Assembly: GCF_001753165.1 (NCBI RefSeq)
Contig: NZ_CP017448.1
Span: 1,258,462-1,322,461 of the forward strand
Origin: Acidihalobacter aeolianus
Lineage (GTDB): Bacteria > Pseudomonadota > Gammaproteobacteria > DSM-5130 > Acidihalobacteraceae
Direction: 5' to 3'
DNA: 64,000 nucleotides
In this document: positions 1-64,000 of the stretch, piece after piece
Numbering within the stretch: the stretch's first letter is position 1
How the letters are laid out: each line of letters starts with the position of its first letter
The notes under the pieces: model-generated
Told to the model about the DNA's origin: nothing
Databases searched by the model: none
What the model saw: the letters and a program-made list of their open reading frames with translations, nothing else
Position numbers and translations under genes: made by a program

Positions 1-1236
1 GCTCCGGCACCTCGCGCCGGTCAGCAGGCCGCCGCTGCCCCGGCTGCTGCCGCCCCAGCGGCTGAAAGCACGGTGCGTGTGGACGTCAAGCGCCTGGATG
101 ACATCATGAATCTGGTCGGCGAGCTTGTGCTGGTGCGCAACCGTCTGGTGACCTTGAGTACGCAGATCAAGGAGGAGAGTGTTTCCGGCGCGATTTCCAG
201 TCTGGAACTGGTCACGACGGATCTCCAGGTGGCGGTGATGCGTACCCGTATGCAGCCGATCAAGAAGGTTTTCGGGCGTTTCCCGCGCGTTGTCCGCGAT
301 CTCGCCAAGAGCCTGCACAAGCAGGTGGATCTCGAATTGCGCGGCGAGGATACCGAGCTCGACAAGAACCTCGTGGAGGCGTTGGCCGATCCGCTGGTCC
401 ATCTGGTGCGCAATTCCGTGGATCACGGCATCGAGATGCCCGAGGATCGCGCCCGTGCCGGAAAACCCGAAACCGGCCGGCTGGTACTGTCGGCGGCGCA
501 GCAGGGCGATCACATCCTGTTGGTCATCGAGGATGACGGCAAGGGCATGGATGCCGCGTTGCTGCGCAACAAGGCGATCGAGAAGGGCCTGATCGACGAT
601 AACACCGCGCAACGAATGACCGATGCCGAGTCATTCGATCTGATATTCCGCCCGGGATTCTCGACCAAGGAGCAGGTATCCGATGTGTCCGGGCGCGGCG
701 TGGGCATGGATGTGGTCAAGACGCGCATCGCCGGGCTGAACGGGGCTATTGAAATCGATTCGGTCCTAGGCCGAGGCACGATCATACGTATCCGACTGCC
801 GCTGACACTGGCGATCGTGCCGACCTTGATGGTGCGGATCCGTAAACGCCCGTTTGCCATCCCTTTGAGTTCGATCGGGGAAATTCTGGATATGGACCTA
901 ACGCAAACCAAGATTGTCGACAATCGCGAGGTTATCGTGGTTCGCGGCAAAGCCTTGCCTCTGGTTCGCCTTGGGGAATGGTTGCGGCTCAAAGAGCCGA
1001 AAGGCCAGGCCGGAGACGAGCCGATGGGGCATGTCGTGGTTGCCTATGTCGACAATCGCCGCGTTGGCTATGTTGTCGATGAATTGTTAGGACAGGAAGA
1101 AGTCGTGATCAAGCCGTTGGGGCCGGGGTTACGCCATGTGCCGGGGTATGCCGGCGCAACGATTACCGGAGATGGACATCTGGCGTTGATATTGGATTTA
1201 CCGGGATTGATGCGCGCTAAGGGTCTTGCCGCCTGA
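1..1236 (+). CDS. cheA: Chemotaxis histidine kinase CheA, C-terminal part (cut by window start)
   Basis: CheA autophosphorylates in response to chemoreceptors and passes phosphate to CheY and CheB. The reading frame is open from base 1, so the N-terminal HPt (P1) and CheY-binding (P2) domains lie outside the window. The 411 residues present begin in an Ala/Pro-rich linker, then the dimerisation helices (NLVGELVLVRNRL), the ATPase domain with N box (LVRNSVDHG, about 135-143), G1 (DDGKGMD, about 178) and G2 (GRGVGMD, about 231), and the CheW-like P5 domain from about 275. All ATP-binding motifs look intact. It heads a co-directional cluster with cheB 43 bp downstream. Confidence 0.97.
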   Translation, partial: APAPRAGQQAAAAPAAAAPAAESTVRVDVKRLDDIMNLVGELVLVRNRLVTLSTQIKEESVSGAISSLELVTTDLQVAVMRTRMQPIKKVFGRFPRVVRDLAKSLHKQVDLELRGEDTELDKNLVEALADPLVHLVRNSVDHGIEMPEDRARAGKPETGRLVLSAAQQGDHILLVIEDDGKGMDAALLRNKAIEKGLIDDNTAQRMTDAESFDLIFRPGFSTKEQVSDVSGRGVGMDVVKTRIAGLNGAIEIDSVLGRGTIIRIRLPLTLAIVPTLMVRIRKRPFAIPLSSIGEILDMDLTQTKIVDNREVIVVRGKALPLVRLGEWLRLKEPKGQAGDEPMGHVVVAYVDNRRVGYVVDELLGQEEVVIKPLGPGLRHVPGYAGATITGDGHLALILDLPGLMRAKGLAA

Positions 1237-1279
1237 TTGCTATCAAGGCGGCCGTCCGGCCGACGAGTAAGGACAGAGC

Positions 1280-2341
1280 ATGAAAGTACGTGTTTTGGTG
1301 GTGGACGATTCCGCCTTCTTCCGACGGGCCGTCAAGAGCATGCTCGAAGCGGATCCCGAGATCGAGGTGGTTGCAGTTGCCACGAATGGCCGCGAGGCCG
1401 TAGTCAGCGTAGCTGAAACCAAGCCTGATATCGTTACGATGGATATCGAGATGCCGGTGATGGACGGTATCAGCGCCGCACGCGAGATCATGTCTCGCTA
1501 TCCCAGACCGATCCTCATGTTCTCGTCGCTGACCCATGAGGGGGCCAAGGCTACGCTGGATGCGCTGGAAGCAGGGGCGGCGGATTTTCTACCCAAGCAA
1601 TTCGAAGAAATTGCGCGCGACCGCGATGAGGTGGGGCGCGTGTTGTGTCAACGCATCAAAATTCTGGCGCGACGGCGGGTGGGTTTTACGGCAAATACAG
1701 CGCAGTCGACGGCAATACCCAGGCAGGCACCGCGTCCTGTCGGTTCGGTGGCGCGCCCAGCCGCTAAGCTGAGTCATTGCAGATTGGTGTTGATCGGCAC
1801 TTCTACAGGTGGCCCAGTAGCCTTGCAGAAGGTGCTGACCGCTCTGCCTGGCAACTTCAGTCGACCGATCTTGCTGGTGCAACACATGCCTGCGGCATTT
1901 ACCCCGGCTTTTGCCGAACGGCTCAACGGTTTATGTGCCATCGAGGTGATGGAAGCCAAGGATCAAATGGCTTTGAGGCCTGGGTTGGCGCTATTGGCAC
2001 CTGGCGGGTTGCAGATGACCGTGGAGGGCTCTGCTGGTGCGATGCGCGTGCGGATCACCGAAAGCGCGCCGGAACTCCATTACCGTCCCTGTGTCGACGT
2101 GACCTTCGGTAGCGCCGAGCGCGTAAATCCGGGCGCGAACCTCGGTATCGTTCTGACCGGTATGGGGGCAGATGGACGCGAAGGGGCGCGTCTGATGAAG
2201 CATAACGGCTCGGTCGTCTGGTCTCAGGATCAGGCCAGTTCCACGGTATATGGCATGCCTGCCGCTGTGGCTGAAGCCGGTTTGAGCGATCGTATTCTCG
2301 CGTTGGACGAATGCGGAAAAGCGCTAGCGGGTGCATTTTGA
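1280..2341 (+). CDS. cheB: Chemotaxis response regulator protein-glutamate methylesterase CheB
   Basis: CheB removes methyl groups from chemoreceptor glutamates, and also deamidates glutamines, as the feedback arm of adaptation. The 353-residue protein has an N-terminal receiver domain with the acidic pair D9/D10, phosphoacceptor D55 (TMDIEMPVMDG) and K106. A linker follows, then the methylesterase domain with the Ser-His-Asp triad: S175 in GTSTGGP, H202 in QHMP and the Asp in TGMGADG near residue 295. Length and motifs are normal for the family. It sits between cheA and the motor genes, as in the Pseudomonas che cluster I. Confidence 0.97.
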   Translation: MKVRVLVVDDSAFFRRAVKSMLEADPEIEVVAVATNGREAVVSVAETKPDIVTMDIEMPVMDGISAAREIMSRYPRPILMFSSLTHEGAKATLDALEAGAADFLPKQFEEIARDRDEVGRVLCQRIKILARRRVGFTANTAQSTAIPRQAPRPVGSVARPAAKLSHCRLVLIGTSTGGPVALQKVLTALPGNFSRPILLVQHMPAAFTPAFAERLNGLCAIEVMEAKDQMALRPGLALLAPGGLQMTVEGSAGAMRVRITESAPELHYRPCVDVTFGSAERVNPGANLGIVLTGMGADGREGARLMKHNGSVVWSQDQASSTVYGMPAAVAEAGLSDRILALDECGKALAGAF

Positions 2342-2480
2342 GGCGTGCCGGGGTGTCGTGGCGCGAGTACAGGACTTATGGATCCAGGGCGACGGTAATT
2401 ACTCGCTCCCCTGGCACAGGATTTAAATACCGCAAGGGCGATTTTTTTGCGCTTGTTTTGCCGCCTTGGCGGATGCAGTG

Positions 2481-3221
2481 ATGGACATACTCAGCCTATT
2501 AGGCATTTTGCTCGCGCTGGGTGCGGTGCTGGGCGGCAACTTCATCGAGGGCGGCAAACTCGATTCGTTGCTGCAGCTGACGGCTTTCATCATTGTTATC
2601 GGCGGCACGTTGGGGGCAGTCCTGCTACAAAGCCCGCTATCAGTGTTTTTACGGGCGGTAAAGATGGGGTTGTGGATTTTCAAACCGCCGTTGATCGAAC
2701 CTGAGCGGCAGATTGAATCCATCATCGAGTGGTGCCAGATTGCTCGACGAGAGGGGTTGCTTGGATTGGAGAGCATATCCGAGTCGCTGGAAGAGCCTTT
2801 CGCCCGTAAGGGGTTGCAATTGCTGGTCGACGGTCGAGAACCCGATGCGATCCGGGGCATACTGGAGGTGGAGCTTGAAGCGGGTGAAGAGCAGTTACTG
2901 CACTCGGCAAAGGTCTATGAGGCGGCTGGTGGCTATGCGCCGACCATCGGTATCCTGGGGGCGGTCATGGGGTTGATCCACGTAATGGAAAATCTGGCCG
3001 ATCCGGCTAAATTGGGTGCAGGCATCGCCGTAGCCTTCGTGGCGACGATTTATGGTGTGGGGTCAGCGAATTTATTTCTCTTGCCGATTGCTAATAAACT
3101 CAAATCCATCATTCACCGTCAGAGCAAGGTGCGTGAGATGATCATCGAAGGGCTTACCGCGATTGCGGAGGGCGAAAACCCGCGAGCCATTGAGTCGAAA
3201 TTACAAGGTTATTTGCAGTAA
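2481..3221 (+). CDS. motC: Flagellar motor stator protein MotC (MotA family)
   Basis: A MotA-type stator subunit that forms, with MotD, the ion channel driving flagellar rotation. The 246-residue product starts with a hydrophobic helix (ILSLLGILLALGAVLGG), has a second membrane segment, a cytoplasmic loop, and a C-terminal pair of membrane helices (GYAPTIGILGAVMGLIHVM and the segment with AVAFVATIYGVG). ATG at 2481 is preferred over the TTG at 2466 because it begins just before the first membrane helix and has a GGCGG stretch about 8 bp upstream. The next gene is motD 24 bp downstream; this pair between cheB and parC is the Pseudomonas MotCD arrangement. Confidence 0.93.
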   Translation: MDILSLLGILLALGAVLGGNFIEGGKLDSLLQLTAFIIVIGGTLGAVLLQSPLSVFLRAVKMGLWIFKPPLIEPERQIESIIEWCQIARREGLLGLESISESLEEPFARKGLQLLVDGREPDAIRGILEVELEAGEEQLLHSAKVYEAAGGYAPTIGILGAVMGLIHVMENLADPAKLGAGIAVAFVATIYGVGSANLFLLPIANKLKSIIHRQSKVREMIIEGLTAIAEGENPRAIESKLQGYLQ

Positions 3222-3245
3222 ACGGAGAGTGTGGAGGATACAACC

Positions 3246-4172
3246 ATGGCGCGTCGATCCAGAAAAAAAACCGACGAGCATGAGAATCTGGAACGTTGGT
3301 TGGTTTCCTATGCCGACTTCATCACACTGCTGTTTGCGTTTTTTGTCGTTATGTATGCAATTTCTTCAGTCAATGTCGGCAAATACCGCGTACTTTCCGA
3401 AGCCCTGGTAGCGGCATTTCACAATGTGCCCCGCTCGCTTGAGCCTATTCAGTCGGGCAAGATCGTCGCCGCCGGCGGGCCCGCCGTGACGCCATTGCAA
3501 AATTTCCCCGCACCTATTCAAGTTCGTAAGATGCCGCAGTCCATGGCCTCGGAAGCGGTGCTTTCAGCGCAGCAAACCTCGGCTCTGCGAGCTAGCAGAT
3601 CGACGGATAACGAAGTGGCCGCAACAGAATCCGTGATTCGCAAAATAGGCGCCGAGATTCAGCATCGCCTAGGCAATCTCGTCAAGCAAAACCTGGTTTC
3701 GGTGAACGTCCATCACTTGTGGATCGACATTAAGATCAATACCGATTTTCTGTTCTCCAGTGGAAGCATACGGCTGGAGCCAGCAGCTACCCAGATTATC
3801 AAGGAGGTCGCAAAGGCTTTGGCTCCTTTGCCGAATCAAATACAAGTCGAGGGGTTTACCGACAACGTGCCTATACATAGTCTCGAATTCCCCTCGAACT
3901 GGGAGTTGTCTGCCGCGCGAGCGGCTTCCGTGGTCCGCCTGATGGCGGAATTCGGGGTCGCTCCGCAACGCATGGCCGCTGTGGGTTTTGGACAGTATCG
4001 GCCGGTCGCAAGCAATGCCACCGCGTCTGGTCGTAGCCAGAACAGACGGGTTGATCTGGTGATCCTGGCTTCCAGTCCAGCCGGCAAGTCGCTGTTCCAT
4101 GATAACGTGGGGTCGCCAGTGCTGCTGCAACATACGCAGCCTCAAGCTGTGGTGGGAGGGCAGCACGGATGA
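3246..4172 (+). CDS. motD: Flagellar motor stator protein MotD (MotB/OmpA family)
   Basis: The partner stator subunit that anchors the motor to peptidoglycan. Of 308 residues, the N-terminus is basic, followed by one membrane helix beginning SYADFITLLFAFFVVMY; its Asp is the expected ion-carrying residue of MotB proteins. The C-terminal half is an OmpA-type peptidoglycan-binding domain (VEGFTDNVPI, then NWELSAARAASVVRLM). ATG 3246 was chosen over GTG 3231 because GGAGG at about 3233-3237 sits at normal spacing. The stop codon overlaps the parC start by 4 bp, so translation is probably coupled. Confidence 0.93.
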   Translation: MARRSRKKTDEHENLERWLVSYADFITLLFAFFVVMYAISSVNVGKYRVLSEALVAAFHNVPRSLEPIQSGKIVAAGGPAVTPLQNFPAPIQVRKMPQSMASEAVLSAQQTSALRASRSTDNEVAATESVIRKIGAEIQHRLGNLVKQNLVSVNVHHLWIDIKINTDFLFSSGSIRLEPAATQIIKEVAKALAPLPNQIQVEGFTDNVPIHSLEFPSNWELSAARAASVVRLMAEFGVAPQRMAAVGFGQYRPVASNATASGRSQNRRVDLVILASSPAGKSLFHDNVGSPVLLQHTQPQAVVGGQHG

Positions 4173-4981
4173 ATATCGTCGCCGTGGCCAACCAGAAGGG
4201 CGGTGTGGGTAAGACGACCACCACGGTCAGCTTGGGTGGTTTGCTTGCACAGGCCGGCGAGCGCGTACTATTGCTCGACCTGGACCCACATGGCTCGCTT
4301 ACCAGTTACTTCGGATTTAATCCTGAGGGAGAAGGCGCTGGCGTCTACACCCTGTTTCAGCGACGTGCACAGGGTGAGGCACTCAATCCCGGAGGCGTCG
4401 CATCGCTGACGGGAGTCGATGGGCTTTCGCTGATTTGCGCAAGCACGGCCATGGCTACCCTCGATCGTCAGTTGGGTGCCCGCGAAGGCATGGGCTTAGT
4501 GGTTGCCGAATCGTTGGCACAGCTGCGCGCCCAGTATTCATGGGTGCTGATGGATTGCCCCCCCATGCTAGGGGTGCTGATGGTCAACGCCCTGGCCGCC
4601 TGTCAACATTTACTGGTGCCTGTGCAAACTGAGTTTCTTGCACTTAAGGGGCTCGAACGCATGCTGCGCACGGTCAGCATGGTACAGCGATCGAGGACGC
4701 GGGCCTTGGATGTTACATTGATTCCCACCCTGTTCGATCGCCGAACTCGCGCATCGATCGACACCCTGCGCCAATTGCGAGAGGATCATACTGGCATGGT
4801 ATGGCCCGGTGTAATCCCCGTGGATACACAATTTCGTGAAGCCAGTCGCGCTGGACAGCCACTGACGACCATGCGCCCGTCGGCACGCGGAAGCAAAGCG
4901 TACGCTCAGCTTTTGGAGTGGCTACTTGCAGAAACGCCACTGGGCGGTGCGATTCCCTTGCGCGAGGTGAGTCGTGGATAA
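4169..4981 (+). CDS. parC: ParA-type ATPase ParC of chemotaxis/polar positioning
   Basis: A 270-residue ParA/MinD-family ATPase. The deviant Walker A motif KGGVGKTTTTVSLG lies near residue 10 and a Walker B-like LLLDLDPHGSL near residue 35. ParA proteins in this genomic position (after motCD, before a CheW-like gene and cheW) are known in Vibrio as ParC, which recruits chemotaxis arrays to the cell pole. It overlaps motD by 4 bp and parP by 8 bp. The role is inferred from position; a plasmid or chromosome partition role is unlikely because no ParB gene follows. Confidence 0.85.
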   Translation: MNIVAVANQKGGVGKTTTTVSLGGLLAQAGERVLLLDLDPHGSLTSYFGFNPEGEGAGVYTLFQRRAQGEALNPGGVASLTGVDGLSLICASTAMATLDRQLGAREGMGLVVAESLAQLRAQYSWVLMDCPPMLGVLMVNALAACQHLLVPVQTEFLALKGLERMLRTVSMVQRSRTRALDVTLIPTLFDRRTRASIDTLRQLREDHTGMVWPGVIPVDTQFREASRAGQPLTTMRPSARGSKAYAQLLEWLLAETPLGGAIPLREVSRG

Positions 4982-5747
4982 ATTGCGAGCCGAATCTGGA
5001 ACGTTGTTCGCGCAGGAAATGGCCCTGAGCGCCTACCTTGAGGGTCTGCTCACGCCGGTTACGGCGGAGTTGGGGCCTGCATCAGCCGTGCCTTTGCCTG
5101 CCCCGTTACCCTCCGTTGGGAAGTTGCCTGTCGAACCGACTGTCAGACAGGAAACGGCTTTGAAGGTCGTGCACCCGGTCCGGCGTGACCCAGCGGAGAC
5201 TGTGCCGACAGGCCTGCCTATCATCGATGAACCGGAAAGCTTGACACCTAAAGTGTCGGATAATGTTGTGCCTGCCTGGGCTAGTGACGGATTCGAGTGC
5301 CTGTTGTTTTATGTGGGCGGGCTCAAGCTTGCCGTACCATTGGTTAAGTTGACACGCATCGTGGCCTGTGGAGAACGGATCACCAAGACGCCCGGGCGAG
5401 CACCCTGGTTCATGGGTATTATGAGATTCGATGACCACCAGGCGGGTGTCGTGGATACTGCCAAGTTGGTTTTTCCTCGAGATCGCCTGTCCCGACGTGT
5501 CGAAGAAATGGGAAATGCGGATTCAGCGGAAGGCTATAGCCGAATTCTGATGGTCGAGGACGGGCGTTGGGGTCTGTGCTGCGATCGGGTGGATACAGTC
5601 GTCTCACTATCTGCGGATGCGGTGCGCTGGCGTACGGAAAAAACGACAAGACGATGGTTGGCTGGTACGGTTACCGAACAGATGTGCGCTTTGCTGGATG
5701 TGGAGTCCTTGACCGGTGAGATCGAGGCGCGTGGCAAGGAACCATAA
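4974..5747 (+). CDS. parP: CheW-like domain protein ParP
   Basis: The 257-residue protein has a Pro/Ala-rich, low-complexity N-terminal half (to about residue 95) and a C-terminal CheW-like domain (FECLLFYVGGLKLAVPLVKL onward). This layout matches Vibrio ParP, which links ParC to CheA and array proteins. The GTG start at 4974 overlaps the end of parC, implying translational coupling. The sequence is poorly conserved outside the CheW fold, so the call rests on domain layout and gene order between parC and cheW. Confidence 0.78.
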   Translation: MDKLRAESGTLFAQEMALSAYLEGLLTPVTAELGPASAVPLPAPLPSVGKLPVEPTVRQETALKVVHPVRRDPAETVPTGLPIIDEPESLTPKVSDNVVPAWASDGFECLLFYVGGLKLAVPLVKLTRIVACGERITKTPGRAPWFMGIMRFDDHQAGVVDTAKLVFPRDRLSRRVEEMGNADSAEGYSRILMVEDGRWGLCCDRVDTVVSLSADAVRWRTEKTTRRWLAGTVTEQMCALLDVESLTGEIEARGKEP

Positions 5748-5795
5748 CTAAAAGCATATCCAGGTTGACATGCCGATGGGCAAGAGGGTAGCGAG

Positions 5796-6272
5796 ATGGC
5801 AGAAAAAAACAATATGAGCAAAGTAGATGAACTGCAATGCGTAACTTTTTTCCTCAGTGGAGAGGTGTATGCACTTGATGTGATGCGAGTGCAGGAAGTT
5901 TTGCGAGTTGGAGAGATTTCGCCGGTCCCGGGGGCGCCAGAATACGTCCTAGGCATCATAAATTTGCGTGGTAATGTGGTCACGGTGATAGACGCAAGGC
6001 AGCGCCTTGGCCTGGAGTTCACCGAACCCGATGATTCCAGCCGTATCATCGTGCTGGAGGCGGCTGGTCAGGATGTGGGAATATTGGTCGACGGGGTGGC
6101 CGAGGTTGTGCGCATTCGTCAGGATGAAATCGATCCTAGCCCGAGCGTGGGTAACGAGGAGGCTGCTCGGTACATCCATGGCGTCGCGTCGCGCGATAAG
6201 GAACTGATTATCGTGGTCGATGTGGAGAAGCTGCTCAATGAAGAAGAGTGGGCTGAGTTGGCGGCGATGTGA
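5796..6272 (+). CDS. cheW: Chemotaxis coupling protein CheW
   Basis: CheW bridges chemoreceptors and CheA. The 158-residue product is a complete single CheW domain: FFLSGEVYALDVMRVQEVL, then SPVPGAPEYVLGIINLRG (the classic CheW loop), then VGILVDGVAEVV. ATG 5796 follows a short purine-rich stretch (GAGGGTAGCGAG). It closes the co-directional che-mot-par cluster; a 204-bp gap separates it from the DUF2802 gene. Confidence 0.96.
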   Translation: MAEKNNMSKVDELQCVTFFLSGEVYALDVMRVQEVLRVGEISPVPGAPEYVLGIINLRGNVVTVIDARQRLGLEFTEPDDSSRIIVLEAAGQDVGILVDGVAEVVRIRQDEIDPSPSVGNEEAARYIHGVASRDKELIIVVDVEKLLNEEEWAELAAM

Positions 6273-6476
6273 ACGCGGTGCGTCACGGTGGCCGAAGACA
6301 GAATCGAGCCCCTACATCCCGCTGTGCCGTCACGTCAGCAAGGGTACACTGGGTCCGGTAATGAGCCCGCCAAACCCCCAATACGACGTTCGCCGGTGAA
6401 TAATCTTGAGCATGATAAAAAGAACCGCCCTCCGGCGGAACCTGGACATGTTGATGAATACGTCTGAACGCGGCGC

Positions 6477-6911
6477 ATGCATATCGATTGGCTGAGCGTA
6501 TTGGTAGCGCTGGACCTGATCTACTTTCCCGTGATCGCAGCATGGGCTGCATGGCAGGTTCTGCGATTGAGAGGCGAACGCGAACAGGCAAAGCAACAGG
6601 GAAACCTGCTGCAATCGCAGGTGGATGCACTGCGTCAGTCGGTAAATGAGGTGCGCCAGCGGGACGCGGAGTTGGAAGAACGATTTGACACGTTATATAG
6701 CCGCCTGCGCGAACGCCTGGATAGTCAGGAGCTTCGTGCTCAAGGGACGGGGGGGGCGCACGTACAGGCGCTTAAACTGCTTGAGCGAGGTATTCCTGCG
6801 GAGGAACTGATGACGGTTTGCGGATTGTCTCGGGGAGAGGTCGACCTACTGAAGGCATTGCACGAAGCCGGTGACGGCAATGGGGAGCATCAGGATCCTC
6901 CTGTAGGTTGA
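6477..6911 (+). CDS. DUF2802 domain protein of the chemotaxis cluster
   Basis: The 144-residue protein has one N-terminal membrane helix (about residues 5-28), then a coiled coil rich in Gln, Glu and Arg (about 30-85), then a small C-terminal helical domain (ALKLLERGIPAEELMTVCGL) resembling a helix-turn-helix. DUF2802 genes commonly follow cheW in polar-flagellum chemotaxis clusters, as PA1465 does in Pseudomonas. Its biochemical role is not known to me. Its 3' end overlaps the convergent FlhB-like gene by 22 bp. Confidence 0.8.
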   Translation: MHIDWLSVLVALDLIYFPVIAAWAAWQVLRLRGEREQAKQQGNLLQSQVDALRQSVNEVRQRDAELEERFDTLYSRLRERLDSQELRAQGTGGAHVQALKLLERGIPAEELMTVCGLSRGEVDLLKALHEAGDGNGEHQDPPVG

Positions 6912-7228
6912 ACATCCTCAGCATTTTCCGGCAGTTCGATGAACGCATCACCGGTACTCCACCCGATCCGATACGCGAACGCTAGAACTTCAGCGACTGC
7001 CACATACAGACTTTCCGGTATTTCGTCTCCCAGTGGCACTTGAGCCAGAACCTGGCATAACTGGGCATCAGCGCGCATGGGTACGTTATGCAAGCGTGCG
7101 ATTTCCATAATCCGCTCACCGATTTCCCCCTGCCCCTTGGCGGTCACGCGTGGTGCGCCCTCGCCGTTGTATTTGAGCGCGATGGCGAGACGTCTTAGAA
7201 CCGTCGGAGGAAGCGTATTTTCGCTCAT
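6890..7228 (-). CDS. Stand-alone FlhB C-terminal-like protein (export switch family)
   Basis: A 112-residue soluble protein similar to the cytoplasmic C-terminal domain of FlhB/YscU, without the membrane part. AIALKYNGEGAPRVTAKGQG corresponds to the FlhB stretch with ALKYD..GAP..VAKG, and VPLGDEIPESLYVAVAEVLA to the end of that domain. The autocleavage NPTH motif is absent, since the homology starts after it. ATG 7228 overlaps the fliK-like stop by 4 bp, so the two are probably coupled. Stand-alone FlhB-like proteins beside fliK are known in flagellar clusters; a role in the hook-to-filament export switch is an inference. Confidence 0.82.
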   Translation of the reverse strand: MSENTLPPTVLRRLAIALKYNGEGAPRVTAKGQGEIGERIMEIARLHNVPMRADAQLCQVLAQVPLGDEIPESLYVAVAEVLAFAYRIGWSTGDAFIELPENAEDVQPTGGS

Positions 7229-8310
7229 GCTCGAGTATCGACTAATCCAGAAGTTGTCGGGGTGACCGACGGCGAGCCCGGCGCTGTCCCGTGATGACTT
7301 TGCAGCAGCCCCGGCGTCAGTCCGTGACTTTCCCACGCGGCGGCGAGCTCTGGCAGCGCATTGGAGATCCGATCTGTAATACTCGGGTTCGAGGACCAGA
7401 AATGCGCCGATACGATATTGAGCCGGTTAGTTACGACGGCCTCTAGTGTGTTTGATTCGCCGAGTGGGAGCTGTATGCGTACGGTCCAATTTTCCTGCGC
7501 TGTCTCGTGCTCTGAGGATGGGGAGTCACTTTCTATTTCTATGTGTAGGCTATGAAAGTCCTGACCTTGGGCAATGGGTAGTTCGATGGTCCAAACCAAC
7601 GGCGCATTAGTTGTATTGGCTGTGGGTTGGCTTGCAAGTTGATGGATTCCTATTCGTGCCTGGATGCTTTCACCGATTTGGCGGGTTTGTGCCAATGCCG
7701 TGTGTTCCGGTACCTGATTGGGAATTGATTCCAGTAGACGCCCGACAGCAATCTTCATATCAGAGGGGGGCGGGGTGCTTCCTCCGACCAAGCGAGCTTC
7801 CAACGATAGGCCGGAGTTATTCAACGCTTGTTTTAAGCCGGTGGGGGTAGCGAGCTGCGCTGGGGTGGGGGTGTTGTTTAGCAGCCCGCGTGCAGGTGCT
7901 GCGGTGGTTGTCGGAAGTTGCGGTAGAAGCTTGCTCAAAGCGCGTAGTGAGCTGTCTAAGGCTTGCTGTACCGGGAGGAGGCTGCGCAAGGCGCGCTCTA
8001 CGGCCGCGGTCTGGGGAGGAGTTGATGAAGATGCTGCGGGTGGCATTTGTCTGAGCACGACTTCATTTGGCGTGCGTTGAACACTTAGGCGGAGTGATTC
8101 TCCAGTTTGTAGCGGAGTAGATGAGCGGACAGGTATCAGTAAGCCACCGATCTGCAATTTTGCCTGCCCACCACCCGCTTGGGCAGGTGTTCCTTCAACC
8201 ACAAACGCGCGGAGAATTTGACCGACTCGCCAGGCAGCGACTTCAAGTCGACCGGCTGAGCTGTTGCTCTGAGCTAGGCTTTGGCTGTCGATGCGTAAAC
8301 CGAATTCCAC
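7225..8310 (-). CDS. fliK: FliK-like flagellar hook-length control protein
   Basis: FliK measures hook length and signals FlhB to switch export substrates. The 361-residue product has an N-terminal part with two beta-rich blocks (LQIGGLLIPVRSSTPLQTG and LRLSVQRTPNEVVLRQMP), a long Pro/Thr/Ala/Gln-rich disordered middle, and a compact C-terminal region (NWTVRIQLPLGESNTLEAVV) resembling the FliK hook-length domain. It is translationally coupled to the FlhB-like gene. The sequence is divergent and could be a second FliK-type paralogue rather than the main one, which would normally lie in the fli cluster. Confidence 0.72.
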   Translation of the reverse strand: MEFGLRIDSQSLAQSNSSAGRLEVAAWRVGQILRAFVVEGTPAQAGGGQAKLQIGGLLIPVRSSTPLQTGESLRLSVQRTPNEVVLRQMPPAASSSTPPQTAAVERALRSLLPVQQALDSSLRALSKLLPQLPTTTAAPARGLLNNTPTPAQLATPTGLKQALNNSGLSLEARLVGGSTPPPSDMKIAVGRLLESIPNQVPEHTALAQTRQIGESIQARIGIHQLASQPTANTTNAPLVWTIELPIAQGQDFHSLHIEIESDSPSSEHETAQENWTVRIQLPLGESNTLEAVVTNRLNIVSAHFWSSNPSITDRISNALPELAAAWESHGLTPGLLQSHHGTAPGSPSVTPTTSGLVDTRA

Positions 8311-8381
8311 AGAATGCGCTTCCCCGGCATTGTGCCGTCATTGGATTGTCTGCAGTCGGTGTGCGAATGTGGTGCGGTTTC

Positions 8382-9605
8382 TCAGCTGAGAAACTCGCGA
8401 ATGCTCGCGATTTCCTCCGCGGCATCCTCCAGCATCTGTAACGAGCGATCCGAGCCGATGTCGCCGAGCCCTAGTTTACGGAAAGCAGGGGCTTCGTTCA
8501 GTGAGTCGATTGGCAAGGTGCGGTCATTGCGGATATCGGCATACAATCTTGCGGCGATAACGATGTCGCATAAGTCAGCGGGCGCATCTGGATTGCGCGT
8601 CCATTGTTCTCCTTCCTCGATGGCTTGAACAATATCCTGAGCAAACCCCCATTCCTTCAGCAATACCCCACCAATCATGGGTGCCAGGCGGTTGATCGCG
8701 AGGTTGACGTCGGCGTCATGCGTATCGAGGTTTTCGGAAAAAAGGAGTATCGGTACCGCGCCGACCCGGTGCATCAAGCCTGCAAGCAATGCATGGTCCG
8801 GGTCCATCAGTCTGGAATGGCGGGCGATGATATAGGCAATGGCGGATACTTCAACACTGTTTTCCCAAAGACTCTGCATCTGATGGGAAATCTTCGCAGA
8901 TTTTGCCTTGAATACATTGTGCATGGTGATGCTGAATGCGAGGCTGGCGGTACGCTTGAGGCCTAGGCGTGTGATCGCTTCGCGTACCGAGCCCACGGCT
9001 CTAGTCCCACGATAGGCAGCGCTGTTCGCGGCCTGGATCAGACGGGCGGTTAAGGATGGGTCAATTTGGATGACCTTGGCCAGGTCGTTGAGGCTGGCAT
9101 CCTCGTCGGCAGTCAGTTCGCGGATGCGCAATGCAATCTCTGGCATGCTGGGCAATTGCATCTTGCCATCGCTGAGGGCCTTGTAGAACTGTTCGAGCAG
9201 TTCACCCTCGGTCGAGGAAAGGCTTTGTTCTCCGACTTCGTAATGACTTGTTTCGGCGGCCAATGTGGCCTCTAGCGCTCGTCGACTGATGCTGAGCAGT
9301 CGTGTAGAGGTGATGGCGGCTGCAAATTCAACATCCAGGCCATCGGCAAATAGCGGTTGCGTCGCGCGGCCGTTGTCCTCAGCGGCATCTATCCGGCCGA
9401 GGGAAGTATTGCCGCGCATCAGATCCATGCTTCCTTCAAGCACATAGCTGATCCAGCGTTCCTTGTTGCGTGCAGGCAAGCGCTTGCCGGCCTCCAATTG
9501 ATCCACTCGCAATTGGGCCTGCAGGCCTTGCAGCGCCGTTTCGTTCAGGTGCTGCAAAGGCTCAAGGCGACTTAGCACGCTAAGGGAAATATCCGTATTG
9601 GCCAT
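8382..9605 (-). CDS. HDOD-domain signalling protein with cyclic-nucleotide-binding-like N-terminus
   Basis: The 407-residue protein has an N-terminal region (about 10-115) resembling a cNMP-binding fold (RLEPLQHLNETALQGLQAQL, then SYVLEGSMDLMRG) and a C-terminal HDOD domain from about residue 145 (LPSMPEIALRIRELTADEDA, then VIQIDPSLTARLIQAANSAAY). HDOD domains are HD-related but usually lack metal-binding residues and serve as protein scaffolds in motility and c-di-GMP signalling. It lies 61 bp downstream of cheV and 71 bp upstream of the fliK-like gene on the same strand, so all may share one transcript. Confidence 0.85.
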   Translation of the reverse strand: MANTDISLSVLSRLEPLQHLNETALQGLQAQLRVDQLEAGKRLPARNKERWISYVLEGSMDLMRGNTSLGRIDAAEDNGRATQPLFADGLDVEFAAAITSTRLLSISRRALEATLAAETSHYEVGEQSLSSTEGELLEQFYKALSDGKMQLPSMPEIALRIRELTADEDASLNDLAKVIQIDPSLTARLIQAANSAAYRGTRAVGSVREAITRLGLKRTASLAFSITMHNVFKAKSAKISHQMQSLWENSVEVSAIAYIIARHSRLMDPDHALLAGLMHRVGAVPILLFSENLDTHDADVNLAINRLAPMIGGVLLKEWGFAQDIVQAIEEGEQWTRNPDAPADLCDIVIAARLYADIRNDRTLPIDSLNEAPAFRKLGLGDIGSDRSLQMLEDAAEEIASIREFLS

Positions 9606-9666
9606 GATTTAGGCTCGAAGGTTTCTTAGTAAGAGGTGCCCGGAAGAGCCGCGGGGCCGTGAGCGA

Positions 9667-10602
9667 TTATGCCTCTCTAGGCGTGTCCGGGTGAAGTATG
9701 TGCAGAATCGCTTCGGCGAATTCGTTGGGTTGAAATTTAGGCAGGAAGGCTGTTGCACCCACGCGATCTACCATGGCTTGATTGAATGAGCCGCTTAGCG
9801 AGGTGTGTAGGATGATCGGTAGGTCAGCCATCTGCTTATCGGCTCGTATGCGACTGCATAGCGTATAACCATCCATGCGGGGCATTTCGATGTCCGATAC
9901 GACAAGGTCGACGGGACGCTCGCTGCCGCCTGAAGAGAAGATAGCCTCGAGCTTATCCAGGGCCTCGCGACCATCATTGGCGAGGATGACCTCCATGCCA
10001 AGTTGTTCGAGCGTACGCCTGACCTGAAGTCGGGCTACGGACGAGTCATCAGCTACGAGTACGCGGTAAACCTGGTCCTGATGTGTGGAATCGTTCTCGC
10101 GGATGTTCTCGGACACGTCCGTGTTGAGTCCTTGAACGTCTGCTAGGATGCGTTCAACGTCAAGTATCTCTATGAGCTGGTCTTCGTACTGGGTGACAGC
10201 CGTCATATAGTGGCCAGACCGACTGCCTTTGGGCGGAGGCAATACCGATTCCCAACTGATGTTGATAATGCGTTCTACGGCAGAGACGCGAAAACCCTGC
10301 ACGGTGCGGTTAAATTCGGTGACGATGACGAAGCTTTCCTGGTCCGACGGCGCGCTGCGCAGACCCAAGGGCCTCGCTACTTCAATGATTGAAGTGGGAC
10401 GCCCCCGGATATTGGCGATACCCAGGATGTAAGGATGCGCCTGAGGTACCGTTTTCAGTGTCGGTAGGGGGATGATTTCACGTACTTTGAAAACGTTGAT
10501 GGCGAAGATCTGGCGTTTGTCTAACCGGAACAACAGAAGTTCCAGGCGATTTTGGCCAGCGAGTCTAGTGCGCTTGTCTACAGCAGTGAGGATGTCGGTC
10601 AT
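9667..10602 (-). CDS. cheV: Chemotaxis protein CheV (CheW-receiver fusion)
   Basis: The 311-residue protein fuses an N-terminal CheW domain (LFRLDKRQIFAINVFKVREI; QAHPYILGIANIRGRPTSII) to a C-terminal receiver (VLVADDSSVARLQVRRTLEQ; phosphoacceptor Asp in VVSDIEMPRMDG; TAFLPKF with the conserved Lys). CheV couples receptors to CheA and buffers phosphate during adaptation. It is transcribed divergently from flgA. A sigma-28-like sequence lies at 10643-10669, upstream of its start. Confidence 0.96.
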   Translation of the reverse strand: MTDILTAVDKRTRLAGQNRLELLLFRLDKRQIFAINVFKVREIIPLPTLKTVPQAHPYILGIANIRGRPTSIIEVARPLGLRSAPSDQESFVIVTEFNRTVQGFRVSAVERIINISWESVLPPPKGSRSGHYMTAVTQYEDQLIEILDVERILADVQGLNTDVSENIRENDSTHQDQVYRVLVADDSSVARLQVRRTLEQLGMEVILANDGREALDKLEAIFSSGGSERPVDLVVSDIEMPRMDGYTLCSRIRADKQMADLPIILHTSLSGSFNQAMVDRVGATAFLPKFQPNEFAEAILHILHPDTPREA

Positions 10603-10642
10603 GCGGCCCCTTGCTTTGGCTAATCATGGTTTTATGCAAACG

Positions 10643-10669
10643 ATGTCGGCAGTAAACGCCCAGAGTTTA
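10643..10669 (-). promoter_or_regulatory. Candidate sigma-28 promoter of cheV
   Basis: Read on the minus strand, the sequence is TAAACTCT, an 11-bp spacer, then GCCGACAT. Against the FliA consensus TAAAGTTT-N11-GCCGATAA, each half matches 6 of 8 with exact spacing. It ends 41 bp upstream of the cheV start codon, a normal promoter distance. The match is weaker than the flgM site. Confidence 0.5.
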
Positions 10670-10785
10670 GGTTGTTCGTGAAAAATCTGCTCACGCTGTT
10701 AAAAGTACTTGGTCTGTATTTTGCTTGATCATATGAAGTGAAATTTGCTCCATTGGATACAGAATAGGCTATTGAGCCGGGTAGT

Positions 10786-11568
10786 GTGGCTGTGGTCAAA
10801 ATATTGTCGAGTATTGGATGCGACCTTCATGGGTTGGCGTCGAAAATCCGGCGGCTGGTCTGCGAGGGATTGGCGTGGGCTGGGGCTGGGTGGGTTGGCG
10901 TGTTTCCTCTGACAGCAATCGCAGCACCGACCTATGAGCCACATGCTGCAATACTTCGAGCAGCGAGCAGTTATGCCCTTTCTGCTGCCCGTAGTGAATT
11001 GCCAGGCGCTAAGTTATCAGTGGCGCCTGCGCCGCTCGACGCCCGCCTGGCGCTGGCTGCTTGCGGGCAGTCGTTGTCGACCTTTCGGCCAAATGGCGGC
11101 GCAGTCGTCGGTAATACCGTGATCGGTGTGCGCTGCAACGGTGTACATCCGTGGACCTTGTATGTTCCGGTCAAGGTATCTGCGCGACTGCCGGTGGTAG
11201 TGGCTGCTCGTCCGCTGGTTCGGGGTGAGCAATTGGGGGCGGGTGATCTGAAGTTGGCGACCCGCGATCTCGGTAACCTGGCCTACGGCTATCTGACCGC
11301 CGAGTCGCAAGCGCTTGGCCAAATAGTTATGCGGCAGACAAACGCCGGTCAGGTTATTCTGCCCGGCATGCTGGCGCCGCCCATACTCGTCAAGCGCGGC
11401 CAGCAGGTCACCTTGGTTTCATCCGCGGAGGGCATCGAGGTTAGTACCGAGGGTGTGGCGCTGGCGTCTGGTGCGCGCGGGCAATGGGTCAAGGTGCGTA
11501 ACAGTCGTTCGCACAGGATCATCGATGGAGTTGTGGCCGGCCCCGGCCGGGTAAGCGTAGGTGGGTAA
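10786..11568 (+). CDS. flgA: Flagellar P-ring assembly chaperone FlgA
   Basis: FlgA is a periplasmic chaperone needed to build the P ring around the flagellar rod. The 260-residue precursor has an N-terminal hydrophobic export segment ending near PLTAIAAP, then the SAF-type C-terminal domain (LPVVVAARPLVRGEQLGAGD; AGQVILPGMLAPPILVKRGQ; HRIIDGVVAGPGRV). GTG 10786 is the most upstream start and gives a long but credible signal region; a start slightly downstream is possible. It precedes flgM by 144 bp and lies divergent from cheV. Confidence 0.92.
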   Translation: MAVVKILSSIGCDLHGLASKIRRLVCEGLAWAGAGWVGVFPLTAIAAPTYEPHAAILRAASSYALSAARSELPGAKLSVAPAPLDARLALAACGQSLSTFRPNGGAVVGNTVIGVRCNGVHPWTLYVPVKVSARLPVVVAARPLVRGEQLGAGDLKLATRDLGNLAYGYLTAESQALGQIVMRQTNAGQVILPGMLAPPILVKRGQQVTLVSSAEGIEVSTEGVALASGARGQWVKVRNSRSHRIIDGVVAGPGRVSVGG

Positions 11569-11604
11569 AGATGATGAAACCTGGTTCTAGCCCCCGATCG
11601 GGAC

Positions 11605-11631
11605 TAAAGTTCCACAACAACTTGCCGATAA
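11605..11631 (+). promoter_or_regulatory. Sigma-28 (FliA) promoter of flgMN
   Basis: TAAAGTTC, exactly 11 bp, then GCCGATAA. This matches the FliA consensus TAAAGTTT-N11-GCCGATAA at 15 of 16 fixed positions. It ends 81 bp upstream of the flgM ATG. Because FlgM is the anti-sigma factor of FliA, a FliA promoter here makes the usual feedback loop. Confidence 0.9.
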
Positions 11632-11712
11632 AGCTGATGTCAGTTGGTGTAAGCTGGCGCGAACCCGTGCCAATGTGGATCCCCGGCGGCATGCGGCTAT
11701 AGGGTGAAGGCT

Positions 11713-12039
11713 ATGAATATCGATCTCAAGAATGTTTCTTCACAGGGTGGTACCAAAACTGTTGGAGACACTCAGACTGCAAATCGCGTTACGCCACAGG
11801 CGGCGGAGCAGCAAGGTGCAGCTACTACCCAGGGAACGCCTGCCACAAGCGATTCCGTTAGCCTGACCAGCGGCGGTCAGCAATTGGCCCAGCTGCAGGC
11901 GGGGCTGGCACAGCAGCCTGTTGTCGATAAACAACGGGTAGCCCAGTTACGGCAATCGATTCAGAACGGGCAGTATTCCATCGACCCTCAACGTATTGCC
12001 AGCAAGCTTTTGGGACTCGAAGGATTGACCAAGAACTAG
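11713..12039 (+). CDS. flgM: Anti-sigma-28 factor FlgM
   Basis: FlgM holds sigma-28 inactive until it is exported through the finished hook. The 108-residue product has the low-complexity, Gln/Thr/Ala-rich N-terminal half typical of the family and a C-terminal sigma-binding region (VAQLRQSIQNGQYSIDPQRI, then ASKLLGL). ATG 11713 was chosen over GTG 11704 because it begins the family-like MNIDLKN and is preceded by a purine-rich stretch. The near-consensus sigma-28 promoter lies directly upstream and flgN follows 32 bp downstream. Confidence 0.95.
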   Translation: MNIDLKNVSSQGGTKTVGDTQTANRVTPQAAEQQGAATTQGTPATSDSVSLTSGGQQLAQLQAGLAQQPVVDKQRVAQLRQSIQNGQYSIDPQRIASKLLGLEGLTKN

Positions 12040-12071
12040 TGAGGCGGGCAGAGGGCATATGAGGTACCGCC

Positions 12072-12551
12072 ATGGGTGACATCGGTAATCACGAGGTTCA
12101 GGCAGATTTGCTGACTATATTGGCAGCCGAGTTGGATGCCATGGGTAGACTGCATGCCGAATTGCAGGATGAAGCCGATGCACTCGAACACCTGTACGCC
12201 GACCGGCTACCGATACTCGCGAAAAGGAAGCAATCCTTGGTGGATGTCCTTGAGGCGCTAACTGCGCAACGCACCGAATGCCTTCGGCGTGCCGGTATCG
12301 GAACTGAGCCTGCTGGGATGCGTGCATATTTGGGCACGGCGCCTGCCAGAGTCGTTAAGGCTTGGGAGGATCTGATCGCTGAAACTGCGCTTTGTGAGCA
12401 GCTGAATCGGCATAATCGGGCGTTGAATCAGAATGGGCAGCGCCAGATTCTCAGAGTGCTGCGAGTGCTGCGTGGCGAGCCAGTCGAGCCGCCAACCTAC
12501 GGTCGAGATCCAGGCATGGGCATCGGAGGCCAACCGCTGGCCAAGGTTTAG
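12072..12551 (+). CDS. flgN: Flagellar export chaperone FlgN
   Basis: FlgN escorts hook-filament junction proteins FlgK and FlgL to the export gate. The 159-residue product is mainly helical (DLLTILAAELDAMGRLHAEL; ADALEHLYADRLPILAKRKQ; LVDVLEALTAQR), as in the family, with a Pro/Gly-rich C-terminal tail (GEPVEPPTYGRDPGMGIGGQ). It follows flgM in the same direction, probably in one transcript from the sigma-28 promoter, and converges on cheR. Confidence 0.88.
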   Translation: MGDIGNHEVQADLLTILAAELDAMGRLHAELQDEADALEHLYADRLPILAKRKQSLVDVLEALTAQRTECLRRAGIGTEPAGMRAYLGTAPARVVKAWEDLIAETALCEQLNRHNRALNQNGQRQILRVLRVLRGEPVEPPTYGRDPGMGIGGQPLAKV

Positions 12552-12592
12552 GCCGTCAGTGCGCTTCGAGTTTGTGTGCGTAGCAATCTCCT

Positions 12593-13414
12593 TCAGCGTC
12601 TGCGGTAGGCGCTTCCAGGATTGAATCTGGCTAGTTCAAGTAGGTCACTTGCAGCCCCCGCTGTCTCAGCAGAACCCAGGAAGAGATACCCGCCAGGGTT
12701 CAGTGCTTGCGCGAGACGCCTAAGGATGTCCTCCTTCGCAGTTGCTGAAAAATAGATCAGCACGTTGCGACAGAAAATCACATCGAATTTACCCAGAGGG
12801 GCAAAACTCTGCATGAGGTTGTATTCCCGAAAGGAGACTCGGTTCTTCACCTTCGGTATGACCTCCCAGCGGTCGCCTTTATTCACAAAATAGCGTTGCC
12901 GCATGTCGTCCGAGAGGCCTCGCGTCATGCTGAAAGTGTCATAGCTGGCGGCTCGGGCCTCGTCGAGTATCTGTTTCGAGACATCCGTGGCGACGATTTG
13001 GGTATTTACCAGGGAGACACCGGCTTGGCTGCGCTGACATTCGTCGATCATCATGCTTAGCGAATAGGGTTCCTGGCCCGAGGAGCAGGCTGCCGACCAC
13101 ATGCGTAATGACGTGCCGCGGCGTGCAAGCTCGGGAAGTATTTGGTCGCGCAGGCAGATGAAGGGGTGTTGGTCGCGAAGCCAGGAGGTTTCGTTGGTGG
13201 TCATCGCCTCTACGGCCAGGCGTGCGAGTTCGCGGTCGTGCGGTAACCGGGAGAGCAGGGCGCTGATTGACGGAAGGTTCGCCTCCCGCACCATGCGGTT
13301 CAGGCGACTCACCACGAGGTAGTGTTTGTTATCTCCCAGCATGATGCCGCATGCATCGGACAGAAAGCGACGGAAGGCGTCATATTCGGCCTGTCCCAGG
13401 CGCTCGTCAGGCAT
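12593..13414 (-). CDS. cheR: Chemotaxis protein-glutamate methyltransferase CheR
   Basis: CheR methylates chemoreceptor glutamates using S-adenosylmethionine. The 273-residue product has the N-terminal helical domain and the SAM-binding domain with RMWSAACSSGQEPYSLSMMI (SAM loop), ATDVSKQILDEAR, and FDVIFCRNVLIYFS, all family hallmarks. It lies 44 bp downstream of the PilZ gene on the same strand, probably in one operon. It complements CheB in this window. Confidence 0.97.
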   Translation of the reverse strand: MPDERLGQAEYDAFRRFLSDACGIMLGDNKHYLVVSRLNRMVREANLPSISALLSRLPHDRELARLAVEAMTTNETSWLRDQHPFICLRDQILPELARRGTSLRMWSAACSSGQEPYSLSMMIDECQRSQAGVSLVNTQIVATDVSKQILDEARAASYDTFSMTRGLSDDMRQRYFVNKGDRWEVIPKVKNRVSFREYNLMQSFAPLGKFDVIFCRNVLIYFSATAKEDILRRLAQALNPGGYLFLGSAETAGAASDLLELARFNPGSAYRRR

Positions 13415-13458
13415 GGCTGCACTTCCCGTTGCTGCCCGGGAATTGTTCCATCCAGATG

Positions 13459-14217
13459 TCAGTCATCGTCCGTCTGCTTGCGCAACTGCTCACGTTCCAG
13501 GTAGCTGACGCTGCGTTGCACTTGGCGTTGAGCGTCCGCCGTCAGGTTACGAAATGCGAGTCCAACGTGGGTGTTGGTGGTATCTGTGGTCGAGCGTACA
13601 TGCCGGATTTCTGTTTCGGTCACGATTACGCCTTCACCTGGAAGTTCGACTTCACAATGGGGCATCAAAACACCCGGTTCTATGGACGATGCATTCAAGG
13701 TGGGGAGCAATGCCGAAACCCCGCCCACGGAAAGATCTCGCAATTGGCCGGTCAGCGGGTGGGCCATTGGGCTTGAGCCAAGACGGATACCTGCCTTGAT
13801 CCCGAGCGCGATACTGACTCGATAGCTGTTGCGACGCTGTTCGTAGCGAATCGAGTGAGGTAGCGCTGCTCGGTGAAAGGGGATGCCATTTTCGCTGCTG
13901 TTTTCGACGATTTCTGTTTCGAACGCGAACTTGACGCCCTTGAGTTGCCCAAGAAGCCAGATACGCGTGTGGGGGCCAATGCTCGCATTGCCCTCTCGAG
14001 GGACGAATTCATCGAGCATGAAATATTGATGGTCTTGCGACTGCTCGTCGTCTTCGAGTATCGCCGTGCTGAATGCCTGCTTGCCGTCTTCTGGAATGAG
14101 CGTAATCATCGCCCGTTCCTGATGGATCTCGCGCAACAGACGGAAAATCCTTGGTGGATGGGTAATGACTTCGTAATGGCTACCGTGTAGCGAGGGCTCG
14201 AATTGCACTGGGCGCAT
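13459..14217 (-). CDS. PilZ-domain c-di-GMP flagellar brake protein (YcgR/FlgZ type)
   Basis: The 252-residue protein has an N-terminal YcgR-type domain (about 15-115) and a C-terminal PilZ domain. The c-di-GMP-binding signature is visible: RRNSYRV (RxxxR type) followed by DLSVGGVS (D/N-x-S-x-x-G). YcgR/FlgZ proteins bind c-di-GMP and slow or bias the motor. Position next to cheR and flgMN matches the flgZ locus of Pseudomonas. The product probably acts on the MotCD or MotAB stators; that is inference. Confidence 0.9.
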   Translation of the reverse strand: MRPVQFEPSLHGSHYEVITHPPRIFRLLREIHQERAMITLIPEDGKQAFSTAILEDDEQSQDHQYFMLDEFVPREGNASIGPHTRIWLLGQLKGVKFAFETEIVENSSENGIPFHRAALPHSIRYEQRRNSYRVSIALGIKAGIRLGSSPMAHPLTGQLRDLSVGGVSALLPTLNASSIEPGVLMPHCEVELPGEGVIVTETEIRHVRSTTDTTNTHVGLAFRNLTADAQRQVQRSVSYLEREQLRKQTDDD

Positions 14218-14284
14218 GGGCCTGGATTCTAGGGAGGCTATCAGTCATTTTAGCCGAAAACGGGGTCGGTTGGCCCGTCTGTCC

Positions 14285-15181
14285 CTAGAACTTCTCCTGC
14301 CTGACTAAGTTGCGTCCATCGGACTTTGCGCGGTAGAGAGCCCGGTCGGCCCGTTCGATCAGAGTTTGCGGCGTATCGTGTCGTTCCAACTCGCTGACAC
14401 CGACGCTAATGGTTGGCGATACAGACCGCCCGTTATTCAGACGACAAGTGTGACCCTCCACATTCTTGCGCAGGCGTTCGGCAACCTGGTGTGCTCGAAC
14501 ACCATCGGTGTTGACTAGCAAAATGGCGAATTCTTCGCCGCCATAGCGATACACCAGATCGAAATCGCGGACTGTTCTGCGAATGATGTCGGCGATGCAG
14601 ATGATGACTTGATCGCCGCTCAGATGCCCCTGCGTGTCGTTGATGTTCTTGAAGTGGTCGATGTCGATCATCAGCAGGCTTGCCAATCTGGCTTCCCGGT
14701 TGCTGAGGCTGATCTCACGTTGTATCTGGGGAAGCATATTGGAGCGGTTGCCGAGGCCGGTCAGCGGGTCTGTGAACGAGGAACGAATGGCTTCCTGGTA
14801 GCGCAGGCAGTTGCGCAATGGATATACCACCAGGCAGAGCATGTCTTCCAAGGTCATGCTTTCGGCCTCGCTGAAAGGGCGCGAACGGTAAACCAAGAGC
14901 TCCCCGAGTTGTTCCGCTTCCACCATCAGTTGATAGGCAAGCGCGTGCCGGTTGGTATGGCCGCCCTGGCAATGAATTGCCGATCCTTGTGGACCGATAT
15001 AGCTATAGCCATCGATGGAAAGTTCGGCTGTGATCAGTGATATGAAATGCGCCAGAAGCTCTTCGACGTCCAAGGTGGCTTGTAGCTTGAGTAAGGCATC
15101 GAAGGCGCCGGGGGCGATGATGCTGCCGTTTTCCGAAGGGACGTTTTGATCTTCTGATTTAGGGAAACGGAATATCGCCAT
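14285..15181 (-). CDS. Diguanylate cyclase with N-terminal GAF-like domain
   Basis: The 298-residue protein carries a GAF-like region (LDVEELLAHFISLITAELSI and following) and a C-terminal GGDEF domain with intact active site GGEEF (YRYGGEEFAILL), the metal-binding SLLMIDIDHFKNIND, and TDPLTGLGNRSNM. The enzyme would make c-di-GMP from two GTP. The inhibitory RxxD site is not at its usual spot before GGEEF (FDLVYRYGGEEF gives RTVRD a few residues earlier), so product inhibition is uncertain. ATG 15181 is the preferred start; ATG 15196 and a longer frame to 15352 are open but lack family-like sequence. Confidence 0.88.
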   Translation of the reverse strand: MAIFRFPKSEDQNVPSENGSIIAPGAFDALLKLQATLDVEELLAHFISLITAELSIDGYSYIGPQGSAIHCQGGHTNRHALAYQLMVEAEQLGELLVYRSRPFSEAESMTLEDMLCLVVYPLRNCLRYQEAIRSSFTDPLTGLGNRSNMLPQIQREISLSNREARLASLLMIDIDHFKNINDTQGHLSGDQVIICIADIIRRTVRDFDLVYRYGGEEFAILLVNTDGVRAHQVAERLRKNVEGHTCRLNNGRSVSPTISVGVSELERHDTPQTLIERADRALYRAKSDGRNLVRQEKF

Positions 15182-15362
15182 GGTTTCGGCTCGCATGTGT
15201 TTGCGATAGGGTATGCGAATTCCGTGCCACTTGGATGTTATTTGGATTTTTATCAAATTAAACAATAGATTAGGTGTGTTGTTGAAGTGGGTTGATGGGC
15301 CATGGACAGAACGTTGACACCATATGGGCAGACTTCCCGGTGGGCGCGTCAATTAATCGTCT

Positions 15363-16058
15363 TCAGTCTTTGCATTCGGGGGGGTAAGGCGTGCTGCGAA
15401 TCCGGTCGTGTTCGTGCTGACGGTAGTGCACGAAACGATCGACGTCGGCAAAGTGCATGAATGGGTTGCAGCGTGCCTGTTCCTCGATCGTCGAGGTCGT
15501 TTTTTCCGCGTAGTTGTGTCCGGGGCGAATGCGTGTGTCCGCAGGCAGGTCCTCGCGCAGATGGCGCAAGGTGTCGAACATTGCCTCGGGATCGCCGCCT
15601 TTCAGATCGCAGCGCCCGCAGCCGAAGACGAACAGCGTGTCTCCCGTGATGAGGTCGTCGCCGAGGCGATAGCAGGTAGAACCCGGGGTGTGCCCAGGCG
15701 TGTGCAGCAGTTCGATTTCGGTATCGCCGAGTTGGAATCGGTCGCCGCCGTGATGCAGGCTGGGTTTGGCAAGCGGGTGTCCCCAGAAACTCGCCTCGGG
15801 TTTGAGCAGGTGGACCTCGGCGTCCGTGGCCTGCAGCAGTTCGTCGACGCCGTTGATATGGTCGTGATGGCTGTGCGTCAGCAGTATGTCGGTGATGCGT
15901 ACGCCAGTTTCGTCCGCAAGCCTGCGGATGGCAGGTACGTCCCAGGCAGGGTCGACGACGGCGGCACGTTGACTCGCAAGGTCCTGAATCAGGTAGACGA
16001 AATTGTCCATGGGCCCTAGGGACAGCGTATGGATGCGGTATCCTGCGTCTTGCGTCAT
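15363..16058 (-). CDS. Metallo-beta-lactamase-fold hydrolase (glyoxalase II-like)
   Basis: The 231-residue protein has the metal-binding THSHHDH motif near residue 61, a further His in HTPGHTPGS, Asp in LITGDTLFVFGCGRCD and a late His in RPGHNY. This pattern is that of the hydroxyacylglutathione hydrolase / persulfide dioxygenase branch. The GDTLFVFGCGRCDL stretch is typical of glyoxalase II-like proteins that include persulfide dioxygenases, which would suit a sulfur oxidiser, but substrate cannot be read from the sequence. It is divergent from the radical SAM gene. Confidence 0.85.
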   Translation of the reverse strand: MTQDAGYRIHTLSLGPMDNFVYLIQDLASQRAAVVDPAWDVPAIRRLADETGVRITDILLTHSHHDHINGVDELLQATDAEVHLLKPEASFWGHPLAKPSLHHGGDRFQLGDTEIELLHTPGHTPGSTCYRLGDDLITGDTLFVFGCGRCDLKGGDPEAMFDTLRHLREDLPADTRIRPGHNYAEKTTSTIEEQARCNPFMHFADVDRFVHYRQHEHDRIRSTPYPPECKD

Positions 16059-16149
16059 GGTTCGTTCCCCTCGTCGTCGCTATGCGGTCTTGTGTAGACC
16101 GGATCGATGGCCAAGAATTCGCTTTGACCGAGCAGCCGATCCCCAGTCC

Positions 16150-17241
16150 ATGAGCCAGGATTCAGCGGACGATATTGTACCCGCACCGCGCAAGGGGCGA
16201 GGTGCCGCCACCAACCGCACGGGGCGTTACGAGGCGCTGCACAAGGAGGCAGTGGACGACGGTTGGCCGGGCAGCGGAGAGTCTCGGCCGCCACTGCGGA
16301 CACAGCTCGGTATCGATGCTGCGCGCCGCGTCATCAGCCGCAACGATTCTCCCGATGTCGCCTTTGAACTATCGGTGAATCCCTATCGCGGATGCGAACA
16401 CGGCTGCAGTTACTGTTTCGCGCGTCCGACCCATGCCTACCTCGGACTTTCGCCCGGTCTGGATTTCGAGACCCGTCTGTTCCACAAGCCCGATGCCCCG
16501 ACGCGGCTTGCCGACGAACTGGCCCACCCCGACTATGTCTGTTCGCCGATCGCGCTCGGCATCAACACCGACGCCTATCAACCGGTTGAGCGTCGTACCG
16601 AGCTTACCAGGAGCCTGCTCGAGGTCTGTCTAGCCTATCGTCAACCCATCTCCATCGTCACCAAATCTGCCCTTGTCGAACGCGACGCGGATCTGTTGTC
16701 GGAGATGGCAGGGCTCGGGCTGGCTCAGGTGTTCTTTTCGGTGACAACACTGGATGGGACGCTGGCGCGAGCGCTTGAACCGCGCGCCAGTGCGCCGAAA
16801 AGAAGGTTGGAGGCCATGTCGCGCCTCTCTGCAGCGGGCGTCCCCAGCGGTGTGCTGTTCGCGCCGGTGATTCCGGCGCTCAACGATCACGAAATGGAGC
16901 AGGTGCTTCATGCCGCTGCCGAAGCGGGGGCTTCCGGCGCCGGTTACGTCATGCTGCGCCTGCCGCGCGAGGTCAAGCCGCTATTCACCGAATGGCTGCA
17001 GGCGCACGCGCCAGGGCGTGCGGAGCATGTATTGAGTCTCCTGCGGCAGATGCACGGTGGACGCGAGTACGAAGCGGAGTTCGGTGTGCGCATGCGCGGG
17101 CGCGGCGTCTTTGCCGATCTCGTTGCCCAGCGCTTTCGCGCAGCCCGCCGCCGCGAGGGCCTGGATCGCGGCTTGCCGCCACTGGAAACCGGGCATTTCA
17201 GCGTGCCGCCGCGCAGCGGAGATCAGTTGTCCCTGTTATGA
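16150..17241 (+). CDS. PA0069-type radical SAM protein
   Basis: The 363-residue protein has the radical SAM 4Fe-4S motif CEHGCSYC (C82, C86, C89) in NPYRGCEHGCSYCFARPTHA, the signature of the PA0069/SplB-like family. Function of this family is unknown; some members resemble spore photoproduct lyase and may act in DNA repair, but that is not established. ATG 16150 begins the family-like MSQDSADD; the frame is open further upstream to 16003 without support. The gene ends 1 bp before an OxyR-like operator. Confidence 0.88.
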   Translation: MSQDSADDIVPAPRKGRGAATNRTGRYEALHKEAVDDGWPGSGESRPPLRTQLGIDAARRVISRNDSPDVAFELSVNPYRGCEHGCSYCFARPTHAYLGLSPGLDFETRLFHKPDAPTRLADELAHPDYVCSPIALGINTDAYQPVERRTELTRSLLEVCLAYRQPISIVTKSALVERDADLLSEMAGLGLAQVFFSVTTLDGTLARALEPRASAPKRRLEAMSRLSAAGVPSGVLFAPVIPALNDHEMEQVLHAAAEAGASGAGYVMLRLPREVKPLFTEWLQAHAPGRAEHVLSLLRQMHGGREYEAEFGVRMRGRGVFADLVAQRFRAARRREGLDRGLPPLETGHFSVPPRSGDQLSLL

Positions 17242-17278
17242 ATAGTTTTTGACTATCAGGTAAATTAAAACAATTCAT
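17242..17278 (+). promoter_or_regulatory. OxyR operator (four half-sites) upstream of the peroxiredoxin gene
   Basis: Four tetranucleotides with exact 7-bp spacing: ATAG (17242), CTAT (17253), ATTA (17264), TCAT (17275). The OxyR consensus is ATAG-N7-CTAT-N7-ATAG-N7-CTAT; the first two are perfect and the other two match at 2-3 of 4 positions. A possible -10 TATGCT at 17302-17307 lies 17 bp after a -35-like TTTATT at 17279-17284 that abuts the operator, the placement OxyR uses to activate. The oxyR gene itself is just downstream of the target. Confidence 0.75.
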
Positions 17279-17367
17279 TTTATTTATTATTGACCCGCCC
17301 TTATGCTGGTTTCCGTCAGGTCGTGACAGACCGTCGCGACCGCAAAACCTGAATTGGGAGGTTTGTT

Positions 17368-18129
17368 ATGTACCAGCATCGTGAGGGGCAGGCCGTCCCC
17401 GAGATCGTTTTCAAGGCGCGTGACGCCGAAGGCTGGGCCGAGGTGTCCAGCAGCGAGATTTTCACCGGGCGCAACGTGATCGTATTTTCATTGCCCGGCG
17501 CATTCACGCCGACCTGCTCATCCAGTCATGTGCCGCGTTACGACGAGTTGGCGCCGACGTTCCAGGCCAATGGCATCGACGAGATCGTTTGCGTCTCGGT
17601 CAACGACGCCTTCGTGATGGACGCGTGGCGCAAGGATCAGCGCGTGCAGAATATCCGTTTCCTGCCGGATGGCAATGCCGAGTTCACCGCGGCCATGGGC
17701 ATGCTGGCGGACAAGCGAAATCTCGGCTTCGGCGGACGCTCGTGGCGTTACTCGATGCTGGTGCGCAATGGCATCATCGAGAAGATGTTCATCGAGCCGG
17801 AAGTGGAGGGCGACCCCTTCGAGGTGTCCGATGCCGACACGATGCTCGCCTACCTGAACCCGGCCGCGGAAAAGCCGCACGATATCCTCGTGTTCACCCG
17901 CCCCGGCTGCCCGTACTGCCGCAGGGCCAAGGAGCAGCTTGCCGCACAGGGCCAGGCTTACGAGGAAGTGACGGTGGGCGAGGGTGTCGGCATGCGTGGC
18001 GTACGTGCGGCCACGGGGCGCGATACGGTGCCGCAGATCTTCGTCGACGGCACCTATCTGGGCGACTCCGAGGCGCTGACCCGCTGGCTTGAATCGCCGC
18101 GCGGGATGCCGGTTTCACAAGTAGCCTGA
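17368..18129 (+). CDS. Hybrid peroxiredoxin-glutaredoxin
   Basis: The 253-residue protein fuses a Prx5-type peroxiredoxin (about 1-165) to a glutaredoxin domain (about 170-245). The peroxidatic Cys is C50 in PGAFTPTC; the glutaredoxin dithiol is CPYC (C181, C184). Such fusions reduce peroxides with glutathione directly. It is preceded by an OxyR-like operator and followed by convergent oxyR 6 bp away, which supports a role in peroxide defence. ATG 17368 follows GGGAGG at about 17356-17361. Confidence 0.95.
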   Translation: MYQHREGQAVPEIVFKARDAEGWAEVSSSEIFTGRNVIVFSLPGAFTPTCSSSHVPRYDELAPTFQANGIDEIVCVSVNDAFVMDAWRKDQRVQNIRFLPDGNAEFTAAMGMLADKRNLGFGGRSWRYSMLVRNGIIEKMFIEPEVEGDPFEVSDADTMLAYLNPAAEKPHDILVFTRPGCPYCRRAKEQLAAQGQAYEEVTVGEGVGMRGVRAATGRDTVPQIFVDGTYLGDSEALTRWLESPRGMPVSQVA

Positions 18130-18135
18130 GCGGCT

Positions 18136-19059
18136 TCAGCAGGGTTTCACGCAGCTCATCGGGGCGCTCAGGATGGCCTGGGCGAGTGTGTCGATCGCGG
18201 CCTGGCGGGGGAAACCGGACCGCCAGGCCAGGGCGACGCAGCGGTGGGGTACCGGCTCGGCCAGGCGGCGTACGGTCACCAGCCGCCCGGCGTAATGTTC
18301 CGCGCCGGCGGCGGTGCAGGGAAGTACGGTCACGCCCAACCCCGAGGCGACCATGTGACGCAGGGTTTCCAGCGAACTGCCGGCCAGCGGGGTTTCCCCC
18401 ATCTGGCCGCTACTTTGTGCGCGGGCGCACTCCGGGCAGGCGGAGAGTATCTGGTCGCGCAGGCAGTGTCCGGAGCCGAGCAGCAGAAGTTCCTCGCCGG
18501 CGAGTGCCGCGAGCGGGATCTCCGGCTGGCCGATCAATGGATGGGAGGCGGGCAGCAGGGCCACGAACGGTTCCTCGTACAGAGGACGCACCTCGATGCC
18601 GGCCTCGTCGAAGGGCAGGGCGACGAGGATGGCGTCGAGTTCGCCCTGCTTGAGCCGACGGCGCAGATCGGCGGTGAAGCCTTCCTCGATCTGCAGCGGC
18701 ATGTGCGGCGCCAGCGTATGCAGGTTGGGGATCAGTTGGGGCAGCAGATAGGGGCCAACGGTATAGATGGCGCCAAGGCGTAGGACGCCGTGCAGCGGAT
18801 CGGCATGTCCCTGCGCCAGATGGCGGATGCTCTCCACTCTTTCGAGAATCGACTGGGCGTGCACCACCACGGCTTCGCCCAGCGGGGTCAGGGTGATGTC
18901 GCTGCTGGCACGTTCGAACAGCGGCGAGCCGAGTTCCTCTTCGAGCTTTTTGACTGCGACGCTGAGCGTGGGCTGGCTGACGAAACAGCTCGCTGCCGCA
19001 CGTCCGAAATGACGCTCCCGTGCCAGGGCCACGACGTAGCGGAGTTCGTTGAGGGTCAT
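18136..19059 (-). CDS. oxyR: Hydrogen-peroxide-sensing LysR-type regulator OxyR
   Basis: OxyR senses H2O2 by disulfide formation and activates peroxide-defence genes. The 307-residue protein has the LysR winged helix-turn-helix (HFGRAAASCFVSQPTLSVAV) and the sensing loop GHCLRDQILSAC. With ATG 19059 as start, the two cysteines fall at 199 and 208, the same numbering as the redox pair of E. coli OxyR. The frame is open 9 codons further upstream, but the chosen start matches the family N-terminus. It converges on the peroxiredoxin gene, a likely target. Confidence 0.96.
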   Translation of the reverse strand: MTLNELRYVVALARERHFGRAAASCFVSQPTLSVAVKKLEEELGSPLFERASSDITLTPLGEAVVVHAQSILERVESIRHLAQGHADPLHGVLRLGAIYTVGPYLLPQLIPNLHTLAPHMPLQIEEGFTADLRRRLKQGELDAILVALPFDEAGIEVRPLYEEPFVALLPASHPLIGQPEIPLAALAGEELLLLGSGHCLRDQILSACPECARAQSSGQMGETPLAGSSLETLRHMVASGLGVTVLPCTAAGAEHYAGRLVTVRRLAEPVPHRCVALAWRSGFPRQAAIDTLAQAILSAPMSCVKPC

Positions 19060-19107
19060 CGGATCGGGCTCGGCGTCGCATCGCATCCGGGGGATGCGGG
19101 ATTCCTA

Positions 19108-21333
19108 CTATAGCCGTTCCCTGGGCTGGGAGTCGCCTCCGTGCCTGAGGCGCCAGGCGGCGGCGAACAGCGCGGAGACGTCGGTCGCGATCTTTTCCAG
19201 CAGTGCCTGTCGCAGCACCGGATAGGGGTGCTCGCGGTCCGCTGCTTGCCAGCGTCCCAGTGCAGGGCTCATGCGTGCGTTGGCGCTTTCCAACTCGTGC
19301 AGGTCGCCGAGTTCCTTCATGGGTTTTTCCTTCGAGGATTGCGCAATCCGCTCCAGCGTCTCCCGCACGGCGGCGATCCATTCTTCCAGCGCCGGGGCCG
19401 CGGCGGCAGCTTCGCCCGTGCCGAGGAATTCGTCGAGATCGGTCAGGTGACGGACGAGACGTTCGTTGTAGCTCACCAGGGCCAGGTAGGCGAGCTCGTT
19501 TTCGCGTTGTCGGCGTGGCTCGGCGAGCATGCGTTGATAGGCGGCATCGGCATTCGCGGATTCGGTTTCCGCTGCGCGGCGCAGTTCGATCGTTCCTTCG
19601 TCGACGCCGGTATCGGCGCTCAGGTGCGCCAGGGTGGCGGCCGCATAACGTGCAGTCGCATCCAGGGTGGCGGCGATCTGCACAGGCAGCTGCCGGCGCT
19701 GCCAGGAAGGCCATAGCCAGTAACCCGCGGCGAGGGCGAGCGCGGCCCCTGCCGTCGTATACGCGATGCGCTCGAACACTAGCGCCAGGCCGCTGGGTGC
19801 GAGTCTTTCCAGCAGCAGGATGATCAATGGCGTCAGCAGCGTCACGGCCAGTGCGTAGCGTCGGCGCAGAAACAGCAGGGTGAAGAAGGTCAGGGCGACC
19901 AACAGCAGATTGACGATGTCGGTGTCGTCGATCCAGGTAATCAGCAGACCTGCAAGCGCCACGCCGGCCACTGTGCCGACGGTGCGCTGCAGCGCCCGCT
20001 CGCGGGTACCGCCGACGTCCGGTTGCAATACCACGAGGACGGTCAGCGGTATCCAGATGCCGTGTGGCAGACCCAGCCCGGTGTAGAGCGCGCTGCCTGC
20101 GGCTACGGCCAGCGCCAGGCGCAGGGCATGGCGGAAGATCACCGAACCAGGCTGCAGGTTCGCGCGCAGATTGCTCAAGCCGCGGTGCAGGAACTCGCGC
20201 GCATACAGGCGGGGAAAGAGGCGGCTGCCGGTGCCGTGTTCGTCGCCGAAGAGCTGCGCGAGCACTTCGGCCGCATTGCCTAGGTGGGGGCGGTTGCGGT
20301 CCAGCGCGGCGAGGGCATGCTCGAGTTCGATCCAGGGCTGAGGCGGGCAGTCGGGTGCGTGGCGCAGTTGTGCGAGCGAAGCGGAAAGGCGGTTCAGCTC
20401 CGCCTCGTATTCCCGTGTATCCAGTTGTTGCTGGCCGAAGGCGATATGCCGGGCGCTTTCGCGGCAAACCCGCTCCAACGCGGCAAGTGTGCGGGCGAGC
20501 GCGGTGCGGCCCGGTTGCGCACAGTGGGCGCGGATCGCCGTGAGTTCGCCGACCGCCAGGGCATTGGCAGCGATGCGTGCCGCCGAGCGCACGAGCACCA
20601 GCAGACGCGGCAAGGTGAGATTGCGGCCGTCGGCGTCGCGGCGCAGCTGTTCGAGCGTGGTGCGGGCCAGTTCGACCCGGCGCCGCAGTTCGTGGTGCGT
20701 GCGTGCCAGACGCAGGCCTTCGGTCGCGGGTACATCGCCGGCGATATCCGCGGCGGCCGCGGCGATCACCTCGGCACAGGCCGTGAAACATTCGGCGGTT
20801 TCGTATTCCGCACGTTTGTACGGACGCAGCTTCCAGAATGCGAGGGCGACGAGCAGGGTCCATCCCGCGCCCATGAACAAACTGCCGCCCAACATCGCCG
20901 GCCCGGCGGTGGCTGCCGGTATGACGAGGCCGACCAGATAGGACATGCCGGTGGCAAAACCCAGGGCGGCGCCGATCTGGCCGAAGGCGCGCGCAAGGCC
21001 GATTCCGAAGGCAATCAGTGTGGCGGCCAGGGTTGCCGCCCACCACCAGGGGGATAGCGCCTGGCCGGCGACGGCGGCCAGCGGCTCAAGCAGGCTGGCC
21101 AGCGTGAGGGTGATGAAACGGTCGCGGTAGGGTCCGCCGACGTCGGCGATGGATGTCTGCAGTGCGCCAAGCGTGGCCAGCAGGGAGACGATCGGCAGGT
21201 GCAGCGCACCGAAACCGAGCAGCGGCACGGCGGTTGCGAGCGTGCCGCGTACCGCGACGGAAAGCCCCAGGGTCAAGGGTAGAGCGGGGAGACGGAAACG
21301 GAACGGCGGCATGGCGTCCTGTATGTCGGGCAT
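19108..21333 (-). CDS. FUSC-family inner-membrane transporter (YccS/YhfK-like)
   Basis: The 741-residue protein has two halves, each with a block of membrane helices followed by a soluble helical region: helices about 10-170, soluble part with RTTLEQLRRDAD, then a second FUSC-type membrane block (GIWIPLTVLVVLQPDVGGTR; FLRRRYALAVTLLTPLIILL). The motif LTVLVVLQPD is typical of FUSC proteins. Family members include AaeB, which exports aromatic acids; the substrate here is unknown. It is transcribed in the same direction as oxyR, 48 bp upstream of it. Confidence 0.87.
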   Translation of the reverse strand: MPDIQDAMPPFRFRLPALPLTLGLSVAVRGTLATAVPLLGFGALHLPIVSLLATLGALQTSIADVGGPYRDRFITLTLASLLEPLAAVAGQALSPWWWAATLAATLIAFGIGLARAFGQIGAALGFATGMSYLVGLVIPAATAGPAMLGGSLFMGAGWTLLVALAFWKLRPYKRAEYETAECFTACAEVIAAAAADIAGDVPATEGLRLARTHHELRRRVELARTTLEQLRRDADGRNLTLPRLLVLVRSAARIAANALAVGELTAIRAHCAQPGRTALARTLAALERVCRESARHIAFGQQQLDTREYEAELNRLSASLAQLRHAPDCPPQPWIELEHALAALDRNRPHLGNAAEVLAQLFGDEHGTGSRLFPRLYAREFLHRGLSNLRANLQPGSVIFRHALRLALAVAAGSALYTGLGLPHGIWIPLTVLVVLQPDVGGTRERALQRTVGTVAGVALAGLLITWIDDTDIVNLLLVALTFFTLLFLRRRYALAVTLLTPLIILLLERLAPSGLALVFERIAYTTAGAALALAAGYWLWPSWQRRQLPVQIAATLDATARYAAATLAHLSADTGVDEGTIELRRAAETESANADAAYQRMLAEPRRQRENELAYLALVSYNERLVRHLTDLDEFLGTGEAAAAAPALEEWIAAVRETLERIAQSSKEKPMKELGDLHELESANARMSPALGRWQAADREHPYPVLRQALLEKIATDVSALFAAAWRLRHGGDSQPRERL

Positions 21334-21370
21334 CGTAGCGGGAACGCCGGCTATTGTGCCATCTGCGTGG

Positions 21371-21598
21371 CTAGGGCCTGTTCACACTCTGGGGTGGCGT
21401 GCTGCCGGAGCCACTTTGCGTGGCTCGCCAGGCGCCGCGAGGCGCGCAAAGCGGCCGGCCCTACGGGTTGCGGCTGAAAAACCGCCACTCGGCGTTGCTC
21501 GTCGCTGATTTGGCATCACCAAACTGCGCTCCTCGCGCCTTGATTGGCGGTTTTTCAGTCACAACAGCTCGCTACCCCAGAGTGTGAACAGGCCCTAG
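21371..21598. mobile_element. 228-bp MITE related to the resident IS5-family element
   Basis: A 228-bp segment with perfect 25-bp terminal inverted repeats (21371-21395 and 21574-21598), starting and ending with CTAG. The outer bases CTAGGGCCTGTTCACA match both ends of the IS5-family element at 38596-39409, and 18 bases match its right end. It encodes no transposase. Inside lies a second perfect 14-bp inverted repeat (21474-21487 and 21545-21558, beginning CTGAAAAACC). CTAG at both ends fits an IS5-type target. It lies between the FUSC gene and the glycosyltransferase stop codon. Confidence 0.85.
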
Positions 21599-22794
21599 TG
21601 AGGCGTGCTACCCACAGCCGGTTGCTCCATGTCGGTCGCCGCATTGTGATGGATGATGTCGGTGTAGAAACCGGCCAGCCGCCGTGCCTGCGCAGCGGCA
21701 TTCCACTGTTCGGCGTATGCGGGACCTTCCGCGGCAAGTTTTGCACGCAGTTGCAGGTCGCGCAGCAGGGCGATCACCTTGGCCGAATAATCGGTCAGAT
21801 CGTCTTCGGCGACGAGCGCGCCGCCGCCTTGCTCCGTCAGAATGTCGCGGGTGCCCATGATTGCCGTCGAGATCACCGGCACGCCGAGGCTCAGCGCCTC
21901 GAGCAGCACCAGGCCCTGGGTTTCGGTGCGCGAAGCGAAGACGAAGGCGTCGGCGGCACGGTAGCAGTCGGCCAGGGTCTGGCGGCGGTCGAGATAGCCG
22001 ACGAAACGCAGATGCCCGTCGAGGCCGAGACGGTGGCCGAGTTGCTTGAGGTGGCGTAACGCAGGACCTTCTCCGGCGACGATGAGCAGGACCTCGGGAA
22101 TCTCTCGGCGGACCCGATCGAGCATGTGCAGCAGGAAATCGATGTTCTTCTCGTGCGCGATGCGTCCCACGTGGACCAGCGTCGGGCGATCAGCGGCGAT
22201 GCCGAGATCGCGCCGGAACGCGGCGCCGTCGCCGGCGGGGTTCAGCGTGTCGACCCCGGTGGGGATGATGCGTGTCGGCACGTGCACGCCGTAGACCCGC
22301 AGACGCTCCGCCATCGCCGTCGAAGGAACGACGAGGCCGTCCAGGTCGTTGCACTGCATGGCCGAAAACCGCCGCGCGGCGAAGCGGGTCAGCGCCGAGG
22401 GTACCCAGGGCAGATAGTGGTAGAGGTATTCCTCGAAGAAGGTATGGTAGGTCTCGACCCGGGGGATACCGAGGCGTCGAGACAGGCGCACGCCGGCATG
22501 GTGGGCGATGAAGGGCGTTTGGATATGGATGATGTCGAAATCCTGTGCCGCCAGCGTGCCGGTCAGGGACAACACCCGACCGCGCCGCATCATGCGGTCT
22601 TCCGGGTCGGCAAACAGATAGCGCGCCGCTACGCGGGTGATCCCGGGTTCGTCGTCGCTGGCTCCCGGATAGGCCGGCGCGATCAGGTGGACGCGGTGCC
22701 CCAGCGCATCGAGTTCGCGGCGGAAGGTGGCGATGGATGTCGACACGCCGTTCACGCGTGGGAAATACACATCGCTCAGCATCAGGATATTCAT
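21595..22794 (-). CDS. Glycosyltransferase family 4 protein
   Basis: The 399-residue protein has a GT-B fold: N-terminal MNILMLSDVYFPRVNGVSTS, a GT4-type acceptor region (ETYHTFFEEYLYHYLPWVPS), a donor-site phosphate-binding region (LVHVGRIAHEKNIDFLL) and the E-x7-E-type motif in FASRTETQGLVLLEA. It resembles alpha-mannosyl/glucosyl transferases that act on lipids such as diacylglycerol or phosphatidylinositol, but the acceptor cannot be told. Its TAG stop codon coincides with the CTAG end of the MITE. It is divergent from yjbQ. Confidence 0.9.
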   Translation of the reverse strand: MNILMLSDVYFPRVNGVSTSIATFRRELDALGHRVHLIAPAYPGASDDEPGITRVAARYLFADPEDRMMRRGRVLSLTGTLAAQDFDIIHIQTPFIAHHAGVRLSRRLGIPRVETYHTFFEEYLYHYLPWVPSALTRFAARRFSAMQCNDLDGLVVPSTAMAERLRVYGVHVPTRIIPTGVDTLNPAGDGAAFRRDLGIAADRPTLVHVGRIAHEKNIDFLLHMLDRVRREIPEVLLIVAGEGPALRHLKQLGHRLGLDGHLRFVGYLDRRQTLADCYRAADAFVFASRTETQGLVLLEALSLGVPVISTAIMGTRDILTEQGGGALVAEDDLTDYSAKVIALLRDLQLRAKLAAEGPAYAEQWNAAAQARRLAGFYTDIIHHNAATDMEQPAVGSTPH

Positions 22795-22959
22795 GCGCTT
22801 GCTCGACCGGTTGATAGGGGTGGCCAGCGATCATGCTACGGGGCACGAGTGTCAATCCTGTTAAACTGTTCCGGCTATCGTACTGATTGATAACACGAGA
22901 ACCTGTCGACATTATCCTCTCCCTGCCGGCGCAGGGATACCACAGAATCGGGAGCATGC

Positions 22960-23379
22960 ATGCCGACTCAACAGTTCGAGCTGACGGTCGAAACGCGGGG
23001 GCGGGGTAGCTACGAATTGACCGATATGCTCAAAGGTCATGTGCACGGCTGTGGCATCGGCACCGGTCTTTGTCATGTCTTCGTGCGCCATACCAGCGCC
23101 TCGCTGATGCTGTGCGAGAACGCCGATCCCGATGTGCGACGCGATCTGGAGGCCTTGATGGCGCGCATGATCCCCGACGGCGACCCGCTGTTCGTGCATC
23201 AGAACGAGGGACCCGACGACATGCCCGCGCATGCGCGCAGCGTGCTCACCGGCAGCGATCTCACTATTCCCGTGCGCGACGGGGTGTTGGCCCTCGGGAC
23301 CTGGCAGGGCGTGTTCTTGTGGGAGCATCGTACGGGTGCTTTAGCGCGCCGGCTCATCGTCACGGTGCAGGGTGACTGA
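22960..23379 (+). CDS. yjbQ: YjbQ/UPF0047 family protein
   Basis: The 139-residue protein is a complete UPF0047 member (VRHTSASLMLCENADPDVRR; GPDDMPAHARSVLTG; LGTWQGVFLWEH). E. coli YjbQ has weak thiamine-phosphate synthase activity in vitro; its true role is uncertain. The three conserved His expected for metal binding (HTSAS, HARSVL, EHR) are present. The ABC ATPase gene overlaps its end by 8 bp, so the two are probably coupled. Confidence 0.9.
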   Translation: MPTQQFELTVETRGRGSYELTDMLKGHVHGCGIGTGLCHVFVRHTSASLMLCENADPDVRRDLEALMARMIPDGDPLFVHQNEGPDDMPAHARSVLTGSDLTIPVRDGVLALGTWQGVFLWEHRTGALARRLIVTVQGD

Positions 23380-24058
23380 CAACGCGCCGCAGGTCCGCCT
23401 TTGGGGCCTGAGTCATTACTATCGCGACGGCACCGATCGCCACGCGGTGCTGGAAAAGGTCGACGCGCGTTTCGAACGCGGCGAGTCCGTTGCCCTGATC
23501 GGCGCCAGCGGCGCAGGCAAATCGACGCTGCTGAATCTGATTGCGGGCATCGAGTCGCCAGCCTCGGGGCGCGTGTGGGTGGCCGGGGTCGAGCTGACGG
23601 CCCTGGGCGAGCGCGAGCGTACGCTGTTTCGTCGCCGCCATATCGGTTTCGTTTACCAGTTCTTCAATCTCGTACCCAGCCTCACTCTGCTGGAAAACGT
23701 GCGCCTGCCGCGCGAGCTCAATGGTGCCAAGCCCCAGGGAGCACGCCGCCAGGCACTGGATCTGTTGCGCCGTGTCGGTCTCGAAGCGCGCGCGGACGCC
23801 TATCCGGAACAGGTTTCCGGCGGCGAGCAGCAGCGTGTCGCGATCGCCCGCGCGCTGGCCCATCGTCCGGCCTTGATCCTGGCGGATGAGCCGACCGGCA
23901 GCCTGGATGCCGCGACCGGCGCCGAGGTGCTGACGCTGCTGCTCGACACCGTGCGCAGCGACGGTGCCACGCTGATCATGGTGACGCACAGCGAAGCGGT
24001 TGCCGCGGCGGCGCAGCGGCGGCTGCGCCTCGCCTCCGGGGCGCTGGTGCCGGCGTGA
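23372..24058 (+). CDS. ABC transporter ATP-binding protein (LolD/MacB type)
   Basis: The 228-residue ATPase has Walker [14 protein letters not shown] loop ([18 protein letters not shown]), signature [15 protein letters not shown] and Walker [14 protein letters not shown]. This is the MacB/LolD subfamily, whose members pair with FtsX-type permeases. Here a GTG start overlaps yjbQ and its stop overlaps the permease start (GTGA), so all are probably one operon. The substrate may be a lipoprotein or lipid-linked compound; this is an inference from the AttH-like downstream gene. Confidence 0.93.
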
Positions 24059-26547
24059 GTCGCCTGCTCGCGCGAGCCGGCCTGCGTTACTGGCTGCGCA
24101 GCCCGACCCAGCTCGCCCTGGCCCTGCTCAGCGTCGCCCTGGGCGTTGCCGTGGTGGTGGCCGTACAGCTCGCCAACGAAAGCGCGCTCAAGGGATTCAG
24201 ACTCTCCACCCAGGCGCTGGGCGGCGCGGCGAATTACCGTCTGCTCGGCGGGCCGCGGGGCGTGCCGCAGGCCTGGTACGTGCGGCTGCGCGTGGACCTT
24301 GGGATCGAGCGTGCCGCGCCGCGGGTGGACGGCAACCTGCGTGTGAACGGGCAGACCCTGCAGCTCGTCGGCATTGCGCCGCTGGCGCAGGCCGCGCTGG
24401 CGCCGCATCTGAGCGGTGGATTGCCGGGCGGAGGGCTGAAGCTGATGACTTTGCCGCAGGGCATCATGCTGACCCGGGCTACCGCCGCCGGCCTCGGGCT
24501 TGCCGTTGGCCGCAACTTTCCAGCACGGGTAGGCGGACGCACGCGAACACTGCGCCTACTCGGCTACGTCTCCGGGCCACAGGCTCCCGCGCTGCAGGGC
24601 GTCGCCTTTGCGGACATCGCCACCGCTCAGGAACTGCTTGGCCGGACGCGCCATCTGAGCGAAGTCGACCTGAAGCTTACGTCCGCACAGGCCGCGGCTC
24701 TGCGCCGCGAGCTGCCGGCGCCGCTGCACCTTGAGCCCGTCGATGCCCTGGTCGGCGAGGCGGAGCGAATGACCCGCGCCTTTCGGCTCAATCTGACCGC
24801 CATGAGCCTGCTCGCGCTGCTGATCGGTGCCTATCTGGTCTACAACGCGATGGTGTTCTCGGTGTTGCGCCGCGGTCCGCTGATCGCCCTGTTGCGCGCG
24901 CAGGGCGTCACCCGCGCCGAGATCCTGCGCGGCGTGCTGGCCGAAGCGGTAGTCCTGGCCCTGATCGGCGCCGGCGCCGGACTTGCGCTGGGTATCGTGC
25001 TGGGTCACGAGCTCGTTCACCTCGTCACGCGCACCATCGACGACCTGTATTTCGCGCTCACCGTCAGCCGGGTTTATCTCGACCCCTGGCTATTGGCGGC
25101 CGGTGTGGTCGCCGCGGTCGGCGTCGCTTTGGCAGCGGCCGTGCCGCCGGCACTGGAGGCGAATCGACTTGTGCCGCGCGGGCGCAGCGAACCGCTTTTG
25201 GCCGAGTTGCGAGCACGACAGCGCGAACCCTGGCGGCTGCTGGCCGGCGGAGCGCTCGTCAGCGTGGGGCTCGCCTTTTTGTGGTTGCCTTCGCGAGCCC
25301 TGGTGCCGGCCTTCGCCGGTCTGTTTCTCGCCTTGATCGGGGCCAGCCTGTGGATGCCGAGCTGGCTGCGGCTGGTGGCCTGGCTGCTCTCGCTGCTGGC
25401 AGCGCGGGCCGGTGTGCGCACGCGCCTGGCCTTGAGCGACGTGCGGCGCTCAGTCGGCCGCACCGGGCTTGCGGTGGCCGCACTGGCCGTCGCACTGGCC
25501 GCCGCCATCGGTGTCGGCATGATGGTGTCGAGCTTCAGGGGCGCGGTCGTGGACTGGCTTCACCAGACCCTGCGCGGGGATTACTACCTGGCGGCAGCCG
25601 GGGGCGACTCGGCACGGCTGCCGCCCGGGATTGCCGCCCGCGTGAGTGCGCTGCCCGGCGTCGAGCGGGTGACCCGGGCGGTGCATGTACCGGTTCGAGG
25701 TCCGCACGGGCGGTTCGTGATCCTCGCCCTCGGCACGCCGTCGGGCGTGGACCCTGCGGCCTCGATCAAGCAGGCGCTGCCGGATGTCTGGCATGTCTTC
25801 GAGGCGGATGACGGCATCTTCGTATCCGAGCCGGTCGCCTATCGCCTGGGCCTGCATCCCGGAGACACGCTGCAACTGGATACACCGCAGGGCGTGCACG
25901 CCTTCCGGATCGCGGGGGTGATCCGCGACTATGCAGCCGGCCGCGGCCTGATTCTGATGTCGCGCCCTGCCTATGTGCGTTGGTGGGGCAATGACGGCAT
26001 CGGGTCGCTGGCGATCTTCCTGAAGCCCGGCGCAGATCGGGCTGCCACCGCTTCGGCGCTGCGCACGCTGGCCGCCGCGAGCGGCGCGCGCGTGCGCGCG
26101 AACAGCGCCATCGTCAGCCGCTCGCTGCATATTTTCGACCAGACCTTCGCGATCACCCGCGTACTGCGCTGGCTGCTGCTCGGGGTAGCCTTTGTGGGCA
26201 TGCTGGCCAGCCTGATGGCGCTGGCCCTGGAGCGCTCGCGCGAACATGCCGTGCTGCGTGCCCTGGGCATGACGCCGCTGGAAATCCTGGCCGTGGTCGG
26301 AACGCAGACGGTCGTGCTCGGCCTTGCCGCCGGGCTTGCGTCGCTGCCCCTGGGGATCGGTCTGGCATGGGTGCTCACCGAGGTGATCAATCCGCGTGCC
26401 TTCGGCTGGACATTGCCCCTGCAATACCCGCCAGGGGAATTTGCCGCGGCCATGGTGGTGGCGCTCAGCGCTTCCCTGCTGGCCGGCCTGTACCCGGCCT
26501 GGTGCATGGCGCGCATCTCGCCGGCGCAGGCGCTGAGAGCGGAATGA
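24055..26547 (+). CDS. FtsX/MacB-type ABC transporter permease
   Basis: The 830-residue permease has an N-terminal membrane helix, a large periplasmic region, a membrane block with the FtsX motif ([20 protein letters not shown]), a second periplasmic domain and a final block ([40 protein letters not shown]). Two FtsX domains in one chain fit the AttFG/YbbP-like type. The GTG start overlaps the ATPase stop by 4 bp, and its stop overlaps the next gene's start. Confidence 0.92.
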
Positions 26548-27686
26548 GGACGTTCGCGATACTGGCTGCATGGCTGGTCTGTCTGCTCGGTCTCTCGGGC
26601 TGTCTAGAGACGCAATCGCCGCAACAGACCGCAGGGCAGGCAAGCCTGCAGGCGCTGCTCGGTCAGCAGGCGGATGCGGCGGGTTTTGCGCGTGCGTTGG
26701 CGCCCCGGACTTTCAGTTTTCCCGCCGACTTTGGACCACACCCGCACTTTCGGACCGAGTGGTGGTACTTCACCGGGACCCTGCACGATGCCGCAGGACG
26801 GCGTTTCGGTTACGAATTCACGGTTTTCCGCTTTGCGCTGACACCACAGCGGCCGCCGGGCGACTCTGCCTGGCGCAGCAATCAGGTGTACATGGCCGAT
26901 TTCGCGCTCAGCGATATCGCGGGGCATCGCTTCCTTGCCTACCAGCGCCTTTCCCGCGGCGCACTGGGGCTGGCCGGCGCACAGGCGGCACCGTTTCGCG
27001 TCTGGGTCGACGACTGGTCGGTTGCATCAGCGGGCCAAGCGTTCCCCTGGCATTTGCGGGCGAGGCACGGCCATGCCGCGGTCGACCTGACATTGACCCC
27101 GGTGCAGGGCGTGGTGCTCAACGGCGACCGGGGGTTGAGCCGAAAGGGGCCGGAGCAGGGCGATGCCTCCTATTACTATTCGATGCCGCGTCTTGCGACC
27201 ACGGGTACCGTCGAGGTAGACGGCAAGGTCTTCCGGGTTTCCGGTCAGACCTGGATGGATCGCGAGTGGAGTACCAGCGCGTTGGCTCCGGATCAGGTCG
27301 GCTGGGACTGGTTCGGGCTGCGCCTGAGCGACGGCGCCGACCTCATGTTCTACCGTCTGCGCGACCGCGATGGGCGGACCGATCCATATAGTGCGAGTAC
27401 CTATGTCACGCCCGGCGGCGACGTGATCCACCTGACAGCCAGCGCCATCAAGGCTGTTCCGACGGATTTTTGGACCTCGCCATCGGGTGGCCGTTACCCG
27501 GTGGCCTGGCGTCTCTTGGTGCCTGAGCTGGGCTTGTCCTTGAATGTGCGTGCGCAGATGGACAATCAGCTTCTGCCCTTCGCCGTGCGCTACTGGGAAG
27601 GTGCGGTATCGGTCGACGGTGTGCGGGCAGGGCATGCACTGAGAGGCGATGGCTATCTCGAATTAACGGGTTATGGCAGTAGGTGA
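26544..27686 (+). CDS. AttH/CrtC-like lipocalin-fold lipoprotein
   Basis: The 380-residue product begins with a signal peptide and a lipobox (LSGC, cysteine near residue 18), so it is a predicted lipoprotein. The core has the AttH/CrtC signature (HFRTEWWYFTGTLHDAAGRR; FGYEFTVFRFALTP; GQTWMDREWSTS). Family members include carotenoid 1,2-hydratases and the AttH attachment protein. The ABC pair upstream makes this an AttEFGH-like unit, which argues for AttH rather than a carotenoid enzyme. ATG 26544 overlaps the permease stop (ATGA). Confidence 0.88.
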   Translation: MRTFAILAAWLVCLLGLSGCLETQSPQQTAGQASLQALLGQQADAAGFARALAPRTFSFPADFGPHPHFRTEWWYFTGTLHDAAGRRFGYEFTVFRFALTPQRPPGDSAWRSNQVYMADFALSDIAGHRFLAYQRLSRGALGLAGAQAAPFRVWVDDWSVASAGQAFPWHLRARHGHAAVDLTLTPVQGVVLNGDRGLSRKGPEQGDASYYYSMPRLATTGTVEVDGKVFRVSGQTWMDREWSTSALAPDQVGWDWFGLRLSDGADLMFYRLRDRDGRTDPYSASTYVTPGGDVIHLTASAIKAVPTDFWTSPSGGRYPVAWRLLVPELGLSLNVRAQMDNQLLPFAVRYWEGAVSVDGVRAGHALRGDGYLELTGYGSR

Positions 27687-28006
27687 TGTCAGGGAGTGTG
27701 ATCGGTGCCGACTGGTCAGTAACAACATGCATTGGGAATCGCGTAGGCATCGCAGGGGGTAAAAAAGAAGCTCGACTGAATTAATTCGCAGTTTCCTCGA
27801 TCAGCTCGCAACTTCGGCAAACTCGAGTTGTATGCAAGCTAATGCATACATGAATGCATATCTGATATGGCGGGATTTCTGATCGCATAACACACTAGAA
27901 CATGTGGATATAATTTTATCTTGATATGATAAGTTGATGTTTTTCGATAAGAAAAAACGATCATAGAAATCGCATTTTGGCGATATATTGCTGCAACTTT
28001 TTAGCA
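27687..28006. other. AT-rich intergenic region before the truncated LysR gene
   Basis: No gene is supported in this 320-bp stretch. It is visibly AT-richer than its neighbours, especially from 27780 on. An inverted repeat TTATC-N7-GATAA lies at 27916-27932, about 75 bp upstream of the LysR-fragment start, in the position of a LysR-type autoregulatory site. TGCATAC/ATGCAT repeats occur around 27830-27870. I see no obvious terminator. Confidence 0.6.
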
Positions 28007-28303
28007 ATGCCACGAGTCAATAGTTTCGTGGAATTAAGACAACTCAGATATTTGCTTGCCATTGCAGAGGTCGGACATGTCGGCCGGGCCACGCAACGCG
28101 TGCATATTTCCCAGCCGGCTTTGTCGCAGCAATTATGCAAGCTCGAACGAGAACTCGGCGTCGCGCTGTTTACCCGGCATCACCGGGGAGTCAGCCCAAC
28201 CGAGGCGGGTTTGGTCATGCTCGATCATGCGCGGAAGATACTCGACCAGGTCGAGGAAGCGCGTCAGGCGATCGAGAGCTTGAACGAAGCCAAGACGAGC
28301 TGA
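28007..28303 (+). pseudogene. LysR-family DNA-binding domain only (truncated regulator)
   Basis: The 98-residue product is a LysR N-terminal domain: ELRQLRYLLAIAEVGHVGRA, the HTH VHISQPALSQQLCKLE, and the linker helix (LDQVEEARQAIESL). It stops after the linker; normal LysR regulators are about 300 residues with an effector-binding domain, which is missing. No continuation is visible in another frame, because the next sequence is the DUF3617 gene. It may be a remnant or a stand-alone DNA-binding protein. Confidence 0.75.
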
Positions 28304-28350
28304 ACACGCTGGGATCCGATTTTCGCCGCTGCTTTGGTTTTGCATTCGAC

Positions 28351-28833
28351 GTGCACGCGCACAACATTCCTCTGCGTTTTGCCATTGCCTTAGGATTTTT
28401 ATTTGACAGTGGTATGGTGTGGGCGCTTCCAGCCACGCAACTCGATCCGGGACGTTGGCGCATCACTACCCATCAGGAAATTGCGGGGGCATCGTTTTCT
28501 TTCATGCCTCGGCATCGTGAGTTGTGTCTTTCGCCTCGTCATCCATTCCCTGGAGTTGGCGAGGCAGATTGTCGGAAAATCTTATTAGGTCATCACGGGC
28601 CGACATTCACATGGCGTCTGCATTGCACGCCACCTGGTGCGATGCCGGCTACGGGGCAAGCTCGAATCCGCTACTCAGGACAGCGTCTGTCTGGCGGGGT
28701 GCGCCTAGTCATCGCCGGTAACCGGGATTTGCTGCATACCTCGCGTCCCATCCGCTTGCATTTGAACGAGCAGATGAGTGGCCGGCGAATCGGGCCCTGC
28801 GATCAGGCAAGCGACAAAGCGGATCTGGGTTAG
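28351..28833 (+). CDS. Predicted secreted DUF3617 protein
   Basis: The product of about 160 residues starts with a signal-peptide-like segment (LRFAIALGFLFDSGMVWALP), then PGRWRITTHQEIAG, CLSPRHPFPGVG, ADCRKILLGHHG, FTWRLHCTP and ARIRYSGQRLSGGVRL. This order of W, spaced cysteines and a YSG-type strand matches DUF3617, a family of small exported proteins of unknown role. The start is uncertain: GTG 28351 is used because it opens the signal peptide; no good ribosome-binding site is seen. Its end overlaps the convergent PLD-like gene by 4 bp. Confidence 0.6.
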   Translation: MHAHNIPLRFAIALGFLFDSGMVWALPATQLDPGRWRITTHQEIAGASFSFMPRHRELCLSPRHPFPGVGEADCRKILLGHHGPTFTWRLHCTPPGAMPATGQARIRYSGQRLSGGVRLVIAGNRDLLHTSRPIRLHLNEQMSGRRIGPCDQASDKADLG

Positions 28834-29714
28834 GCCACCGGGCTGGCCCGTCTCCAGTCACGATCGAACGCGGCGCGCAGTGCACCCACACTATGCCCGC
28901 GCAACACGATGCCCACGTCCCGGCTCGAATGCAGCACGCTCCAGGACAGATTCTGAGAGCCAACGAATCCCTGTGTCGGGCCGGCGATCATGGTCCCCTG
29001 GATATTCAGGCCGCGTAGATAGCGAACCTGCACGCCGGCACCCAGTACCCCCTTGAGGTTGGCATGATCATAGCGGCTCAGCGTGGCTGGCAGGATCACG
29101 CGTGCCTCCCGTCCCTTGCGTTCGAGCGCATGAATGATTCTGGGTAGGTAACCGAATTTGCGTGCTTCCAGGTCGACGGGACCGGATTGCAGCAACAGGT
29201 GGGCGAGTGGACGCGATTTGCTGGGAGAGACCAGCAGTATGCGGCGGGGATCTCTGCCGACATGCTGGCGGAGCCAATCCGCGTCGAAAACCTGGGCGAG
29301 GGCGTTGTTGACGACAGGGTCGTGACTGATCCACAGGTTGCCCCGTGCGTGAAAGATGGCGCGCCAGGTGAGATTTTCACTGTCGACGAGGCACGGGCCG
29401 CGTCCCTGATCGTCGACCACGATATGCGCATGATCGATGGCATAGCGGTGTGAAAAGCGATAGGGGCTCCAGCGCACTTCCGCGCCTGTCACAGCGAGCC
29501 TATGGAATTCCTCACGGGCCCAACCGACCGGTCGTCCTTTCGGACGGGGTGCCAGGATGACCTGAACCGTCACACCGTGGTGCACTGCAGCGGCAATCGC
29601 GTCGATGACCGCGGTATCGTCGAGTTCGTAGGCGTCAATGGCAACCTGGCGACGTGCGGCGCGAATGACCTGGACGATGGGAGTGGGGCCGGAGTGAGGT
29701 TCGGTGTAGAGCAT
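28830..29714 (-). CDS. Phospholipase D-like protein with degenerate HKD motifs
   Basis: The 294-residue protein has the duplicated PLD fold. The first HxKxxxxD motif reads HAHIVVDD (H95, H97 in place of Lys, D102), and the second is replaced by QGTMIAGP before FVGSQNL, so its His, Lys and Asp are lost. Supporting PLD features remain: DSENLTW and GSQNLSW after each motif, and VAIDAYELDD near the start. It is probably catalytically inactive. ATG 29714 gives the family-like beginning MLYTEPHSG. Confidence 0.75.
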   Translation of the reverse strand: MLYTEPHSGPTPIVQVIRAARRQVAIDAYELDDTAVIDAIAAAVHHGVTVQVILAPRPKGRPVGWAREEFHRLAVTGAEVRWSPYRFSHRYAIDHAHIVVDDQGRGPCLVDSENLTWRAIFHARGNLWISHDPVVNNALAQVFDADWLRQHVGRDPRRILLVSPSKSRPLAHLLLQSGPVDLEARKFGYLPRIIHALERKGREARVILPATLSRYDHANLKGVLGAGVQVRYLRGLNIQGTMIAGPTQGFVGSQNLSWSVLHSSRDVGIVLRGHSVGALRAAFDRDWRRASPVA

Positions 29715-29793
29715 GCTGACCTAGGCTGGAATTTGCAGCAAAGACCATTTTTCTGGGAGGAAAGTTCCAAACGTCTTGGCGGACAGATCTGGG

Positions 29794-30478
29794 TTATTTG
29801 CTGAAAGTGAAACGTTTCTCGCGAAACAGCTTCAGGCATGCATCTACGACAGCCCTGTCGTAAAGCTTGCCACGATGCTTGCGAATTTCGGCTAGAGCTA
29901 ATTTGATACCCAGGCCAGCGCGATACGGGCGGTGTGAGGACATGGAATCGACTACGTCGGCAACAGCAAGTATGCGGGCCTCGATAAGAATATTTTCGTT
30001 CTTCAGCCCTTGTGGATAGCCAGAGCCATCCATGCGTTCATGATGTTGCAATACAGCCTGTGCGATAGGCCAGGGAAATTCGATGCCTTTGAGGATCTCA
30101 TACCCGTTTTGCGAATGTGTTTTAACCATTTCGTATTCAATGGGGCTTAACTTGGCTGGTTTGCTTAGGATTTCTGCTGGGATATGAATTTTCCCGATAT
30201 CGTGAACAATACCGGCCAGATACACGCCGTTCGCACATTCATCACCTAAGCCCATTTCTTGTGCGATTGCAAAGGCTAATTCTGCCACTCTGAGTTGATG
30301 TCCTGCTGTATACAGATCCCGCATCTCAACCACAGTTGCGACTGCCTGGATGGTGTCCACCATGGTTTTACGTAGATGCTCAGCATGGTTTTCGCTTTCT
30401 TGGATGGCATGATCTCGCTCGGCACGTACCCGTAAACTGAAAATGCCATAGGCTAGATTGCCTGCTACTTCTTCGAGT
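29794..30478 (-). pseudogene. 3' part of an IS66-disrupted sensor/HD-GYP phosphodiesterase gene
   Basis: Encodes the end of a GAF domain and an HD-GYP domain. The latter has HDIGKI and HHERMDGSGYP, the hallmark residues of c-di-GMP phosphodiesterases that make GMP. In frame upstream of ATG 30363 the sequence continues as LLEEVAGNLAYGIFSLRVRA, exactly where a GAF domain ends, until the IS66 boundary. This frame joins to the 5' part at 32191-33461. ATG 30363 could start an internal 189-residue HD-GYP protein, but promoter and ribosome-binding site are unclear. Confidence 0.88.
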
Positions 30479-30486
30479 AAATTTAT

Positions 30487-32190
30487 GTAACTACTCAGCT
30501 AATTCTCAGAGATCGCCAGAGCAAAAGCCGGTAGCTTGCGATCGAATACTAGGCGCAACGCCTCCGAAGCCGTGACCCCCTGCTTTCGGCAGGTCGATAG
30601 ATATCCCCGTATGCGGCAAAACATCGCGGCACCCTCCAGGCTGCGGAAGCAGCCGGAGATCTTCTGCTGCACTTTGGTCATACGGATATCGTTCTCCGCC
30701 TGATTGTTCGTGAACGGCACATTGACGTCCACCATGAAACGCAGCACATCGTCTTCATAGGCCATCAGACGCTCCAGCAGATTGCGGGCCTTGCTCCGCT
30801 TGATCCGCCCCCGAGGCTTGTTGTCGGGTGGTTTTTCCGGCTCAGGGCATTCCAGTTGCCCCGCCTCGAGCACATCTCGGTAGCGCTGCCGGTAAGCATT
30901 GGCCTCGGTCAGCGGCAGGATGCCGCCAGCGTTCTCGACGGCCTGATGAATCTCTCTGAGCAGCTTGCCCATCGCTTCCGCCCATTGTTGTCCGTCCTGC
31001 TCGAATGCTCGTTCCAGTTCGCGCAGGTGGTGGGCATTGCACAGGGCATGGGTGCAGTCCCGATAACGGTAATAGGGTTTCCAATGGTCATGACACAGCA
31101 CACCGCGGAACCGTGGCAGGATCCCGATCGCGTCCATCGCCTCCTGGCCTCGCTTACTGTGGACCTGATAATGCGTCCAATCAGCATTGGACAGACCATG
31201 CAGCCAATGGCGTTTGCCATCAATGTTGACCCCGGTCTCGTCGGCATGAGCGGACACGGCTTTGGCCAATGCCGTTTTGCTGATCGCCTCAAAGGCCGCC
31301 AGGCGGGTAAATGCCTCGCGATTGAAGTTCACCAGTGAACCATCGCTCAAAGGGATGCCCAACTGATCGGCAAAGTAATCCTGGATCCGCTTGTAGGGCA
31401 AGAGCTGATATTGGGACAGATAGACGGCATGGGCCTTGAGGCCGGAACCATACTGCACCTTCTTATCCACCCCTTCCGGGAATGAAGCCACAAAACGTTG
31501 GCCTGATTCATTCTCCAGGATCTGCGCCCGATACTCGGTCACGATCCGGCTGATGTCGATATCAAAAACCTGGCGAGTCTCGAAACCCGCCTCGGTATAG
31601 CAGCCTTTCGGCAAGCGACGACGATCGATCTTGAGGACCTCGATCTCATCGGGATGCTCGACCGGGCGCAAGGTCTTGCCCACGTGCCCCGGCTGGCCAC
31701 CGGAAGGTCGGCTTGAGCGCACACGCTGGCTGCGTGGCCGATTGGGATCCGATGCCGGCGGCTGACTGCTGTTGCGGCTATTGAGCCCGAGACGGTTGAG
31801 TAACACGACGAACAACATGAGCATCATCTCGATACTGGCGCGGAGTGCCGGAGATAGGTCTTTCTCCTGCTCCAGTTGCGCCCTGACCTGTGCCAGGGTG
31901 ATCTCGATATCGACGCCGTCGATCCGCACGCAAGACTGCTCCAAAGAAGTAATGAAGCTATTATCTCACGGGTTTTGAAGTGCCAATTTTCTCGTTTGTA
32001 AGGCGATCTGGCGGCGTAAAATAATTGACTGACGGTGGGGCAGTGCCTCGCGTGATGTCGCAAGGAAGACTACGCCTCTGTCGCTTTCGGAGACCAATAA
32101 TCGCACTCGTTACAGCGCCGCCATATTTTCAAAAAAACTACCAAAAACCCTGTCAAGTACTTTTTGTAATTATTTTCACTGAGTAGTTAC
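30487..32190 (-). mobile_element. IS66-family insertion sequence, copy 1
   Basis: A 1704-bp element with terminal repeats starting GTAACTACTCAG at both ends (12 bp identical) and an 8-bp target duplication AAATTTAT at 30479-30486 and 32191-32198. It carries a single transposase gene and no tnpA/tnpB, as in the ISBst12-type branch of IS66. It interrupts a c-di-GMP phosphodiesterase gene. Copy 2, at 36860-38563, has the same length in the opposite orientation. Confidence 0.93.
30499..31944 (-). CDS. IS66-family transposase (copy 1)
   Basis: The 481-residue transposase has N-terminal helices (LAQVRAQLEQEKDLSPALRA), a Gln/Arg-rich linker (SRPSGGQPGHVGKT), and a DDE domain with Asp in HADETGVNIDG, Asp in LCHDHWKPYY and Glu in NNQAENDIRM. 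Its translated sequence is identical to that of copy 2. The TTG start at 31944 gives the full family length. About 245 bp of non-coding, T-rich DNA lies between it and the element end. Confidence 0.95.
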   Translation of the reverse strand: MEQSCVRIDGVDIEITLAQVRAQLEQEKDLSPALRASIEMMLMLFVVLLNRLGLNSRNSSQPPASDPNRPRSQRVRSSRPSGGQPGHVGKTLRPVEHPDEIEVLKIDRRRLPKGCYTEAGFETRQVFDIDISRIVTEYRAQILENESGQRFVASFPEGVDKKVQYGSGLKAHAVYLSQYQLLPYKRIQDYFADQLGIPLSDGSLVNFNREAFTRLAAFEAISKTALAKAVSAHADETGVNIDGKRHWLHGLSNADWTHYQVHSKRGQEAMDAIGILPRFRGVLCHDHWKPYYRYRDCTHALCNAHHLRELERAFEQDGQQWAEAMGKLLREIHQAVENAGGILPLTEANAYRQRYRDVLEAGQLECPEPEKPPDNKPRGRIKRSKARNLLERLMAYEDDVLRFMVDVNVPFTNNQAENDIRMTKVQQKISGCFRSLEGAAMFCRIRGYLSTCRKQGVTASEALRLVFDRKLPAFALAISEN

Positions 32191-33461
32191 AAATTTATTT
32201 CATCATTGCTAAAGGTGAACTCATCTCTCGAGTAAATCGTTAAACACCCAAGGGTATGGTTTCTGTCCATGATCGGAATAGCGGTACAAGAAGCGTAGCC
32301 AAAGCGGCCGGCTAGGTTACGCCAGGGAGTGAAACGGTGATCGTTATACATATCGCCGACGTTTTGAGTCTCACCCGTGCGAACCGCTAGCCCACAGGGG
32401 CCATTCGCGTTTGGTCCGTCCCCCCAACTGAGTTGGAGTTCGTTGACATAAGCCTCTCCATCTCCGGCAATGGCCACTGGCGTAATATTCTTCTCAGGGT
32501 CATTCTGGGCCAAACCGATCCATGCAAGCACATAGTCGCCGCTGTCGACCAGCATTTCGCAAATATTTTGCATCAGCTTGGGTTCATTTTCGGCATGTAA
32601 TAATGCGTTGTTTGCTTCGTTCAAGGTTCTGAGTACACGGTTCAGGCGAAGCAGTTCGGCTTCGTGTTTTTTGCGTTCGCTGATATCTCGTGCAATGCTG
32701 ATCCAGTAAGGACGATCGAGTTCGATTACTTGTACGCTGACTTCAACGGGAAACTCTTTTCCGTCTTTGCGTCGATGTACGCTTTCGAAACGTGCAACAC
32801 CTGATTTCCCCAGCTCGGAAAGTACTCGATTCGCTATCTCTGATTTGTTTTGCCGGGCAGCTGGGTCGATGTCGAGTACGGTCATTTGCAACAGATCGTC
32901 CCTTTGGTAGCCGAGACTACGGCACTCGGCGTCATTGACGTCCATAAAGCGCATGGTTTCTGGATCGACAACTTCAATTCCATCGGTTGATTGATCGAGC
33001 AGCGTGCGGAAAAGTTTTAGTTTTTCCATTGTCTCGCGCAGTGACTGCTCTGCTGCCTTGCGGTGGCGGACCTGTTCTTCCTGCTGTAGTGCTTGCTGAA
33101 TACTTAGCGGTAGTCTTGCGATGTCTGATATGGGTACGTAATCGCTGGCGCCATCGTGAATCAAAGCGACAGCTTCCGTAGCCTTGAGGTCTCCGCCGAC
33201 GAAAATGACTGGAATATCTGGGTGGTTTCTACGTATGTCGCAGAGGATGATTTTATCCGCATATCGCGGGATGTCTACATCCGCGAGCACTGCGTGGGGA
33301 AGGAAACTTTCCAGATTTTGACGCAATGTTTTGACTGCATGCACATGGCGAGTCACGCACGCCATGCGGCTCTGCACGAGTGGACGCTCGAATCTTTGGG
33401 CATCGGTGCGAGGTGGGTCCACGATCAGGATGCGCAGATCATCATGCCTTTTGTCGTCCAT
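32191..33461 (-). pseudogene. 5' part of the IS66-disrupted REC-PAS-GAF-HD-GYP gene
   Basis: Encodes about 423 residues: a degenerate receiver (about 1-130; VLADVDIPRYADKI, with the usual Lys near VPISDIARL missing), a PAS domain (LFRTLLDQSTDGIEVVDPET), and most of a GAF domain (WIGLAQNDPEKNITPVAIAG; NLAGRFGYASCTAIPIMDRN). It breaks at DEINL at the IS66 boundary. The 3' part at 29794-30478 continues in the same frame once one target duplication is removed, giving 651 residues in total. Confidence 0.88.
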
Positions 33462-33647
33462 CTTCGCCTTCTCCGATTCTTATCGGACTCGCGGGCAGGT
33501 GGGTCGTGGTATGAATTCGGGACAAGGAATAGTATAGACAATGCAAATGGGTAAAAATTGATGGTTAAAGATTTTGGGTTTGAGCGAATGGAGGGTGCCT
33601 GAGCCTATTTTTTGGCCCTAATGCATGGGGAGTATGGAGCGTATCGC

Positions 33648-34496
33648 CTATAAACCAGTGCGGCCGGCCCAGTCGCGCGCGAATTGGGCGGCCACGCGAC
33701 CGCTGCGCGAGCCGCGTTCCAGCGCGAAGCGCAGGGCTTCGGGGCGTACTGCCTCCTCGTCGAAGACGATCTGCATGCGCTGCAGGGTGTGGTAGACGAT
33801 GCCGAGGTAGTCCTCCTGGCGGAAGGCGTGAAAACCGATCCACAGGCCGAAGCGTTCGGACAGGGAAATCTTCTCTTCAACCGCCTCGCCATGGTGAATC
33901 TCGCCGTCGGCCACGCGCGTGTCCAGGTTGTCGCGCTGGTATTCGGGCAGCAGGTGACGGCGATTGGAAGTCGCGTAGATGAGAACGTTGTCCGGGGCGG
34001 CGGCAACCGAACCGTCCAGCGTTGCCTTGAGCGCCTTGTAGCTCGGGTCGTCGGCCTCGAAGGAAAGATCGTCGGAGAAGATCACGAAGCGTTCGGGGCG
34101 TTCGTACAACGGCTCGACGATCTCGGGCAGGTCGGCCAGATCGCGCCGTTCGACCTCGATCAGGCGCAGTCCCTCGCCGGCGAACTGCTCCAGCATGGCG
34201 CGGATGAGCGAAGACTTGCCGGTGCCGCGCGAACCCCACAGCAGGGCATTGTTGGCCGGTAGGCCGCGCACGAACTGCGCCGTGTTGCGCGCCAGCAAGG
34301 ACTTCTGGCGCTCGATGCCGAGCAGGGCGTCGGGCTCGATCAGTTGCGGGTGGCGTACCGGTTGCAGGTAACCGGGCCGGCGCCAGCGGAAGGCCACAGC
34401 GTCCCAGTCCGTTTCTGGAGCGGCGGCGGGCAGCAGGGGTTCGAGGCGGTCGAGCAAGGCGTCCAGGCGGCTGAACAGGCGGTCGATGTCGGTCAT
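33648..34496 (-). CDS. DUF815-family AAA ATPase
   Basis: The 282-residue protein has Walker A GSRGTGKSS (about 88-96), Walker B-like RFVIFSDDLSFE (about 136-147) and sensor-like LIYATSNRRHLLPEY. This matches the DUF815 ATP-binding family. The role is unknown. It lies 81 bp downstream of the methyltransferase gene on the same strand. Confidence 0.9.
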   Translation of the reverse strand: MTDIDRLFSRLDALLDRLEPLLPAAAPETDWDAVAFRWRRPGYLQPVRHPQLIEPDALLGIERQKSLLARNTAQFVRGLPANNALLWGSRGTGKSSLIRAMLEQFAGEGLRLIEVERRDLADLPEIVEPLYERPERFVIFSDDLSFEADDPSYKALKATLDGSVAAAPDNVLIYATSNRRHLLPEYQRDNLDTRVADGEIHHGEAVEEKISLSERFGLWIGFHAFRQEDYLGIVYHTLQRMQIVFDEEAVRPEALRFALERGSRSGRVAAQFARDWAGRTGL

Positions 34497-34576
34497 TGGG
34501 GGTCGTGTCTTGGATGATGGGCTTGCATGTTAACGCGTCGTGCGCTGCTGGAATCGAGGCACGACGCGGCGACGGC

Positions 34577-35218
34577 TTAGCGGGGGCGCCGTGCGCGCAC
34601 GAGGCAGTCGAGGGCGACGCGGGTGCCGGCACCGGTTTCCACCGGACGCTCGACCACGCCGGCCTTCTCGACCTCCAGCCGGTCGCCCAGCGCCGCGAGC
34701 ACCTCGTTCGCGGTGTAGAGCACATCGGGATTCTGCGGGCCGCCATAGCCGTCCTTCAGATTGGCCGAGTCATGCGCGACCAGCAGGAAGGTGCCGCCCG
34801 GCGCCACCGCCTCGGCCGCTCTTGCGATGACCGGGGTCAGCTCAACCTGTGGAATCTGCAGGTAGATCAGCAAGACGAGGTCGTAGGCGTCGGGCGTGGG
34901 CACATAGTCGTGCAGATCGGCCACCTCGCAGGTCACGCGTTCGGCAACCTGGCGCTCTGCCGCCAGACGGCGACACTTTTCCATGGCGACATCGGAAAAA
35001 TCGACCGCGTGCGCCTGCCAGCCCTGTTCGGCGAGCCAGACCGCGTTGCGGCCCTCGCCGGCGGCGAGATCCAGGGCCCTGCCAGGCGGCAGATAAGCGA
35101 CTTCTTCCGCCACGAAGCGGTTCGCGTTGGCGGTCCAGACGAACGTCTGCGCGGCGTAGCGCTGGTTCCAGAAATCGCTGTTTTGTACGGGTGGTCTTCC
35201 TGTCTCTGGGTTTGACAT
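34577..35218 (-). CDS. Class I SAM-dependent methyltransferase (TehB-like)
   Basis: The product of about 213 residues has the SAM-binding motif LDLAAGEGRNAVWLAEQGW, the acidic loop AVDFSDVAMEKCR and YDLVLLIYLQIPQ, then GGTFLLVAHD. The N-terminal FWNQRYAAQTFVWTANANRF is the start seen in TehB/thiopurine methyltransferase-like proteins. ATG 35218 is supported by AAGGA about 8 bp upstream. The substrate is unknown; a role in tellurite or selenite detoxification is only one possibility. Confidence 0.85.
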   Translation of the reverse strand: MSNPETGRPPVQNSDFWNQRYAAQTFVWTANANRFVAEEVAYLPPGRALDLAAGEGRNAVWLAEQGWQAHAVDFSDVAMEKCRRLAAERQVAERVTCEVADLHDYVPTPDAYDLVLLIYLQIPQVELTPVIARAAEAVAPGGTFLLVAHDSANLKDGYGGPQNPDVLYTANEVLAALGDRLEVEKAGVVERPVETGAGTRVALDCLVRARRPR

Positions 35219-35458
35219 GAGCAGATCCTTTTCCAGTGCGCGGCAGTCGCTGTCCGCGCCACGGGTCAATGAACGGTGATGCGGATTTTACGCGAGGACG
35301 CGGGTGCATGCCCCAATGGTTTGTGATGGGTTAAACGCACGTATTCCCGGTTGGGCGGTCGAAAGACAATGCGCTTAGACGTCGACTTGCTGCGATGGTT
35401 CGGCGGCGCCTTGTGCACACATACACCCAATCGACCAGGCATGCGCGGGAGTTCGACG

Positions 35459-36273
35459 ATGCCGGATACCGGGATGCCCGCGCCCTATAAGGCGCGCGTG
35501 GCCGAGTTTTTCGATGCGCGTTCCGGATACGGGCGCAGCGAACTGCATGCGCGCATGGCCGAGCGCTTTCTCGATCTCGCTGCACTGCAGCCGGGCGAGC
35601 GTGTCCTCGATATTGCTACCGGGACCGGCTTCGTGCCATACCCGCGGCACGCCTCGTTGGCGATGGCGGACAGGTCGTTGGCGTGGATATTTCGGAGGGC
35701 ATGCTGGCTCAGGCTGCCGCAGCGCTGGCCGGGTCCGGCCTGGACAATCTGGATCTGCGCCTGGCCGATGCCGAAGACTTGGATTTTCCTGCAGCAAGTT
35801 TCGACCTCGTCACCTGCTGCAATGCATTGTCGTATATGGCCGCTGTTTCGGCGGCACTTCGCCGCTGGCATGCGCTGCTGAGGCCAGGAGGCAGACTGGT
35901 GTTCAACTGTTGGGCGGAAAATTCCCATGCGACCGGCCATTTGTTGCGCTCCTTCGCTGGGACGCACGGTATTTTCGTGTCGCCGGTCGGGCACGATACG
36001 GGTACGCCTGAGCGTTGCCACGCTTTGCTGGCGGAAACGGGTTACTCAAGATCGGAAGTGATCGTTGAGCCTACTTCGAAATACCTTTCTGCGGAGCATT
36101 TGAACGACGTGCTGGCATCGGCCTTGAAGAGTCCGTTGTTTGGAATTGCTGCAGACGATGTGATCCGAATCGAAGCCCTTCGCAACGAGTACCTTGAAGC
36201 GGCGCGCTCGAAGGAAGTTCTGGAAAGCCTTGAAAGGGAGATGGGTGCGTATTTTGTCGTGGCGTACCGATAG
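35459..36273 (+). pseudogene. Frameshifted SAM-dependent methyltransferase (UbiE-like)
   Basis: The first frame gives MPDTGMPAPYKARVAEFFDA and GERVLDIATGTGFV, the SAM-binding glycine loop, then becomes nonsense at about 35634. From there the +1-offset frame reads AIPAARLVGDGGQVVGVDIS and continues to the family end (LRPGGRLVFNCWAENS; GAYFVVAYR). One base appears to be missing near 35634 (GTGCC where GTGGCC would keep the frame). A genuine frameshift or a sequencing error would look the same. Confidence 0.82.
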
Positions 36274-36284
36274 ATACCCATGTG

Positions 36285-36860
36285 ATGTGTCACCCAACAA
36301 CCGACAAAGTTGGCTCAACGAGAATTTCAAGTCCACCGATAAAAATCGAACTGATTCAGGAATACGAGATTTCGCCGACCGCTCACGCAAAGATCATCGA
36401 TCTGAAGAACCGCTGCTTTCCCGATCATCGGAAGCCCTGGTCGTACTACAAGCAACTCCCGCACTTTCGCTTTCTGGTTTACGACGATACCTCCCTGATT
36501 GCGCATATGGGTGTGGATCACCGTGTAATCGCGGTCGACGACCAACCACGTACCATTTTCGGGATCGTGGATTTGTGTGTCGACCCGCAATTCCGCGATC
36601 GGGGGATTGCGTCCGAATTGCTTGAGAAGCTGTCTGAACTGGCGAGGCGTTCGCGCATCGATTTTCTGTTCGCCATCGTAAACCGTGCCCGACTTTACGA
36701 GCGCAACGGTTTTCAGGGCTTGGACGCGCTTTGTTTATGGTTGCGTATCAACGACCACAAGAACTACGGCGTAGCGGTTGAAAGGATTGCCAACGAAATC
36801 ATGATCAAGCAGATTGGGGAAAAAGGCTGGGTGGATGGGCCGATCAATCTGCTTGGATAG
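36285..36860 (+). CDS. GNAT-family N-acetyltransferase with IS66-altered end
   Basis: The product of about 191 residues has the GNAT acetyl-CoA-binding motif (FGIVDLCVDPQFRDRGIASE, then LLEKL) and the late strand LYERNGFQGLD. Substrate is unknown. Its TAG stop codon is made by the first base of IS66 copy 2; without the insertion the frame would continue three residues (Tyr-Met-Phe) to TGA at the far side. The loss is small, so activity may be intact. The start may be GTG 36282 or ATG 36285. It appears more AT-rich than the core genes, suggesting transfer. Confidence 0.78.
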   Translation: MCHPTTDKVGSTRISSPPIKIELIQEYEISPTAHAKIIDLKNRCFPDHRKPWSYYKQLPHFRFLVYDDTSLIAHMGVDHRVIAVDDQPRTIFGIVDLCVDPQFRDRGIASELLEKLSELARRSRIDFLFAIVNRARLYERNGFQGLDALCLWLRINDHKNYGVAVERIANEIMIKQIGEKGWVDGPINLLG

Positions 36861-38563
36861 TAACTACTCAGTGAAAATAATTACAAAAAGTACTTGACAG
36901 GGTTTTTGGTAGTTTTTTTGAAAATATGGCGGCGCTGTAACGAGTGCGATTATTGGTCTCCGAAAGCGACAGAGGCGTAGTCTTCCTTGCGACATCACGC
37001 GAGGCACTGCCCCACCGTCAGTCAATTATTTTACGCCGCCAGATCGCCTTACAAACGAGAAAATTGGCACTTCAAAACCCGTGAGATAATAGCTTCATTA
37101 CTTCTTTGGAGCAGTCTTGCGTGCGGATCGACGGCGTCGATATCGAGATCACCCTGGCACAGGTCAGGGCGCAACTGGAGCAGGAGAAAGACCTATCTCC
37201 GGCACTCCGCGCCAGTATCGAGATGATGCTCATGTTGTTCGTCGTGTTACTCAACCGTCTCGGGCTCAATAGCCGCAACAGCAGTCAGCCGCCGGCATCG
37301 GATCCCAATCGGCCACGCAGCCAGCGTGTGCGCTCAAGCCGACCTTCCGGTGGCCAGCCGGGGCACGTGGGCAAGACCTTGCGCCCGGTCGAGCATCCCG
37401 ATGAGATCGAGGTCCTCAAGATCGATCGTCGTCGCTTGCCGAAAGGCTGCTATACCGAGGCGGGTTTCGAGACTCGCCAGGTTTTTGATATCGACATCAG
37501 CCGGATCGTGACCGAGTATCGGGCGCAGATCCTGGAGAATGAATCAGGCCAACGTTTTGTGGCTTCATTCCCGGAAGGGGTGGATAAGAAGGTGCAGTAT
37601 GGTTCCGGCCTCAAGGCCCATGCCGTCTATCTGTCCCAATATCAGCTCTTGCCCTACAAGCGGATCCAGGATTACTTTGCCGATCAGTTGGGCATCCCTT
37701 TGAGCGATGGTTCACTGGTGAACTTCAATCGCGAGGCATTTACCCGCCTGGCGGCCTTTGAGGCGATCAGCAAAACGGCATTGGCCAAAGCCGTGTCCGC
37801 TCATGCCGACGAGACCGGGGTCAACATTGATGGCAAACGCCATTGGCTGCATGGTCTGTCCAATGCTGATTGGACGCATTATCAGGTCCACAGTAAGCGA
37901 GGCCAGGAGGCGATGGACGCGATCGGGATCCTGCCACGGTTCCGCGGTGTGCTGTGTCATGACCATTGGAAACCCTATTACCGTTATCGGGACTGCACCC
38001 ATGCCCTGTGCAATGCCCACCACCTGCGCGAACTGGAACGAGCATTCGAGCAGGACGGACAACAATGGGCGGAAGCGATGGGCAAGCTGCTCAGAGAGAT
38101 TCATCAGGCCGTCGAGAACGCTGGCGGCATCCTGCCGCTGACCGAGGCCAATGCTTACCGGCAGCGCTACCGAGATGTGCTCGAGGCGGGGCAACTGGAA
38201 TGCCCTGAGCCGGAAAAACCACCCGACAACAAGCCTCGGGGGCGGATCAAGCGGAGCAAGGCCCGCAATCTGCTGGAGCGTCTGATGGCCTATGAAGACG
38301 ATGTGCTGCGTTTCATGGTGGACGTCAATGTGCCGTTCACGAACAATCAGGCGGAGAACGATATCCGTATGACCAAAGTGCAGCAGAAGATCTCCGGCTG
38401 CTTCCGCAGCCTGGAGGGTGCCGCGATGTTTTGCCGCATACGGGGATATCTATCGACCTGCCGAAAGCAGGGGGTCACGGCTTCGGAGGCGTTGCGCCTA
38501 GTATTCGATCGCAAGCTACCGGCTTTTGCTCTGGCGATCTCTGAGAATTAGCTGAGTAGTTAC
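36860..38563 (+). mobile_element. IS66-family insertion sequence, copy 2
   Basis: A 1704-bp element, opposite in orientation to copy 1, with the same GTAACTACTCAG ends and its own 8-bp target duplication CTTGGATA at 36852-36859 and 38564-38571. Because each copy has its own matching duplication, both arose by separate insertions and no inversion between them has been fixed. The sequence appears identical to copy 1, so at least one insertion is recent. Confidence 0.94.
37106..38551 (+). CDS. IS66-family transposase (copy 2)
   Basis: The 481-residue transposase is identical in translation to copy 1, with the DDE residues in HADETGVNIDG, LCHDHWKPYY and NNQAENDIRM. It starts with TTG at 37106. 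A TTGACA at 36893-36898 in the leader could be a -35 element for it; no convincing -10 was found. Confidence 0.95.
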   Translation: MEQSCVRIDGVDIEITLAQVRAQLEQEKDLSPALRASIEMMLMLFVVLLNRLGLNSRNSSQPPASDPNRPRSQRVRSSRPSGGQPGHVGKTLRPVEHPDEIEVLKIDRRRLPKGCYTEAGFETRQVFDIDISRIVTEYRAQILENESGQRFVASFPEGVDKKVQYGSGLKAHAVYLSQYQLLPYKRIQDYFADQLGIPLSDGSLVNFNREAFTRLAAFEAISKTALAKAVSAHADETGVNIDGKRHWLHGLSNADWTHYQVHSKRGQEAMDAIGILPRFRGVLCHDHWKPYYRYRDCTHALCNAHHLRELERAFEQDGQQWAEAMGKLLREIHQAVENAGGILPLTEANAYRQRYRDVLEAGQLECPEPEKPPDNKPRGRIKRSKARNLLERLMAYEDDVLRFMVDVNVPFTNNQAENDIRMTKVQQKISGCFRSLEGAAMFCRIRGYLSTCRKQGVTASEALRLVFDRKLPAFALAISEN

Positions 38564-38595
38564 CTTGGATATATGTTTTGAGCGCCTTTAAAGTT

Positions 38596-39409
38596 CTAGG
38601 GCCTGTTCACATTAATTTTGATATAATTGCTGCATGGAAATTACCTTGCAGCAGTACAAAATCATCGAGCCCTTGTTGCCGCTTCCGCGAGGCAATATAA
38701 AAATATCCAACCTACAGGTGCTTAACGCGATCCTGTACGTGGCCGAGCATGGCTGCAAGTGGCGTGGCTTACCGGTCCGTTTCGGTCGCTGGCACAGCAT
38801 CTATATGCGCGCCAATCGCTGGGCCAAACAGGGCGTGCTGGATCGAGTCTTCCTGGCGCTGCAGGAAAACGACGTGATTAATATCCAAGTCGATCATGTC
38901 TCGCTCGATTCCACAGCCGTCAAGGTTCATCCAGACGGAACCGGTGCTTTAAAAAAAACGGTCCTCAATCTATCGGCAAATCCCGCGCCGGATGGACAAC
39001 CAAGATTCATCTGGTCGCCGCCGGAGCCAATCGAGCCGTAGCCTTTCGACTTTCCCCGGGACAGGCCGGAGATGCACCAGAAGGCAGAAAACTGCTCAAA
39101 AGCCTGGAGCACTGCGGCTGGGAAGGCACCTCGGTCATCATGGACCGCGCCTATGAGGGTGACGAGACGCGCCAGCTCGCGCTGGATCTGGGTATGACCC
39201 CAGTGGTGCCGCCCAAGCGCAATCGGCTCACGCCTTGGGAATACGATCTTGAACTTTACAAGAAGCGCAATGAAGTCGAGCGACTATTCCGAAGACTCAA
39301 AGGATTTCGGCGCATCTTCTCACGCTTCGATAAGCTCGATGTCGTCTTCACCTTCTTCATCCACTTCGCTCTCATCGTCGATACACTTATTAGTGTGAAC
39401 AGGCCCTAG
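38596..39409 (+). mobile_element. IS5-family insertion sequence (two-frame, IS427-like)
   Basis: An element of about 810 bp with terminal inverted repeats starting CTAGGGCCTGTTCACA (left 38596, right ending 39409) and CTAG at both ends, as in IS5-type target duplication. It encodes one transposase in two frames joined by a -1 slip. The same ends occur on the 228-bp MITE at 21371-21598. Confidence 0.9.
38634..39409 (+). CDS. IS5-family transposase with programmed -1 frameshift
   Basis: The first frame runs 38634-39041 and ends out of frame; the second continues to a TAG at 39407-39409. They join at a run of eight A (38951-38958) containing A-AAA-AAA, a classic -1 slippery heptamer, after which the sequence reads NGPQSIGKSRGGWTTKIHLV. 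Catalytic residues: Asp in VSLDSTAVKVHPDG, Asp in VIMDRAYEGDE and Glu in KKRNEVERLFRRLKGFRRI. The fused product is about 258 residues, normal for this group. Confidence 0.88.
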
Positions 39410-39455
39410 GTTAAGCATACTTGGAAACGGTTGATTTTCATGTGGGGATCAACGA

Positions 39456-39905
39456 ATGACAAAATATTCGGTCAGCGTTGTCGATGGTCTCGTGTCGGAA
39501 GAAACACTCAAATCCAGTCCTGACCCCGAGTTCACGACCCTGGAAGAACTGCATGAGGTTGCGGCCGCATTGAGAGCACGTGAGCCTTTGTTTCACAGAG
39601 AGGCATTTGGTCTGACGCGAGAATACCATGAGCGGATGACCGAGTCGGATTTTTGGGAAGTCGGCGCATCGGGTAGGAGATACAGCCGAGAGTACATCAT
39701 CGAGTCGCTCGAAAAGCGGTATGCGAGCCTGATTCGGACGACCTGGTATATCGAAGATTTCCAATGTCGGGAAATCGCCGAACAAAATTATTTGGTCACG
39801 TATACCCTATTCCAGGGCGAGCGGTTATCCCGTCGCTCAACCATTTGGCGTCGTTCTGGGAGCGATTGGAAGGTTGTCTACCACCAGGGCACCTTGGTCG
39901 AATAG
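39456..39905 (+). CDS. DUF4440/SnoaL-like (NTF2-fold) protein
   Basis: The 149-residue protein begins with a variable region and has an NTF2-fold core: EELHEVAAALRAREPLFHRE, DFWEVGASGRRYSREYIIES, and SRRSTIWRRSGSDWKVVYHQ. The last stretch is the classic DUF4440 ending. Function is unknown. ATG 39456 follows GGGGATC, a fair ribosome-binding site. It lies 46 bp after the IS5-family element. Confidence 0.82.
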   Translation: MTKYSVSVVDGLVSEETLKSSPDPEFTTLEELHEVAAALRAREPLFHREAFGLTREYHERMTESDFWEVGASGRRYSREYIIESLEKRYASLIRTTWYIEDFQCREIAEQNYLVTYTLFQGERLSRRSTIWRRSGSDWKVVYHQGTLVE

Positions 39906-40030
39906 AAGCCGCCGTATAGCCTGGCGAATACGCCGAGCTAGTGAGATCGGAGATGCGCAATTATCCGGCAAGCAGCAGGCTGACGTCGGTAGAGGTGCGT
40001 TACCAAGACATATCGCAAGGAAGCCCGGCC

Positions 40031-40061
40031 CACCCACTCGCCCTCGGTGGGCGGGTGGGTG
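40031..40061. terminator. Strong hairpin at the end of ettA
   Basis: A 13-bp stem (40031-40043 with 40049-40061, one G-T pair) and a 5-base loop, starting 8 bp beyond the ettA stop. No T run follows on either strand, so it may protect the mRNA end or need Rho rather than act as a simple intrinsic terminator. Confidence 0.55.
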
Positions 40062-40068
40062 AGAGCGA

Positions 40069-41736
<1,668 letters not shown>

Positions 41737-41951
41737 AGAGGATCGCTTGTTCGGGTATGGATGAAGGGGGCCCATTATCGGGAATCGCAAGCTGCCATGC
41801 TACAGCGAAACGGCAGCTGACGATAATTCAGGCTGATGTCGGGTTCACCTTGATCGATGACAATGCGGGAATCGGTGTAATATGTGTGCAGCACGTGCAT
41901 AGGGCCTCGCCAGAAGGCCTGGTATTGCTGTCCGCCATCCAAGGAGGCGTT

Positions 41952-42341
41952 ATGAAGGGATTTCCCCATTACGGAGCGAGTCTGTTCTCCGCAGCTGCGC
42001 TGTTTGTCATGCTGTCCGGCATTTTTCTCATCCCTCGTCAGGTCTACGCCGCGATGTCGGTGGCTTCGGCGGCGGATATTGCTGCAGGCCGACATCTTGC
42101 CTTTAGCCGCAAGGCGGGCAATTGCATCGCCTGCCATCAGATCAAGGGCGCGGTGATGGCGGGAGACATCGCCCAGCCGCTGCAACCGCCGTTTCCCGAC
42201 CGCAATCGATTGTTCGCACAGATCTGGGATGCGCGCCAGAACTACGGCAGCAACACGATCATGCCCCCCTATGGCGCCAATCATTTGCTGACGCGTAAAC
42301 AAATCCACCAGATCATGGATTTCCTGTATTCGCTCAAATAA
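41952..42341 (+). CDS. soxX: SoxX-like monoheme cytochrome c
   Basis: SoxX is the small cytochrome subunit of SoxXA, which couples thiosulfate to a Cys of SoxYZ. The 129-residue precursor has a signal peptide ending near RQVYAA and one heme-binding CIACH (C58, C61, H62). NYGSNTIMPPYGANHLLT contains a candidate axial Met. AAGGAGG at 41941-41947 gives a strong ribosome-binding site. soxA follows 37 bp downstream. Confidence 0.9.
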   Translation: MKGFPHYGASLFSAAALFVMLSGIFLIPRQVYAAMSVASAADIAAGRHLAFSRKAGNCIACHQIKGAVMAGDIAQPLQPPFPDRNRLFAQIWDARQNYGSNTIMPPYGANHLLTRKQIHQIMDFLYSLK

Positions 42342-42378
42342 TGAGGCTCGATCCGATCCTGCCGATGGATGATTGTCG

Positions 42379-43272
42379 ATGAATAAAACACGCACCCTTT
42401 ATGCGTTGTATGCGCTGCTTTTTCTTGTGTTGGCGGTTGGAATTTATTGGTCTTATTACTATTTCTTGGTTAACAGCAGTAGCGCTGTCGAGGATTCGCC
42501 AACAAAGGATCTGGCCACGTTCCGTAGTTATTTTGAACGGCGCTTCCCCAACGTACCGCTCAAGGCGTATGCGCAGGGCGAGTGGATTCCGGGCATCACC
42601 GGCAAGGATGCCATGGCGCAATATCACAGTGTGATGTCGTTCCCACCGCAATCCATTGGCATCGCAAACGGTAAACAGCTGTTCGACACGCCATTCCCGA
42701 ACGGGCATACCTATGGCGATTGCTTTCCTAATGGCGGTATCGGGATTCGCCAGGATTACCCGCGTTTCGACGCCAAGACCGGGCAGGTGGTGACTTTGGC
42801 CGTCGCGGTCAATCAGTGCCGTCAAGCGAACGGCCTCAAGCCGCTTGCCTGGAAACGCGGGCCTCTGGCCGAGATTCTGGCCTATATGGCCAGCACCTCC
42901 GACGGGAAGCCGCTCGATATCCAGCCGCCGCGTACACCTGCCGAACTTGCGGCCTATACGGAAGGCAAGAATTTCTTCTACACACCTATCGGAAAGTTGA
43001 ATCTTTCCTGTGCGGATTGCCACATGCTGCATTCGGGGCAACGATTGCGTGCCCAACTGATCAGTCCGGCACTAGGTATGCCAAACGGGTTCCCCGCGTA
43101 TCGTGCGAAATGGGGTGGGCTTGGCACGCTGGAGCGACGTTTCATCGGTTGCAACAAGAAGATCAGGGTTGAGCCGTTCAAGCCACAGAGTGCGCGCTAT
43201 CGCGATCTGGCCTATTTTCTGAGCTATATGAGCAACGGACTGCCGATCACCGGGCCAGGCTACCGGAACTGA
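42379..43272 (+). CDS. soxA: SoxA-type cytochrome c, single-heme form
   Basis: SoxA holds the active-site heme of SoxXA. The 297-residue precursor has an N-terminal membrane or signal helix (TLYALYALLFLVLAVGIYW). Only one CxxCH is present, CADCH (C211, C214, H215), in the second domain. The first domain has C115 and C147, the pair that forms a disulfide in monoheme SoxA proteins. C258 in RRFIGCNKK is at the position of the persulfide-bearing axial Cys. No soxYZ or soxB is in the window, so the partners must lie elsewhere. Confidence 0.9.
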   Translation: MNKTRTLYALYALLFLVLAVGIYWSYYYFLVNSSSAVEDSPTKDLATFRSYFERRFPNVPLKAYAQGEWIPGITGKDAMAQYHSVMSFPPQSIGIANGKQLFDTPFPNGHTYGDCFPNGGIGIRQDYPRFDAKTGQVVTLAVAVNQCRQANGLKPLAWKRGPLAEILAYMASTSDGKPLDIQPPRTPAELAAYTEGKNFFYTPIGKLNLSCADCHMLHSGQRLRAQLISPALGMPNGFPAYRAKWGGLGTLERRFIGCNKKIRVEPFKPQSARYRDLAYFLSYMSNGLPITGPGYRN

Positions 43273-43278
43273 ATGACG

Positions 43279-43308
43279 AAGCGCATGTGTGCGGCGGCAC
43301 ATGCGCTT
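43279..43308. terminator. Bidirectional-looking hairpin between soxA and the PAS-GGDEF gene
   Basis: A perfect 11-bp stem (43279-43289 with 43298-43308) and an 8-base loop between the convergent stops of soxA (43272) and the GGDEF gene (43318). No long T run follows on the plus strand (TTGCGAATATTT), so strength is uncertain. Confidence 0.6.
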
Positions 43309-43317
43309 TGCGAATAT

Positions 43318-44688
43318 TTACTCCTGATACCAGGCCGTGCGGTCTCGTCCGTCGTTCTTGGCCTGGTATAAGGCCTTGTCAGCGCGTTCCAGCAGGCGCT
43401 CGATATTGGCATCCTCGGGTAAATTCTCAGTGCCTCCCGCGCTGACCGTGACGGTGTAGCGTTCGCCATTGTCCTCGAAATTGGTCGTGCGCATGCGCTG
43501 CTGGATACGTTCGATGGTCTTGAGAGCAGGTTCGATCGTGGTCTGTTCCAGAATTACGCAGAATTCTTCGCCCCCCAGGCGCCCGAACAGGTCGGTTTCG
43601 CGCAATTCCTGTTTTGCCTCGTCAACGAAACGAACCAGTACCCGGTCTCCCGCGACGTGACCGTATCGATCGTTGATCGCTTTGAAATGGTCCAGATCAA
43701 GAATGATCAAGACGAGGTGGGAGCCATAACGTCGGCAATGCTTGAGGTGCTCGCTTGCGCGTTCCAGGAATGCACGACGATTGGCTATCCCGGTCAGTGG
43801 GTCGGTCGTTGCCAGCCGTAGGAGTTCGCGTTCGAGCATCTTGCGTTCGGTCACATCGCGATAAATGCCTTCGACGCCTGCAAAGTTTCCATTTTCATCG
43901 AACAGGGCATGGCTGCTGATCGAAATGTCGATGACCTGACCGTCGCTGCGCACCATCTGTCCGGGAAAATCGGACACTTCCCCGTGATCGCGAATGGCCT
44001 GCTTGAAGGCGTCGCGGTCGACGGGGTGGGGGTAGTAGTCCTCGGCCTTGCGTCCGATGATTTCATGCGGTTCGTAGCCGAGCACACGGCGTACGCCGGG
44101 TCCTACCATCTGCACCACGCCCTGCGCGTCGGTGCGGTAGTACACGTCCTGCATACTCTCGAAAACCTGGCGTAGGCTCTGTTCGTTGTCGCGTAGTTGC
44201 TCATGTATCTGATGCATGCGCGTCATGTCGTGCGCCGCAATCATCAGTGCCGGTGTACCCTGGAAAATATACATGCGACTGCTGGCAACGACCACGCGTA
44301 AGTTGCCGCGCAGGCTCAGCAGGCGAATTTCCGTAGGTGGATTGGGTGTGCCATCGACGGCCAGCCTGCGCAGTCGACTTTGTGTTTGTGCGAGGTCTGC
44401 TGGTTCAACGAAGTCGAATAGGGAGCGACCGAGCAGATCATCGGGTTTTTCGGCTTCGAGAATCTGTTGTGCAATTGGGTTGACGTGTGCGAGCAGACCA
44501 TCGACGGCTATCGCTAGTCCGACAGGTAGCTGGCTGAATGCGTCGACATCGCCATCGTTCTTGCCGGGCATACCCTCGCCCTTGCTTTCCGAAAAGAGGA
44601 ATTGCCCTTCCAAGCGCGTCATGTGTGAACTGTCCTGGTCGCGACGGACCAATAGTAGTCGCTGCTCCGGTACATCGCAAAACTGCAA
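43318..44688 (-). CDS. PAS-PAS-GGDEF diguanylate cyclase
   Basis: The 456-residue protein has two PAS domains (about 50-165 and 175-285; QVFESMQDVYYRTDAQGVVQ; EGIYRDVTERKMLERELLRL) and a GGDEF domain with intact site GGEEF (FGRLGGEEFCVILEQ) and LVLIILDLDHFKAINDRYGH. It would synthesise c-di-GMP in response to an unknown signal. RETD five residues before GGEEF is a plausible inhibitory site. The first 45 residues have no recognised domain and the start could be downstream. Confidence 0.9.
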   Translation of the reverse strand: MQFCDVPEQRLLLVRRDQDSSHMTRLEGQFLFSESKGEGMPGKNDGDVDAFSQLPVGLAIAVDGLLAHVNPIAQQILEAEKPDDLLGRSLFDFVEPADLAQTQSRLRRLAVDGTPNPPTEIRLLSLRGNLRVVVASSRMYIFQGTPALMIAAHDMTRMHQIHEQLRDNEQSLRQVFESMQDVYYRTDAQGVVQMVGPGVRRVLGYEPHEIIGRKAEDYYPHPVDRDAFKQAIRDHGEVSDFPGQMVRSDGQVIDISISSHALFDENGNFAGVEGIYRDVTERKMLERELLRLATTDPLTGIANRRAFLERASEHLKHCRRYGSHLVLIILDLDHFKAINDRYGHVAGDRVLVRFVDEAKQELRETDLFGRLGGEEFCVILEQTTIEPALKTIERIQQRMRTTNFEDNGERYTVTVSAGGTENLPEDANIERLLERADKALYQAKNDGRDRTAWYQE

Positions 44689-44767
44689 AATCTTTAATCC
44701 CTCGACTTGAGTCTGTACCCGGGTACGGTTTTACGGTTCGGCATTTCGTGGCACTTGAGGGAGCGAT

Positions 44768-45239
44768 ATGCACTGGGGTCAAGGCGTTCGGTGGTCGCTG
44801 GGTGACGCCATTCTGGCGGGTATCGGCGCTTCTGCCTGCTGCTTCGGTCCTCTCATCCTGCTGGCCGTGGGGGTGAGCGGTGCTTGGATTGGAAATCTGA
44901 CGGTGCTCGAGCCATACCGCCCCATTTTCATCGCCTTGGTGCTGCTGTTTCTTGTGCTGGCCTTTTCGCCTCTGGTTCTGGCCGGGCAGCCCGCCATGAC
45001 CGCCCAGACGGATGTACAGGCACTGCGCAGCATTACACGTTCGATTCCCAACATGACCTGCGGCCTGTGTCCGCTCACCATTATAAAATGCCTTGGAGAA
45101 GGTGCCCGGGGTCAGCGGTGTCAAGCCCAATCTCGATCGCAAGACGGTGACCGTGACCTATGATCCGCGCAAGACTGACGTGGCGGCATTGACGTGCGTA
45201 ACCACCGATGCGGGATATCCATCTCATCCCTTGGGCTAG
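44768..45239 (+). pseudogene. merT: Degenerate MerT-MerP fusion (mercuric ion transport)
   Basis: The frame from 44768 begins like MerT (GASACCFGPLILLAVGVSGA; WIGNLTVLEPYRPIFIA), with the Cys-Cys pair of the first helix, then runs into a MerP-like metal-binding stretch (SIPNMTCGLCPLTIIKCLGE). The MerT third helix and its Cys pair are missing. At about 45100 the frame shifts; the next frame continues MerP (VPGVSGVKPNLDRKTVTVTY; TDAGYPSHPLG) to TAG at 45237-45239. The module is probably non-functional. Confidence 0.82.
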
Positions 45240-45314
45240 CCGCCCGCCACGTCTTTGCGGCCGTATGATTGCCTCGAGCGGCATGTACCGACAGAAGCGT
45301 TTTAGGAGAACAGC

Positions 45315-47377
<2,063 letters not shown>

Positions 47378-47700
47378 CGTTATCTCCTGAATGACTTCGG
47401 CGGCAGTATCGCTCGCGCATCGACGTGCGACACCTGTTGCATCGGACGATCTACACCGCTCGCCTGCATAGGGCTATTGATAAGTATTTCATATTATTTT
47501 ATAACTTTATGTGTTAAAAGGGTTTTTTTGCCCTGTTTTTGAGGGTTTTCGTTCATGGAAATGACATTGTCGGCATTGTAGGCTGCGTGCGGCGGTGCCG
47601 GATAAGGGGTCGATACCGTCGGTTGTCTACGGCGGGAGAAGGCTCGATGAGATGTCGTTTCCACGTTATTCCATTCATCGCAAACATAAGGACGTGAATC
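47378..47700. other. Intergenic region upstream of the chemoreceptor gene
   Basis: This 323-bp gap holds no supported gene. The middle (about 47475-47560) is AT-rich and contains AGGG-T7-GCCCT. AAGGA at 47688-47692 is a ribosome-binding site for the GTG at 47701. A GCCGGATAA at about 47616 looks like a sigma-28 -10 element with one extra base, but no -35 element lies at the right distance. Confidence 0.6.
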
Positions 47701-49323
47701 GTGACCGAAAGGATGCGTATCGGCACTCGCCTGGGACTGGCGTTTTCGGTATTGGTCGTTTTGCTTAGCGGACTGATCGCCTTCCAGCTGTACGAAACCC
47801 GCCATCTGCATGATCGCATGGCGCATATCGTGGCCGACGGTCAGGCCAGGTCGGCCGATCTGAGGCAGATCTATGCCGGTCCGATCAGCAGCGCGCGGGT
47901 ATTCCTCGAAGCGCTCCTGCGGCGCTCGTTTACGCCGGGCGATCATGCGCATCTTGCGGATAATCACCGCAAGACCAATGCGGCGATCCAGAATCTGTTG
48001 GCCATGGATCCCTCGGCGGGCATGTCAGAGCATATCGCGCGGATCAGGGGCTATCTGCAGCAGATACGGCCGCTGCAGCAGAACATCATCGCGCAGATCC
48101 GTGCCGGAAACATTGACGCGGCCCGTGACGAGTACCTGCACAAGGTATTGCCGCTGGTGCGTCCGGAAGGCGAGGCCGTACTGGCCTTGCAACGCTATAC
48201 GGCGGCTCAGTCGAACGCGGAGTACGCGAACAGCGACCGGCGTTACCACCGCACCCTCGTGCTGACGATCGTGCTGGGCTTGGCCTGCGTATTGTTGGCC
48301 GTGGTCGAGGCCACCCTGATCACGCGTGGGATCAGCAAGCCCCTGCGCGCAGCGGTTGTGAACATGTCCGATATTGCACGCGGGGAAGGCGACCTGACCC
48401 GTCGGATGCCGATCCGCGGCGGACACGAACTGGTGCAGCTCGCACAGGCCTTCAACGCCTTCGCGGAGCGCATCCAGCAACTGATCGGCAGGGTCAATGC
48501 AGCCACTGACGAGTTGGTGTCGTCGGCGAGGTCGCTGGCCGGTAGCAGCGAGGGCATGCGCGACAACATGGATCGGCAGCAGTCGGGCACCGAGCAGATC
48601 GCGACGGCCATCAACGAGATGTCGGTCACGGTCAACGAGGTGGCACGCAATGCCGAAGAGGCGGCGAGTGCGGCGCAAAGCGCCGAGGTCGCGACGCGCA
48701 GCGGTCGCGACGCGGTGGACGGCACGTCGCAGTCGATCGCGAGACTGGCCGATGAGATTGAGCAGGCAGCCGTAAAGACGCAGACGGTGGCCGCGGATAC
48801 CGCGAAAATCACCATGGTGCTGTCCGTGATCAACGAGATTTCCGAGCAGACGAATCTACTGGCGTTGAACGCCGCGATCGAGGCTGCTAGGGCCGGCGAT
48901 CAGGGGCGCGGCTTCGCGGTGGTCGCGGACGAGGTCAGAAACCTGGCGCGCAGAACCCAGGAGTCGACCGAGGAGATCCGTGCGGTGATCGAGCGCCTGC
49001 AGCAGGGTGCCGAGGCCACCGTGGCCGGCATGCAGTCGAGCCGCGGGCAGGCGCAGGATACCGTGCGACAGGCGCAGGAGGCGGACGCGGCCCTGGCGCA
49101 GATCAGCCAGGAAGTGACCCGCATCAGCGACATGACGGCGCATATCGCCAGCGCTGCCGTCGAGCAGAGTGCGGTGACCGCGGACATCGACCGCAACGTC
49201 AGCGACATCAGGCTGATGAGCGAGGGTACGGCCACGGGGTCGCGCGAGGCCTTGGCAGCAAGCCAGGCGTTGTCGCGTCTTGCGGAGCAGCTGCAGGGTC
49301 TGGTGGGGCAGTTCAAGGTCTAA
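47701..49323 (+). CDS. Methyl-accepting chemotaxis protein
   Basis: The 540-residue receptor has an N-terminal membrane helix (about 9-28), a periplasmic four-helix sensing region (about 30-180), a second membrane helix, a HAMP region ([20 protein letters not shown]) and the long cytoplasmic signalling hairpin whose tip is [20 protein letters not shown] then [18 protein letters not shown]. The ligand cannot be told. The GTG start is supported by AAGGA 8 bp upstream. Confidence 0.95.
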
Positions 49324-49439
49324 CCCAACGCGAATGAGATTGGCCTGGGTTCCTCGATTGATCGCAGGTTGTTACCGCAGGCGTTTCGCTCCGACCTAAC
49401 TGTCGTTCAGGGATGCCGGCACGCCTCCCTGAGCCCCGC

Positions 49440-49910
49440 TCAGCCTTTGGCGGATGCCGCGGCGCGGCGGGTTAGCCAGCGGTCGAGCTGGTCGGCGAAG
49501 GCCTTGCGGTCGCTTTGGCTGAGGGCCGAGGGTCCGCCGGTCTGCACGCCGCTGGCGCGCAGCGTTTCCATGAAATCGCGCATGTTGAGCCGGTCGCGGA
49601 TATTGCCCTCGGCGTACAGCTCGCCGCGGGGGCTCAGAGCCTCGGCCCCCTTGTCGATCACTTCGGCCGCCAGCGGGATGTCGCTAGTGATCACCAGATC
49701 GCCAGCTTGCGCACGCCGCACGATCTCGTTGTCCGCCACGTCGAACCCGGAAGCGACCTGCATGAAGCGGATGAGGGGCGAGGCAGGGACGCGCATGGCG
49801 TGATTGGCAATCAAAGTCGTCTGTGTGCCGGTACGCGCGGCGGCCCGGAAGATGACTTCCTTGATGACCGCGGGACAGGCGTCCGCATCGACCCAAATCC
49901 GTGCTGGCAT
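49440..49910 (-). CDS. yaiI: YaiI/YqxD-family protein (DUF188)
   Basis: The 156-residue protein has the family start [20 protein letters not shown], the middle [20 protein letters not shown] and [14 protein letters not shown]; the acidic residues suggest a PIN-like nuclease fold. Function is not established. ATG 49910 follows GGAG at normal spacing; the frame is open two codons further to a TTG. Confidence 0.92.
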
Positions 49911-50013
49911 ATCCAACTCCCATACGCGGCCGCCTATCGCTCATCTATTCTGCCGGGAATCGCATTTTCATGTGCGCATCGCCACCAACAAGGCGATACG
50001 CACATTGTCCAGA

Positions 50014-50379
50014 TCAGAATAACCAGCCGGCGACATTGGCGGGTGGCTGTTGCTGATCGAGCGCCTTGAGTCCCTTGACGCAGCGCACGATCAGCCAGAT
50101 GGCCCAAAAGAGAAGGATGAAGTATCCGATGATGATCACACTCAGCAGCCCACCTAGGAATAGGTAAAGTCCTCCGATCCAGAAGGTGCGAATCTGGAAA
50201 CGATAATGTGCAGCAAGCCATTCTGGGGCATCGCTGCGATTGATATAGGCCATGACCACGCCTATCAGGCCAGTGATACCTATTAGCAGGGCGACGAGGT
50301 AGAGGATATAAATGACCTTCGCGGTGCCGGCGATATTGGTTGCCAGAGACTGTTCGGCGACGGCGTTTTCTTCGGACAT
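50014..50379 (-). CDS. Small DUF4870-like membrane protein
   Basis: The 121-residue protein has a short soluble start, then membrane segments (VIYILYLVALLIGITGLIGV; GGLYLFLGGLLSVIIIGYFI, continuing to LLFWAIWLIV), separated by NRSDAPEWLAAHYRFQIRTF, a sequence typical of DUF4870-like proteins. Function is unknown. ATG 50379 begins MSEENAVAEQ; the longer frame upstream has no support. Confidence 0.75.
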   Translation of the reverse strand: MSEENAVAEQSLATNIAGTAKVIYILYLVALLIGITGLIGVVMAYINRSDAPEWLAAHYRFQIRTFWIGGLYLFLGGLLSVIIIGYFILLFWAIWLIVRCVKGLKALDQQQPPANVAGWLF

Positions 50380-50511
50380 GGGATTGCTCCTGTTATCGTT
50401 TTTCGAATTGCGTTCGTTTTGCAAGGAGTTCCATTGTTCGCACCCGACTGGGGTCGATGTGCTGTATCCAATCTTAGTTGTTGTGGGTAACATTTTCGTT
50501 GCGGAAAGCAA

Positions 50512-51216
50512 TCAGCAGCCCAGTTCTTCCTTGATCGCCAAATCCGCCGCCGCCTCGGCATGTAGTTCTGCGGTGTCGAAGACCGGCACTGTGGCGTCGT
50601 CGGGCGAGATCAGCATGGCGATCTCGGTACAGCCAAGGATGATGCCTTCGGCGCCGCGCTCGACCAGCCGGCCAATTGCCTCTCGGTAGCGCAGGCGCGA
50701 TGTGTTCTCGACCACGCCGAGGCAGAGTTCCCCGTAGATCACCGCGTGGATCATCTCGCGATCCGCTGTTTCCGGCACCAGGGTTTCGATGCCGTGCGCC
50801 TCGATGCGCGCGCGGTAGAAGTCCTCCTCCATGGTGAATCGCGTGCCGAGCAACCCGACGCGCCGGATGCCCTGTTTGCGGATAGCGGTCGCGGTCGCAT
50901 CGGCGATATGCAGCAGCGGGATGCCGATGGCGGCTTCGATCTCGGGGGCGACCTTGTGCATGGTGTTCGTGCACAGCACCACACAGTCGGCGCCGGCCTG
51001 CTCCAGCGTGCGGGCGACTTCGCTCAGTAGATCGGCCGCGTCTTCCCAACGACCGGTCTGCTGTAGGGTCTCGATGTCCTGGAAGTCGACGCTGTAGAGC
51101 AGCAGCCGGGCCGAATGCAGGCCGCCGAGGCGCTGTTTCACCCGGGTATTGATGTGCCGGTAATAGGGCACGGTGGACTCCCAGCTCATGCCGCCGATGA
51201 GGCCGATGGTTTTCAT
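50512..51216 (-). CDS. Aspartate/glutamate racemase-family protein
   Basis: The product of about 234 residues has the two catalytic Cys of the family: VVLCTNTMHKVA and GIILGCTEIAML. The start MKTIGLIGGMSWESTVPYYR is typical of the aspartate racemase branch. ATG 51216 follows GGAG. It would interconvert L- and D-amino acids, aspartate being the likeliest. The GNAT gene lies 31 bp upstream on the same strand. Confidence 0.9.
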   Translation of the reverse strand: MKTIGLIGGMSWESTVPYYRHINTRVKQRLGGLHSARLLLYSVDFQDIETLQQTGRWEDAADLLSEVARTLEQAGADCVVLCTNTMHKVAPEIEAAIGIPLLHIADATATAIRKQGIRRVGLLGTRFTMEEDFYRARIEAHGIETLVPETADREMIHAVIYGELCLGVVENTSRLRYREAIGRLVERGAEGIILGCTEIAMLISPDDATVPVFDTAELHAEAAADLAIKEELGC

Positions 51217-51247
51217 TGGATGCTCCGTAGTCATGCGTCCGGTCGAT

Positions 51248-51670
51248 CTAGGTGTCGGCGATGAGGCGTCGTCCCAGCGAAATCACTGCGTCGGTCGCGT
51301 AGTCCAGGCTCCGGTAAAACTCGACCGCCTCGGCGTTGTCGCTGCGTACCTGCAGGTTGAGCTTGGGGTAGCCGATGGCAGTGAGTCGATGCTCGATGCT
51401 CTCGACCAGGACGCGACCGTAACCCTGTCTGCGATGGTCTGGGTGGACCGCAAGGTAATTGAGCCAGCCTCGGTGGCCGTCATAGCCGGCCATGGCGGTT
51501 GCGATCAAGGCGCCGTCACGCTCGCCCACGAGGAACAGTTCGGGGTGTTCTGCTTGCTTGCGCGCGATGTCGCGGCGCGGATCGTTCCAGGGTCGGGTGA
51601 GTCCGCAGGTGTCCCAGAGTGCGACCACGGCGTCTTCGTCGGAGGCCAAGTAGGGGCGAACCGTTATCAT
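51248..51670 (-). CDS. ypeA: YpeA-type GNAT acetyltransferase
   Basis: The 140-residue protein has a GNAT acetyl-CoA-binding motif (LAVHPDHRRQGYGRVLVESI) and the family-specific start ITVRPYLASDEDAVVALWDT and PWNDPRRDIARKQ, as in E. coli YpeA. The substrate is unknown. Confidence 0.88.
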   Translation of the reverse strand: MITVRPYLASDEDAVVALWDTCGLTRPWNDPRRDIARKQAEHPELFLVGERDGALIATAMAGYDGHRGWLNYLAVHPDHRRQGYGRVLVESIEHRLTAIGYPKLNLQVRSDNAEAVEFYRSLDYATDAVISLGRRLIADT

Positions 51671-51739
51671 GCGCGAGACTCCTTGGGCTGCAGACGATGA
51701 TTTTTTCGTGACGACATATTACTATGCAATGTTCCAGTC

Positions 51740-51803
51740 GAGACGCGTAGCAGGCGCGTCTCGTGAATAAGAATCTGCCGACGGCGCCCGAGGTGGCGCC
51801 GTC
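51740..51803 (+). promoter_or_regulatory. Two tandem hairpins in the ilvI leader
   Basis: Perfect stems: 8 bp (51740-51747 with 51755-51762, loop 7) and 9 bp (51780-51788 with 51795-51803, loop 6). The second ends 24 bp before the ilvI start. Neither is followed by a T run, so simple attenuation is not proven. A short frame from ATG 51724 encodes only MQCSSRDA and has no Ile, Val or Leu, so it is not a typical leader peptide. Confidence 0.5.
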
Positions 51804-51827
51804 GCGCATTGCGAGGCGGAGAAGACC

Positions 51828-53525
51828 GTGACGGAACTGACCGGAGCCGAGATCTTTGTACGTTGCCTGAAGGCGGAAGACGTTGACCTGATTTTCGGCT
51901 ATCCCGGCGGCGCGGTACTGCATATCTACGATGCGCTGTACAAGCAGAAGGACATCAGCCACATCCTCACTCGCCACGAGCAGGGTGCGGTGCATGCGGC
52001 CGAGGGCTACGCCAAGTCGACGGGCCGTGTGGGCGTGGCGCTGGTGACCTCCGGGCCGGGCGCGACCAATGCGGTCACCGGCATCGCCGATGCCTACATG
52101 GACTCCGTGCCCCTGGTCGTGTTCACCGGGCAGGTGCCGACCTATCTGATCGGCAACGATGCGTTCCAGGAGTCCGACTCGGTGGGCATCACGCGCCCCA
52201 TCGTCAAGCACAACTTCCTGGTCAAGGACGTCGCCGATCTTGCCGAAACGGTCAAGAAGGCCTTCTATATCGCCGCCAGCGGGCGACCCGGCCCGGTGGT
52301 GGTCGACCTGCCCAAGGACGTGACCGCGGCCAAGGCGGCGTTCAAGTATCCGAAAAGTATCCGCATGCGTTCCTACAACCCCACGATCAAGGGGCACCCC
52401 GGGCAGATCAAGCGCGCGGCCGAGCTGATCCTGCAGGCCGAGCGCCCGATCATCTACGCCGGCGGCGGCGTGATCCTGGGCGGCGCCGCGAAGGAACTCA
52501 CCGAGTTCACGCGCATGCTCGGCTATCCGATCACCAATACGCTGATGGGTCTCGGCGGCTATCCCGCGACGGACCGGCAGTCGCTCGGTATGCTCGGCAT
52601 GCACGGGACCTACGAGGCGAACATGGCGATGCATCAGGCCGACGTGGTGATCGCCATCGGCGCGCGCTTCGACGACCGGGTGACCGGCAACGTGGACAAG
52701 TTCTGCCCGCACGCGAAGATCGTGCACGTCGACGTCGACCCCGCCTCCATTTCCAAGACCGTGCGTGTGGACATCCCGATCGTGGGTCAGGTCAAGGACG
52801 TGCTCGAAGACCTTATCGGGATCATCCGCGAAAGCGGCAAGAAGCCCAAGGCCGCTCCGCTCAAGGCCTGGTGGAAGCAGATTGAGGAATGGCGCGGCCT
52901 GGACTGCCTCAAGTATGACCGTGGCAGTGAACTCATCAAGCCACAGTTCGTGCTGGAGAAGCTCTACGAGATCACGGGCGGCGACGCCTATGTGACCTCC
53001 GACGTGGGCCAGCATCAGATGTGGGCCGCACAGTTCTACAAGTTCGACAAGCCGAACCGTTGGATCAATTCGGGCGGTCTCGGCACCATGGGCGTCGGTC
53101 TGCCGTTCGCCATCGGCACCCAGATGGCGCACCCCGACGAACAGGTGGTCTGCGTGACCGGCGAGGCCAGCATACAGATGTGCATTCAGGAGCTGTCCAC
53201 CTGCCTGCAATACCATCTGCCGATCAAGGTGGTGACGCTCAACAACCGTTACATGGGCATGGTGCGGCAGTGGCAGGAGTTCTTCTACCAGGGACGCTAT
53301 GCAATGTCCTACATGGACGCGCTGCCTGATTTCGTGAAGCTGGCCGAGGCCTACGGCCATGTCGGCATGCGTATCGAACGTCCCGGCGACGTGGAGGGCG
53401 CGCTGCGCGAGGCGATGGCGATCAAGGACCGTCTGGTCTTCATGGACTTCGTGACCGACGACACGGAGAACGTGTACCCGATGATCCCGGCCGGCGCCGG
53501 CCAAAACGAAATGATTCTGGTCTGA
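51828..53525 (+). CDS. ilvI: Acetolactate synthase large subunit
   Basis: Catalyses the first common step of valine, leucine and isoleucine synthesis, with ThDP. The 565-residue protein has the Glu-containing N-terminus ([40 protein letters not shown]) and the ThDP-binding region [12 protein letters not shown] through [13 protein letters not shown]. The usual GDG of the ThDP motif reads GEA. GTG 51828 is the start. ilvH follows 12 bp later. Confidence 0.95.
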
Positions 53526-53536
53526 CGGGAGTACGC

Positions 53537-54028
53537 ATGCGTCACATCATATCCATCCTCATGGAGAACGAGTCGGGTGCGCTGTCGCGTGTCGCCGGGC
53601 TGTTTTCCGCGCGCGGCTACAACATCGAGTCGCTGACCGTCGCGCCGACCAACGACCCGACCCTGTCGCGCATGACCCTGGTGACCACCGGCAACGAGCA
53701 GATCGTCGAGCAGATCGTCAAGCAGCTCAACAAGCTCATCGACGTGGTCAAGCTGATGGAGCTGAATGAGTATCGCTACATCGAACGCGAGATGATGCTC
53801 ATCAAGGTGCATGCGGCGGAGGCCGGGCGCGAGGAGATCAAGCGGCTGTCCGACATCTTCCGCGGGCGCATCATCGACGTCACCAGCGAGGTCTACACGA
53901 TCGAGCTGACCGGCACCGGTGAGAAGCTTGATGCCTTTATGGAAGCGGTCGGCGAGCGCCACATCCTGGAAGTGGTGCGTTCCGGCGCCATGGGCATCGC
54001 CCGCGGCGACCGCGTGCTGCGTGCGTGA
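53537..54028 (+). CDS. ilvH: Acetolactate synthase small subunit
   Basis: The 163-residue regulatory subunit has the ACT domain that binds valine (HIISILMENESGALSRVAGL; FSARGYNIESLTVAP) and a second conserved domain (IIDVTSEVYTIELTGTGEKL). It activates IlvI and confers valine feedback. It lies in one operon with ilvI and ilvC. Confidence 0.95.
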   Translation: MRHIISILMENESGALSRVAGLFSARGYNIESLTVAPTNDPTLSRMTLVTTGNEQIVEQIVKQLNKLIDVVKLMELNEYRYIEREMMLIKVHAAEAGREEIKRLSDIFRGRIIDVTSEVYTIELTGTGEKLDAFMEAVGERHILEVVRSGAMGIARGDRVLRA

Positions 54029-54056
54029 TCCACCCTTACGAATCGAAAACGACTGA

Positions 54057-55088
<1,032 letters not shown>

Positions 55089-55165
55089 TCTACCGCGGGG
55101 GCACCCGTGCGGCTGTCCCCGCCTTTCCTGCCGCATAGCGACGCCCAATCCCCGGAACACTAGCG

Positions 55166-55768
55166 ATGCTGCCGATCGTCCGCGAGGGGCGCATACCCGT
55201 CTTCGGGGCCTTGGCCGTCGCCCTGGCCCTGACGGCCAGCGAAGGTGTCTGGGTTGCGGCACCGGTCTGGCTGTTGACCGTGCTGCTGTTCTTCCTGCTG
55301 CGCGAACTGCCGCGGCCTGCACCGGCCTCGCCACTGGCCGTGCTCAGCCCGGTGGACGGGCGTATCGTGTCGGTCGACGATTGCCGCGATCCCTACTGCG
55401 AACGTCCCGCGCGCTGCGTTCGTATCGTGCAGGACGCAGCTGGGCCCTACGGACTCTATGCACCGATCGAGGGCAAGCTGCTCAAGGTCTGGCGCGGTGC
55501 GCTCGCGGGCGAATCGCACCAGGCTGCGCTGTGGGTGCAGACCGACGAACTGGATGATATCGTCGTTGCGGTACGACGCCCGCGGCTGCCGGGTTATCTG
55601 CGTTGCCGGGTACATGCCGGCGAACGGGTTGGGCATGGCAGCCGTTGCGGTTTTGCGGGCTTTGGGCGTTTTCTGGATGTGTATCTGCCTGTGCGTTCGC
55701 GTATTGAAGCCGCTCCGGGCGAGCGTATGCGTGCGGGGCAGGTGATCGGCCGTCTGTTACGGGACTGA
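55166..55768 (+). CDS. psd: Phosphatidylserine decarboxylase-like protein lacking the cleavage serine
   Basis: The 200-residue protein has an N-terminal membrane stretch (about 12-46), SPVDGRI with the conserved Asp (about 64), and the C-terminal FAGFGRFLDVYLP where the family reads FGS-VDVYLP. The Ser that would form the pyruvoyl group is Arg (about 168). The His of the usual VHVNRAP-like motif is also not seen (GLYAPIEG). It is followed at once by pssA, so the gene pair is retained, but the protein is probably not a working decarboxylase. Confidence 0.75.
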   Translation: MLPIVREGRIPVFGALAVALALTASEGVWVAAPVWLLTVLLFFLLRELPRPAPASPLAVLSPVDGRIVSVDDCRDPYCERPARCVRIVQDAAGPYGLYAPIEGKLLKVWRGALAGESHQAALWVQTDELDDIVVAVRRPRLPGYLRCRVHAGERVGHGSRCGFAGFGRFLDVYLPVRSRIEAAPGERMRAGQVIGRLLRD

Positions 55769-55800
55769 ACGGCATGCGTGGCATGGGACGAGGGAAGGGG

Positions 55801-56586
55801 ATGGAAGAGGAACACCAGGAGCAGCGCAAGGCAGCGAGACATCCGCGGGGTATCTATCTGCTGCCCAATCTGTTGACCACAGGGGCGCTGTTCGGCGGGT
55901 TCTACGCAATTGTCGCGGCCATGAACGGGCGCTACACCGCAGCCGCGATCGCGGTGTTCATCGCCATGGTGCTCGACGGCCTCGACGGGCGCGTGGCGCG
56001 CATGACCAATACGCAGAGCGCCTTCGGCGCCGAATACGACAGTCTTTCGGACATGGTGTCCTTCGGTCTCGCGCCGGCGCTGGTGATGTATCAATGGGCC
56101 CTGGTCCATTTGCACGATCTCGGCTGGTTCTGGGCCAAGGCCGGCTGGCTGGCCGCCTTCATCTATGCCGCGGCAGCCGCCTTGCGTCTGGCGCGTTTCA
56201 ATACCCAGGTCGGCATCCAGGACAAGCGCTTCTTCCAGGGCTTGCCCAGTCCGTCGGCGGCGGCCGTGATGATGGGCACGGTGTGGATGTGGGAGCAGTT
56301 TTCGATCGGCGGTCGGACCATGATGGTCCCGGCACTGGTGATTACGCTGCTTTCGGGCGGGCTGATGGTGTCTGGCTTTTCCTACTACAGCTTCAAGGAC
56401 ATCGACCTGCGCAAGCGGGTACCCTTCGTCAGCGTGATCGTCGTGCTCAGCCTGTTCGTGCTGATCGCCCTGTGGCCGTCGATCGTGCTCTACGCATTGT
56501 TCGTGCTCTATACCCTGTCGGGCCCGCTGCACTTCGCCTGGCGTCGCTGGCGCAAGTTTCGCCAGCGGCGCGTGCAGCCGGGCTGA
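55801..56586 (+). CDS. pssA: CDP-diacylglycerol-serine O-phosphatidyltransferase
   Basis: Makes phosphatidylserine from CDP-diacylglycerol. The product of about 261 residues has several membrane helices and the CDP-alcohol phosphatidyltransferase motif (DGLDGRVAR through DSLSD, about residues 59-83). ATG 55801 is preferred over 55774 because GAGGGAAGGGG precedes it. It follows the psd-like gene by about 30 bp and is followed by leuA after about 217 bp. Confidence 0.92.
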   Translation: MEEEHQEQRKAARHPRGIYLLPNLLTTGALFGGFYAIVAAMNGRYTAAAIAVFIAMVLDGLDGRVARMTNTQSAFGAEYDSLSDMVSFGLAPALVMYQWALVHLHDLGWFWAKAGWLAAFIYAAAAALRLARFNTQVGIQDKRFFQGLPSPSAAAVMMGTVWMWEQFSIGGRTMMVPALVITLLSGGLMVSGFSYYSFKDIDLRKRVPFVSVIVVLSLFVLIALWPSIVLYALFVLYTLSGPLHFAWRRWRKFRQRRVQPG

Positions 56587-56803
56587 TCGCCTTTCGGGTT
56601 CGCTTGGCAGCCCTCGGGGGCTTGGCTATCATGGCCCGCACGCGCCTGAGACGCATGGCGATCGCGCGCCGCGCGGGCGTGCAAACAGTGCCGTTCGGCG
56701 AGCGGAGGTCCATCGGCCCGCGTTCGCGGGCGGCGCGAAACGGTTTTCCGACCGATACTCTTAATGAACATCCGGCGTCAGCCGCCGGGCAGCGGGAGCA
56801 GTT

Positions 56804-58348
56804 ATGTCCGACGATCGTCTGATCATTTTCGATACCACCCTGCGCGACGGCGAGCAGAGTCCGGGTGCGTCGATGACGCGCGACGAGAAGGTGCGTATCG
56901 CCAAGGTGCTCGAGCGCATGCGGGTCGACGTGATCGAGGCGGGCTTCCCGATCGCCAGCCCCGACGATTTCGAGGGCGTGAGCGCGGTGGCACGCGCCGT
57001 CACCGACAGCGTGGTCTGCGGGCTGGCCCGGGCGCTGGAGCGCGACATCGACCGCGCCGGCGAGGCGATCAAACCGGCCAAGGCGGGCCGCATCCATACC
57101 TTCATCGCGACCTCGCCCATCCACATGGCGCACAAGCTGCGCATGGAGCCCGACCAGGTCGTCGAGCAGGCCGTCAAGGCGGTGCACCACGCGCGTCGCT
57201 ACACCGACGACGTCGAATTTTCCGCCGAGGATGCCGGCCGTTCCGAGGTCGATTTTCTCTGTCGGATCATCGAGGCGGCGATCGAGGCGGGTGCGCGCAC
57301 GATCAACATCCCGGATACGGTCGGCTACAACCTGCCGGGACAGTTCGGCACGTTGATCGAGGCCCTGCTGAATCGGATTCCGAATGCCGACAAGGCCGTG
57401 TTTTCAGTGCACTGCCACAACGATCTGGGTCTCGCCGTGGCTAACTCGCTGTCGGCGGTGCAGGCCGGCGCGCGTCAGGTGGAGTGCACCATCAACGGGC
57501 TCGGCGAGCGTGCCGGCAACGCCGCATTGGAAGAGATCGTGATGACGGTGCGCACACGGCGTGACATGTTCGCCTGCGATACCGGCATCGACACCACCCA
57601 GATCGTGCCGGCCTCGCGACTGGTGTCCACCATCACCGGTTTCCCGGTGCAGCCGAACAAGGCCATCGTCGGCGCCAACGCCTTCGCGCACGAATCCGGC
57701 ATCCACCAGGACGGCGTGCTCAAATCGCGCGAGACCTACGAGATCATGCGCGCCGAGGACGTGGGCTGGACCGCAAACCGCATCGTGCTCGGCAAGCACT
57801 CCGGACGCAACGCGCTGCGTACCCGGCTCAAGGAACTGGGCATCGAGTTCGCCTCCGAGGAGGAACTCAACGATGCCTTCACCCGCTTCAAGGTGCTGGC
57901 GGACAAGAAACACGAGATCTTCGATGAGGACCTGCAGGCGCTGGTGTCCGAGACGGTGGCTTCCGAAACCGGGCAGCATGTGCTGGTGTCGATGCGCGTC
58001 TGCTCCGAAACCGGCGAGGTACCGCTCGCCAAGGTCACCCTGAGCGTATACGGCGAGGAACGCTCGGCCGAGTCTGCGGGCAGCGGTCCGGTGGACGCCA
58101 CCTTCCGTGCCATCGAGGCGATCGTCGACAGCAAGGCGCAGCTGCAGCTCTATTCGGTGAATAACATCACCAGCGGTACCGATGCGCAGGGCGAGGTGAC
58201 GGTGCGCATGGAACGGAGCGGGCGAATCGTCAACGGCCAGGGCGCGGATACCGACATCGTGATTGCCTCGGCCAAGGCCTATCTGAGCGCCCTGGACAAG
58301 CTGGCCTCGGTGGTGCAGCGCGCGCACCCGCAACTGGGCGACGTCTGA
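56804..58348 (+). CDS. leuA: 2-Isopropylmalate synthase
   Basis: First committed step of leucine synthesis, from acetyl-CoA and 2-oxoisovalerate. The 514-residue protein has [16 protein letters not shown] at the start, the metal-binding HxH in [14 protein letters not shown], a linker, and a C-terminal LeuA dimerisation/allosteric domain ([20 protein letters not shown]). Length is normal. It shares the branched-chain locus with ilvIHC, although psd/pssA sit between. Confidence 0.96.
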
Positions 58349-58426
58349 GCGGCGCCTGATGCCCGTGGCGCAGACGCTACAATGCAAGGCTATGAAGCGC
58401 GGTCCATGCAACGGGGTGTCGGGCGG

Positions 58427-59146
58427 GTGAGCACGAAGACGGAATACCTGTCTGCGATGGGCATACAGCCCTGGGCGTTGCGCGCCGAGTATCGCGGCGC
58501 CCAGAGCGTGTCTTCGTCAAGTTCACAGCCTTCGCAGACGAACTCGGTCGCGCCGCCGTCTCGGCCGGTATCCCCCGAAGTATCCGGCGCTCCCGGCTGG
58601 GCCGAGCTGGAATCGGCAGTGGCCGGGTGCACGCGCTGCGCGCTCGCCGAAGGACGCACGCAGACCGTTTTCGGCGTGGGCAACCGCAAGGCCGCATGGA
58701 TGATCGTCGGCGAGGGCCCCGGTGCCGAGGAGGATCGACGCGGAGAACCCTTCGTCGGGCGTGCGGGTCAGTTGCTCGACAACATGCTCGCGGCGCTCGG
58801 CTTGAACCGGGAGACCGTATACATCGCCAACGTGGTCAAATGTCGTCCGCCGGGCAACCGCGATCCCAAGCCGGAGGAGGTGGCCGCCTGCGCCGGCTAT
58901 CTGGAACGCCAGATCGAACTGGTGGCGCCGCGCCTGATTCTCGCGCTGGGCCGTTTCGCGGCGCAGACCCTGCTGCAGACCGATGTGCCCGTGGGACAGC
59001 TGCGCGGGCGCGCGCATCGCTACGCGGGGCGTATCCCGCTTGTGATTACCTACCATCCGGCCTATCTGCTGCGCAGTCCCGAGCAGAAGGCGCGCGCCTG
59101 GGACGATCTCAGGCTGGCGCGCACGCAGACTCTGGAAGTCGCATGA
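58427..59146 (+). CDS. Family 4 uracil-DNA glycosylase
   Basis: Removes uracil from DNA. The product has an N-terminal Ser/Pro-rich tail, then [36 protein letters not shown] (catalytic GEGPG motif) and [20 protein letters not shown]; the four spaced Cys are ligands of the family 4Fe-4S cluster. YHPAYLL near the end is the second catalytic motif. The start is uncertain: GTG 58427 fits the family ([12 protein letters not shown]), but the frame is open to ATG 58382. Confidence 0.88.
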
Positions 59147-59607
59147 GCACGCGTCCTCGCGAAGCGCTGCCCAAGCTCAGGCCGCTCGAGGTGCTGGATC
59201 TCGATGCACTGATGGATATCGAGCGGCGTGCGTATTCGCATCCTTGGACCGAGGCGATCTTCCGCGACTGCCTGCGCGCAGGCTATACCTGCTGGGCGCT
59301 GGATCAGCGTCAACTGCTGATCGGTTATTCGGTGACCTCGCTGGCGGTGGGTGAGTACCACATCCTGAACCTCACTGTGCGCCCGGAATCCCAGGGGCGC
59401 GGGCACGGTCGTTTCCTGCTGCGTTCGTTGTTGAACTGGGCGAAGACCCACGGGGCCGAAAACGCCTTCCTGGAGGTGCGTCCATCCAACCGCACAGCCC
59501 TGAACCTGTATCTGAGCGAGGGGTTCAACGAGGTCGGGTTGCGCAAGGCGTATTATCCGTCGCACCGGGGGCGCGAGGATGCGCTGGTGATGGCGCGGGC
59601 GCTGTAA
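59143..59607 (+). CDS. rimI: Ribosomal protein S18-alanine N-acetyltransferase RimI
   Basis: A GNAT enzyme that acetylates the N-terminal alanine of S18. The 154-residue product has the binding motif LTVRPESQGRGHGRFLLRSL and the RimI-type FLEVRPSNRTALNLYLSEGF, then AYYPSHRGREDALVMARAL. ATG 59143 overlaps the UDG stop (ATGA). Confidence 0.9.
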   Translation: MSTRPREALPKLRPLEVLDLDALMDIERRAYSHPWTEAIFRDCLRAGYTCWALDQRQLLIGYSVTSLAVGEYHILNLTVRPESQGRGHGRFLLRSLLNWAKTHGAENAFLEVRPSNRTALNLYLSEGFNEVGLRKAYYPSHRGREDALVMARAL

Positions 59608-59673
59608 GCCCTGGACGCAAATTTCCCTGCGGGCTATAGTCGCCCGTTTTTTTCGAGCCCTGCGGTTAAAGCC

Positions 59674-61269
59674 ATGTCCGATCTCAGCCGCGAGGTCGCC
59701 AGAAGGCGCACCTTCGCCATCATTTCCCACCCCGACGCGGGCAAGACCACGATCACCGAAAAGCTGTTGCTGTTCGGCGGCGCGATCCAGCTCGCGGGTA
59801 CGGTCAAGGGCCGCAAGGCGGCTCGCCATGCGACCTCGGACTGGATGGAGCTGGAAAAGCAGCGCGGCATTTCCGTGACTTCCTCGGTGATGCAGTTTCC
59901 CTACAAGGGACACATCGTCAACCTGCTCGATACGCCAGGCCACGAGGATTTCTCCGAGGACACCTACCGCACGCTGACCGCGGTCGACTCCGCACTGATG
60001 GTGATCGATGCCGCCAAGGGCGTCGAGGAACGCACGATCAAGCTGATGGAGGTATGCCGCCTGCGCGACACGCCGATCATCACCTTCATCAACAAGCTCG
60101 ACCGCGAGGGCCGGGAACCGATCGAGCTGCTCGACGAGGTCGAGGATGTGCTCAAGATTCAATGCACCCCGGTGACCTGGCCGATCGGCATGGGCAAGCG
60201 CTTCAAGGGCGTGTATCACCTGCTGCATGATCGGGTGCATTTCTATGCGGCCGGGCAGGGCAGTCGCATGCAGACCGGCGAGACGATCGACGGGATCGAC
60301 AACCCCGAGCTCGATCGCATCCTGGGCGCGCAGGCGCAGGAGCTGCGCGAGGAGATCGAACTGGTCAAGGGAGCGAGTCACGCCTTCGATCAGGAGGCCT
60401 ATCTGGAGGGGCGCCAGACGCCGGTGTTCTTCGGCTCGGCGATCAACAATTTCGGCGTCGCCGAGCTGCTCGACGCCTTCGTCGAACAGGCCCCCGCGCC
60501 CCAGCCGAGGGCGACTGCGAGTCGCAAGGTGGATCCTCTGGAGCCCGCGCTGACCGGCTTCGTATTCAAGATACAGGCGAACATGGACCCGCAGCACCGC
60601 GACCGCATCGCCTTCATGCGCGTGTGTTCTGGGCAGTTCGAAAAGGGCATGAAGCTGCGCCACGTACGCATCGGCAAGGACGTCAAGATCAGCGACGCGC
60701 TAACCTTCATGGCCTCGGACCGCGAGCATGTCGAGCACGCCTATGCCGGCGACATCATCGGCATTCACAACCACGGCACCATCCGTATCGGCGATACCTT
60801 CACCCAGGGCGAGACGCTGCAGTTCACCGGCATCCCCAACTTCGCGCCCGAGTTGTTCCGCCGCGCGCAACTGCGCGATCCCATGCGCATGAAGGCGCTG
60901 CAGAAGGGCTTGACCCAACTGTGCGAGGAGGGGGCGACCCAGCTGTATCATCCGCTGCGCAACAACGACCTGATCCTGGGCGCGGTCGGGGTGCTGCAGT
61001 TCGACGTGGTCGCGCATCGGTTGCGTGACGAATATGGGGTGGATTGCCTGTTCGAGCCGGTGAACGTGACCACGGCGAGATGGGTCACCTCATCCGACGA
61101 GAAGATCTTACGGGAGTTTCGCGATAAGGCAGCCGCCAATCTGGCCCTGGATCATGGCGGGGATCTGGTCTACATCGCGCCGACGCGGGTGAATCTGCAG
61201 ATGGCGCAGGAACGCTGGCCGGAAGTGAGTTTTTACGAGACCCGCGAACACGGCACGGCGCTTGAATAA
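59674..61269 (+). CDS. prfC: Peptide chain release factor 3 (RF3)
   Basis: RF3 is a GTPase that recycles RF1/RF2 from the ribosome. The 531-residue protein has G1 [10 protein letters not shown]2 region ([20 protein letters not shown]), G3 DTPGHEDF and G4 NKLDRE, and the RF3-specific C-terminal part ([20 protein letters not shown]). Length is normal. Confidence 0.96.
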
Positions 61270-61280
61270 GCGCCGTGCCG
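61251..61280. terminator. Terminator hairpin overlapping the prfC stop
   Basis: A perfect 13-bp stem (61251-61263 with 61268-61280) with the loop GAAT. The prfC TAA (61267-61269) straddles the loop and descending arm. It separates the convergent prfC and DUF2892 genes. No T run follows, so it may serve as a bidirectional, Rho-assisted or mRNA-end-protecting hairpin. Confidence 0.6.
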
Positions 61281-61292
61281 CTGCGCGGCATA

Positions 61293-61493
61293 TCAGAAGG
61301 CGTCTGCAGGACGCACGCCGAGCTTCTTGAGGATGGTTACCAGCGGGCAGAAGCCAGTGAACGCGGACTGGAACAGGTTCGCGCCGACGAACGCGGTGAA
61401 CCACAGCCAGTTCGGGTTGACGAAATGCGCCAGCAGTAGGCTGATCAGGATGAAGGTGCCGGCGGTAGCCATGACGATACGGGTGATGGACAT
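61293..61493 (-). CDS. DUF2892 (YgaP-like) inner-membrane protein
   Basis: The 66-residue protein has two membrane helices (about 6-24 and 30-47) and the family ending [18 protein letters not shown]2892 proteins often occur with rhodanese or sulfur-metabolism genes, but the function is unknown. An inverted repeat at 61518-61533 lies just upstream. Confidence 0.9.
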
Positions 61494-61517
61494 CTAGTTC
61501 TCCTCGGGAAATTAAAT

Positions 61518-61533
61518 ATTAGCAAACACTAAT
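61518..61533. promoter_or_regulatory. Inverted repeat ATTAG-N6-CTAAT upstream of the DUF2892 gene
   Basis: A perfect 5-bp inverted repeat with a 6-bp spacer, 25 bp upstream of the DUF2892 start. Similar AT-rich palindromes are bound by ArsR-type sulfur-responsive repressors such as BigR/SqrR. No arsR gene is in the window, so the regulator is not identified. Confidence 0.4.
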
Positions 61534-61550
61534 TCTTGTCCGCCGCTGGG

Positions 61551-62870
61551 TCAACCGTGGCGTGCGCGCGTTTCCAGCGGCACGTAGTCGCGGGCCACAT
61601 AGCCCGTGTACAGCTGCCGCGGCCGGCCGATGCGCGATTTCGGGTCGGCCATCATCTCCATCCAGTGCGCTACCCAGCCGACGGTACGCGCCATCGAGAA
61701 GATGACGGTGAACATGTTCAGCGGAATTCCAATGGCACGCAGGATGATGCCGGAATAGAAGTCCACGTTCGGGTATAGGTTGCGCTCCTTGAAGTAATCG
61801 TCCTGCAATGCAATGCGCTCGAGTTCCATGGCGATGTCGAACAGCTCCTGGTTCGGGTTGTCCTCGCCGAGCCCGGAGAGCAGGTCGTGGCAGACCTTGC
61901 GGATGATGCGCGCGCGCGGGTCGTAATTCTTGTAGACGCGGTGCCCGAAACCCATCAGCCGGTAACGATCTTCCTTGTCCTTTGCACGGTCGACATAGTG
62001 TTGCACTGGCCTGCCTTCCGCGACGATTTCATCGAGCATGCTGATCACGGCCTCGTTGGCACCGCCATGCGCGGGTCCCCACAGCGAGGCGATGCCCGCG
62101 GAGATGGCGGCGAAGGGGTTGGCCTCCGAACTGCCGGTCAGGCGCACGGTCGAGGTCGAGGCGTTCTGCTCGTGATCGGCGTGCAGGATCAGTATGAGGT
62201 CCAGTGCTCGCACGAATCGTGCGTCCGGCACGAAGGGTTCGGTGGGCACGGCGAACATCATGCGCAGGAAGTTTTCGGTGAAACCGAGCTTGTTGTCGGG
62301 ATAGACGAAGGGTTCGCCGATAGAGTGCTTGTAGCTCCAGGCGGCAATGGTCGGCATCTTGGCGATCAGGCGGTGCGCCGATATCTCGCGTTGGCGGGCA
62401 TTGTGCACGTCGGTCGAATCGCTGTAGAACGCTGACAGTGCACCAACCACACCGACCATGGTGGCCATCGGGTGGGCATCGTGACGGAAGGCGCTCATGA
62501 AACGGCGCATGGCTTCATGCAGCATGGTGTGACGGGTGATGTGATTGCCGAATTCGCCCAGTTCCGTGGCGCTGGGTAACTCGCCGTACAGGAGCAGATA
62601 GCAGACTTCCAGGTAGCTGCTGTGCTCGGCCAGTTGTTCGATGGGGTAACCGCGGTAGCGCAGAATTCCCTCGTTGCCGTCGATGTAGGTGATGGCGCTC
62701 TGGCAGCTGGCGGTCGACAGGAAACCGGGATCGTAGGTGAAGTAACCCAGCTCACGATAGAGTGTGCGCACGTCGATCGTGGCTGGACCGTCCGCCCCGC
62801 GCAGAACGGGCAGTTCGATCTGCTTGCCCGTGAGGTTGTCGGTCAGCGTAACGGTATCCTTGTCGGTCAT
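61551..62870 (-). CDS. gltA: Citrate synthase
   Basis: Condenses acetyl-CoA and oxaloacetate to citrate. The 439-residue type II enzyme has [17 protein letters not shown], the catalytic His in [14 protein letters not shown], and [17 protein letters not shown]. The final stretch [20 protein letters not shown] is typical of the gram-negative hexameric form. The PsiE-like gene lies 63 bp upstream on the same strand. Confidence 0.97.
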
Positions 62871-62933
62871 GGCGCTCTCCTGGTCCGGTGTCGCGTCGGC
62901 TGGGCGATTATCGTAGCAGATCAGGTGACAGCT

Positions 62934-63374
62934 TCAGTTGTCATCATTGTTCAATCCCAGGGCTTCGCCACGCTGATAGACGAGTACGGAACCGATGCGT
63001 AGGGCGCCGAGCACGAACAACAAGGCACTCAGGGCGTAGGTTCGGTCGACGATGAGCTTGCCTTCGAACAGTTCGATCATGATTTCGCGCAGCACGAAGA
63101 CGATGGCGGCATCGACAATGAAGGTCAGGCGCAGACGATTGACCCGGAAATACTCAGCCAGCGAGCGCGACAGTTCGATCAGTACGAACAGCGACAGTAC
63201 CTCGGAGATGATGTCGAGATAGCCGCGTGTGATTTCATCGGATCGCGCCATCTCGAACACCTGCATGAACAGATGCCCGGTGCCCAGGATGATGCCGATG
63301 GTCAGAAACAGCAGCATGAGCCCGAACACGATGCCGGTGACGCGGTTGAACAGACGTTTGGGGCTGAATTGCAT
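62934..63374 (-). CDS. psiE: PsiE-family membrane protein
   Basis: The 146-residue protein has four hydrophobic helices (VFGLMLLFLTIGIILGTGHL; EVLSLFVLIELSRSLAEYF; TFIVDAAIVFVLREIMIEL; ALSALLFVLGALRIGSVLVY), matching the phosphate-starvation-inducible PsiE family. Function is unknown. Confidence 0.82.
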   Translation of the reverse strand: MQFSPKRLFNRVTGIVFGLMLLFLTIGIILGTGHLFMQVFEMARSDEITRGYLDIISEVLSLFVLIELSRSLAEYFRVNRLRLTFIVDAAIVFVLREIMIELFEGKLIVDRTYALSALLFVLGALRIGSVLVYQRGEALGLNNDDN

Positions 63375-63470
63375 CTAAATTCCTTGTCGTTGGCATGCGA
63401 TGTCGGTGGGCTTGCGACGGGAGCATCTTCGCCGTCCGTGCCCGTTCTGTCCAGAAGCCGCGGCTACGAT

Positions 63471-64000
63471 TCAGACGTCGGGCTCGGCCCCTGGCGGCTG
63501 AAAGTCCGCACCCAGCGAGGGCTCGCCCTGGAATATTTCCAGGCTGCTGACGACCGCCTCCGGGGCCTTGAAGCGCGCGAGATGATAGAGCGCCTCACCC
63601 TCGTGGATCAGCGGTATCTGCGTGCGCCCGATGACCACGCCGGCCGCCGGTGCACGCACCTCGCTCTCGTTGTCGCCGAAGGGGTCGGCCACGATGCCGA
63701 GCAATGCATCGCGATCGACGTAGGCGCCGAGGGCGGCGTAGCTGCGCAGAATGCCGCTGGCCGGCGCCCGGACCCAGCTCGAGCCATACGCCACGAAGGG
63801 CCGTGCGTCGCTGCGCCGGGGTTTGCGTGCGGGCGGCAGCATATCGAGCGCACGCATGACGTTGAGGATGCCGGAGACGCCGAGGCGCACGCTCAGATCG
63901 TCGAAGCGCAGGGCCTCGCCGGCCTCGTAGAGCAGAATGGGCACGCCGACTGCGTCCGCTGCCTGGCGCAACGAGCCTTCCGGCAGTTCGCCGTTGAGCA
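63471..64000 (-). CDS. Succinylglutamate desuccinylase/aspartoacylase family protein (cut by window end)
   Basis: The frame is open to the window edge, so the N-terminal part, with the metal-binding residues, is missing. The visible part has GVPILLYEAGEALRFDDLSV, then ILRSYAALGAYVDRDALLGI and SEVRAPAAGVVIGRTQIPLI, the usual C-terminal beta domain of AstE/aspartoacylase-like zinc hydrolases. The substrate is unknown; such genes often pair with RimK-type ligases. Confidence 0.85.
   Translation of the reverse strand, partial: LNGELPEGSLRQAADAVGVPILLYEAGEALRFDDLSVRLGVSGILNVMRALDMLPPARKPRRSDARPFVAYGSSWVRAPASGILRSYAALGAYVDRDALLGIVADPFGDNESEVRAPAAGVVIGRTQIPLIHEGEALYHLARFKAPEAVVSSLEIFQGEPSLGADFQPPGAEPDV

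Follow-up and report, generated by a model that had tools for sequence, protein, structure and literature searches.

A non-autonomous transposon of Acidihalobacter aeolianus joins IS5-type ends to hairpin modules found in at least two bacterial classes

We analyzed a 64,000-nucleotide stretch of the Acidihalobacter aeolianus genome (the window) and found that the repeat at positions 21371-21598 belongs to a family of non-autonomous transposons whose ends are of the IS5 type, an assignment that is well supported. The window copy would be a decayed member of this family, whose elements of about 270 bp carry 30-bp terminal repeats around two inverted 105-nt hairpin modules. The overall account that we hold to be probable is that of an ancient superfamily of structured MITEs, cross-mobilized by YTAR-targeting IS5-family transposases.

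The element proper spans 21374..21595 on the plus strand (222 bp) and is a deletion form of the 271-bp family consensus, which was derived from an alignment of the genome copies and whose length includes the CTAG ends. A sequence-only reading of the window had reported CTAG at each end and perfect 25-bp terminal inverted repeats. Both were seen. CTAG is present at both sides of 21371-21598, and the left repeat (21371..21404, plus strand, including the flanking C and the TA) and the right repeat (21565..21598, minus strand, including the TA and the flanking G) are 94% complementary over 34 nt, the outer 25 bp being perfect by eye. The absence of coding sequence, noted in the same reading, also held: a conserved small protein was considered, as the consensus contains a 56-amino-acid open frame, but this frame has no Pfam match and is broken by indels in copies. 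At 222-271 bp and with no transposase gene, the element lies within the size range of MITEs (<600 bp). It also shows terminal inverted repeats, a target duplication, dispersed copies and ends in common with an autonomous element of the same genome. BLAST identified at least 12 further copies in the genome, and a covariance model of one hairpin found 13 copies that retain hairpin B, besides shorter relics, which bears out the earlier description as a MITE. In two of these relics, of 43 and 38 bp (L237:1366-1408 and L238:1660-1697), the two terminal repeats stand almost back to back.

Inside the terminal repeats, hairpin module B (21464..21568, plus strand, 105 nt) is diagnostic of the superfamily and gave the sole match to covariance model R1 within the window (118.7 bits, E = 8.8e-31). 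Its apex (21491..21543, plus strand; GGCGTTGCTCGTCGCTGATTTGG...CTCCTCGCGCCTTG) is near-invariant, as judged by alignments and by the 22-mer survey described below. The internal inverted repeat that had been described as 14 bp long exists but is longer, with 24-nt arms (21467-21490 / 21542-21565) that are 88% complementary. According to folds and alignments, module A is represented by a remnant on the minus strand (21402..21459) that retains its paired arms and lacks the conserved apical loop. This loop was lost via a deletion of 44 bp relative to the consensus, between short direct repeats CCGCGAG (scar at 21428..21441), which is common to the window copy and the copies near 1,103,700 and 718,140. 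The fold of 21371-21598 is far beyond chance, both as DNA (-90.2 versus -46.5 kcal/mol for shuffles, z = -12.1) and as RNA (z = -13.6). The layered fold proposed at the outset belongs to a larger arrangement of two modules, which is conserved in two bacterial classes.

The consensus fold of 25 divergent elements consists of a terminal stem around two hairpins and a small CCC(TTCG)GGG centre. In this set, 63/77 pairs were changed on both sides, double-change cells numbered 407 compared to 122 ± 9 after shuffling, and the covariation score was 0.548, against 0.171 for shuffled data and 0.09-0.13 when partners were slid. Similarly, in 30 sequences of module B, including those from plasmids, all 16/16 arm pairs were changed on both sides, with 133 double-change cells versus 34 ± 5 in shuffles. 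As these alignments show, the stems change sequence yet stay Watson-Crick complementary between lineages. The apical ~55 nt, on the other hand, are nearly invariant, and the arms are unrecognisable between lineages with a near-identical apex. Furthermore, a model built on module B only found module A on the opposite strand, with E values down to 5.7e-19, in all complete elements searched but one. The interior is thus an inverted duplication of one ~105-nt module. One-hairpin versions occur as well (L088, L101, L163, and in genomes G404 and G377). From these comparisons, the interior is shown to be a conserved module with a history of its own.

Some relatives carry additional sequence. A 1060-bp relative bounded by terminal inverted repeats (L064:564-1623, G001:C1) holds, inside the module B loop, 794 bp that include a toxin-antitoxin pair of VapBC-like type (PIN domain and FitA-like RHH). 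This segment has imperfect inverted ends of its own (18/24; 0/2000 shuffles) and a 9-bp TCGGCGTTG repeat; it therefore reads as a nested insertion, and we rejected the idea of a toxin-antitoxin passenger element. Likewise, a HigBA-like gene pair lies directly upstream of a half element (L075:805-1621, G001:C1), but it is not a bounded passenger, since no left end was found. In L090, L086, L179 and others, nested small repeats CCCCGAAGGAAGTGCCCTTGGGGTGCG occur in arms or loops, sometimes in tandem.

The module is widespread in Gammaproteobacteria and Zetaproteobacteria. A degenerate pattern of the core recovered at least 120 stretches in GTDB contigs. The hosts among the matches listed include Candidatus Thiodiazotropha, Salinisphaerales, Woeseiaceae, Chromatiaceae, Abyssibacter, Nitrococcus mobilis, Cellvibrionaceae, Porticoccaceae and a Zetaproteobacterium, as well as one record labelled Pedobacter that may be a mis-binned contig. 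The apex 22-mer, at up to 1 mismatch, was present in 19/274 sampled genomes of the class and in 24/299 of the phylum, several of the latter falling outside the class, and the reversed pattern gave 0 matches. Plasmids of Azotobacter chroococcum, Halomonas and Pseudomonas aeruginosa PA83 carry the module in unannotated sequence; it was the module alone that matched plasmids, the full consensus giving no match there. An exact 30-mer scan of genome contigs gave no match, and neither phages nor E. coli genomes matched the family. Most elements of the superfamily measure 265-300 bp, and their ends depend on the lineage (GGGCCTGTTCACAC, GGGCCTGTTAACAC, AGAGCCTGTCTGTGAATAA, AGAACCTATCTC, GGGTCTGTTGACG, AGGAAACACTGAT, GGGAGTGTCCTCAATG and others).

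One copy (e11) lies in a stretch of about 3 kb that is 99.9-100% identical between G000:C1 near 2,086,900 (L011) and G002:C1 near 123,200 (L063), in species that are otherwise about 75% identical at the window locus. Such near-identity would reflect either a recent horizontal transfer or a shared island.

We hypothesize that the module adopts a hairpin or cruciform structure as DNA and that its fixed apex is read by a conserved host factor aiding transposition or persistence, which is the weakest step of the proposed mechanism. The identity of the arms would be free to drift. For a DNA hairpin with a host factor, we judge the case to be evenly balanced. That the apex stays constant next to arms that vary freely speaks for its being functional. 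An alternative, which we consider unlikely, is that the modules are functionless, the arms being kept complementary by self-correction through template switching during replication and the apex being alike because of recent horizontal spread. In agreement with this, changes on both arms are common even between close copies, including in the window copy's own terminal repeats, where ACTATG became ACTCTG on both arms. Among copies that diverge by 10% or less, paired changes were 10-20 times above the prediction for independent mutations, as counted over sequence pairs that are non-independent, and this excess supports a share for self-correction. Recent horizontal transfer is likewise suggested by the e11 stretch. 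However, recent spread would bring similar arms too, yet the arms are unrecognisable where the apex is near identical, and a constraint on the apex is therefore needed.

It is still less likely, in our estimate, that the module acts as RNA after transcription from flanking genes, whether it terminates transcription, governs processing or stability, or serves as a small RNA. The RNA folds are very stable, as given above, and insertions are mostly located between genes, with 29% of 113 inside ORFs versus 83% of random points according to crude ORF calls. In tandem gaps, moreover, one orientation prevails 33:11 (p = 0.001). These features would suit an RNA; the orientation bias, though, stems almost entirely from the GTDB set dominated by Thiodiazotropha (L084-L203), with 22:4 there and 11:7 elsewhere. 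Intergenic insertions are distributed over tandem, convergent and divergent gaps in the background proportions, so that gene ends are not preferred; a preference for convergent gene pairs was considered and rejected, the observed frequency equalling the intergenic background. An RNA helix is expected to tolerate G-U pairs. In arm B (30 sequences), these are nearly absent, about 5 cells showing a one-sided (wobble) change versus about 130 double changes. A direct count of mismatches gave 12 G-T versus 23 A-C in arm B and 22 G-T versus 17 A-C in arm A, so that A-C mismatches roughly equal or outnumber G-T. On the alignment of 25 elements, a previous count had given 40 G-T versus 11 A-C for arm A, much of which came from two columns. 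The near absence of G-T wobble favors upkeep at the DNA level, either of a hairpin/cruciform or by palindrome correction, over a folded RNA; it does not separate selection from self-correction. Speaking further against an RNA, neither a full-length copy nor the VapBC-bearing copy matched any Rfam 15 covariance model at E <= 1, and no promoter-like or terminator-like signal was found in the window copy.

Returning to the DNA hairpin, its most far-reaching formulation is that of an undescribed superfamily in at least two classes, whose conserved double-hairpin module repeatedly switches termini to different IS5-type transposases, while a conserved host factor reads the fixed apex and selection acts on the stems as hairpins of DNA and not of RNA. 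We propose this formulation only tentatively.

A candidate source of transposase lies in the window itself. The resident IS (38599..39406, plus strand, 808 bp) is bordered by TA duplications at 38597-38598 and 39407-39408. Its orfA (38634..39041, plus strand) encodes DUF4096 and the beginning of a DDE domain, and an A8 run (38951..38958, plus strand) may allow orfA to be joined by frameshifting to orfB, which lies in frame -1 and whose stop codon TAG (39407-39409) derives from the target site. The joined protein matched NCBIfam transpos_IS5_3 (NF033580) with E = 1.9e-68 and 230.8 bits, the cut-off being 110, and exceeded the Pfam cut-offs for DUF4096 (PF13340) and DDE_Tnp_1 (PF01609). The genome harbors five copies that are ~96-100% identical, four of which are uninterrupted. 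The fifth, at L243:730-8924 (G000:C1 766,730-774,921), is interrupted by an insertion of about 8 kb. In both the window genome and genome G126, the transposase stop, TAG or TAA, is completed by the target site. The transposase matches assign the resident IS to the IS5 family, and from the CTAG/YTAR target, the target-completed stop and the two frames it appears to be of the IS427/IS870 type. It resembles IS870/IS427-type members in its two-frame DDE transposase, its CTAG/YTAR target and its target-supplied stop, the latter being already announced in the title of the IS870 paper (Fournier et al. 1993, ref. 93 of PMC6471742). This likeness concerns the resident IS only, as the element studied here has no transposase and an unrelated interior. 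Adjoining the resident IS, a 481-amino-acid ORF at 37106-38551 looks, from its sequence, like an IS66-type transposase.

The ends CTAGGGCCTGTTCACA matched the window four times, compared to 0.33 expected, exactly at both ends of the element and both ends of the IS (38596-39409 with its CTAG context). In the 3.5-Mb genome, the terminal 16-mer gave 30 matches at up to 1 mismatch and the reversed pattern 0. The element has 16 bp in common with the left end of the IS and 18 bp with its right end, which confirms the 16-18 outer bases initially reported as common to the two. The differing 7 inner bases had been taken as a possible sign of derivation from a close relative of the IS. This did not stand: the change is shared by both ends of the window copy, and the family consensus end, CACTATGGGG, is one base nearer to the IS right end than the window copy is. 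Because the terminal 16-18 bp and the target rule are common to element and IS, movement in trans by an IS870/IS427-type IS5-family transposase can be proposed; no candidate other than the IS at 38599-39406 was seen, and this IS is likely to move the element.

The shared ends and target site would also suit an ordinary MITE that arose when the resident IS, or an IS closely related to it, underwent an internal deletion, a possibility that we consider very unlikely. Indeed, no similarity to the resident IS was found in the interior beyond the ~20-bp ends, and no hairpin module was found in or near the 13 IS-bearing loci. In addition, in other families and classes this interior is flanked by several distinct types of ends. 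The interior is thereby shown, at the level of sequence comparison, not to derive from the resident IS, and the element is not a trimmed derivative of this IS; nor does it appear to be one of a close relative. The classical MITE origin, internal deletion of an autonomous element, was thus not observed, although this origin is not strictly needed for the MITE label.

The terminal repeats track the local IS5-type element in two genomes. In the window genome (G000), the ends of the elements, GGGCCTGTTCACAC, resemble those of the local IS; in G126, the IS5-type elements end in GGGCGTGTTAACACTAAT, which is close to the GGGCCTGTTAACACTA of the local elements and differs from the ends in the window genome. 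The elements of G404 are poorly matched by the local IS end, and no transpos_IS5_3-type gene was detectable in the element-bearing genomes G213, G356, G328, G148 and G019, whose elements must be due to other transposases or to none that is still active. The family would persist by matching its termini to whichever such transposase is present.

CTAG is present at the ends, as described above, but it is not the duplicated unit. In 73 relatives with clean ends, the end tetramers were mostly CTAG/CTAG, TTAG/CTAG, CTAG/CTAA or TTAG/CTAA; as the two are often unequal, the duplication is TA within YTAR. A YTAR target with duplicated TA is one rule for IS and elements alike. In the window, the TA duplications are located at 21372..21373 (in a CTAG context) and 21596..21597. 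The minus-strand ORF 21595-22794 is not broken by the insertion: its TAG stop is made of the right TA duplication and the terminal base of the element (21595). The same gene ends in TGA in the congeners. Insertions showed no significant preference for stop codons (12/49 versus 8.2 expected).

Both congeneric genomes show synteny of the flanking genes, at ~71-75% identity, and an empty orthologous site, which answers the check that the sequence-only reading had proposed in relatives. The window element was thus inserted after the split from these congeners, at a YTAR site and with duplication of TA. The finding that would have spoken against a MITE, a single copy conserved in place, is not what we observed, since the family is multicopy and the orthologous site empty. 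That the repeat is a fixed, immobile regulatory element of the host has a negligible probability: its structure is conserved across taxa, but the orthologous sites are empty, the target is duplicated and many copies are non-orthologous.

We compared these elements with known systems. Other bacterial MITEs (reviewed in PMC10969869; Correia elements, Coxiella QMITEs) are likewise short and non-coding, with terminal inverted repeats, target duplications, mostly intergenic sites, a strong fold and presumed mobilization in trans by an IS. However, they usually stem from one genus and one IS, whereas here one interior module occurs in at least two classes with lineage-matched ends. Integron attC sites are hairpins of variable stem sequence that retain their fold. 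As far as a comparison by description allows, attC sites have conserved box ends and a fold read as single-stranded DNA, while in the present elements conservation lies in the apex and variation in the outer arms. In REPINs, two inverted hairpin units make up one mobile non-autonomous repeat. REPINs (PMC3116915) and RAYT-associated REPs (PMC2817692) resemble our elements in these two respects, inverted hairpin units and a non-autonomous repeat. Their units are nevertheless much smaller and rely on a transposase of the tyrosine type, unlike the 105-nt hairpin with DDE-type IS ends and target found here. The MITEs of Thiomargarita (PMC4853749) differ from the present elements in their ends and duplications. 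No description of the element was found in Rfam or in the open papers searched, and literature queries with the terminal and core sequences returned unrelated primer-like strings only. Within the literature searched, the superfamily has thus not been reported before.

The usual explanation of a MITE is that a single IS was trimmed. In the present family, the structured interior is far more conserved than the mobilizing ends, and this across classes, with stems whose sequence changes are nearly all paired. If our account is true, these elements would offer a natural data set on long inverted repeats in bacteria, in which selection for a DNA hairpin could be weighed against self-correction. They might also point to a host factor reading the apex that is common to Gamma- and Zetaproteobacteria, and one covariance model could annotate many intergenic repeats that are at present unannotated.

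What the first reader, a model, noticed from the sequence alone, without database searches (positions are those of the whole stretch)
29794..33461. IS66 insertion splits a REC-PAS-GAF-HD-GYP gene; the frame rejoins exactly
The 5' part ends at DEINL at the right edge of the element and the 3' part starts with LLEEVAGNLAYGIF at the left edge, joining in frame through one copy of the 8-bp duplication AAATTTAT. The rejoined gene has 1956 bp, 651 residues plus stop, with domains in the expected order. The receiver appears degenerate. Precise excision would restore the protein, so this may be a recent, reversible loss of a c-di-GMP phosphodiesterase in a strain with two intact diguanylate cyclases in the same window.
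Basis: seen in the sequence. Interest (0 to 1): 0.7.

Follow-up and report, generated by a model that had tools for sequence, protein, structure and literature searches.

The report
Jumping gene splits an HD-GYP gene
A recently multiplied jumping gene has landed in, and split in two, a signalling-enzyme gene that this bacterium had probably itself acquired from elsewhere; the reading is sound but the event is of an ordinary kind.

Summary
A 1704-bp IS66-family element (window 30487-32190, ISBst12-like) sits inside a 1956-bp minus-strand gene, with a perfect 8-bp target duplication. Rejoined, the gene encodes 651 residues: degenerate receiver, PAS, GAF, HD-GYP. Relatives confirm the join: 37 of 97 homologous frames align across it, and L020 has the same four domains in order. 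In-frame rejoining is expected of any clean insertion.

The insertion is young: 14 copies in the genome, 7 identical and 7 with one shared difference; no match in the 3 relatives searched.

The gene itself looks acquired: 50% GC against 61% for the window, no close match in four same-family genomes, and a slot that in both congeners holds a TfoX_N-type gene not found in this genome.

"Reversible loss of a c-di-GMP phosphodiesterase" is only partly supported. Excision was not tested; one ISBst12-group element is reported as copy-and-paste; the HD-GYP domain survives whole behind the transposase gene; and the genome has 57 GGDEF and 36 EAL matches. A close published precedent exists in Deinococcus radiodurans. 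Low interest.

The parts
32187..33461 (-). 5' fragment of the split gene: degenerate receiver, PAS, GAF (424 aa); its stop TAA is supplied by the element's end
29794..30486 (-). 3' fragment: end of the linker plus complete HD-GYP domain; the frame is open back to the tnpC stop (234 aa)
29848..30342 (-). HD-GYP domain (Pfam HD_5), HDxGK and HHExxDGxGYP motifs present
30487..32190 (-). IS66-family element, 1704 bp, ISBst12-like (single large ORF)
   Evidence: terminal repeats compared with ISDge4
30499..31944 (-). tnpC transposase, 481 aa, TTG start; its TAG stop is in frame with the HD-GYP fragment
30479..30486 (.). target duplication AAATTTAT, copy 1
32191..32198 (.). target duplication AAATTTAT, copy 2
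36860..38563 (+). second, 100% identical copy of the element, inverted, with its own duplication CTTGGATA
33648..34496 (-). conserved upstream neighbour, DUF815 ATPase
28830..29714 (-). conserved downstream neighbour, PLD-like protein

Best explanation
A foreign signalling gene (degenerate receiver, PAS, GAF, HD-GYP; 651 residues) came to occupy the slot between the DUF815 ATPase and the PLD-like gene in this lineage, where both congeners have a TfoX_N-type gene. Later, during a burst of one ISBst12-type IS66 element to 14 copies, a copy inserted between the GAF and HD-GYP domains with an 8-bp target duplication and split the gene. The full-length regulated enzyme can no longer be made from this allele. 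The 5' half stops at the element's first bases. The 3' half keeps a complete HD-GYP domain directly behind tnpC, and is most likely unexpressed or weakly expressed. Shown: the insertion, its duplication, copy number, near-identity of copies, homology across the junction, absence from the relatives examined, GC contrast. Inferred: foreign origin, order of events, lack of expression, loss of function.
For: Exact element borders, 8-bp duplication and open 651-codon join. 14 copies, 7 identical and 7 with one shared substitution, 11 of 14 with exact duplications. Element DNA not matched in G001, G002 or G003. Best matches of the joined protein in the four same-family genomes G001-G004 are only 3.7e-29, 7.4e-29, 4.8e-9 and 2.4e-28. 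Their ATPase and PLD matches are neighbours, 732, 548, 126 and 166 bp apart; in G001 and G002 the gap holds a TfoX_N-type gene (Pfam run on the G002 protein only). Gene GC 0.50 and third-position GC 0.50, against 0.66/0.84 and 0.63/0.70 in the two neighbours; 1 of 302 same-size windows is that low. 37 of 97 homologous frames span the junction in a single alignment; in a 20-row alignment none of the 19 relatives has a gap or insertion over residues 405-440; L020 has all four domains in order.
Against: One genome per species is held, so no allele from another strain of the same species could be looked for. The donor is not identified (best long alignment 51%). The alternative that the gene is ancestral and was lost in four relatives is not formally excluded. 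The TfoX_N-type gene is not seen in G003, was not searched in G004, and their gaps are too short for it, so what the slot held in the ancestor is uncertain. No expression data; no terminator-like site was found on the coding strand between tnpC and the 3' fragment, so read-through transcription is possible.
Confidence: 0.87

Rival explanations
1. The element frees the HD-GYP domain: the 3' fragment is transcribed together with tnpC and translated from ATG at 30363 (or by readthrough of the tnpC TAG), giving a sensor-less phosphodiesterase.
For: Same strand as tnpC; the tnpC stop is 12 bp from the element's end and in frame with the fragment, whose frame stays open for 234 codons. No terminator-like site on that strand in between. 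HD_5 domain complete at E 6e-40; seven of eight PmGH metal ligands plus the D183, K225 and D308 equivalents present. A D. radiodurans paper suggests the same for its split HD-GYP/GGDEF gene (PMC11219805, passages).
Against: The scan found no promoter-like site ahead of tnpC on its strand. No evident ribosome-binding site, judged by eye, before ATG 30363, which lies 138 nt beyond the stop. An in-frame stop is a 1-in-3 chance. Transposase genes are usually weakly expressed, and HD-GYP domains often need a dimerising partner region (both recalled).
Confidence: 0.1
2. Reversible switch: precise excision of the element restores the gene at a useful rate.
For: Perfect 8-bp duplications make precise excision possible in principle. 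In D. radiodurans, strains lacking copies of another element, ISDra2, have the genes restored (PMC11219805, passages); that element is of another family (recalled).
Against: Any clean insertion has this property. ISDge4, an ISBst12-group element, was reported as copy-and-paste with donor copies retained, though the paper sets it apart from other IS66 members in this (PMC12898284, passages). 10 other copies in the genome also carry exact duplications, so nothing marks this one out.
Confidence: 0.03
3. The two parts were always separate genes and the element merely lies between them.
For: Both parts have start codons available.
Against: 37 of 97 homologous frames align through the junction in one piece; L020 has the same four-domain protein; the GAF domain is cut before the end of its model.
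Confidence: 0.01

Closest known systems
IS2621 insertion into DR_A0342 (HD-GYP + GGDEF protein), Deinococcus radiodurans ATCC 13939K (PMC11219805, passages)
   Same: An IS splits a c-di-GMP signalling gene; the downstream part keeps its intact domains (the paper says data not shown) and the authors suggest it may still work.
   Different: Different IS, host and domain set; there a second strain with the uninterrupted gene is known.
ISDge4, ISBst12 group of the IS66 family, Deinococcus geothermalis (PMC12898284, passages)
   Same: Single transposase ORF, 8-bp duplication, terminal repeats GTGACTACTCAGCA / GTAACTGCTCAGCA close to GTAACTACTCAG here.
   Different: Transposase 449 aa against 481 aa; transposition was observed there and only inferred here.
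PmGH, GAF-HD-GYP phosphodiesterase of Persephonella marina (PMC4159591, passages; taken to be chain 4mcw)
   Same: GAF next to HD-GYP; HDxGK, HHExxDGxGYP, and seven of eight metal ligands.
   Different: The ligand E185 is a tyrosine here (Y-T-A), which fits the paper's Y/F subfamily.
3'3'-cGAMP-specific phosphodiesterase 3 (5z7c)
   Same: HD-GYP match at E 2.1e-34 with the same YTAGH motif.
   Different: Substrate is 3'3'-cGAMP according to the entry name; the substrate here is unknown.

Membership tests
IS66 family, ISBst12 group | IS66 transposase domain | tested here: met
   PF03050 E 1.8e-50; NF033517 304.5 bits over cut-off 180
IS66 family, ISBst12 group | 8-bp target duplication | tested here: met
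   AAATTTAT here; exact in 11 of 14 copies, 7 of 8 in one, absent in two
IS66 family, ISBst12 group | single transposase ORF | tested here: met
   1704 bp with one 481-aa ORF; the other ORFs of 80 aa or more inside it overlap tnpC; shorter ORFs not listed
IS66 family, ISBst12 group | terminal inverted repeats like those of ISDge4 | tested here: met
   compared by eye with ISDge4
IS66 family, ISBst12 group | catalytic DDE residues of the transposase | not tested
   only the domain score was seen
IS66 family, ISBst12 group | active transposition | not testable with these tools
   near-identity of 14 copies is only indirect
HD-GYP phosphodiesterase | HD_5 domain with HDxGK and HHExxDGxGYP motifs | tested here: met
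HD-GYP phosphodiesterase | eight metal ligands of PmGH | tested here: inconclusive
   seven conserved; E185 replaced by Y, as the paper describes for its Y/F subfamily
HD-GYP phosphodiesterase | hydrolysis of c-di-GMP | not testable with these tools
   needs an enzyme assay
Phosphorylatable receiver (REC) domain | acidic pair, acceptor Asp, Thr/Ser, Lys (set recalled) | tested here: not met
   acceptor Asp kept; second acid is P, Thr/Ser is G, Lys is I, against L019, L020 and L030; below Pfam cut-off

The most novel reading that the evidence does not exclude
The insertion did not silence the enzyme but uncoupled it: transcription from the element delivers a sensor-free HD-GYP phosphodiesterase, so an expanding IS has turned an acquired, regulated enzyme into a constitutive one.
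Probability: 0.1. Interest if true: 0.4.

Novelty: new member of a known kind. Interest (0 to 1): 0.15.

Why it matters
It documents an IS66/ISBst12 burst in what is probably a biomining acidophile, and a two-step history of one signalling gene: gain in a slot that holds a TfoX_N-type gene in both congeners, then disruption. It adds an example of c-di-GMP-type signalling genes being gained and broken. It does not change understanding of IS66 elements or of HD-GYP enzymes.

Tried and rejected
Rejected: separate-gene origin (homology runs through the junction). Rejected as special: the in-frame rejoining, which any clean insertion gives. Rejected as meaningful: the balance against two diguanylate cyclases in the window, given the genome-wide counts.

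Led nowhere: a plasmid search with 20 kb of the second contig did not name the organism. The element has only partial matches in plasmids (8 records, all 60-80% identity, none covering 80% of it). A search for IS66 family with precise excision gave 3 papers, listings only. Searches for IS66 with HD-GYP (1 paper, listing only), HD-GYP with insertion sequence and further terms (5 papers, one opened for passages) and Acidihalobacter with c-di-GMP (7 papers, listings only) showed nothing about this insertion in the titles and abstract openings of the held library. PMC7760498 and PMC8024623 were looked at by passages only and bore little on the question. Promoter and terminator scan: 2 promoter-like sites against 3.3 expected, neither ahead of tnpC on its strand; 7 terminator-like sites against 4.6 expected; no promoter is claimed.

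Full report
What is there. On the minus strand of the window a gene runs from 33461 to 29794 and is interrupted by a 1704-bp element at 30487-32190. The element ends in GTAACTACTCAG repeats and is flanked by the 8-bp duplication AAATTTAT on both sides; joining through one copy gives 1956 bp, 651 codons and a stop. An 8-base match at given borders has a chance of about 1.5e-5 (4 to the power -8), and a second identical copy at 36860-38563 has a different duplication of its own. The 5' part is stopped at once by TAA from the element's end. The element encodes one IS66 transposase of 481 aa and resembles the ISBst12-group element ISDge4 in its terminal repeats, 8-bp duplication and single ORF (PMC12898284, passages only).

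How the element behaves. The genome (3,363,634 + 162,484 bp) holds 14 copies: 7 identical and 7 with the same single substitution. 11 of 14 have exact 8-bp duplications, one (L006) matches at 7 of 8, and two (L004, L005) show none. The element DNA had no match in 3 of 3 relatives (G001, G002, G003). Among 369 genomes drawn from the class, own genome included, 4 had a transposase at E 1e-100 or better; the 3 other than the own genome were 51-66% identical, and G004 had none. So the burst is recent and seems confined to this lineage, with the caveat that one genome per species is held.

The gene is real as a joined unit. From these 81 loci, 97 homologous reading frames of 150 aa or more were taken; 37 have a single best alignment running across the junction (residues 400-470), and the other 60, some cut by contig ends, do not. 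In an alignment of the joined protein with 19 chosen relatives, none has a gap or insertion over residues 405-440. Four relatives were scanned for domains: L020, a 656-aa MAG frame aligned at 41% over residues 9-643, has receiver, PAS, GAF and HD_5 in that order; L016, L017 and L015 have PAS, GAF and HD_5. The receiver here has kept the acceptor Asp but lost one acid of the pair, the Thr/Ser and the Lys when set beside L019, L020 and L030, and scores below the Pfam cut-off, while that of L020 passes it. The HD-GYP domain looks sound: HDIGK, HHERMDGSGYP, seven of the eight metal ligands of PmGH, and the D183, K225 and D308 equivalents; E185 is Y, which is the Y/F subfamily in the PmGH paper (PMC4159591, passages; numbering of the chain shifted by 6, my own fit). 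Because a chain named 3'3'-cGAMP-specific phosphodiesterase 3 matches as well as PmGH does, I do not commit to c-di-GMP as the substrate.

The gene looks acquired. In the four same-family genomes the best matches of the joined protein are 3.7e-29 (G001), 7.4e-29 (G002), 4.8e-9 (G003) and 2.4e-28 (G004); those of G001, G002 and G004 cover the HD part only, that of G003 was not listed. The two neighbours sit next to each other in all four, with 732 (G001), 548 (G002), 126 (G003) and 166 bp (G004) between the matches, against 3933 bp between the two ORFs here. In G001 and G002 the space holds a TfoX_N-type gene (Pfam run on the G002 protein only), which has no match in the window's genome or in G003; G004 was not searched for it. 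Similarity to G002 stops 11 bases before the end of the ATPase gene and resumes one base before the PLD gene. GC is 0.50 with third-position GC 0.50, against 0.66/0.84 and 0.63/0.70 in the neighbours; 1 of 302 same-size windows, the element removed, is as low. The ten best-listed relatives are 41-51% identical; six of the ten are labelled Curvibacter, Sideroxydans or Gallionella/Gallionellaceae, which I recall as betaproteobacteria. Higher identities further down that list (up to 65%) are for the best segment only. No donor is identified. Ancestral presence with loss in four relatives is possible but less economical.

Function. From this allele the regulated full-length enzyme cannot be made. 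The fate of the 3' half is open. It lies behind tnpC on the same strand, tnpC's TAG is in frame with it, no terminator-like site on that strand separates them, and its domain is whole. Against expression: no promoter-like site ahead of tnpC was found on its strand, and ATG 30363 has no evident ribosome-binding site and lies 138 nt past the stop. I hold a silent or weakly expressed remnant as most likely. The wider network is large: 57 GGDEF, 36 EAL and 4 HD_5 matches, the last in 3 places including this one. The effect of losing one enzyme therefore cannot be read from the two diguanylate cyclases of the window, whose presence is confirmed.

Known or new. A published case is very close: IS2621 splits DR_A0342 in D. 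radiodurans, and the authors note that the downstream part keeps its domains (PMC11219805, passages). The same paper describes genes restored where copies of another element, ISDra2, are absent, so element loss between strains is reported for some families. Nothing specific here supports reversibility; for ISDge4 copy-and-paste movement was reported, in contrast, the paper says, to other IS66 members. I file this as a new member of a known kind.

Organism. Its sizes fit Acidihalobacter aeolianus DSM 14174 (3.36 Mb plus 0.16 Mb plasmid, given as the only species of the genus with a plasmid), and G001 (3,566,941 bp, one contig) fits A. yilgarnensis (3.57 Mb, closed), according to the table in PMC9062700 (passages). 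This is an inference from size alone.

Noticed in passing
36860-38563: A second identical copy of the element, inverted, 4669 bp from the first; it sits at the very end of an ORF (36282-36860, acetyltransferase-like by eye) and shortens its last residues. Both copies have their own matching duplications, so the segment between them shows no sign of inversion.
   Followed up: partly
slot between 29714 and 33648; L130 2132-2473, L131 2140-2496: Both congeners have a TfoX_N-type gene in the slot where this genome has the HD-GYP gene; it has no match in this genome.
   Followed up: yes
L011 747-1502: Another copy of the element lies near the 3' end of a HamA-like gene (Pfam HamA, E 2.9e-11; link to Hachiman phage defence recalled).
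   Followed up: partly
L010, L013: Two more copies split long reading frames: an MgtC-like one (below Pfam cut-off) and one without a Pfam match in its upstream piece.
   Followed up: partly
L004, L005: Two copies on C1 near 3.33 Mb lack any target duplication, which may mean recombination between copies.
   Followed up: no
G000 C1:694774-695475 and C1:705732-706439: Two EAL matches with an internal stop (TGA, TAG), possibly other decayed c-di-GMP genes.
   Followed up: no
G001 C1:107950, G002 C6:443938: Both congeners have an HD-GYP match in a frame of 526-529 aa with no evident counterpart among this genome's HD_5 matches; orthology was not tested.
   Followed up: no
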